Shown here in pieces: positions 1-34,701 of a DNA stretch of 34,701 nt. The notes beneath the pieces are model-generated. The model did no database searches. It worked only from the letters and a program-made list of their open reading frames with translations, and was not told where the DNA came from. The stretch lies in contig JAHBYC010000030.1 of assembly GCA_019636175.1 (NCBI GenBank), forward strand, positions 1-34,701. Reading direction: 5' to 3'. Source of the DNA: Caulobacter sp. GTDB taxonomy: Bacteria; Pseudomonadota; Alphaproteobacteria; Caulobacterales; Caulobacteraceae. Each line of letters begins with the position of its first letter. The stretch's first letter is position 1. A program made the translations under genes and the position numbers.

Positions 1-1446
1 GCGCCGCGCCCGCTTCGCGATCGTTCGCCGTGCGTTCGGCGCGGGCGGCGGCGGCGGCGGTGCGGCCGCGGGGGGCGGCGGCGCGGGCGGCGCCGGCGGA
101 GCAGGCGGCGCCAGCATCACGAAATTGACCGTCGACGGACCCTCGCCGGGTTGCTCGGGGCCGGTGACCTCGATCAGGGCGATCTTCTCTGAGCTCAGAG
201 TTTTGGGGGTGAAGTCGTTGGCGACCGGATGGCCGTTGACCAGGAACACCACCTTGGCCAGTTCGGCGTCACGCCGGGGATCGCCGGTCGGCGTCTTCAG
301 GTCGACGATGGGGCGACCCCGCCAGATGGTGACGTTGCCGGGGCGGGTCTCGACCACATCGGCGGCGATCGTGATCTCCCCCTTGGGACTGCCCGGGCCG
401 TCCTGGGCCGACTGACGCCAGCTGGAGGCGCGACCCTTGGCCGGGGCCGCCTGCACGGCGAGGGCGACCGAGCCGGCGCTGATGGCGGCGACGAGGACCG
501 CCGCGACCGCGACGACGCCGAGGGCGGCGCGGGGGCCGCCGGACGGACGGGGCTGGAGAATGGCTTGCAGACGCATGGCGGTCTTCCTTCCGGCGCCGAT
601 GAAGGCGGAATGCGGCTCCGGACCGGCGCGGAGCCGGAGCGTGTCGATCAGGGCCTGGGCGTAGGCGCGGCGGGCCGCCTCATCGGCCCCGGACAGGGCG
701 ATGGCGTCGCAATGCTCCTCGCGGGCGGCGGCCAGCCGGGCGTGGATCATGGCCATCAGGGGGTTGAACCAGAACACCGCCAGGATCACGGCCTCGCCCC
801 AGCTGCGCGGGTTGTCGCCGCGCTTGAGGTGGGCCAGTTCATGGCCGCAGATCAGCATCAGCCGATCCAGCGGCAGCCTGGCGAGCGCCCGGGGAATGAC
901 GATGGCCGGGCGAAGCACGCCGGCCAGCATCGGGCTGACCGCTTGCCGCGACTCCTTCAGGTCCGGCGCGCGGACGCCCAGGTCACGGGCCCGGTCGGCC
1001 AGGGCCAGTCGCAGCGCGGGGTTCTCGAGCGCGCGGGCCCGATGCATCAGCAGAGCGAGACGAATGTGCCGGCGCAGGATCAGGCCAAAGGCGACCCCCG
1101 CCCCCAGTAGAATCACGGCGAGCAGAACCGTCGGCGCGAGCAGGCGGGCCAGATCGATCAGATGATCGAGCGCCGTCGGCTGGGCGACCGTAACGGTCAC
1201 GGCGGCCGGATCCGCGGTGACGCCGCCCGCGACCGGCGTTGGCGGAGTGAGGCGAACCAGATGCGGCGCCAGCAACGGAATGGCGACCGCGCCCAGGGCC
1301 GGCAGCAGGAAGGCCAGGGTCCAGAGCCGCTCCCGGGGCGCCGGCGCCGGGGTGATCCGCTCCGCCAGAACGCCTGCCGTCAGTCCAAGGGCGGCCAGGG
1401 GCAGGCTGGCGCCGAGCGTCAGCAGGGCGAGGGAAACGCCGGTCAT
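1..1446 (-). CDS. M56-family membrane metallopeptidase (BlaR1/MecR1-like), partial
   Basis: The gene enters from the left edge; 482 codons are visible from the ATG at 1446. It starts with several hydrophobic segments, then a cytoplasmic zinc-protease region with HELAH at residues 202-206 and a downstream REEHCDA segment, as in the M56 family. Another membrane segment follows, then an exported region with VFLVNGHPV...IALIEV (about residues 398-420), resembling the TonB-plug-like segment of some M56 proteins, and finally a Pro/Ala-rich stretch that continues beyond the window. BlaR1-type proteases sense a signal outside the membrane and lead to inactivation of a BlaI-type repressor. Its ATG overlaps the repressor stop (ATGA), so the two genes are translationally coupled. 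No penicillin-binding sensor domain is visible, so the inducing signal is unknown and beta-lactam sensing should not be assumed. Confidence 0.88.
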   Translation of the reverse strand, partial: MTGVSLALLTLGASLPLAALGLTAGVLAERITPAPAPRERLWTLAFLLPALGAVAIPLLAPHLVRLTPPTPVAGGVTADPAAVTVTVAQPTALDHLIDLARLLAPTVLLAVILLGAGVAFGLILRRHIRLALLMHRARALENPALRLALADRARDLGVRAPDLKESRQAVSPMLAGVLRPAIVIPRALARLPLDRLMLICGHELAHLKRGDNPRSWGEAVILAVFWFNPLMAMIHARLAAAREEHCDAIALSGADEAARRAYAQALIDTLRLRAGPEPHSAFIGAGRKTAMRLQAILQPRPSGGPRAALGVVAVAAVLVAAISAGSVALAVQAAPAKGRASSWRQSAQDGPGSPKGEITIAADVVETRPGNVTIWRGRPIVDLKTPTGDPRRDAELAKVVFLVNGHPVANDFTPKTLSSEKIALIEVTGPEQPGEGPSTVNFVMLAPPAPPAPPAPPPPAAAPPPPPPAPNARRTIAKRARR

Positions 1447-1832
1447 GCTTCCGGCTCCTCTTCGGCGTTGAGCAGGGTCTCCAGCTGGGCCAGTTCGTCC
1501 GGCGAAAGGATCTGGCTGCCGGCGAAGGCGGAGGCGGGCAGGGGGCCCTCCACCTCCAGGACCTGGCGCATCACCCGTCGCAGCAGGCCCCCGAGGATAT
1601 CGGCCTTTCCGCGCGCCGCCTCATAGACGGCGATGCCATGCACCGACCGACGGGAGATCAGGCCCTTGGCCCGCATCCGCTCGAGCACCGTGCGGGTGGT
1701 TGACGCGGTCCAGTCGAGCCCTTCCGGCAGGGCGGCCTGAACCTCCCGGGCGCTGGCGGCGCCGTCCCGCCAGAAGACCTTGAGAATCTCAAGTTCGGTG
1801 TCGGAAGGGGGCTGGATCATGCTGGTTCTCAT
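1443..1832 (-). CDS. blaI: BlaI/MecI-family transcriptional repressor
   Basis: This 129-aa winged-helix repressor has the expected family length. The N-terminal half carries the DNA-binding domain (DTELEILKVFW, then SAREVQAAL and TASTTRTVLERMRAKGLI). The C-terminal half should dimerise and hold the site cut when the partner protease is activated. ATG 1832 is used; a second in-frame Met at residue 5 is possible. It is the first gene of a two-gene operon with the M56 protease. The sequence TACATCTGTA, the TACA/TGTA operator type of this family, lies 19 bp upstream and overlaps the predicted promoter, so the operon is probably autorepressed. The gene symbol reflects family membership only; no beta-lactamase gene is in view. 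Confidence 0.9.
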   Translation of the reverse strand: MRTSMIQPPSDTELEILKVFWRDGAASAREVQAALPEGLDWTASTTRTVLERMRAKGLISRRSVHGIAVYEAARGKADILGGLLRRVMRQVLEVEGPLPASAFAGSQILSPDELAQLETLLNAEEEPEA

Positions 1833-1846
1833 CTGATGTCGCCAGG

Positions 1847-1875
1847 ACGCTACATCTGTAACGCATGCTCGTCAA
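1847..1875 (-). promoter_or_regulatory. Promoter and BlaI operator of the blaI-M56 operon
   Basis: Reading on the minus strand, TTGACG (1875-1870) is followed after 17 bp by TAGCGT (1852-1847). The perfect palindrome TACATCTGTA lies at 1851-1860, in the spacer and touching the -10. It matches the TACA...TGTA core bound by BlaI/MecI repressors, and a bound repressor there would block RNA polymerase. The motif is seen directly; the function is inferred from the family. Confidence 0.7.
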
Positions 1876-1987
1876 TCGTCGCGATCGCGGATTTTCCGCG
1901 CCGTCTGAGCGGCGCCTGATCGCCCCGTTTTCGCCATGCGAACAAGGCCATAGAGGCCCCAGGCGTCAGGATTGAAGGAGCGTACCC

Positions 1988-2305
1988 ATGGCCCAGCAAC
2001 TCGAATTCGCCGGTCAGTCCGGCCAGGGCTACCGCTACCTGCCGCTCGACGACGCCGCGGCGGTCTCGCCGACGGGAGCCAATTTCCTGTTCGTGAAGGT
2101 CAAGGGTGGGGAGCAATCTGTGGTCTTCGCCGGTGAAACCGAATGTCTCCACAAGGGCGTCCACGCCGGTTGGGACAAGGCCCGCAAGACCCATGGCGCC
2201 AACACCATCTTCATTCGCCTCAACGTCACCCGCGCCATCCGGCAGGCCGAGCTTGAGGACATCGTCGCCCTGCACCAGCCGCCCATGAACGGCGCCGAGA
2301 ACTGA
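1988..2305 (+). CDS. Conserved-looking hypothetical protein, 105 aa
   Basis: I do not recognise this protein. It is a 105-aa soluble, mixed-charge protein with no signal peptide, no membrane segment and one cysteine (ETECLHKG). The start ATG 1988 has a good ribosome binding site (AAGGAG, about 1976-1981). Codon use is like its neighbours, and the opposite-strand frame over the same region has no comparable start signal, so the plus-strand frame is preferred. It stands alone between the divergent blaI operon and the LexA-controlled peptide upstream of dnaE. It may be a lineage-specific Caulobacteraceae protein; no function is proposed. Confidence 0.72.
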   Translation: MAQQLEFAGQSGQGYRYLPLDDAAAVSPTGANFLFVKVKGGEQSVVFAGETECLHKGVHAGWDKARKTHGANTIFIRLNVTRAIRQAELEDIVALHQPPMNGAEN

Positions 2306-2351
2306 TCCACAGCCGCGAGGACCCGCGATATCCGACGGGAACAGAAAGTCC

Positions 2352-2392
2352 TTGCCTGTGGAACAAAACGGGAATAGGAACAAACCCGGAAC
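2352..2392 (+). promoter_or_regulatory. SOS promoter with two LexA boxes upstream of the 29-aa gene
   Basis: A perfect alphaproteobacterial LexA box in reverse orientation, GAAC-N7-GAAC, lies at 2378-2392. A second, 7-of-8 match, GAAC-N7-GAAT, lies at 2361-2375, exactly 17 bp upstream. A possible promoter is TTGCCT (2352-2357), 17 bp, TAGGAA (2375-2380), so both boxes would cover the spacer, -10 and start point. The motif type is established for alphaproteobacterial LexA, and lexA in this window carries the same box. Control of the following 29-codon gene, and possibly of dnaE by read-through, is inferred. Confidence 0.8.
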
Positions 2393-2410
2393 TTGGCTTG
2401 GGAGGCTCGA

Positions 2411-2500
2411 ATGGTCCGGATCGCTCGTGAAACGCTCGCTTTGGCTTCGGTTGTCGGGTTTGTGTGGATGATGTGCTCGGTGGCCTATCTGGCGGCGTGA
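2411..2500 (+). CDS. sidA: 29-aa SOS-controlled inner-membrane peptide, probable SidA (cell division inhibitor)
   Basis: This tiny gene encodes 29 residues: a short basic N-terminus (MVRIARET) and then one hydrophobic segment of about 20 residues to the end ([13 protein letters not shown]...). It has a strong ribosome binding site, GGGAGG at 2400-2405, five bases before the ATG. Two LexA boxes lie just upstream. In Caulobacter crescentus, SidA is a LexA-repressed inner-membrane protein of only 29 residues that blocks cytokinesis after DNA damage by acting on the divisome proteins FtsW/FtsN. The identical length, single transmembrane segment and LexA control make this a likely orthologue, although I could not compare sequences. 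It lies 47 bp before dnaE on the same strand. Automatic gene callers usually miss genes this short. Confidence 0.78.
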
Positions 2501-2547
2501 GTCGGCCTTAGGCTGGCCCTTCGGAAAGACGGAGGCGAACAGGCATC

Positions 2548-5500
2548 ATGGCGGATCTGGCGAACGGCTTTGTCCATTTGCGGGTGCGCTCGGCCTATTC
2601 CCTGCTGGAAGGCGCCATCAAGGCGGACGCCATGCCGAAGCTGGCCGGCGGCCAGGGCATGCCGGCGGTGGGTATCGCCGACCGGGCCAATCTCTTCGGG
2701 GCGCTGGAGTTTTCCGTCGCCGGCAAGGATGCCGGGGTGCAGCCGATCGTGGGATGCGCCCTGCCGGTCACCGGCATCGGTGAAGGCCCGCCGGAGCGCT
2801 GGGCGCGAACCCCGACGGTGGTTTTGCTGGCCCAGAACGAGACCGGCTATCTCAATCTCTCCGAACTGTCCTCGGCCGCCTACCTCGAGGGCGACGGCAT
2901 GAGCGAGCCCTCGGTCCCCTGGGCGCGGGTGATCGAGCGCTGTGAGGGATTGATCCTGTTGTCGGGCGGTGTGGACGGCCCGGCCGATCCGCTGTTCGCC
3001 GCCGGCAAGGCCGCCGAGGGCGGGGCAGTGCTGGCCGAGATGGCCCGGGTCTTCGGCGACCGTTTCTATGTCGAACTGCAGCGACATGGCCTGCCCCAGC
3101 AGGCGGCGGCCGAGCCGGGCCTGGTGGCCTGGGCCTATGAGCACGATGCGCCGCTGGTCGCCACCAATGACGTCTACTACCCCGACCGGTCGATGCATGA
3201 GGCGCACGACGCCCTGCTCTGCATCGCCGACGGCGCCTATGTCGGCCAGGACGAGCGGCGGCGGGTGACCGCCGAGCATTACTTCAAGTCGGCCGAGGAG
3301 ATGCGGACCCTGTTCGCCGACCTGCCCGAGGCCTGCGACCACAGCCTTGAGATCGCTCGCCGCTGCGCCTTCATGGTCGGCAAGCGCGACCCGATCCTGC
3401 CGCGGTTCGACACCGGCGCGGGCCGCAGCGAGCCGGATGAACTGGCCCATCAGGCGCGCGAGGGTCTCAAGGCGCGGCTGGCGGCGGTCGAGCTGGCGGC
3501 GCCGGAAGCCGACTACTGGACGCGGCTCGAGTTCGAGATCGGCATCATCCAGCAGATGGGCTTCCCCGGTTACTTCCTGATCGTTGCCGACTTCATCAAA
3601 TGGGCCAAGTCGCACGGCATTCCGGTGGGGCCGGGGCGGGGATCGGGGGCCGGCTCGCTGGTGGCCTGGTCGCTGACCATCACCGACCTGGATCCGCTGC
3701 GCTTCGGCCTGCTGTTCGAGCGCTTCCTCAATCCGGAACGGGTCTCGATGCCCGACTTCGACATCGACTTCTGTCAGGAGCGGCGCGAGGAGGTGATCTC
3801 CTACGTCCAGCAGAAGTACGGCGTCGACAAGGTGGCCCAGATCATCACCTTCGGCACCCTGCAGGCCAGGGCCGTGGTGCGCGATGTCGGTCGGGTGATG
3901 CAGCTGCCGCTGGGGCTGGTCGACCGCCTGGCCAAGATGATCCCCAACAACCCGGCCAATCCGACCACCCTGGCCCAGGCCATTCAGATCGAACCGCGCC
4001 TGAAGCAGGCCCGCGACGAGGATGAACAGGTGCGGATGTGCCTGGATGTCGCCCTGCGGCTGGAGGGATTGTTCCGCAACGCCTCGACCCACGCCGCCGG
4101 GGTGGTCATCGGCGATCGGCCCCTGACCCGTCTGACCCCGCTGTACAAGGACCCCCGCTCCGAACTGCCGGCGACGCAGTTCAACATGAAGTGGGTGGAA
4201 AGCGCCGGCCTGGTGAAGTTCGACTTCCTGGGCCTCAAGACCCTGACGGTGATCGACCGGGCGCTGAAGCACATGGCCAAGCGCGGCGCGGACATCGATA
4301 TCTCCGCCCTGCCGCTGGACGACGCGGCCTCCTACGAGTTGATGAGTTCCGGCCAGACCGTCGGGGTGTTCCAGCTGGAAAGCCAGGGCATGCGCGACAC
4401 CCTGCGCAAGCTGCGGCCCGGCAGCCTGGAGGAGGTCACCGCCATCATCTCCCTCTATCGGCCGGGGCCGATGGAGAACATCGACAGCTTCGTCGACTGC
4501 AAGTTCGGCCGCAAGCCGATCGACACTCTTCACCCGACCCTGGAGCCGGTGCTGAAGGAGACCTACGGCATCGTCGTCTATCAGGAACAGGTGATGCAGA
4601 TCGCCCAGATCCTGGCCGGCTACAGCCTGGGTGAAGCCGATCTGCTGCGCCGCGCCATGGGCAAGAAGAAGCCCGAGGAAATGGCCCAGCAGAAGGTCCG
4701 TTTCGTCGCCGGGGCGGAAGCCAAGGGCGTCGAGGCCGACCGCGCCCGGTCGATCTTTGATCTGGTTGAGAAGTTCGCTGGCTATGGCTTCAACAAGAGC
4801 CACGCGGCCGCCTATGCGCTGATTTCCTACCAGACCGCCTGGCTCAAGGCGAACGCGGCCGTGGAGTTCATGGCCGCGTCGATGAGCCTAGACATCTCCA
4901 ACACCGACAAGCTGGCGGTCTTCTACCAGGACGCCCGGCGCTCGGGGATCACGGTGCGGCCGCCGGACGTCAATCGCTCCGGCGCGGACTTCGAGGTCGA
5001 GGACGGCGAGGTGCTCTACGCCCTGGGGGCGGTGCGCAATGTCGGCCTTGCGGCGATGGAGCATCTGGTCGAGGTGCGCCGGGAGGGCGGGCCGTTCCGG
5101 GATATCTTCGACGTCGTCGAACGGGTCGATCCGCGACAGGTCAACAAGAGGGCGCTGGAAGGTCTGGCCCGGGCCGGGGCGTTCGACAGCATCCATCCCA
5201 ACCGGGCCCAGATTGTCGCCGCCGCCGACGTGCTGATCGCCCATGGCCAGAGCCTGGCGGCCGACCGCGCCTCGGCCCAGGTCAATCTGTTCGGCGGCGA
5301 CCAGTCCGACGCCTCGCGGCCGCGCCTGCCCAGGATCGAGCCCTGGGACCAGATTCGCCGCCTAGACGAGGAACTGGCGGCGGTCGGCTTTTATCTGACC
5401 GGTCATCCGCTGGAAGACATGGTCGATGTCCTGCGCCGTCGGCGGGTGACGCTGATGGCCGAGGCCATCCCTCAGGCGGAGGCCGGACAGGAGGCCTTCA

Positions 5501-5979
5501 AGATGGCGGGCATGGTGCGCCGCCGTCAGGAACGGGCCAGTGCGCGGGGCGACAAGTTCGCCTTTGTCTCGCTGTCCGATCCCAGCGGTGAGTATGAGGT
5601 GCTGTTCCCGCCGGAGTCCCTGCGCAAGTGTCGCGAGGTGCTGGAGCCGGGCAAGGCGGTGGTGCTGCGGGTGCGATGCAAGGCGCGGGACGGGGAGGTG
5701 CGTTTCTTCGGCGATGACGCCGAACCGGTCGACAAGGCGCTGGAGGCCGTCTCGGCGGGACTGAGAGTGCATGTCTCGCCGGGATCGGCCGAGATCGAGG
5801 CCCTGAAGAAACGCCTCACCGGCGCCGCCGCCCAGCGCGGCGGGGAAGTGGTGCTGGTCGCCGGCATCGGCGGCGGCCGGGAGGTCGAGGTCAAGCTGCC
5901 AGGCTTATACGCCCTCGACGCGTCCCTGCGCGGGGCGCTCAAGACGGCCCCGGGCGTCGCCTATCTCGAGGACGTCTAG
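2548..5979 (+). CDS. dnaE: DNA polymerase III subunit alpha
   Basis: The catalytic subunit of the replicative polymerase, 1143 aa, is a typical DnaE1 length. The N-terminal PHP domain starts with [14 protein letters not shown]; the second metal-binding His position reads Arg, suggesting the PHP domain is not an active exonuclease and proofreading comes from a separate DnaQ (inference). The palm domain carries the two catalytic aspartates in PDFDIDF (about residues 401-407) and the third in KFDFLGL (about 556). A beta-clamp binding motif, QVNLF, is near residue 911, and the C-terminus has an OB fold and tail region. GGAGG at 2531-2535 precedes ATG 2548. A long opposite-strand open frame inside the gene is a GC-rich shadow. 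The gene may be co-transcribed with the LexA-controlled peptide upstream. Confidence 0.97.
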
Positions 5980-6137
5980 GATCGGGGGGCGGTCGGCTCT
6001 GCGCTGACGCCCAGGTCGTCGTCCAGGGATCCGGTTCACGGTCTTTCGGGCGCTGCCGCAAAAGCCGCCTGGACGCCGGCCGGGATGAGCCCCTCAGCCG
6101 CGCCTTTCGCTTCACGCCGGCGCGGAGGCCGCGGTGC

Positions 6138-6166
6138 TTGCATTCGCGGCGCTTTGCGCCTATGTC
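6138..6166 (+). promoter_or_regulatory. Candidate rpsB promoter
   Basis: TTGCAT at 6138-6143, a 17-bp spacer and TATGTC at 6161-6166 resemble a housekeeping promoter. It would give a leader of about 125 nt before rpsB. The rest of the 317-bp dnaE-rpsB gap (5980-6296) holds no convincing gene; the open frame extending upstream of rpsB is not supported by homology to S2. Confidence 0.4.
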
Positions 6167-6231
6167 CCCCGCCCATCACGCACGCGGGCGTTCGGGCCGT
6201 TTGGGGAGACATCCCATTCGATCCGTTCCGG

Positions 6232-6251
6232 TCCTGACCATTCGGTCGGGA
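6232..6251 (+). promoter_or_regulatory. Hairpin in the rpsB leader
   Basis: TCCTGACC (6232-6239) pairs with GGTCGGGA (6244-6251) over a four-base loop ATTC, giving 8 bp with one G-U. It lies 45 nt upstream of the rpsB start. S2 autoregulation through an rpsB leader is known in gammaproteobacteria; a similar role here is only a possibility. Confidence 0.4.
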
Positions 6252-6296
6252 ATTGCCCGCGGAGGCGATAACCGGAAAAAGGATCCGATACAGACC

Positions 6297-7202
6297 ATGG
6301 CTCTGCCTGACTTCTCCATGCGCCAACTGCTCGAAGCCGGCGCCCACTTCGGCCACCAGACCCACCGCTGGAACCCGAAGATGGACCGCTTCATCTTTGG
6401 CTCGCGCTCCAACATCCACATCATCGACCTGTCGCAGTCGATCCCGCTCCTGCACCAGGCTCTGGTCAAGGTGCGTGAAGTGGCCGCCGCTGGCGGTCGC
6501 GTGCTGTTCGTCGGCACCAAGCGCCAGGCCTCCGATCCGGTCGCCGAAGCGGCCAAGCGCTGCGCCCAGTACTATGTGAACCACCGCTGGCTGGGCGGCA
6601 CGCTCACCAACTGGCGCACCATTTCCGCCTCCATCGCGCGCCTGCGTGAACTGGAAGGCGTCCTCGACGGCGACTCCAGCTCGGGTCGCGGCAAGAAGGA
6701 ACGCCTGCAGCTGACCCGCGAGCGGGACAAGCTGGAGCTGTCGCTGGGCGGCATCAAGAACATGGGCGGCATCCCCGACATCATGTTCGTGATCGACACC
6801 AACAAGGAAGCGATCGCCATCCAGGAAGCCCGCAAGCTGAACATTCCGGTGATCGCGATCCTGGACACCAACTGCGATCCGGACGGCATCACCTTCCCGA
6901 TCCCGGGCAACGATGACGCCGCCCGCGCCATCCAGCTGTACGTGGATCTGATCGCTGACTCGGTGCTGGACGGCATGGCCGCCGGCGCCGCGGCCTCGGG
7001 TGTCGATCTTGGCGCGTCTGTCGCCCCGATCGAGCCGACCCTGGCCAAGGAACTGACCCCTGAGCCGGCGGCTCAGGAACCGTCCGAGGAGATCGCGGCG
7101 ACCGAGGCGGCCATGTCCGCTCCGGCGCCGTCCGAAGATCCCAAGGCGGAAGCGCCTGCCGCCGAAGCGGCTCCCGCCGGCGACGAGCCCGCCGCCGGCT
7201 GA
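6297..7202 (+). CDS. rpsB: 30S ribosomal protein S2
   Basis: The start is placed at ATG 6297 ([21 protein letters not shown]), which matches the S2 N-terminus; the reading frame is open further upstream but that part has no S2 character. The protein is 301 aa. The S2 core covers about the first 240 residues ([54 protein letters not shown]). It is followed by an Ala/Pro/Glu-rich acidic tail of about 55 residues, as is common in alphaproteobacteria. AAAGGA (6278-6283) is the likely ribosome binding site, with a rather long spacing of 13 nt. It heads the rpsB-tsf pair: S2 joins the small subunit last, and EF-Ts recycles EF-Tu. Confidence 0.97.
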
Positions 7203-7210
7203 TTTCCGAT

Positions 7211-7277
7211 CCGTCCCGGGATCGGGACGGCTTCGGCTTCAAACCCTTGTCACAGCCGGGCCCCAAAGGCCCGGCTG
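7211..7277 (+). promoter_or_regulatory. Two tandem perfect hairpins in the rpsB-tsf intergenic region
   Basis: Hairpin 1 is CCGTCCCG (7211-7218), loop GGAT, CGGGACGG (7223-7230), an 8-bp perfect stem. Hairpin 2 is CAGCCGGGCC (7253-7262), loop CCAAA, GGCCCGGCTG (7268-7277), a 10-bp perfect stem. Neither is followed by a T tract, so they look more like RNA-processing, stability or attenuation elements setting rpsB:tsf ratios than intrinsic terminators. Confidence 0.55.
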
Positions 7278-7312
7278 CACCCCTATACGAATTCCAATCT
7301 GGAGGATTGATC

Positions 7313-8236
7313 ATGGCGGAAGTCACCGCTGCCCTCGTCAAGGAACTGCGCGAAAAGTCCGGCGCAGGCATGATGGACTGCAAGAAGGCGCTGGTTGAGA
7401 ACAACGGCGACATGGAAGCCGCGACCGACTGGCTGCGATCCAAGGGCCTCAGCAAGGCCGCCAAGAAGGCCGATCGGGCCGCCGCTGAAGGCCTGGTCGC
7501 CGTCGCCCTGCAAAAGGACGGCGAAGGCATGACCGGCGCTGTCATCGAGCTGAACGCCGAGACCGACTTCGTGGCGCGCAACGACCTGTTCCAGGCCGCC
7601 GCCCGAAAGGTCGCCGCCGTGGCCCTGGGCACCGACGGCGATGTCGAGACGGTCAAGGCCGCCAAGACCGCCGACGGTGAGGTGGTCGCCGACATGGTCA
7701 CCAACCTGATCGCCACCATCGGCGAGAACATGACCGTGCGCCGCGCGGCCAAGTTCAGCGTCGCCAAGGGCGCGGTCTCCGCCTACGTCCACAACGCCGT
7801 CGCGCCGGAACTCGGCAAGATCGGCGTTCTGGTCGCGCTGGAAGGCGAAGGCGACCAGGCCGCGCTGCAGGAGCTGGGCCGCAAGGTGGCCATGCATGTG
7901 GCCGCGACCAACCCGCTGTCGCTGTCGTCGGAAGACCTGGACCCGGCCGCCGTCGAGCGTGAACGCGCCGTGCTGACCGAGAAGGCCAAGGAAGAAGGCC
8001 GCCCGGAAAACATGATCGCCAAGATCGTGGATGGCCAGATCTCCAAGTTCCAGCGTGAGGTCGTTCTGCTGGAACAGCCTTTCGTCATGAACCCCGACCA
8101 GACGGTCAAGGCGCTGGTCGCCGAAGCCGGCGCGACCATCAAGGGCTTCGTGCGTCTGGGCCTCGGCGAAGGCGTCGAGAAGGCCGATGCTCCGGACTTC
8201 GCCGCGGAAGTGGCGTCGATGACCGGCGGGAACTGA
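7313..8236 (+). CDS. tsf: Elongation factor Ts
   Basis: This is the guanine-nucleotide exchange factor for EF-Tu, 307 aa. ATG 7313 is chosen because it gives the canonical N-terminus [21 protein letters not shown] and has GGAGG at 7301-7305. Landmarks are the N-terminal UBA-like domain ([13 protein letters not shown]), the core motif [12 protein letters not shown] and a long dimerisation region before the C-terminal module. It follows rpsB after a 110-bp spacer with two strong hairpins, and is itself followed by a clear intrinsic terminator. The rpsB-tsf unit therefore seems separable from pyrH. Confidence 0.97.
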
Positions 8237-8260
8237 TCGGTTCCTGTTGAACTGAAATCG

Positions 8261-8297
8261 GGGCGCATCCGGCTGACGCCGGGTGCGCCCTTGGTTT
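8261..8297 (+). terminator. Intrinsic terminator after tsf
   Basis: GGGCGCATCCGGC (8261-8273) and GCCGGGTGCGCCC (8278-8290) form a 13-bp stem with one G-U pair and a TGAC loop, followed by TTGGTTT. It is 24 bp past the tsf stop and only 36 bp before pyrH, so pyrH probably relies on read-through or on a promoter within the tsf 3' region. Confidence 0.75.
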
Positions 8298-8325
8298 ATG
8301 GTGCCGCCGACTCGAAGGGCCCCCG

Positions 8326-9051
8326 ATGACAGATCTGCGATACAAGAAGGTCCTGCTGAAGGTCTCTGGCGAGGTGCTGATGGGCGAGACCGCCTTCGGC
8401 ATCGACATGCCGACCGTCGAGGCGGTGGCCCAGGACATCAAGCAGGTGGTCGAAGCCGGCGTCGAACTGAGCCTGGTGATCGGCGGCGGAAACATCTTTC
8501 GCGGCATGGCCGGCGCGGCCAAAGGCATGGAGCGGGCCAGCGCCGACTACATGGGCATGCTGGCCACGGTGATGAACGCCCTGGCCATGCAGGACGCCCT
8601 GGAACGCATCGGCGTCCAGACCCGGGTGCAGTCGGCCATCCCCATGCCGACCGTCTGCGAGCCTCTGATCCGTCGCCGCGCGCAACGGCATCTGGAGAAG
8701 GGCAGGGTGGTGATCTTCGCCGCCGGCACCGGCAACCCCTTCTTCACCACCGACAGCGGGGCGGCCCTGCGGGCGGCGGAAATGAACTGCGACGCCCTGT
8801 TCAAGGGCACCAGCGTCGACGGCGTCTACACGGCCGATCCGAAGAAGGACAAGGCGGCGACCCGCTTCGACAGCCTCAGCTACCTGGATGTGCTGTCCAA
8901 GGATCTGAAGGTCATGGACGCCTCGGCCATCAGCCTGATGCGCGAGAACGGCATTCCCATCGTGGTGTTTTCCATCCGCGAGCGGGGCAATCTGTTGAAG
9001 GTGTTGCACGGCGAGGGCACCCACACCGTCATCACCGAAAAGCCGGAGTAA
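8326..9051 (+). CDS. pyrH: UMP kinase
   Basis: This amino-acid-kinase family enzyme phosphorylates UMP to UDP with ATP, feeding UTP, CTP and UDP-sugar synthesis, including the UDP-GlcNAc used for lipid A and peptidoglycan. It is 241 aa, the normal bacterial length. Motifs include [13 protein letters not shown] at the N-terminus, [10 protein letters not shown] in the nucleotide/UMP-binding region, [22 protein letters not shown], and [19 protein letters not shown]-type ribosome binding site lies about 8 nt before ATG 8326. It sits between the tsf terminator and frr, the usual bacterial order. Confidence 0.97.
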
Positions 9052-9092
9052 CCCGGGCTCCTTGCCCGACACGACGAAAACCGCGCCGCGTC

Positions 9093-9122
9093 TTGACGGA
9101 TTTTGAATGTCCGCCGGTTAGA
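9093..9122 (+). promoter_or_regulatory. Candidate promoter for frr and the downstream envelope genes
   Basis: TTGACGG starts at 9093 and GTTAGA lies at 9117-9122 (18-bp spacer), close to the Caulobacter housekeeping consensus TTGACGS...GCTANAWC. It is in the 103-bp pyrH-frr gap and would start transcription about 25 nt before frr. Confidence 0.5.
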
Positions 9123-9154
9123 AGAGACGCCGCGCCGATGGGAGAAGAATGACC

Positions 9155-9721
9155 ATGGCCAGTGGTGAGAAGCCGGCGATCGCCAGTTACCGGAGCCGGA
9201 TGGACAAGGCCGTCGCGGCCCTGAAGGACGAGTTCGGATCGCTGCGCACCGGCCGGGCCTCCGCCAGCCTGCTCGACCAGGTGATGGTCGAGGCCTACGG
9301 CTCGACGGTGCCGCTCAACCAGGTCGGATCGGTCAGCGTTCCCGAGCCCCGGTCGATCAGCGTCAGCGTCTGGGACAAGGGCGTCGTGGTCTCGGTGGAA
9401 AAGGCCATCCGCTCGGCCGGGCTGGGCCTCAATCCGGTGGTCGAGGGGACCAACCTGCGCATCCCGATCCCGCCGCTGACCGAGGACCGCCGCAAGGACC
9501 TGGCCAAGATCGCCGGCAAGTACGCCGAACAGCAGAAGATCGCCGTGCGCAACGTGCGCCGCGACGCCATGGACGACATCAAGAAGGCCGAAAAGGACTC
9601 GGTGATCACCGAGGACGAGCAGAAGAAGCTGGAAACCGAGGTCCAGAAGATCACCGACGAGCATGTCGCGCGGATCGACGAGGCCTTGAAAACCAAAGAG
9701 CAAGAGATCATGCAGGTCTGA
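9155..9721 (+). CDS. frr: Ribosome recycling factor
   Basis: RRF splits post-termination ribosomes together with EF-G. The 188-aa protein matches the family length of about 185 residues. It has the typical three-helix-bundle and beta domain signatures: [34 protein letters not shown], and [30 protein letters not shown], here cited only as landmarks. ATG 9155 (MASGEK) fits the family N-terminus and lies 7 nt after GGGAGAAG (9140-9147). An in-frame ATG at 9149 would add two residues and cannot be excluded. It stands at the head of a run of closely packed genes from uppS to lpxB. Confidence 0.96.
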
Positions 9722-9802
9722 CCGTCCGGGTCAGGCCACCAGACGTCCGGACAGACCGCGCCCGATCGCATCGGGCCACAAGAGATTGGGAACCTTAGGC
9801 GA

Positions 9803-10585
9803 ATGCCCCCCAAGGATGGCGTGCAGCAGCGGGCGGAAGGCCCCACCCCGGTCGGCGACGCCGCCGAGGGCCTGCATGTGGCCATCATCATGGACGGCAA
9901 CGGCCGCTGGGCCAAACGCCGGGGCCTGCCGCGAACCCTGGGTCATCGCGAGGGGGTCAAGGCGCTCAAGCGCACCGTCGAGGCGGCGCCGAAGATCGGG
10001 GTCTCGACCCTGACGGTGTTCGGCTTCTCGACGGAAAACTGGCGCCGGCCGATGGCCGAGGTCAGCGAACTGATGAACCTGCTCAAGGCCTACGTCGAAA
10101 GCGACCTGGCCCGGCTGGAGCGGGAAGGGGTGCGGGTCACCATCCTGGGACGGCGGACCGGCCTCAAGCCCGACATCCTGGAGATCATCGAACGGGCCGA
10201 GCGCCGCACGGCCCACAACAGCCGGTTCCGGCTGCAGGTGGCGTTCAACTACGGCGGACAGGCGGACCTGGTCGACGCCGCGCGCAAGTTCGCCGAGGCC
10301 GTGGCGCGGGGCGAGGCCGATCCCGCCGATCTCGACGAGACCCTGTTCGAATCCCATCTGTCCACGGCCGGCGTTCCGGCGCCGGACCTCATTGTCCGCA
10401 CAAGCGGCGAGCGTCGCATTTCCAACTTCCTGCTGTGGGAATGCGCCTATGCCGAACTGGTGTTCCAGGACGTCTACTGGCCTGACTACGGCCCCGAGCA
10501 TCTGGCCGCGGCCGTCGATGAGTTCCGGTCGCGTGAGCGTCGCTATGGCGGAGTGACTGCCGATGACGTCCTCGCCGCCGGCTAG
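9803..10585 (+). CDS. uppS: Isoprenyl (undecaprenyl) diphosphate synthase
   Basis: This cis-prenyltransferase condenses isopentenyl-PP units onto farnesyl-PP to make the C55 lipid carrier for peptidoglycan and O-antigen. It is 260 aa with the catalytic Asp31 in IIMDGNGRWAKRRG, followed by GHREGVK, FGFSTENW and the C-terminal signature TSGERRISNFLLWE. About 20 extra N-terminal residues precede the core, so the true start could be slightly internal; ATG 9803 has a weak AGGCGA site. The 81-bp gap from frr includes a small 7-bp hairpin (9760-9776). The 3' end overlaps cdsA by 23 bp, indicating translational coupling. Confidence 0.95.
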   Translation: MPPKDGVQQRAEGPTPVGDAAEGLHVAIIMDGNGRWAKRRGLPRTLGHREGVKALKRTVEAAPKIGVSTLTVFGFSTENWRRPMAEVSELMNLLKAYVESDLARLEREGVRVTILGRRTGLKPDILEIIERAERRTAHNSRFRLQVAFNYGGQADLVDAARKFAEAVARGEADPADLDETLFESHLSTAGVPAPDLIVRTSGERRISNFLLWECAYAELVFQDVYWPDYGPEHLAAAVDEFRSRERRYGGVTADDVLAAG

Positions 10586-11441
10586 GCGCTTTGACTGGAA
10601 AAACCTCCGCATCCGTCTGATCTCGGCCTTCGCGATCATTCCGGCGGTGGCCGCCGCCGTGTGGCTGGGCGGATGGACCTATACGGCCCTGATCTGCGTG
10701 GTCGCCGCGCTTCTGGCCCGCGAGTGGGGGCGTCTGGTCGCGCCCTCGGCGCCGATCCGTGTCGGGGTGACCATCGGCCTGTCCTGTATCGCGGTGATCA
10801 TCGCCGCCCATCTGGCGACCCTGGCCGCCGAGGGCGACTGGACCAACGCCCGGACCTACTGGCTGGCCAGCTGGGGCCTCGTGGTCGTCGGCGCCGCTTT
10901 GTCGGCCGTCGTCGCCCGTGGGCTGACCGCCAAGGCGCCGGACGCGGCCTACGGGGTGATCTATATCGCCCCCGCCGGCATCGCCATGGTCTGGCTGCGC
11001 GACATGCCCGAAGGGGCGCCCTGGACGGTCTATCTGTTCGCGGTCACCTGGTGGACCGACATAATGGCCTTCTTCGTCGGCAGCGCCTTCAAGGGCCCCA
11101 AGCTGTGGCCGGCCTTCTCGCCGAACAAGACCTGGAGCGGCTTCTTCGGCGGCCTTGGCGGAGCCATCCTGACCGGTGTGATCGTGCTGCTCATTTCCCG
11201 GCTCTTCGGCCACGGCTTCATCGGCCTGCCCGGGGCCATGCTGGTCGGCCTGCTGACCGGACTGGCGACGATGGGCGGTGATCTGTGGGAATCGATGCTG
11301 AAGCGTCGCTTCGGCGTGAAGGACACCGGCGGCATCATTCCGGGGCACGGCGGCATGCTCGACCGGGTCGATGGCCTGATGTTCGCGGTGATGGTCGTCG
11401 CCGGGGCCCGGCTGGTGCAGCATTGGGGATGGGGAATTTGA
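10563..11441 (+). CDS. cdsA: Phosphatidate cytidylyltransferase (CDP-diacylglycerol synthase)
   Basis: This polytopic inner-membrane enzyme turns phosphatidic acid and CTP into CDP-diacylglycerol, the precursor of all phospholipids. It is 292 aa with about seven or eight hydrophobic segments. The C-terminal family signature is present: [25 protein letters not shown]-type residues near the end (KDTGG, PGHGG, DRVDG). ATG 10563 overlaps the uppS end in another frame, and the cdsA stop lies just inside the dxr start, so uppS-cdsA-dxr form an overlapping chain linking lipid carrier, phospholipid and isoprenoid supply. Confidence 0.95.
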
Positions 11442-12637
11442 CCCGCCGCGTCACCATTCTTGGCTCCACGGGCTCCATCGGGGTCTCGACCTTGAGTCTC
11501 TTCGAGGAGTCCGGCGCCGAGATCGAGGTCGTCGCCCTCACCGCCGGTCGCAATGTCGAGAAACTGGCCGAGCAGGCGCTGCGCTGGCGGCCGCGCCTGG
11601 TGGTGATCCAGGACGAGACCGGCCTGCCCGCCCTGCGAGAGCGGCTTGCGGGCAGCGGGATCGAGATCGCCGGGGGGACCGCCGCGGTGACCGCCGCCGC
11701 GCAGATGGACGCCGACTGGGTGATGTCGGCCATCGTCGGCGCCGCGGGCCTGGCCCCGACCCTGGCGGCCGCCCGGCGCGGCGCGGTGGTGGCGCTGGCC
11801 AACAAGGAGAGCCTGGTCTGCTGCGGCCCCAGCCTGCTGGAAATCGCCCGGCAGGCCGGCGGCGTGGTGATTCCGGTCGATTCCGAACATTCGGCCATCT
11901 TCCAGGTGTTGCAGCAGCCCTGCCTCGACAAGGTCTCGCGCCTGATCCTGACCGCCTCCGGCGGCCCGTTCCGCACCTGGGATCAGGCGGCCATGCGGGC
12001 GGCGACGCGGGAACAGGCCGTGGCCCATCCCAACTGGTCCATGGGCGCCAAGATTTCCATCGACTCCGCCACCATGATGAACAAGGGGCTGGAGATGGTG
12101 GAGGCCTCCTATCTGTTCGCCATGGAGGAGAACCAGATCGACGTTCTGGTCCATCCGCAGTCCATCATCCATTCCATGGTGGAATACGCCGACGGTTCGA
12201 CCCTGGCCCAGCTGGGGCCGCCCGACATGCGGGCGCCGATCGCCTGCGCCTACGCCTGGCCCGACCGCCTGGCATGGCCGGCGCCGAAGCTGGATCTGGC
12301 GTCCATCGGCCAACTGACCTTCGAGGCTCCCGATGTGCAGCGGTTCCCCGCCATCGACATCGCCCGCCAGGCCCTGCGCGCCGGCGGCCGCGCCCCGGCG
12401 GCGATGAACGCGGCCAATGAAGTGGCGGTTGGCGCTTTCCTTGACCGGCGGATCGGCTTTCTCGATATTGCCGGGGCCGTTCAGGGCTCCCTCGACCGCC
12501 TCAATGGCGGTTGGGACCTGAAGGGGGAGCCGGGGGGCGACGAACTGGAGGCAGCCATGATGATCGACGCCAGCGCCCGACGCGTGGCCGCCGAAGTCGT
12601 GGAACGGCTTGCCGCCGCTCACAGCGGACAAGGCTGA
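11429..12637 (+). CDS. dxr: 1-deoxy-D-xylulose 5-phosphate reductoisomerase
   Basis: This is the second enzyme of the MEP pathway: it rearranges and reduces DXP to MEP with NADPH, the committed step to IPP and thus to the UppS substrate encoded nearby. From ATG 11429 ([12 protein letters not shown]) it has 402 aa. The NADPH-binding loop [13 protein letters not shown] is at the N-terminus; [21 protein letters not shown] and LTASGGPFR mark the catalytic domain, and [11 protein letters not shown] the C-terminal helical part. The frame is open upstream, but that part lies in cdsA. ATG 11429 overlaps the end of cdsA by 13 bp; a TTG at 11438 (TTGA overlap) is an alternative start. Confidence 0.96.
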
Positions 12638-12640
12638 TCC

Positions 12641-13855
12641 ATGACCTCCGTACTCCAGTCCATCTTCATCAACATCGTCCCGTTCCTGTTCGTGCTGGGA
12701 CTGGTGGTGGTGATTCACGAGCTCGGACATTTCTGGGCGGCCAAGGCCTTCGGCACCGCCATCGACCAGTTCTCCATCGGCTTTGGCCGCTCGCTGGTCC
12801 ACTGGCGCGACCGCAGCGGGGTGCAGTGGCGGATCGGCTGGCTGCCCCTGGGCGGCTATGTCCGCTTCTCCGGCGACGAGAACGCCGCCAGCGTTCCTGA
12901 CCAGAATGACCTCGACAGCATGCGGGCCAGCATTGTCGAGCGGGAAGGGCCAGGCGCCGAGCGCCGCTACTTCCAGTTCAAGCCGGTGTGGCAGAGAGCC
13001 ATCGTCACCGCGGCGGGACCCGCGGCCAACTTCATCCTCGCCATCGTGCTGTTCGCCGGCTTTCTGGCCTTCTTCGGCGAGCCGGTGCTGCCCGCCCGGG
13101 TGACGCTGGTCCAGCCGGGCACGCCGGCCGAACGGGCTGGCCTGCTGGCCGGGGATGTGATCGAGAAGGCCGACAACAAGACCATCAAGGGCTGGGGCGA
13201 TCTGGAACGCTACATCCAGATGCGAGCCAATACCCCGATCACCTTCCAGGTCCGCCGGGGCGACAGCGAGGTGAGCCTGGTGGCGACGCCCGTTCCCGAC
13301 ATGCTGGACAGCCAGATCGCCGGCAAGGTCATGGTCGGCAAGCTGGGCATCGCCAGCCCGCCGCGCTCCGAATACCGGGTGGTCCGCTACAATCCGTTGG
13401 CGGCGCTGGCCGGCGGGGTCGAGCGGACCTGGGACACCCTGGCCACCTCGATCTTCTACATCGGGCGAATCATCACCGGGAACGCGCCGGCCGACCAGAT
13501 CGGCAGCGTGGTCGGGATCGCCAACACCTCCGGCAAGGTCGCCGAACTGGGCGCCCAGGGCGCCAGCAGCCCTCTGGAAGTGGTCGGCGGCAGCACCCTG
13601 GCCCTGCTGGAACTGGCGGCGGTGATCTCGGTCAGCCTTGGTTTCATGAACCTGCTGCCCCTGCCGGTTCTGGACGGCGGGCACCTGGCCTTCTACGCCT
13701 ATGAAGCCGTGGCCCGCAGGCCACTTCCGGCGCGCATACAGGCCATTGGTTATCGCCTTGGTCTTGCCTTGCTCGTCGGTTTCATGTTGTTCGCCACCTG
13801 GAACGACCTCCAGCGGCTGCGCGTGTTCAATTTCCTGGGCGGCCTCTTCTCGTGA
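12641..13855 (+). CDS. rseP: Site-2 intramembrane zinc protease RseP (MmpA)
   Basis: This M50 protease cleaves substrates within the membrane. The E. coli homologue RseP cuts anti-sigma factor RseA and remnant signal peptides; the Caulobacter homologue MmpA degrades the polarity factor PodJ. The 404-aa protein has the zinc motif HELGH at residues 26-30 in the first membrane segment. A PDZ domain follows (about 115-200, with GTPAERAGLLAGDVI), and the third zinc ligand is in the C-terminal membrane segment PLPVLDGGH. The four-base gap from dxr and the GTGA overlap with bamA place it in the conserved dxr-rseP-bamA order, tying membrane stress proteolysis to outer-membrane assembly. Confidence 0.96.
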   Translation: MTSVLQSIFINIVPFLFVLGLVVVIHELGHFWAAKAFGTAIDQFSIGFGRSLVHWRDRSGVQWRIGWLPLGGYVRFSGDENAASVPDQNDLDSMRASIVEREGPGAERRYFQFKPVWQRAIVTAAGPAANFILAIVLFAGFLAFFGEPVLPARVTLVQPGTPAERAGLLAGDVIEKADNKTIKGWGDLERYIQMRANTPITFQVRRGDSEVSLVATPVPDMLDSQIAGKVMVGKLGIASPPRSEYRVVRYNPLAALAGGVERTWDTLATSIFYIGRIITGNAPADQIGSVVGIANTSGKVAELGAQGASSPLEVVGGSTLALLELAAVISVSLGFMNLLPLPVLDGGHLAFYAYEAVARRPLPARIQAIGYRLGLALLVGFMLFATWNDLQRLRVFNFLGGLFS

Positions 13856-16233
13856 GCCCGTTCTTATCCTCGATGGCAGACCTCATGATGCATCCTCGCC
13901 ACCGCGGCGCCGCCTTCCTCTCCGGTATCGCAATCCTGCTCGGAACCACGGCGTTGATGACGCCCGCGGCGGCGTTCGCCCAGACCCAGTCTGGCGTGGT
14001 GCAGCGCATTGTGGTGGTGGGCAACGAGCGGATCGAGGCCTCGACGATCGCCTCCTACATTCCGATTCAGCCCGGCGAGACCGTCGACGCGGCGCGAATC
14101 GACCTGGCGCTGAAGACACTGTTCCGCACCGAGCTGTTCGCCGACGTGAAGATCGACCTGCAGGGCGGCGATCTGAATGTGCGGGTCGTGGAAAACCCGA
14201 TCATCAACAAGGTGGTGTTCGAGGGCAACAGTTCGATCAAGGACGACAAGATCCGCGACGAGCTGAGCATCCGTCCGCGCGGCATCTTTACCCGCGCCAA
14301 GGTTCAGTCCGACGTTCAGCGCGTGATCGAGCTGTACCGTCGCTCGGGCCGGATTTCGGCGACCGTGACCCCCAAGGTCGTGGAGCTGCCGCAAAAGCGC
14401 GTCGACCTGATCTTCGAGATCAACGAGGGCCCCAAGAGCGGCGTCCTCGACATCAACTTCCTCGGCAACGAGCAGTTCTCCGACGGCGACCTCAGCGACG
14501 TGATCGTCACCAAGGAGAGCGCCTGGTACAAATTCCTGTCGACCAACGACAACTACGATCCCGACCGGATCGAGTACGACAAGGAACAGCTGCGCAAGTT
14601 CTACCGCAACCGCGGCTACTACGACTTCCGCGTGGTGTCGGCCGTCGCCGAGCTGGCGCCCAACCGCAACGGCTTCGCCATCACCTTCACCCTCGACGAG
14701 GGCGTGAAGTACAAGTTCGGCAAGATCTCCGTCGAGACCGAGCTGAAGAAGCTGGACGGCACGGTTCTGGAACAGCTGCTGCCGATCCGCAGCGGCGAGA
14801 TCTACCAGGACGAAAAGATCGAACAGGCCACCGACGCCCTGACCTTCGCGGCCGGCGCCGCCGGCTTCGCCTTCGTCGATGTGCGTCCGCGCTATGTGCC
14901 CAATCGCGAAACCCGGACCGTCGATGTCGTCTTCCAGGTGCGCGAGGGACCGCGCGTCTACATCGACCGCATCGACATCGTCGGCAACAACCGCACCCTC
15001 GACAAGGTGATCCGCCGCGAGATGCTGGTGGCCGAGGGCGACGCCTACAACCGCGTCTATGTCGACCGCTCGAAGTCCCAGATCCGCAACCTCGGCTTCT
15101 TCAAGGAAGTCGATATCGAGGAAGTCCAGGGCTCGGCCCCCGACCGCACCGGCCTTCGGGTCAAGGTCGAGGAGCAGCCGACCGGGGAACTGTCGTTCAG
15201 CGCCGGCTATAGCTCGGTTGACCAGCTGATCCTCGATCTGGGCATCAGCGAGCGCAACTTCCGGGGCCGGGGTCAGAACCTGCGGGCGCGGATTTCCGTC
15301 GGCTCCCTGCGCCAGCAGCTGGACTTCTCCTTCACCGAGCCGCGCTTCCTGAACCGCGACCTGCTCGGCGGGGTGGACCTCTACACCTACCGCTACAATT
15401 TCAGCCAGCAGACGGCGTTCGACACCGCCTCGACCGGCATGAACCTGCGTCTGGGCTTCCCGCTGACGCAGAATGCCTCGATGGGCCTGCGCTATGTGCT
15501 GCGCAACGACGACGTCCAGGTGGCGGACTCCCTGTGCAACTCCGGCACCGTCTCGACCACCCTCTGCGCCCAGCGCGGCTCCAACATCACCTCGTCTCTC
15601 GGCTATACCGTTCGCCTTGACCGTCGGAACGACCCGCAACGGCCGACCCGCGGCTTCTATGTCGAGCTGTCCCAGGATCTGGCCGGCGTCGGCGGCGACG
15701 TGAACTACCTGCGCAGCGAGACCGGCGGCGGCTGGTACTACGGGTTCAACAAGGACTTCATCTTCAGCGCCACCGGCAACGCCGGCTACATCGCCGGCTG
15801 GCGCGGGGACACGGTGCGGATCAACGACCGCTTCTATCGCGGCGGCAACAACTTCCGGGGCTTCGAGACGGCCGGTATCGGCCCTCGCGACACGACCTAT
15901 CAGCGCGGCGACGCGCTGGGCGGCAAGCTCTACGCCATCGGCACCATGGAACTGACCGTTCCGACCTTCCTGCCCGAGCAATACGGCATCAAAGCCGCGC
16001 TGTTCACCGACTTCGGCACCCTTGGTCTGCTGGATGATGTTGACCGTCAGAGCATCCCGGGCGTGACCGACCCGAATATCCGGGATGATCTCAGCCTGCG
16101 GGCCTCCGCGGGCCTCAGCATCTTCTGGAAATCGCCGATGGGGCCGATTCGTTTCGACTTCAGCCAAGTTTTGGCCAAAGAAGACTACGACAAGACCGAG
16201 ACGTTCCGGTTCTCCACCTCCACAAGGTTCTAA
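13852..16233 (+). CDS. bamA: Outer membrane protein assembly factor BamA
   Basis: BamA is the Omp85-family core of the complex that folds and inserts beta-barrel proteins. The 793-aa protein has a signal peptide (HPRHRGAAFL...TPAAAFAQ), then POTRA repeats over about residues 45-395 (starting VQRIVVVGNERIE), then a 16-strand barrel ending in a terminal Phe (STSTRF), the usual outer-membrane insertion signal. NFRGFE is the conserved loop-6 (V/I)RGF-type motif. The GTG at 13852 overlaps the rseP stop; in-frame ATGs at 13873, 13885 and 13888 would give a shorter, more ordinary signal peptide, so the exact start is uncertain. A large opposite-strand open frame over the gene is a shadow. Confidence 0.96.
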   Translation: MSPFLSSMADLMMHPRHRGAAFLSGIAILLGTTALMTPAAAFAQTQSGVVQRIVVVGNERIEASTIASYIPIQPGETVDAARIDLALKTLFRTELFADVKIDLQGGDLNVRVVENPIINKVVFEGNSSIKDDKIRDELSIRPRGIFTRAKVQSDVQRVIELYRRSGRISATVTPKVVELPQKRVDLIFEINEGPKSGVLDINFLGNEQFSDGDLSDVIVTKESAWYKFLSTNDNYDPDRIEYDKEQLRKFYRNRGYYDFRVVSAVAELAPNRNGFAITFTLDEGVKYKFGKISVETELKKLDGTVLEQLLPIRSGEIYQDEKIEQATDALTFAAGAAGFAFVDVRPRYVPNRETRTVDVVFQVREGPRVYIDRIDIVGNNRTLDKVIRREMLVAEGDAYNRVYVDRSKSQIRNLGFFKEVDIEEVQGSAPDRTGLRVKVEEQPTGELSFSAGYSSVDQLILDLGISERNFRGRGQNLRARISVGSLRQQLDFSFTEPRFLNRDLLGGVDLYTYRYNFSQQTAFDTASTGMNLRLGFPLTQNASMGLRYVLRNDDVQVADSLCNSGTVSTTLCAQRGSNITSSLGYTVRLDRRNDPQRPTRGFYVELSQDLAGVGGDVNYLRSETGGGWYYGFNKDFIFSATGNAGYIAGWRGDTVRINDRFYRGGNNFRGFETAGIGPRDTTYQRGDALGGKLYAIGTMELTVPTFLPEQYGIKAALFTDFGTLGLLDDVDRQSIPGVTDPNIRDDLSLRASAGLSIFWKSPMGPIRFDFSQVLAKEDYDKTETFRFSTSTRF

Positions 16234-16238
16234 GTTTC

Positions 16239-16880
16239 ATGACCATGAAGATTTTCGCGGCGCGCACCCTGGGCGCGGTCGCCGTTCTCGCCTTCGCCGG
16301 CACGGCCCTGGCCCAGACCGCTCCGGCCCGGCCGGCGGCGCCGCCGGTGACCCACGGCGCGCCGATCGCCGGCGTCTGCGTCTACGACATGGCCGCGGTC
16401 ATCACCGACTCCACCGTCGGCAAGTTCGTCACCGGTCGTCTCGAAACCATCGGCAAGACCATCAATTCCGAGCTGTCCACCGAGGAAACGGCGATCAACA
16501 ACGAGGCCAAGGCGCTTGACGCCGCTGCCCGCGCCCCGGGCGCCGACGAGGCGACGCTTCAGAAGCGCGCCATCGACCTGAAGAAGCGGGCCAAGGCGTT
16601 TGACGAGAAGGCCAACCTGCGCCAGCGCGAGTACAACGCCACCCAGCAGAAGTCGCGCCTGCGGATTCTGCAGGAAGTCGATCCGATCGTGGTCCAGGTC
16701 TACCAGCAGCGTCAGTGCTCGGTTCTGCTGAGCCGGGAATCGGTGATGCTGGTCAATCCGGCCATGGACATCACCCCCGCGGTGATCACCGGTCTCAACG
16801 GCAAGATCCAGCAGTTCACGTTTGATCGTGAACGTCTGGACCAGGCGGCGCCTGCCGCGCTACCTGTTAAGCCCAAATAA
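16239..16880 (+). CDS. skp: OmpH/Skp family periplasmic chaperone
   Basis: Skp-type chaperones hold unfolded outer-membrane proteins in the periplasm and pass them to BamA, encoded 5 bp upstream. The 213-aa precursor has a clear signal peptide (MTMKIFAARTLGAVAVLAF...ALAQ). It continues into an Ala/Pro linker, a beta element (AGVCVYDMAAVITDSTVGKFV) and a long charged helical region (about residues 70-150) expected to form the coiled-coil tentacles. It ends with a second beta element (VYQQRQCSVLLSRESVMLVNP). It is longer than E. coli Skp (161 aa), chiefly at the N- and C-terminal linkers. A strong RNA structure follows, at the lpxD start. Confidence 0.9.
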   Translation: MTMKIFAARTLGAVAVLAFAGTALAQTAPARPAAPPVTHGAPIAGVCVYDMAAVITDSTVGKFVTGRLETIGKTINSELSTEETAINNEAKALDAAARAPGADEATLQKRAIDLKKRAKAFDEKANLRQREYNATQQKSRLRILQEVDPIVVQVYQQRQCSVLLSRESVMLVNPAMDITPAVITGLNGKIQQFTFDRERLDQAAPAALPVKPK

Positions 16881-16884
16881 TCCG

Positions 16885-16938
16885 AATCCGACCCAAGTGA
16901 CCGGGGGTCGGGTTTGAGGACATCATGCCCGACCCCCG
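16885..16938 (+). promoter_or_regulatory. Competing hairpins enclosing the lpxD ribosome binding site and start codon
   Basis: CGGGGGTCGGG (16902-16912) is perfectly complementary to CCCGACCCCCG (16928-16938), codons 2-5 of lpxD. The 15-nt loop between them contains the Shine-Dalgarno GAGGA (16916-16920) and the ATG (16925-16927). The same G-rich arm can instead pair upstream: AATCCGACCC (16885-16894) with GGGTCGGGTT (16905-16914), 10 bp with one G-U. The two structures are mutually exclusive. A translational control role is inferred. Confidence 0.6.
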
Positions 16939-17932
16939 TTTCTTTCAGGCCCTGGGGCCTGTCACGCTCTCCGATCTCGCCGCCCTGACGGGCGCCCGAC
17001 TGCTGTCTGGCGACGGCGCCGCCCTGATCCATCAGGCCGCGCCCCTCAATCGCGCTGACGCCACGAGCGTTTCCTTCATCACCGATCGCAAACGCGGGTC
17101 CGAGCTGGCGGCCAGCCAGGCCGGCGCCTGCTTTATGGTCGAGGCTCTGGCCGGCGACGCCCCCGACGGCTGCGCGGTCCTGGCGACCGCTCACCCCCAG
17201 GCCGCATGGTCGATGGCGGCCAACGCCCTGCACCGGCCCTTGCTGGCGGAGGGCAATGAGGCCTGGGTGCACCCGGACGCCGAGCTTGAGGCTGGCGTTA
17301 TCGTCTCGCCGGGGGCGGTCGTGGCCCAGGGCGCGCGGATCGGCGCCGGCACGCACCTGGGGCCCGGCGCCGCGGTGGGACCGGGGGTCAGCATCGGCCG
17401 CAACTGCAGGATCGGGGCGCGGGTGGTGCTGGGCTTCGCCATGGTCGGCGACAACGTCGCCATTTCCGCCGGGGCCGTGATCGGCGAGGCCGGTTTCGGC
17501 GCGGCGGCGGGACCGACCGGCGTTGTCGATGTGCCCCAGCTGGGGCGGGTGATCATTCAGGACAACGTCACTCTCGGCGCCAACAGCTGCGTTGATCGCG
17601 GCGCCTTTGACGACACGGTCATCGGCGAGAACACCAAGATCGACAACCTGGTCCACATCGCTCACAACACCCGCGTCGGGCGCAACTGCGTCATGGCGGC
17701 CTTTGTGGGGATTTCCGGCAGCGTTACGGTGGGCGACGGAGTCGCTTTCGGCGGCCGGGCCGGCGTGGCGGATCACCAGACGATCGGCGATGGCGCGAGC
17801 GTCGGGGCGGGCGCGGGCGTCATTCGCGACATCCCGCCAGGGGCGATCTGGAGCGGCTATCCGGCCAAGCCGGTCCGTGAGTGGTTGAGGGAGACGGCAT
17901 GGGTCGCGCGTTCGGCCCACCGTAAGGGGTAA
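16925..17932 (+). CDS. lpxD: UDP-3-O-(3-hydroxyacyl)glucosamine N-acyltransferase
   Basis: LpxD catalyses the third step of lipid A synthesis: transfer of an R-3-hydroxyacyl chain from acyl-ACP to the 2-amino group of UDP-3-O-acyl-glucosamine. The 335-aa protein has the N-terminal uridine-binding domain (about 1-105) and a left-handed beta-helix of hexapeptide repeats (about 110-290). The catalytic His lies in [12 protein letters not shown], and a C-terminal helix follows. It starts the lpxD-fabZ-lpxA-lpxI-lpxB run, five bp before fabZ. The start codon and ribosome binding site sit in a hairpin loop, so translation may be regulated. Confidence 0.96.
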
Positions 17933-17937
17933 CGAGT

Positions 17938-18405
17938 ATGAGCGACACGACATCGACCGAGTCCGGCGACATCAATATCGGCGAGATCCTGCAGCGGATT
18001 CCGCACCGGTATCCCTTCCTGCTGGTCGACCGGTGCGAAGAGTTCAAGCCCAGCGAGTCCATCGTCGGGATCAAATGCGTCACCTTCAACGAGCCGTTTT
18101 TTCAGGGCCATTTTCCCGGTCATCCGGTGATGCCGGGCGTGCTGATCGTCGAGGCCCTGGCCCAGACCGGCGCGATCATGATGTCCAAGTCGTTGAACAT
18201 CGATATCGCCGGCAAGGTGATCTACTTCATGTCGATTGACGGGGTTCGTTTCCGCAGCCCGGTGCGGCCGGGCGACGTGCTGCGGATGCATGTCGAGGTG
18301 ACCCGGGCGCGGGGCGACATCTTCAAGTTCAAGGGCAAGGCCATGGTTGGCGGCAAGGTGGTCGCCGAGGCCGAGTTCGCGGCGATGTCGGCTGACGCCT
18401 CCTGA
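17938..18405 (+). CDS. fabZ: 3-hydroxyacyl-[acyl-carrier-protein] dehydratase
   Basis: FabZ dehydrates 3-hydroxyacyl-ACP in fatty-acid elongation, competing with LpxA and LpxD for the same substrate. That competition is why the gene sits inside lipid A operons. The 155-aa hot-dog protein carries the active-site His58 and Glu72 in [20 protein letters not shown] and the early [12 protein letters not shown] motif. ATG 17938 is preceded by a GGGGTAACGA stretch (AAGG-type site). Its stop overlaps the lpxA start by one base (TGATG), so the two are translationally coupled. Confidence 0.97.
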
Positions 18406-19199
18406 TGAGCAACATCCATCCCACGGCCATCATCGCGCCGGGCGCCGCACTGGACGCCTCGGTCGAGGTTGGGCCCTACTGCATGGTCGGCCCGAACGTG
18501 ACCCTCGGTCGGGGCGTGCGGCTGCTGTCGCACGTTGTCGTCGAGGGCGTGACGACCATTGGCGAGGACTGCGTTCTGCATCCCTTCGTCAACCTGGGCG
18601 GGCCGCCGCAGCACTCTGGCCACAAGGGCGAACCGACCCGGCTGGAAATCGGCGCCCGCAATACCTTCCGTGAGAACGTCACCGTCCACACCGGCACGGT
18701 CATGGGCAACGGCGTGACCCGGATCGGCGACGATGGCCTGTTCATGGTCAGCGTCCATGTCGGGCATGATGCGGTGATCGGCAACCGCGTGACCATGGCG
18801 CCCAGCGTGGCCATTGGCGGTCACGCCGAGGTCTCCGACTTCGTGTTTCTCGGCGGCTTGGCGGCGGTGCATCAGTTCAGCCGCATTGGCCGGTCGGCCT
18901 TCATCGGCGGCGGCGGCATCGTGACCAAGGATGTCATTCCCTACGGATCGGTGTGGGGCAACCACGCCCATCTGGAGGGGCTGAACCTGATCGGGCTGAA
19001 GCGTCGGGGCTTCGACCGCGACCGGATCAACACCATGCGGGCGGCCTATCGCCTGTTGTTCGCCGACGAGGGCACCTTCCAGGAGCGGCTCGACGATGTC
19101 GCCGAGGCCTACGCCGACCAGCCGGAGATCATGGAGATCGTCCAGTTCATCCGGGTCGACGCCAACCGCGCCCTCTGCCTGCCGCGGCGCGAGGTCTGA
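18405..19199 (+). CDS. lpxA: Acyl-ACP--UDP-N-acetylglucosamine O-acyltransferase
   Basis: LpxA catalyses the first step of lipid A synthesis: 3-O-acylation of UDP-GlcNAc. It is 264 aa, the usual length. A left-handed beta-helix built from hexapeptide repeats ([20 protein letters not shown] onwards) occupies the first two thirds. The catalytic His is in [14 protein letters not shown], and the substrate-binding HxF/GLKRRGF region ([14 protein letters not shown]) starts the C-terminal helical domain. It overlaps fabZ at the start codon and is followed after 4 bp by lpxI. Confidence 0.97.
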
Positions 19200-19203
19200 G
19201 CCG

Positions 19204-20043
19204 GTGAAGAAGCTTGGACTGATTGCCGGGGCCGGCGGCCTGCCGGCCGAGATCGCCGATCATTGCCGCAAGGCCGGCCGCCCTTTCTTCATCGTCCGCC
19301 TGAAGGGCATCGCCGACGACGCCACCAAGGGCCATCCGGGTGAAGAGGTCGGCCTGGCCGAACTGGGCAAGTGCTTCAAGGTCCTGAAACGGGAGCAGTG
19401 CGAGGCGGTCTGCTTCGCCGGCATCGTTCACCGGCCTGACTTCTCGGCCCTGAAGCCCGACATGCGCGGGGTTGCGGCCTTGCCGGGGATCATCGCCGCC
19501 GCGCGACATGGCGACGACGCCCTTCTTCGGCGGATCCTCGATGAATTCCGCAAGGAAGGTTTCGCGGTCGAGGGGGTGCATGAGGCGGTCGGGGCCATGA
19601 CCCTGCCGCTGGGCCTCCTCGGGCGTCATGCGCCGGGCGCGGCCCATAGCGCCGATATCGCCCGGGCCCTTGAAGTGGCCCGCGAGATCGGCCGCCTGGA
19701 TGTGGGGCAGGGGGCGGTGGTCTGCGATGGCCTGGTTCTGGCGGTCGAGGCCCAGGAGGGCACCGATTCCATGCTCCGCCGGGTGGCCGACCTGCCGACC
19801 GCCATTCGCGGTGAGCCAGGGCGCGCCAAGGGGGTGCTGGCCAAGGCCCCCAAGCCGATCCAGGAGTTGAAGGTCGATCTGCCGACCATCGGCGTGGCCA
19901 CCCTTCGCGGGGCCGCGCGGGCGGGTCTGGCCGGGGTGGTGGGCGAGGCCGGGCGGCTGCTGGTGGTCGACCGCGAGGCGGTGATCGCCGCGGCTGACGA
20001 GTATGGCCTCTTCATCCTGGGCGTGGAGCACAAGGCGCCGTGA
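19204..20043 (+). CDS. lpxI: UDP-2,3-diacylglucosamine diphosphatase LpxI
   Basis: LpxI hydrolyses UDP-2,3-diacylglucosamine to lipid X and UMP. It replaces the unrelated LpxH of enterobacteria and was first defined in Caulobacter crescentus. GTG 19204 is chosen: it follows lpxA by 4 bp, gives VKKLGLIAGAGGLPAEIADHC, the family N-terminus, and yields 279 aa. With this start the Asp of VDLPTIGVATLRG is residue 225, the number of the catalytic Asp in the Caulobacter enzyme, which supports both the start and the function. The frame is open upstream only because it runs through lpxA. Its stop overlaps the GTG start of lpxB. Confidence 0.94.
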   Translation: MKKLGLIAGAGGLPAEIADHCRKAGRPFFIVRLKGIADDATKGHPGEEVGLAELGKCFKVLKREQCEAVCFAGIVHRPDFSALKPDMRGVAALPGIIAAARHGDDALLRRILDEFRKEGFAVEGVHEAVGAMTLPLGLLGRHAPGAAHSADIARALEVAREIGRLDVGQGAVVCDGLVLAVEAQEGTDSMLRRVADLPTAIRGEPGRAKGVLAKAPKPIQELKVDLPTIGVATLRGAARAGLAGVVGEAGRLLVVDREAVIAAADEYGLFILGVEHKAP

Positions 20044-21209
20044 CCCGGCCCCTTACCGTCATGCTTGTGGCGGCGGAGGCCTCAGGCGACTCCCTCGGCG
20101 CCGGTCTGGCCCGGGCGCTCAGGGCGCGCCTGGGCGATGGCGTGCGGTTTGTCGGCGTCGGCGGCCAGAAGATGGCTGAACAGGGGGTGCAAAGCCCCTT
20201 CGACATCGCCGAACTGTCGATCCTAGGGATCATCGAGGGGGTCCGGGCTCTGCCCATGGTCCGGCGGAAGGTCAGGGAAACGGCGGCCCTGGCGGCGCGG
20301 GAGCGGCCGGACGTGGCGGTGCTGATCGACAGCTGGGGCTTCACCCTGCGGGTCGCCCACGCCCTGCGCGCCCTCGATCCGAAGCTGCCGCTGATCAAAT
20401 ATGTCGGGCCCCAGGTCTGGGCCAGCCGCCCGGGGCGGGCCAGGACCCTGGCCAGGTCGGTCGATCACCTGCTGTCGATCCACGGGTTCGACGCTCTCTG
20501 GTTCGAGCGGGAAGGGCTGGCGGTGACCACCGTCGGCAATCCCACCCTGATCCGCGACTTTTCTTCGGCCGACCCGGCGCGGTTGCGACGCCACATCGGC
20601 GCGGGACCGGACGATCCGATCCTGCTGGTCCTGCCGGGCAGCCGGCCCGCCGAGATCAAGCATGTCCTGCCCCACTTCGAGGACGCGGTCTCGCGCCTGA
20701 CGGCCCAACGTCCCAACCTGCGGGTGGTCGTCCCGGTCGCTTCGACGGTGGCGGAGGCGGTCAAGGCGCGGGCGGCGACCTGGCCCTTCAGCGCGGACAT
20801 CATCGAGGACGCGACGTTGAAGGACGACGCCTTCGTCGCCGGCGAGGCCGCCCTGGCCTGCAGCGGCACGGTGACCACCGAACTGGCCCTGGCCGGATGT
20901 CCGATGGTCGTCGCCTATCGGCTGGGACCGGTCAGCTATCGCTTGGCGATGCTGGTGTTCAAGTCGCCGTGGGTGACGATGTTCAACATCGCCGCCGGCC
21001 GGATGGTCGCGCCGGAACTGCTGCAATACGACTGCACCGGCGAGAAGCTGGCCGCCGCCGTCGCCGAGAGACTGGACGACGAGGCCCTGCGCAAGGCCCA
21101 GATCGCCGACCAGTTCGCGGCGGTGGAGATGATGGGCCGCCCCGACGGCGACCCGGCCGACAAGGCCGCCGAGGCGGTGCTGAAACTGCTCGCCGACCGC
21201 GCTGGATGA
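20040..21209 (+). CDS. lpxB: Lipid-A-disaccharide synthase
   Basis: This GT19 glycosyltransferase joins lipid X (the LpxI product) and UDP-2,3-diacylglucosamine to form the lipid A disaccharide at the inner-membrane surface. It is 389 aa. Landmarks are VMLVAAEASGDSLGAGL at the N-terminus, DSWGFTLR, KYVGPQVWASRPGR, VTTVGNPT, LPGSRPAEIKHVLP and the C-terminal UDP-binding ACSGTVTTELALAGCPMVVAYR. GTG 20040 overlaps the lpxI stop (GTGA). It ends the long plus-strand envelope block; the next gene is convergent. Confidence 0.97.
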   Translation: MTRPLTVMLVAAEASGDSLGAGLARALRARLGDGVRFVGVGGQKMAEQGVQSPFDIAELSILGIIEGVRALPMVRRKVRETAALAARERPDVAVLIDSWGFTLRVAHALRALDPKLPLIKYVGPQVWASRPGRARTLARSVDHLLSIHGFDALWFEREGLAVTTVGNPTLIRDFSSADPARLRRHIGAGPDDPILLVLPGSRPAEIKHVLPHFEDAVSRLTAQRPNLRVVVPVASTVAEAVKARAATWPFSADIIEDATLKDDAFVAGEAALACSGTVTTELALAGCPMVVAYRLGPVSYRLAMLVFKSPWVTMFNIAAGRMVAPELLQYDCTGEKLAAAVAERLDDEALRKAQIADQFAAVEMMGRPDGDPADKAAEAVLKLLADRAG

Positions 21210-21445
21210 ATATGTCTAGACATGGTCATCGCCCCTTCCAGGCGCTGACCACCGTCCCAACGCGCTTGTAGGCCGGACCGACCCCGGAGATGGCTACAAT
21301 CGCCGACAATCAGCCCCCGCCGAACCTACGCTCCAGCCTACATTGCGCGACACCCGGGCTACATCGAAGACACGGAATTTCAGTAGCTTAGCGCCGACAG
21401 TTGCCACTGAAGGTCCGGTCGCATGCTAAACTGTGGGCCGCTTCG
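21210..21445. other. Convergent intergenic region with a 12-bp palindrome
   Basis: This 236-bp gap lies between lpxB and the convergent acetyltransferase gene. ATGTCTAGACAT (21212-21223), a perfect 12-bp palindrome, begins three bases past the lpxB stop codon. The GC content seems lower than in the flanking genes, with several loose CTACA-containing words (for example around 21292, 21339 and 21359). I see no open frame with a good start and no clear intrinsic terminator. Confidence 0.4.
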
Positions 21446-21970
21446 TTAGCCGCCCAGCCGCTTGTACATCAGGCAGGTCGGCTCCAGCGGCCCGGCGCTC
21501 GAGCGGGCGTAGTCCGGAATGACCCCCGCCGCTGTATAGCCCAGTCGCTCGTACAGCCGCTGGGCCGGATTGCCGGCGACGGTGTCCAGGACCACCAGGG
21601 TCTTGCCCAGGCGCGCCGCCTCCGCCTCCGCGGCGAGGGTCAGGGCCGCGCCTATGCCGCCGCCGCGAAGGCGGGGCAGGGTCATCAGCTTGACCAGGTC
21701 CACGCGGTGCTGCTGGTTCCCCGGCATGCCGACGACGATCTGCACCGTCCCGGCCAGGGTCTCGCCGATCCAGGCCCCCCACATCAGCCGGTCGCCCGCC
21801 TCCAGCGCCCGGCCGCAACCCCGCCAGAAGGCCAGGGCGTCCTCGAAAGACAAAGGGGCCAGGAAGCCGACACTGGCCCCCAGCCCCACGGTCTCGATCA
21901 GGATGTCGCAGAGCGCCGGATAGAGCTCCGGCAGCTGGTCCGGCGCGATGGGGGCGATCCTTGCATCCAT
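21446..21970 (-). CDS. GNAT-family N-acetyltransferase
   Basis: A 174-aa protein with the GNAT fold. The acetyl-CoA binding motif A is LMTLPRLRGGGIGAALTLAAEAEA (RGGGIG pyrophosphate loop), preceded by a beta strand with GTVQIVVG and followed by VLDTVAGNPAQRLYERLGYTAAGVIPDYA, the typical motif B with a Tyr in the final helix region. The substrate is not predictable; comparable proteins acetylate small amines, antibiotics or protein N-termini. It lies 15 bp downstream of gltA on the same strand and is probably co-transcribed with it, without an obvious functional link. Confidence 0.85.
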   Translation of the reverse strand: MDARIAPIAPDQLPELYPALCDILIETVGLGASVGFLAPLSFEDALAFWRGCGRALEAGDRLMWGAWIGETLAGTVQIVVGMPGNQQHRVDLVKLMTLPRLRGGGIGAALTLAAEAEAARLGKTLVVLDTVAGNPAQRLYERLGYTAAGVIPDYARSSAGPLEPTCLMYKRLGG

Positions 21971-21985
21971 CGCGCCGCCCGCGCC

Positions 21986-23263
21986 CTAGCGCTTGTCGAG
22001 GGGAACGTAGTCGCGCTGCGTCTCGCCGGTGTAGAGCTGACGCGGGCGACCGATCTTGCGGCCCGGATCCTCGAACATTTCCTTCCACTGGCTGATCCAG
22101 CCCACGGTGCGGGCCAGGGCGAACAGCACGGTGAACATGGTCGAGGGGAAGCCCATCGCCCGCAGGGTGATGCCCGAGTAGAAGTCGATGTTGGGGTAGA
22201 GCTTGCGTTCGATGAAGTAGGGATCGTTGAGGGCGATCTTCTCCAGTTCCATCGCCACCTCGAGCAGCGGGTCGTTGATGCCCAGCTCGCCGAGCACTTC
22301 GTGGCAGGTCTTCTGCATCGCGGTCGCCCGCGGATCGAAGTTCTTGTACACGCGGTGGCCAAAGCCCATCAGCTTGTACTTGCGGGCCTTAACCCCTTCA
22401 ATGAACTCGGGAATCTTGTCGACGGTGCCGATCTCCTCGAGCATCTCCAGGGCTTCCTGGTTGGCGCCGCCATGGCTGGGGCCCCAGAGGCAGGCGATGC
22501 CGGCGGCGATGCAGGCGAAGGGGTGGGCGCCGGACGAGCCGGCCAGACGCACGGTCGAGGTCGAGGCGTTCTGCTCGTGGTCGGCATGGAGGATGAAGAT
22601 CCGGTCCATCGCCCGGGTCAGCACGGGGTTGGGCTTCCAGTCCTCCGCCGGCACGGCGAAGCACATGCGCAGGAAGTTTTCCGAATAGGACAGCTCGTTG
22701 CGCGGCGAAATGAACGGCTGGCCCATATGGTACTTGAAGGCCCGGGCGGCGATGGTCGGCATCTTGGCGATCAGGCGGTGGGCCGAGATCTCACGCTCGC
22801 GCGGATCGTCGACGTTGATGCTGTCGGCGTAGAAGGACGACAGGGCGCCGACCGCGCCGGTCATGATCGCCATCGGGTGGGCGTCGCGGCGGAAGCCCTC
22901 GAAGAAGCGATCAAACTGCGCGTGCAGCATGGTGTGGTAGGTGATGTTCTTGTCGAAAGTCGCATACTCGCTCGCCGACGGCAGCTCGCCGTGCAGCAGC
23001 AGGTAGCAGACCTCCAGGAAGCTGGACTTCTCGACCAGCTGATCGATCGGATAGCCGCGGTGCAGCAGGATGCCCGCGTCGCCGTCGATGTAGGTGATCT
23101 TGCTTTCGCAGCTGGCCGTGGAGGTGAAGCCGGGATCGAAGGTGAAGACGTCCGCCTCACCGTAGAGTTTGCGCACGTCCAGCACGTCGGGACCCGCGGT
23201 CCCCGTCAGCACCGGCAGGTCGAAACTCTTGTCTCCGATGGTCAGCGTCGCCTTGTCAGCCAT
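21986..23263 (-). CDS. gltA: Citrate synthase
   Basis: This enzyme condenses oxaloacetate and acetyl-CoA to citrate at the entry of the TCA cycle. ATG 23263 ([19 protein letters not shown]) is chosen: it fits the type II citrate synthase N-terminus and has AAAGGA upstream. The upstream open extension is basic and lacks homology. The length is 425 aa, as in hexameric Gram-negative enzymes. Active-site regions are [45 protein letters not shown] and the Asp-containing PNIDFYSGI. It follows gltX after 53 bp; a TTATAAG element there (plus 23307-23313) may be a -10 for its own promoter. Confidence 0.97.
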
Positions 23264-23316
23264 GCCCCCGTCCTTTCTCTTGAACTTAAACGTATGTTTC
23301 GTGCGCTTATAACGCC

Positions 23317-24729
23317 TCACGCGTCAGGCGAAAGCGCATCCTCGATGCGGCCGAGCGTCTCGGCCTTCCCTAGCGCCGCCAGCGTCCGCCCAAGGTCGGG
23401 CGAGGGCCGGCCGCCCGTCAGGATTCCGCGCAGCGGCGGGCCGATCTTGCCAAAGCCCACCCCCTCCGTCTCGGCGAAGGACTTGAGCAGCGGCTCAAGC
23501 GCTTCCGGGCCCCAGTGATCGTCAGCGGCCAGACGATCCGACAGGCGGCGAAGGCGCGCCTGGGTCTCGTCGGTCAACAGGCTCTTTGTCTTTTCATCAA
23601 TCAAAACAGGGCGTTGATGGAACAGGAAGGCGCACTGGTCGGCCAGCTCAAGCAGGGTCTTGCCGCGATCCTTCAGCAGGCCGATAGCCGATGCCAGCCG
23701 CGCGACATGCAGCGCCGACAGGGTCTCGTCCCGCCGCGCATAGACTTCCGCGACCAGGGAAGCGAGGCGCTGGTCGTCGCACAGACGGATGTAGTGGGCG
23801 TTGACGTGGTTCAGCTTGTCCCAGTCCAGGCGGGCGGCGCCCTTGTTCACATCCGCGACATCGAACCAGGCGGCGGCCTGTTCGTCGTCAAACAGCTCGT
23901 CATCGCCATGGCTCCAGCCCAGCCGGGCCAGATAGTTGCGCAGGGCCTCGGGCAGGTAGCCCATGTCGGCGAACTCCCCGACGGCCTGGGCGCCGTGCCG
24001 CTTGGAGAGCTTGCCGCCGTCCGGGCCGTGGATCATCGGAATGTGGGCGAAGGCCGGAACATCCCATCCCAGGGCCTCGTACAGCAGGCGCTGCCGGGCC
24101 GCGTTGTTGAGGTGATCGTCGCCGCGAATGACATGGGTCACCCCCATGTCGTGGTCATCGACGACCACGGCCAGATTGTAGGTCGGGCCGCCGTCCGACC
24201 GCAGCAGGATCAGGTCATCCAGATCGCGGCTGCGGAAGGTCACGGTTCCCTGGACCAGATCCTCGACCACGGCGTCGCCGTTCAGCGGCCCCCGAAACCG
24301 GACGACATGGGGGCGAGCGAGATCGGCGGCGGTCGGCGTCTTGTCGCGCCAGGGCGAGCGCAGGGCGTGGCCGGCCTCGCGGGCGGCCTGCTTGGCCGCG
24401 TCCAGCTCGTCGCCGGCCAGCCAGCAGCGATAGGCCTTGCCGTCGTCCAGCAGCTGCTGAACCGCCTCGCGGTGGCGATCGGCGCGGGCGTATTGAAAGG
24501 TCGGCTCGCCATCCCAGGTCAGGCCCAGCCAGCGCAGGCCGTCCAGAATCACCTGGACGTTGGCCTCGGTCGAGCGCTCGCGGTCGGTGTCCTCGACGCG
24601 CAACAGGAACTTGCCGCCGGTATGACGCGCATACAGGGAGTTGAACAACGCCGTCCTTGCCCCTCCAATATGGAGAGAGCCGGTGGGCGAGGGGGCGAAC
24701 CGTGTGACGACAGGCTTGGCGGAAGACAT
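23317..24729 (-). CDS. gltX: Glutamate--tRNA ligase
   Basis: This class I aminoacyl-tRNA synthetase charges tRNA-Glu. In alphaproteobacteria lacking GlnRS it may also misacylate tRNA-Gln for GatCAB; which applies here cannot be seen from this window. ATG 24729 ([23 protein letters not shown]) is chosen by homology over an upstream Met 13 residues earlier. The length is 470 aa. The HIGH-type motif is SLHIGG and the KMSKS-type motif is KLSKRHG; the anticodon-binding helical domain is C-terminal. Its 5' end overlaps the divergent comEC reading frame, so the two genes share promoter DNA or transcribe antisense to each other for up to 89 bp. Confidence 0.96.
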
Positions 24730-26866
24730 CGGGTCTCGAGGCTGGCGGTTGGGCGCGCGTCTTAGCACGTGGATTTCCGCCGGTCCTACCCCTGCCGCCG
24801 AGATCGCGGCGCAGAAGGTTCGATGGCGGCTTTGGGCGCCGGTCGCGTTCGGTTTCGGGGCCGCCGCCTACATGGGTTCTGTGGTGGAGCCTCCCCTGTG
24901 GGCCGCGCTGGTCTGCGGCGGTCTGGCGGCGTGCCTGGCGCTTGGCCTCCGGCGCTGGGCTTCCGGCGCCCGCTGGCTGCTGCCGGCGACGCTGGCGGCC
25001 CTGTTCGTCCTTGGCGGGGTGGCGGGCAAGGTCCGCACCGAACTGGTCCGCGCCCCGGTCGCGCCCGACTTCGACAAGCCGGTCCAGATCGAGGGCTGGA
25101 TCGTGGACGTCGCCCGGCGGGGAACCGGCGGCGGACGCCTCCTGATCGCCCCGACCCGGATCGAGGGCCTGACGCAAGAGGCTCTGCCGTTCCGCATCCG
25201 TGTGACGGTCAGCCCCGAAGGCATGGTCGGACCCGGCACGCCCGTGCGCCTGCGGGCCGGGCTGGGACCGCCGCCGCCGCCGGCAAGCCCCGGCGCCTAT
25301 GACTTCGCCCGCGACGCCTGGTTCGACCGGGTCGGCGGCGTCGGCTTCGCGGTGGTCGCCCCCCGCGTCATCGCCCTGGCCGAGCCGCCCGGCCAGCTTC
25401 GAATGCTGATGCGGATCAACGCCATGCGGTGGAGCCTGGCCCGGCGGATCGTGGCCGACACCGGGGAACGGTCCGGCGGGATCGCCGCGGCCATGGTGAC
25501 CGGCCATGAAGCCTGGATCAGCCAGGAGCAGACCGACGCCATGCGGGCTTCGGGGCTGGCGCATATCCTGTCGATCTCCGGTCTGCACATGGCCATCGTC
25601 GGCGGATTCGTCTTTGCTCTGGGCCGGCTGGGCGTGGCGCTGTGGCCATGGCTGGCGCTGCGGATCAACGGCAAGAAGGCGGCCGCCCTGCTGGGGCTGA
25701 CGGCGGTGGCGACCTATCTGGTCGTCTCCGGGGCGCCCCCGCCGGCGGTGCGGGCGGCGGTGACCGCCAGCGTCGCCTTCCTGGCCATCCTGTTCGACCG
25801 GCGGGCGATCAGTCTCGACGCCCTGGCCGTCGCGGCGATGATCCTGCTGGTCCTGCAGCCCGAGGCGGCAACGCAGCCGGGTTTCCAGATGAGTTTCGCC
25901 GCCACGGCCGCCCTCGTGGCCCTCGTCGAGGCGCTGCCCCGGCCGGTCCGCGAGATCCAGACGCCATGGTGGATTCGGCTCCCGCAGGCGCTGGGCGGCT
26001 GGGTGCTGGCCAGCATCGCCATGAGCCTGGTCGCGGGCATGGCCACCGGACCCTTCGCCATGCATCACTTCAACCGGGTGGCCAGCTACGGCCTGGTCGC
26101 CAATCTGCTGGTGGCGCCGATTTCCAGCTTCGTGATGATGCCGGCCCTGGCCATCGGGGCTGTGCTGGAGCCTTTCGGTCTGGGCGGCCCGTTCCTGACG
26201 GTGGCGGGCTGGTCGATAGACCTGATGACGGCGATCGCCGAGCGCACGGCGGCCGCGCCGGGGGCGGTGGTGACGGTCGCCAGCGGGCCGGCCTGGACGC
26301 TGCCGGCCGCCTTTCTCGGCATCCTGATCCTCTGTCTGTGGCGCGGGCGGCTCCGCTGGCTGGGTGTTCCTCTGGCGCTGTCGGTTGCCCTGTGGCCGAG
26401 ACCCGCCGCGCCGGACATCTGGATTTCGTCAGACGGCGCGGCGGTGGCCGTGCGGCGCGGCGATCAGGCAATCCCGGCGCGACCGGATAGCCGGCGGTTC
26501 GCCCTCGAGGTCTGGTCCCGCCGCCGGGGACTAGAGCTCGACGATGAGGCCTCCGGCGCCCTGTTCGCCTGTAACCGCCGCCGCTGTCTGGCGACGGGGG
26601 AGGGCAAGGTGGCGCAGTGGAACCAGCGCCGCCCGCCTGGCGCAAAAGACGCGGCCGATCTCTGCCGCGCCGAAGTCCTGGTGCTGCGGTCCCCGGCGCC
26701 GGCCGACTGCCGCGCCGGTTTGGTGCTGGACGCCGCCGATTTCGCGGCCGGCGGCTCGGCGGAACTCTACCGGCGAGGCGACGGCTGGAGGATCGTCTGG
26801 GCTGAACCGCTCAGGGGGCGTAGACCCTGGACCCACCCCGCCGGGACCAGCGACAGCTCTGAATGA
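24641..26866 (+). CDS. comEC: ComEC/Rec2-family competence membrane protein
   Basis: ComEC forms the inner-membrane channel for single-stranded DNA uptake in competent bacteria. The maximal frame is 741 aa. An N-terminal pair of membrane helices is followed by an OB-like soluble region (about 125-225) and then the Competence core of many membrane helices. The core includes the hallmark LAHILSISGLHMAIVGGFVF (about 307-326) and PPPAVRAAVTAS. The C-terminal 150 residues hold a small domain with four cysteines, and no HxHxDH metallo-beta-lactamase motif, so the nuclease-like domain is missing. The first ATG lies inside the opposite-strand gltX; GTG 24704, with GAGGGGG upstream, is a likely alternative start. 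Confidence 0.88.
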   Translation: MNNAVLAPPIWREPVGEGANRVTTGLAEDIGSRGWRLGARLSTWISAGPTPAAEIAAQKVRWRLWAPVAFGFGAAAYMGSVVEPPLWAALVCGGLAACLALGLRRWASGARWLLPATLAALFVLGGVAGKVRTELVRAPVAPDFDKPVQIEGWIVDVARRGTGGGRLLIAPTRIEGLTQEALPFRIRVTVSPEGMVGPGTPVRLRAGLGPPPPPASPGAYDFARDAWFDRVGGVGFAVVAPRVIALAEPPGQLRMLMRINAMRWSLARRIVADTGERSGGIAAAMVTGHEAWISQEQTDAMRASGLAHILSISGLHMAIVGGFVFALGRLGVALWPWLALRINGKKAAALLGLTAVATYLVVSGAPPPAVRAAVTASVAFLAILFDRRAISLDALAVAAMILLVLQPEAATQPGFQMSFAATAALVALVEALPRPVREIQTPWWIRLPQALGGWVLASIAMSLVAGMATGPFAMHHFNRVASYGLVANLLVAPISSFVMMPALAIGAVLEPFGLGGPFLTVAGWSIDLMTAIAERTAAAPGAVVTVASGPAWTLPAAFLGILILCLWRGRLRWLGVPLALSVALWPRPAAPDIWISSDGAAVAVRRGDQAIPARPDSRRFALEVWSRRRGLELDDEASGALFACNRRRCLATGEGKVAQWNQRRPPGAKDAADLCRAEVLVLRSPAPADCRAGLVLDAADFAAGGSAELYRRGDGWRIVWAEPLRGRRPWTHPAGTSDSSE

Positions 26867-26911
26867 TCCGTCGCGAGGTCGCCGCCAGCCGGGGCGGGCC
26901 GGCGATGAGTC

Positions 26912-27613
26912 TTAATGATAGCGGCGGATCAGCCCGACCAGCTTGCCTTGTACGGCGACCTGATCAGGGCCGTAGATCTGGGTCTGGTACTTGGGGTTGG
27001 CCGCTTCCAGGGCGATGGAGGCGCCCTTGCGGCGCAGGCGCTTCAGCGTCGCTGTCTCGCCCTCGACCAGAGCCACGACGATCTCGCCGCTGGTGGCGGT
27101 GTCGGTCCGGCGAATGACCACATAGTCGCCGTTGAGAATGCCGGCGTCGATCATCGAGTCGCCGTCGACCTCGAGCACGTAATGCTCGCCGGCGCCCAGC
27201 ATGGTTTCAGGCACCATCAGCCGGTCACGCTCATGCTGGATAGCGTCGAGCGGCACACCGGCGGCGATGCGGCCGAGCACGGAAAGCTCGCGCACGTCAT
27301 TCGCCGGTTCAGGTATCTGGGCCGCCGGCGGACGGGAGCCTTCGACAACCTGGGGCCGGAAGGCTTGTCGACCGCCGGCCGGGGCCGAGGTCGTGGCCTG
27401 TTGCGGCAGTTTGACCACCTCCAGCGCCCGGGCCCGGTGCGCCAGGCGCCGCAGAAAGCCGCGTTCCTCCAGGGCGGTAATCAGCCGGTGGATGCCGGAC
27501 TTCGAGGCCAGGTCCAGCGCGTCCTTCATCTCGTCGAACGAGGGGGAAACGCCGGTTTCCTTGATCCGTTCATGGATGAACATCAGAAGTTCGTGCTGTT
27601 TACGGGTCAGCAT
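26912..27613 (-). CDS. lexA: LexA SOS repressor
   Basis: This is the master repressor of the DNA-damage response; it self-cleaves when RecA filaments form. ATG 27613 ([21 protein letters not shown]) is the family start; the longer open frame would read through the operator region. The length is 233 aa, longer than E. coli LexA (202) because of a Pro/Ala-rich linker (about 70-105), usual in alphaproteobacteria. The N-terminal winged helix has [23 protein letters not shown], the cleavage site is Ala118-Gly119 in RIAAGVPL, and the catalytic dyad is Ser153 (GDSMIDAG) and Lys191 (TATLKRL). Its promoter carries a perfect LexA box, so it is autoregulated; its regulon includes the 29-aa gene at 2411. 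Confidence 0.97.
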
Positions 27614-27666
27614 AGGGCCGGTCTCCAGGCGCGACTTGATGGGAACAAATCGCAAACGATGGGAAT

Positions 27667-27695
27667 GTTCTCTAGGTGTTCTTTCTTTCTGTCAA
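27667..27695 (-). promoter_or_regulatory. lexA promoter and SOS box
   Basis: GTTC-N7-GTTC at 27667-27681 is a perfect alphaproteobacterial LexA box. Reading on the minus strand, TTGACA (27695-27690) is followed 15 bp later by TAGAGA (27674-27669), also readable as CCTAGAGA against the Caulobacter GCTANAWC consensus, so the box covers the -10. A degenerate second site, GAAC-N7-AAAC, lies nearer the gene at 27643-27657. Confidence 0.85.
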
Positions 27696-27948
27696 GTTAA
27701 CCAGCCGGCGCTTGAGACCAGGCTTTTCGAAGCGGCCCACCATTATAGCCCGCCGTTGGCTCAGGAAGCGGACGGAGTGGGCGATGGCGGTTGATATTAT
27801 TGAAGAAAATGTGGTCGGCCGGTGGGGCGAGGCCACGGGATCGTAGCCTTCGGCGTAGGCCCAGGCGTGGTCTGATGTGGCCGGATGTGGGTCGAAAAGG
27901 GGGTAGGGCGTCTACAGGCGTTCGACGGTCAGGCCGAATCTGAAGGGG
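27696..27948. other. Intergenic region between lexA and trpC with no confirmed gene
   Basis: This 253-bp stretch lies between the lexA promoter and the trpC stop. It holds a short A/T-rich island (about 27789-27812) inside a possible 20-codon frame (27784-27846) that has GGAG six bases upstream, and two copies of GGTCAGGCC near 27917-27956. No terminator or recognisable gene was found. Confidence 0.4.
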
Positions 27949-28725
27949 TCAGGCCAGCAGGGCCCGGGTGGCGGCGGTGACGTCGTCCTGACGCATCAGA
28001 CTTTCGCCGACCAGCATGGCGCGGGCTCCGGCGGCGGCCATGCGGGCGGCGTCGGCGGCGGTGAAGACGCCGCTTTCGGTGACCAGCAGGACCCCGGCTG
28101 GCAGGTCGTTGGCCAGGCGCTCGGTGACGGCGAGATCGACCACGAAGCTGCGCAGGTCGCGATTGTTGACACCCAGCAGGGTGGCGCCCAGGGCCAGGGC
28201 TCGGTCCTTCTCGGCCTGGTCATGGACCTCGACCAGGGCGTCCATGCCGAGGCGGGCGGCCTCGGCCATCAGGTCGGCGGCCAGGGCGTCGTCGATCATG
28301 GCCATGATCACCAGGATGGCGTCGGCGCCCAGGGCGCGGCTTTCGGCCACCTGCCAGGGATCGACGAGGAAATCCTTGCGGATGCAGGGCAGGGCCACCG
28401 CGGCGCGGGCGGCGACGAGATAGCTGTCGTCGCCCTGGAAGCTGGGGACGTCGGTGAGCACCGACAGACAGGCGGCCCCGCCGGCCTCATAGGCCCTGGC
28501 GAGGGCGGGCGGATCAAAGTCGGCGCGGATCAGGCCCTTGGAGGGCGAGGCCTTCTTGATCTCGGCGATCAAGGCCAGCCGGCCATCGGCGGACCGCTCT
28601 TCCAGCGCCCGGCGAAACCCGCGCGGCGGGGAGGCGAAGGCGGTGTTGACCACCGGAGTCGCGATCTTGCGGGCGGCGACGTCCTCGCGCTTGTAGGCGG
28701 CGATCCTGGCGAGGATGTCGGTCAT
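27949..28725 (-). CDS. trpC: Indole-3-glycerol phosphate synthase
   Basis: TrpC closes the indole ring from CdRP in tryptophan synthesis. The 258-aa TIM barrel has the expected active-site signatures in order: [13 protein letters not shown] (catalytic Lys), [24 protein letters not shown] (catalytic Lys), [16 protein letters not shown] and [11 protein letters not shown], then MLVGESLMR as the phosphate site. It is a single-function enzyme, not fused to TrpF. Its ATG shares one base with the trpD stop (TGATG), giving tight coupling at the end of the trpG-trpD-trpC unit. Confidence 0.97.
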
Positions 28726-29738
28726 CAGCTGTTGGTCGCGGCGATGAGGCCGTCGAGGGCGGCGCGGGCCCGGCCGTCGTCAACGACCGCCGCGCCCAGC
28801 TCGACGCCTTCGTGCAGGGTCTCGACCTTGCCGCCGACCAGGAAGGCGGCGGCGGCGTTGAGCAGGGTGACATCGCGATAGGCGCCGCGCTCGCCATCCA
28901 GCATCCGGGCCAGGGCGGCGGCGTTGAAGGCCGGATCGCCGCCGGTCAGCTCGTCCTGGGCGTGCTTGGCCAGGCCGACCGCCTCGGGGGTGATGTTGAA
29001 GTTGCGCACCCCGCCATCGCGCCATTCGCAGACCATGGTCGGGCCGGTGACGGTCATCTCGTCCATGCCCGAGCCATGCACCGTCCAGGCCCGTTCAGCC
29101 CCCAGGGCGCCGAGCACCCGGGCGATGGGTTCGAGCAGCCGGGGATCATAGACCCCCAGCACCTGATGGCGGGCGCCGGCCGGGTTGGAGAGCGGACCCA
29201 GCAGATTGAAAATGGTGCGGAAGCCCAGCTCGGCCCGGACCGGCAGGACGTGGCGCATGGCGCTGTGATGGGCCGGGGCGAACAGGAAGCAGATGCCGGC
29301 GGAGTCCAGGGCCTTGCGCTGTTGCTCAAGCCCGGCGTCGATCTTGACCCCCAGGGCGGCGAGCACATCGGAGGAGCCGGAGCGGGAGGAGAGGGCGCGG
29401 GTGCCGTGCTTGGCGATCTTCAGCCCGCCGCCGGCCGCCACCAGGGCGCTGGCGGTGGAGATGTTGAAGGTGTGCAGGCCATCGCCGCCGGTGCCGCAGG
29501 TGTCGACCACCTCATAGGGATGATCCAGGGTCACGGCGGCGCGACGCATGGCGCGGGCGCAGGCGGTCAGCTCGCCGACGGTTTCGCCCCGCAGCCGGAT
29601 GGCGGTGACCGCCGCGGCGATCTGGGCCGGGGTAGGCTCGCCGCGCAGGCAGGCGGCGAAGAAGGCCTCGGCGTCGTCCTCCAGCAGGGTCTGGCCGTCC
29701 GCGAGGCGGGCGAGAAGGGGCTTGAAGGCGTCGGACAT
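28725..29738 (-). CDS. trpD: Anthranilate phosphoribosyltransferase
   Basis: TrpD transfers the phosphoribosyl group of PRPP to anthranilate. The 337-aa protein has the glycine-rich PRPP loop [18 protein letters not shown], then [21 protein letters not shown] (the common KHGNR motif reads KHGTR here), [30 protein letters not shown] and the acidic metal-binding GMDEMTV region. It lies 47 bp after trpG and overlaps trpC by one base. This is the usual order of the second tryptophan cluster in alphaproteobacteria, with trpE elsewhere. Confidence 0.97.
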
Positions 29739-29785
29739 TCAGCGGGCTTTGGGCAGGAGGGCGGGGGCGGGGCGCATCGGAGGGA

Positions 29786-30376
29786 TCAGACGACCGCCGT
29801 GCGCGGCACATTGGCCAGATCGAGAAAATTGCCGAGCAGCTGATGGCCGCTGTCGGTGGCGATGGACTCGGGGTGGAACTGCACCCCGTGCACCGGGCGG
29901 GTGCGGTGGGCCAGGCCCATGATCTCGCCGTCCTCGGTCCAGGCCGTCACCTCGAGGTCGGCGGGCAGGGTGGCGCGATCGACCGACAGGCTGTGATAGC
30001 GGGTGGCGGTGAAGGGGCTGGGCAGATCGCGGAACACACTGGCGCCCTCATGCAGGATCGGGCTGGTCTTGCCATGCATGATGGACTTGGCCCGCACCAC
30101 CTGGCCGCCGTAGGCCTCGCCCATCGCCTGATGTCCCAGGCAGACACCGAAGATCGGCAGGTCATCCGGCGCCTGGGTAAGCAGGTCCAGACAGATGCCG
30201 GCCTGGGCCGGGGCCTTGGGGCCGGGCGACAGCAGGACGGCCGCCGGCCGCAGGCCAAGGGCCTCGGTCACGGTCAGGGCGTCATTGCGCCGGACCAGCG
30301 TCTCCGCCCCAAGCTCGTTCAGGTAATGGACGAGGTTGTAGGTGAAGCTGTCGTAGTTATCGATCACCAGGATCAT
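29786..30376 (-). CDS. trpG: Anthranilate/aminodeoxychorismate synthase glutamine amidotransferase subunit
   Basis: This class I glutamine amidotransferase of 196 aa supplies ammonia to TrpE and possibly also to PabB for folate. The catalytic triad is visible: Cys79 in [12 protein letters not shown], and His168 and Glu170 in VQFHPES. The N-terminus [19 protein letters not shown] is typical. It begins the trpG-trpD-trpC unit; trpE is not in the window. A promoter-like GCTAGAAG element ends only 6 bp before the ATG, so the mRNA may be nearly leaderless. Confidence 0.96.
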
Positions 30377-30382
30377 GCGTCG

Positions 30383-30410
30383 CTTCTAGCCGGGTTGGCG
30401 CGGAAGGCAA
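30383..30410 (-). promoter_or_regulatory. Candidate trpG promoter, possibly leaderless
   Basis: On the minus strand TTGCCT (30410-30405) is followed after 14 bp by GCTAGAAG (30390-30383), a close match to the Caulobacter TTGACGS-N10-14-GCTANAWC promoter. The start codon is only six bases further on, leaving no room for a trp leader peptide or attenuator. Confidence 0.5.
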
Positions 30411-30465
30411 ACGACTCCGTCGGGCCGGGGCTTGCCGTTTGTCCGGCGGAGGTGAAGATCAGCCC

Positions 30466-30690
30466 ATGTCGATCCGCGATTCCGCCATCGAGCCGGAAGC
30501 CCTGGCCTACGCCCGGGGCCTTCTGAAGCCGCCCGTCGAAAGGGACGCGACCTGGCAGGCGATCGGGGCGGCTGGCCTGTGGGCGGTCTGCGCCATCGCC
30601 CTGGCCTTCGCCATGCTGACCGCGCCGGCGCCGGGGTCGGTGGAGCCGAAGGCGCGGAAGGCGATCCCTGAACAAGCCGACGGGGGCTGA
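30466..30690 (+). CDS. Small hypothetical membrane protein, 74 aa
   Basis: I do not recognise this protein. It is 74 aa with a charged N-terminal half (MSIRDSAIEPEALAYARGLLKPP), one hydrophobic segment at about residues 28-50 (GAAGLWAVCAIALAFAMLTAP), and a short charged tail. ATG 30466 is chosen over an in-frame TTG at 30439 because GGCGGAGGTGA lies between them as a ribosome binding site. It is divergent from trpG, with 89 bp between starts. A single-spanning inner-membrane protein is the most that can be said. Confidence 0.6.
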   Translation: MSIRDSAIEPEALAYARGLLKPPVERDATWQAIGAAGLWAVCAIALAFAMLTAPAPGSVEPKARKAIPEQADGG

Positions 30691-30734
30691 GGGGCGGGTT
30701 TGCGGCATTGGTGGCGGAGACCTCACATATTCAC

Positions 30735-30914
30735 CCGTCATCCCGGCCGTAGCGTAGCGGAGAGCCGGGACCCAGAGGGGGCAGGGCGCGGACCGGGCAG
30801 CCGTAATTTTCAGCGCTTGTGGCCCCTGGGTCCCGGATCGGCCTGCGGCCGTCCGGGATGACGGTGGGGTGAGCGGGTCAGGCCGGATCGGCCTGCGGCC
30901 GTCCGGGATGACGG
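30735..30914. repeat. REP-like palindromic intergenic element with a duplicated arm
   Basis: CCGTCATCCCGG (30735-30746) is the exact reverse complement of CCGGGATGACGG (30853-30864). Nested inside, CCGGGACCCAG (30765-30775) is the reverse complement of CTGGGTCCCGG (30826-30836), making a roughly 130-bp hairpin-forming unit. The right-hand arm of 32 bp (30833-30864) is repeated exactly at 30883-30914, 50 bp later. It lies between convergent genes, the usual place for REP/BIME-like elements, and would form a strong stem in transcripts from either side. Confidence 0.8.
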
Positions 30915-30954
30915 GGGAAAGGAAAGGGGCCGGCCTGGCCTCCTGCCAGAAGGG

Positions 30955-31680
30955 TCAGTGCTGGCGTTGGTACTTGGCGGCTTCCTGCGGGGTGATGTCC
31001 ATCAGGGCCGGGGCGTACTGGTTGTAGGTCGCGGTGTTGTCGGTGCGGACGACGACCTCGCGGTGTCCCTGCCAGATCATGTGCAGGGCGACATAGAGGA
31101 CGATGGCCAGGCCGACGTAGCCGATCCAGCGCTGCTTGTGCAGAAGTCGGGCGATCCAGCTGGCGGCGACGCCCATCAGGGCGATCGACAGCAGGAGGCC
31201 GAAGACCAGCACGCCGGGATGTTCGCGCGCCGCGCCGGCGACGGCCAGGACGTTGTCCAGGCTCATGGAGACATCGGCGATGAGGATCTGCAGGAAGGCG
31301 GCGCCGAAACTCTTGGCCTGGCGGACGGGGGCTTCGTGACCGGCGAGCGTGGCCTCGGCGTGGGCCTCATCATGCACCGCCTGCTCGCGGATCTCGCGCC
31401 ACATCTTCCAGCAGACCCAGAGCAGCAGCACCCCGCCGGCCAGAAGCAGGCCGATGACGGCCATCAGCTGGACGGTGATCAGGGCGAAACCGATGCGCAG
31501 GATCACCGCGGCGATCAGGCCATAGATGATCGCCTTCCTGCGATCCTTCTGCGGCAGGCCCCCCGCGGCCAGGCCCACGGCCACCGCATTGTCCCCCGCG
31601 AGGACCAGGTCGATCATCAGGACCTGGAGGAAGGCGGCGCCCGCGCCCGCCAGATCAGCGCCAAAGAGTGTCTCGAACAT
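30955..31680 (-). CDS. TerC-family integral membrane protein
   Basis: A 241-aa polytopic membrane protein of the TerC/YjbE class. Two family motifs with membrane-embedded acidic residues are present: DLVLAGDNAVAVG (Asp24, Asp30) and DVSMSLDNVLAVAG (Asp135, Asp141). The cytoplasmic-type loop between the halves is rich in Glu and His (VHDEAHAEATLAGHEAP). TerC relatives are linked to tellurite resistance and, in Bacillus and E. coli homologues, to manganese export or metalation of secreted enzymes, so a divalent-metal role is plausible. It lies 74 bp downstream of a lipoprotein gene with a His-rich tail, and the two are probably one operon. No yybP-ykoY riboswitch is visible. Confidence 0.88.
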   Translation of the reverse strand: MFETLFGADLAGAGAAFLQVLMIDLVLAGDNAVAVGLAAGGLPQKDRRKAIIYGLIAAVILRIGFALITVQLMAVIGLLLAGGVLLLWVCWKMWREIREQAVHDEAHAEATLAGHEAPVRQAKSFGAAFLQILIADVSMSLDNVLAVAGAAREHPGVLVFGLLLSIALMGVAASWIARLLHKQRWIGYVGLAIVLYVALHMIWQGHREVVVRTDNTATYNQYAPALMDITPQEAAKYQRQH

Positions 31681-31694
31681 AGGCCCTCAATGCG

Positions 31695-31730
31695 TCAGCC
31701 GCCGGCCCCTGACAAGGAGTCGGCGGCTGA
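31695..31730 (-). promoter_or_regulatory. 10-bp hairpin between the His-rich lipoprotein gene and terC
   Basis: TCAGCCGCCG (31695-31704) and CGGCGGCTGA (31721-31730) form a perfect 10-bp stem around a 16-nt loop. It occupies the middle of the 74-bp intergenic gap and ends 14 bp before the terC start. There is no U tract, so an mRNA processing or partial attenuation role is more likely than termination. Confidence 0.5.
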
Positions 31731-31754
31731 TGTCTTCACTCCAAGCCGAACCGA

Positions 31755-33647
31755 TCAGGCGTGTTCGGGTTCCCGGTGGTGATGGTCCTCGGCATGCTTG
31801 TCGCCGTGCGCGTGATCATCGTGGGCTTGGTCGTCATGCCCATGATCGCCGTGCCCATGATCTGCGTGCCCGTGATCATCATGGGCATGGGCCGCGTGCC
31901 CATGGTCGTCATGAGCGTGATCGGCGGGGGCGTGATCTTCGCCGGCGTGACCATGAGCGTGATCGTCGTGCGCGTGGTCGTCATGCCCATGATCGGCGTG
32001 AGCCTCGGCGGCCGGGGCGTGGCCATCGGCATGGGCCGGCTCGGGGTGGGCCTCCGGATGAGCGGCGGCCGCCTCTTCAGCCGGGGTGAAGGTCATGGCC
32101 GAGGAGCCGGCTTCATAGCCGGCCGCCGCCGGCGTCTGATCGGCGTGGTGAGGATCGGCGTGGTGATCGGCCGCGTGGGCTTCCACCGCGTGGACCTCGG
32201 CCGCCGGCGCATGGGCGGTGTGGCTGACCTGGGGCTCCGGCTCGGGCGCGGGGGCCTCGTCCTCGGCGTGGTTGTAGTCGGTCATGGTGCGGAACTTGCG
32301 GCGCCGCTCCTCGCGGGCGCGGCGACCGGCGCCGGCGCGGGCCATGGCCAGCAGGATCAGCAGAAGCACGAAGGCGATGATGCCCGCCGTTGTGGCGCCG
32401 GGCGAGATCACCTGGCCGCCGACGATGATCGGCTTGAGGCCCGGCAGCGCCAGCTTGTCGAGGCTGGGCAGGCCCCACTTCTTCGCCTGGGACTTGGCGG
32501 TCTCGACCGTGCGGGCGACGGTCTGTTCCAGGGTGGCCAGGGAGAAGGTCTGGGTCTTGCCCTTCTGACCGGTCAGGGCGCCGTTGACGGTGGCCTTCAG
32601 CGGGGTCTTTTCGCCGTCGCCGGGCTTGACCATCCAGTCGAAACTGGCGGCCTCGCCCTTCTTCAGGGTCTGGGTCTGGGCGGCGTTCGGGGTGATGGTG
32701 TAGCCATCGCCGGTGAGGGTGGCGGAGACCTCGGCCTTCTTCGCGGACTTGGTCAGGCCCAGCTTGGCCGCTTCCTTCTGAATGACATCCAGCAGGTTTA
32801 TCGGCAGGGACAGGGTGACCTTGGACTCCTCGCCCTTGGCCAGGCTGTCGGGAACGGTCAGCACCGCGCCCTTGGCGACCTCGGGGCCGACGCTGGACGA
32901 CAGCTGCGCCATCTTCGGATCGACCGGCGGGGCCTTGGCCGCGGGCGCGACGGCGGGCGGCGCGATCTTCGGCGCCGGAACGGGCGCGACGACGGGCGGC
33001 GGAACCGCCTTCACCGGCGGCGGGGCGACGGCGACTTTCGGCGCGGGGGCGGGCGCGGGGCGCGGCGCCGGAACGGGTTTCGGAGCCTGCGCCTTGACCG
33101 TGGGGGCCACGGGCTTGAGCTTCGGCTTGGGGTGGAACCAGTTGCGGTTATGGCGCGGCGCCGAGCTTGGCTGCGGGGCGTAGCGCTTGCCATAGACGAG
33201 GCGACGCTCGCGCGGGGTCATGTCCTCGGGATTGGCGATGGGCCGCATCGCCACGACAAGGGTGCCGTCGGCCTTGCGCCACGACCGCAGGGGGGCGCCG
33301 GGCGTCACATCGGCCTCGACCTCGACGATCTGGCCGGGAAGGGGCTTGTAGCGGAGGTGGTCGAACTTGTGGCCGTAGATCTGCTGGCGCAGGGGCAGCG
33401 GCAGGTTTTCGGGGTTGGGGATGGGGTCCATCCCGGTGAAATCGCGAGGCCCGCCGACAAGGCCGCTGTCATCGGGGGGCGCGGTGTCGCCGCCCATCAG
33501 GTCGGTGGAGGTCCGGGGTTGTTCATAGGTCGAGGGGCCGGGGCCGCCGTAGCCATCGTCAGGGGCGCCCCCGCCACAGCCCGTCAGGGCCAGAAGCGCC
33601 ACCCCTGAAGCGGCGTAAGCTGTCGTAATCAACCAATTTTTCGCCAC
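31755..33647 (-). CDS. Large lipoprotein with one transmembrane segment and a histidine-rich cytoplasmic tail
   Basis: I do not recognise the family. GTG 33647 is preferred because GGGGG lies six bases upstream and it gives a textbook lipoprotein signal, MAKNWLITTAYAAS...LALTGC, with Cys24; an ATG 18 bp earlier is the alternative. Of 630 aa: a Gly/Pro-rich start; two copies of a 23-residue motif (73-95, 134-156; PIxNPE...YG); a Pro/Ala-rich spacer; a beta-rich domain (about 240-380); one membrane helix (about 416-435) followed by RRAREERRRKFR, which predicts a cytoplasmic C-terminus. The last 81 residues hold 29 His in HDDHAH/HGHADH-like repeats, a likely metal-binding tail. It precedes a TerC-family gene, so metal handling is inferred. 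The long opposite-strand frame here is a shadow. Confidence 0.82.
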   Translation of the reverse strand: MAKNWLITTAYAASGVALLALTGCGGGAPDDGYGGPGPSTYEQPRTSTDLMGGDTAPPDDSGLVGGPRDFTGMDPIPNPENLPLPLRQQIYGHKFDHLRYKPLPGQIVEVEADVTPGAPLRSWRKADGTLVVAMRPIANPEDMTPRERRLVYGKRYAPQPSSAPRHNRNWFHPKPKLKPVAPTVKAQAPKPVPAPRPAPAPAPKVAVAPPPVKAVPPPVVAPVPAPKIAPPAVAPAAKAPPVDPKMAQLSSSVGPEVAKGAVLTVPDSLAKGEESKVTLSLPINLLDVIQKEAAKLGLTKSAKKAEVSATLTGDGYTITPNAAQTQTLKKGEAASFDWMVKPGDGEKTPLKATVNGALTGQKGKTQTFSLATLEQTVARTVETAKSQAKKWGLPSLDKLALPGLKPIIVGGQVISPGATTAGIIAFVLLLILLAMARAGAGRRAREERRRKFRTMTDYNHAEDEAPAPEPEPQVSHTAHAPAAEVHAVEAHAADHHADPHHADQTPAAAGYEAGSSAMTFTPAEEAAAAHPEAHPEPAHADGHAPAAEAHADHGHDDHAHDDHAHGHAGEDHAPADHAHDDHGHAAHAHDDHGHADHGHGDHGHDDQAHDDHAHGDKHAEDHHHREPEHA

Positions 33648-33742
33648 CGGAACCCCCGATCCCATGTCGACAATGGATGGCGGATCGTCACGTCCGCCGG
33701 TACTGGAACCGGGAGGAAATCACGCCTTTGGACGAAGTCAAA

Positions 33743-33763
33743 ACCCAAAATTCACTTTTGGGT
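33743..33763 (-). terminator. Probable terminator at the end of rlmB
   Basis: ACCCAAAA and TTTTGGGT (33743-33750 and 33756-33763) form a perfect 8-bp stem with a five-base loop that includes the rlmB stop codon. On the minus strand the stem is followed by TTTGAC. The A/T-rich stem makes it moderate in strength. Confidence 0.5.
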
Positions 33764-34597
33764 AACCTGTTCGCCCAGAGCGCGAGCCCGGCTGGCCTCA
33801 TAGAGGGCTATAGCGGCGGCGTTTGACACATTGATGCTTTCGAAGCCGCCGGGCATGGGAATCTTCGCCAGGACCTCGCAATGTTCGGCGACCAGACGGC
33901 GCAGGCCGTCGCCCTCGGAGCCCATCACCAGAACCGTCGGCCGGGCGTCCAGGGCGGCCTCCAGGGACAGGTCCGCCTCGCCGGCGAGGCCCACCGCGCG
34001 CCAGCCCATGTCGGCCAGCTGTTCGAGGGCGCGGGACAGGTTGACGACCGAGGCGTGGGGGATGCGATCCACCGCCCCGACGGCGGCCTTGGCCAGGGCC
34101 CCGCTGAGGGTCGGGGCGTTGCGGTCCTGCAGGATCACCCCCCTGGCGCCGAAGGCGGCGGCCGAGCGGAAAATGGCCCCGACGTTCTGGGGATCGGTCA
34201 CCTGGTCCAGCATCAGCAGCAGGCCTTCGGCGGGCTGGCCCAGGGCGTCGAGGGACAGCGGCTCGAGCGGCTCGATCTTCATCGCCACCCCCTGGTGGAC
34301 GGCGCCGGGCGGGAGCAGGCGGGCGATGTCCTGGCCATCGAGAATCTCGGCGCTCGCCGCCCGGCCGAATCGTGCGTTCAGCGCCTTGGCGCGATCGGCG
34401 GTGGCCAGCAGACGGCGGGCCGCGGCGCGGCGCGGATTCGCCAGAGCCGCCTCGACCGCGTGCACGCCCCACAGCCAATCTTTCGCGTCCGGGCCGCTGG
34501 AACGGCCGGAAACCCTTGGCGGACCTGACTTTTCACGCTTTTCGGGGCGCGGACGATTCCCTGTTTTCCGGTCGTTGCGTTCGCGAGATGAGGACAC
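33752..34597 (-). CDS. rlmB: 23S rRNA (guanosine-2'-O-)-methyltransferase RlmB, TrmH family
   Basis: This SPOUT-class methyltransferase modifies a conserved 23S rRNA guanosine (Gm2251 in E. coli) near the peptidyl-tRNA site. The 281-aa protein begins with a basic, disordered extension of about 40 residues. The substrate-binding domain follows (WLWGVHAVEAALANP) and then the knotted SAM-binding domain with the three motifs DPQNVGAIFRSA, VLVMGSEGDGLR and IPMPGGFESINVSNAAAIALYE. GTG 34597 is the only standard start before an upstream stop, with GGAG at a distance; translation may begin further in, given the poorly conserved extension. A strong promoter on the other strand begins right at its start codon. 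Confidence 0.93.
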   Translation of the reverse strand: MSSSRERNDRKTGNRPRPEKREKSGPPRVSGRSSGPDAKDWLWGVHAVEAALANPRRAAARRLLATADRAKALNARFGRAASAEILDGQDIARLLPPGAVHQGVAMKIEPLEPLSLDALGQPAEGLLLMLDQVTDPQNVGAIFRSAAAFGARGVILQDRNAPTLSGALAKAAVGAVDRIPHASVVNLSRALEQLADMGWRAVGLAGEADLSLEAALDARPTVLVMGSEGDGLRRLVAEHCEVLAKIPMPGGFESINVSNAAAIALYEASRARALGEQVTQK

Positions 34598-34603
34598 TAT
34601 AAG
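34575..34603 (+). promoter_or_regulatory. Strong promoter reading out of the right edge
   Basis: TTGCGT (34575-34580), a 17-bp spacer and TATAAG (34598-34603) form a near-consensus promoter on the plus strand, overlapping the rlmB start. Transcription would begin near 34610 and enter the possible tRNA at the edge. A 6-bp hairpin with CCTTCC/GGAAGG arms lies in the transcribed leader. Confidence 0.6.
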
Positions 34604-34684
34604 ACGCGCTCCGATTTGGGGCCTTGGTCCTTCCCGTTACGACGGAAGGGGCCGCGCCGCCAAGGAAATGCCTGCATGCGCGCT

Positions 34685-34701
34685 GGGGGAATGTCCCGAG
34701 T
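34685..34701 (+). tRNA. Possible 5' end of a tRNA gene cut by the window edge (Tyr-like)
   Basis: The last 17 bases, GGGGGAATGTCCCGAGT, resemble a tRNA start: a seven-base acceptor arm GGGGGAA, then TG, then a D-arm beginning with CCCGAGT as in many tRNA-Tyr genes. The strong promoter about 80 bp upstream fits a stable RNA, and I recall rlmB next to tRNA-Tyr in other alphaproteobacteria. Too little is visible to confirm, and the position-14 A is one base off the simplest alignment. Confidence 0.35.

Follow-up and report, generated by a model that had tools for sequence, protein, structure and literature searches.

The 34,701-nucleotide stretch of Caulobacter sp. DNA analyzed here (the window) encodes, immediately before dnaE, a 29-residue peptide that, judged by its sequence, is a genuine SidA, and we put the probability that it serves this organism as a LexA-repressed, damage-released, FtsW/FtsN-binding inhibitor of division at roughly 0.92. 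Comparison across the class further suggests that SidA is one branch of a wider predicted family of alphaproteobacterial peptides, and that the LexA box of this family has so far been assigned to dnaE. The features that bear on both points are collected in Table 1.

Table 1. Coordinates of the sidA locus and of the lexA locus within the window.
Feature	Positions	Strand	Evidence
LexA box GAACAAAACGGGAAT, upper of tandem pair	2361..2375	.	7/8 specified bases (GAACN7GAAT); other Caulobacter loci show the same GAAT ending
LexA box GAACAAACCCGGAAC	2378..2392	.	Perfect, 8/8 (GAACN7GAAC); 17 bp after upper box
Shine-Dalgarno GGAGG	2401..2405	+	5 bases before sidA ATG
sidA, 29-residue single-TM peptide	2411..2500	+	ATG at 2411, stop 2498-2500; NF033228 full length (positions 1-29), 63.3 bits, cut-off 35; genus pN/pS 0.26
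dnaE, DNA polymerase III alpha	2548..5979	+	NF004226, TIGR00594; starts 47 bp after sidA stop
lexA, SOS repressor expected at boxes	26912..27613	-	TIGR00498, 174.6 bits, cut-off 110.95; PDB LexA chains
LexA boxes before lexA	27643..27681	.	27643-27657 7/8; 27667-27681 perfect

The sidA Gene and Its Predicted LexA Operators

An earlier note, made from the letters of the window alone, had described a 29-residue frame with a Shine-Dalgarno sequence five bases upstream and a single hydrophobic segment; the coordinates bear this out, and the best 17-residue Kyte-Doolittle mean, over residues 9–25, is 2.12. The GGAGG motif is present in the 16 loci compared for it. An alternative in-frame TTG start at 2393 would yield a 35-amino-acid product, but the ATG is preferred because of the position of the Shine-Dalgarno sequence and the 29-residue length of the curated model. 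That model is NF033228, the NCBI equivalog for cell division inhibitor SidA, and its full-length match to the window peptide, together with the conserved place, the conserved LexA boxes and the presence of lexA in the same window, backs the note's proposal of an orthologue of Caulobacter SidA, the comparison here being with the curated model and with other Caulobacter strains rather than with the NA1000 SidA sequence itself. In a profile search of the organism's own genome, NF033228 matched solely the window gene. The peptide shares 32–83% identity with the 39 other Caulobacteraceae rows of our 40-row SidA alignment and profile (A1), no PDB chain matches it, and Rfam returned no match within the window. 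Across the genus, 31 distinct sidA sequences give a pN/pS of 0.26, whereas the two shifted frames yield 0.74 and 4.03.

A pattern scan recovered both LexA boxes that had been claimed for the promoter, the perfect one and the 7/8 one. The window contains three perfect boxes against 0.71 expected, a count of at least three arising in 5 of 100 shuffles, and the draft genome contains 67, where a reversed control pattern gives 30. By itself a perfect box therefore says little, and conservation carries the argument. When relatives were searched for frames with LexA boxes before dnaE, as the earlier note had proposed, a SidA-like frame was found at 167 of 168 distinct dnaE-bearing loci of the Caulobacteraceae, many of these loci having been chosen on account of a SidA match. 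Every one of the 167 frames has a LexA box at most 95 bp upstream (115 perfect, 52 with one mismatch), and at the sole exception, locus L084, such a frame lies at a greater distance from dnaE, 348 bp upstream. The 168 loci were drawn from 218 after exclusion of 39 duplicates, six with a dnaE match below 58% (although L101, among these six, does bear a genuine dnaE), four without a dnaE start and one shorter than 250 bp. Successive boxes at these loci are most often spaced by 18 bp (96 pairs), 17 bp (51 pairs, and the spacing in the window) or 16 bp (23 pairs). The predicted operator of the window consists of a perfect and a 7/8 box and is conserved in relatives. The upper box often ends in GAAT, and one may guess that this half-site doubles as a −10 region; a consensus scan found no sigma-70-type promoter near sidA.

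Distribution of SidA in the Caulobacteraceae

NF033228 matches 304 of the 390 genomes of the GTDB family, 209 of them above its cut-off. The earlier remark that genes this short are usually left unannotated therefore holds only in part: NCBI does maintain a SidA model, but divergent genera would escape it, since no more than 209 of the 390 genomes of the family have a match over its cut-off. Within the genus itself, 72 of 75 genomes match, and the three that do not (G264, G265, and G269) show no true dnaE, so that the sidA locus is probably unassembled in them. We tested 30 of the 86 NF033228-negative family genomes with the N-terminal part of dnaE. No true dnaE was found in five (G006 and G015, both of genus g3, and the three genomes just named), from whose assemblies the sidA locus is probably missing. 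Among the 25 that do bear dnaE, 20 have a SidA-like frame within 300 bp of it, as judged by eye, and the remaining five (G088, G089, G093, G109, and G176) were recovered by the A1 profile. Absence of SidA from NF033228-negative Caulobacteraceae was accordingly rejected for the 30 genomes tested.

Applied to an order-wide sample of 398 genomes, A1 matched 93, all Caulobacteraceae, and did not match 305. The non-matching genome of nearest kinship belongs to another family, meaning that all 93 family genomes in the sample match; because the rows of A1 themselves come from this family, these positives are partly circular, while the 305 negatives are not.

Among mobile elements, INPHARED contained no credible phage SidA (best E 7), PLSDB contained no plasmid match, and no viral match in IMG/VR was confirmed. 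One relative that also has a normal SidA carries a 37-residue SidA-like frame, MTRLIRETLAFAAAATFVWAVCVGALVVGDLFRSLPA, at L241:9973-10086 on the minus strand (G236:C3), which scores 32.5 bits against A1 (E 4.9e-7) and 28.5 bits, under the cut-off, against NF033228. Among its neighbors are a DNA methylase, a phage integrase and an HTH regulator that weakly matches peptidase S24, and the 19.9 kb stretch around it contains no perfect LexA box. This frame is possibly a prophage-borne division inhibitor.

Neighboring Genes and the SOS Genes of the Genome

The window gene lies some 24 kb from lexA and its own boxes (26912-27681). Elsewhere in the same genome, perfect boxes lie near recA, uvrA, imuA, yifB/comM, radA and a PA0069-type radical SAM gene, these genes having been identified from N-terminal fragments in 15 stretches around boxes chosen among the 67. 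For two further box neighbors, which we take to be mmcB and rmuC, NCBIfam gave no match. Between sidA and dnaE, no terminator-like site was found on the plus strand.

Other frames in the window include one of 105 codons that ends shortly upstream of the sidA promoter (1988-2305, plus strand), with no Pfam or NCBIfam match up to E 1; a regulator of the BlaI/MecI type, or penicillinase repressor family (1443-1832, minus strand; PF03965); and a frame on the minus strand at 31755-33665 that partially matches the stalk-specific protein StpX (NF051869, 237 bits, under the cut-off of 450).

Predicted dnaE-Linked Micropeptides outside the Caulobacteraceae

At E ≤ 0.001, the SidA profiles (NF033228 and A1) matched none of the 305 non-family genomes of the order; the class sample gave a single non-family match (G726, 21.8 bits), on a contig other than that of its dnaE. 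The distant peptides described below are therefore not filed as SidA. In genomes lacking a SidA match, we scanned the DNA before dnaE by criteria that make no use of sequence similarity: a perfect LexA box, with a start codon 20–90 bp after its first base opening a frame of 22–40 codons on the dnaE strand, within 450 bp, whose 17-residue Kyte-Doolittle mean reaches at least 1.5. The order sample covered 103 of 159 non-family genomes. The class sample covered 70 of 134 dnaE-matching genomes (two of the 134 belonging to the family), comprising the 30 best matches and 40 chosen, mostly larger, genomes; 69 of its loci were scanned, L364 (<250 bp) being excluded. The scan as a whole also left out the duplicates L243 and L249.

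A box followed by a single-TM frame of about 30 codons precedes dnaE at 24 of 34 loci in sister family f4 and at 30 of 34 in sister family f5, compared with 2 of 21 in f3, 0 of 14 in f2 and 13 of 69, in 11 families, across the rest of the class. Dinucleotide shuffles produced a mean of 0–0.02 such loci per group, the opposite strand produced 0–1, and the rest of the same non-Caulobacteraceae loci, largely coding, contained none in 625 strand-kb. Box density in these loci is 0.93 per kb before dnaE versus 0.042 elsewhere. Because the same scan recovers only 103 of the 168 Caulobacteraceae loci, it undercounts. With one box mismatch allowed, the counts become 31 of 33 (f4, locus L292 being left out), 31 of 34 (f5), 3 of 21 (f3), 0 of 14 (f2) and 16 of 69 (class), at least one added frame (L266) being unlike the others. 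The gene thus occurs at the majority of f4 and f5 loci and has a patchy distribution across the class, whereas nearly all f2 and f3 loci lack it before dnaE. Four f2 loci (L321-L324) have LexA boxes 75–156 bp before dnaE with no TM frame, and these boxes may serve dnaE itself.

Codon substitution was compared within single genera of f4 and f5, in frames chosen without any residue motif. The pN/pS is 0.29 in genus g26 of f5 (15 distinct sequences) and 0.19 in g38 of f4 (six), with 0.35, 0.35 and 0.32 in the further f4 genera g31 (five), g37 (four) and g34 (three), as compared with 0.26 for SidA in the genus of the window (31); the shifted frames give 0.74–1.32 and 1.96–8.46. In one f5 genus (g41, five sequences), the ratio of 0.77 is hardly under those of the shifted frames (0.93 and 1.24). 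Unaligned whole-family comparisons gave 0.32 and 0.69 for f1, 0.61 for f5, and 0.63 and 0.70 for f4; ratios of 0.6–0.7 are what saturation or misalignment would produce, and they add no support for genes.

Relationship of the Distant Peptides to SidA

When A1 was run on 1694 short non-family frames, the first 21 ranks all lay directly before dnaE (best E 0.0004, at L334; next 0.06), and the candidates scored above other TM-like frames (Mann-Whitney p 4e-10). In the reverse direction, a profile built solely from non-family peptides was run on 2937 short frames from the 168 Caulobacteraceae loci, and its top 26 hits were SidA frames (best E 9e-7); by a simple motif rule, SidA frames made up 48 of the top 50 and 144 of the top 150, and the first exceptions (L080, L084, and L083) resemble divergent SidAs.

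Significance was assessed against 200 composition-preserving shuffles of each peptide. With the non-family profile, 36 of 40 SidAs scored above all 200 of them. A second profile, built on 15 peptides of other orders, placed 31 of 40 SidAs, 18 of 22 f4 peptides and 27 of 30 f5 peptides above all of theirs. The SidA profile recognized, at p ≤ 0.05, 12 of 22 f4, 6 of 15 class and 6 of 30 f5 peptides, while the f5 profile recognized 1 of 40 SidAs, so that f5 and SidA show no direct mutual recognition. Two class frames judged spurious, one in L334 and one in L341, were left out of the shuffle test, and three rows keep an N-terminal overhang. A representative alignment (A3) displays a shared pattern, [KR][DE]..AL....GF.W....W. 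Remote homology of the distant peptides to SidA is therefore likely, with the f5 set likely linked to SidA only through intermediates; convergence on a similar TM helix is the conceivable alternative.

For 10 of the distant peptides, NCBIfam and Pfam gave no match above a curated cut-off and a few weak ones below it.

Discussion

In the window, LexA bound at the two tandem boxes over the promoter would keep sidA off. Upon DNA damage, RecA-driven cleavage of LexA would release the sidA promoter, in a genome where recA, uvrA and imuA are likewise accompanied by such boxes. The 29-residue product would enter the inner membrane as a single helix and bind FtsW (and FtsN), where it would hold the septal-wall complex FtsW/I/N inactive so that division waits for repair. 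By analogy, this organism would possess the same damage checkpoint as Caulobacter, as the earlier note had suggested. In C. crescentus, SidA interacts with FtsW and FtsN, and an inactive state of FtsW/I/N has been modeled (PMC4211646); sidA is reported as an early LexA-repressed SOS gene whose constitutive expression upon lexA deletion leads to filamentation (PMC12700426); and a 2026 paper modeled SidA on TM7 of FtsW with low confidence (PMC13396833). Like the window peptide, SidA of C. crescentus (NF033228) has 29 residues, one TM helix and LexA boxes, and the window peptide matches the SidA model over its full length; the differences seen are those of sequence.

The 47 bp gap suggests that dnaE would be transcribed together with sidA. 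A rival reading takes the frame for a leader (uORF) tuning dnaE and assigns the LexA box to dnaE. The proximity of dnaE fits such a role (gap 17–325 bp, median 37, over 167 loci), as does the earlier report of dnaE as SOS-regulated in C. crescentus (PMC3323433); in addition, a translated frame, sORF25, lies in the 5′-UTR of S. meliloti dnaE1, among sORFs of which some are possibly uORFs (PMC10117765). Nonetheless, a leader acting by position alone needs neither a conserved amino-acid sequence nor a TM helix, both of which are conserved here (genus pN/pS 0.26), and SidA of C. crescentus is active when overproduced from a plasmid (PMC4211646), so we regard the leader reading as improbable when it is set against a SidA function. 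Co-transcription with dnaE and a function of the peptide are compatible, and the two readings may both be true.

A further reading concerns what the peptide does. TisB, too, is a very short LexA-controlled TM peptide, and the window peptide could, like it, be an SOS-induced, membrane-depolarizing peptide instead of a divisome inhibitor. Both the match to the SidA equivalog and the suppression of SidA by ftsW mutations in C. crescentus (PMC4211646) speak against it, and we consider it very unlikely for the window peptide, though less so for the distant relatives. Short frames abound, and about 0.7 perfect boxes per window are expected by chance, but a mere coincidence of frame and boxes is refuted by conservation; the curated-model match, the codon pattern and the control DNA of the non-Caulobacteraceae loci, in whose 625 strand-kb no box with a TM frame occurred, also speak against it.

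DidA of C. crescentus, like SidA, is a small TM inhibitor of the FtsW/I/N step; unlike SidA, it is SOS-independent, induced by DriD, and binds FtsN (PMC4211646). YneA of B. subtilis, SosA of S. aureus and ChiZ of mycobacteria are, as SidA is, damage-induced membrane division inhibitors, and AlphaFold 3 models place SosA, ChiZ and SidA on FtsW TM7 as for YneA (PMC13396833). The dnaE-linked peptides of other alphaproteobacteria share with the window peptide its place, LexA box, length of about 30 residues and single TM helix, but only 10–31% identity in A3, their function being a prediction. An alphaproteobacterial comparison had recovered dnaE (PMC3323433). Among the open-access papers searched, judged by titles and abstract openings, none describes a SidA relative outside the Caulobacteraceae or a peptide under LexA control upstream of dnaE.

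The wider dnaE-linked family is a computational proposal, and its distant members are predicted to inhibit division. On balance, we lean slightly toward the view that an ancient family of dnaE-linked peptides, each a single helix repressed by LexA, exists in the alphaproteobacteria and has SidA as its Caulobacteraceae branch; that the box credited to dnaE belongs to a hidden checkpoint gene; that the sequence drifts past the reach of ordinary search while place, control and helix plan stay; and that members restrain septal wall synthesis well beyond Caulobacter.

For this organism, the analysis indicates that an SOS division checkpoint gene is present and locates it in the genome. To our knowledge, the way in which alphaproteobacteria halt division after DNA damage has been worked out mainly in Caulobacter. 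SidA was already known; it is the wider family that is worth following. The dnaE-linked peptides provide a place to look in each genome and a possible explanation for a LexA box hitherto assigned to dnaE.
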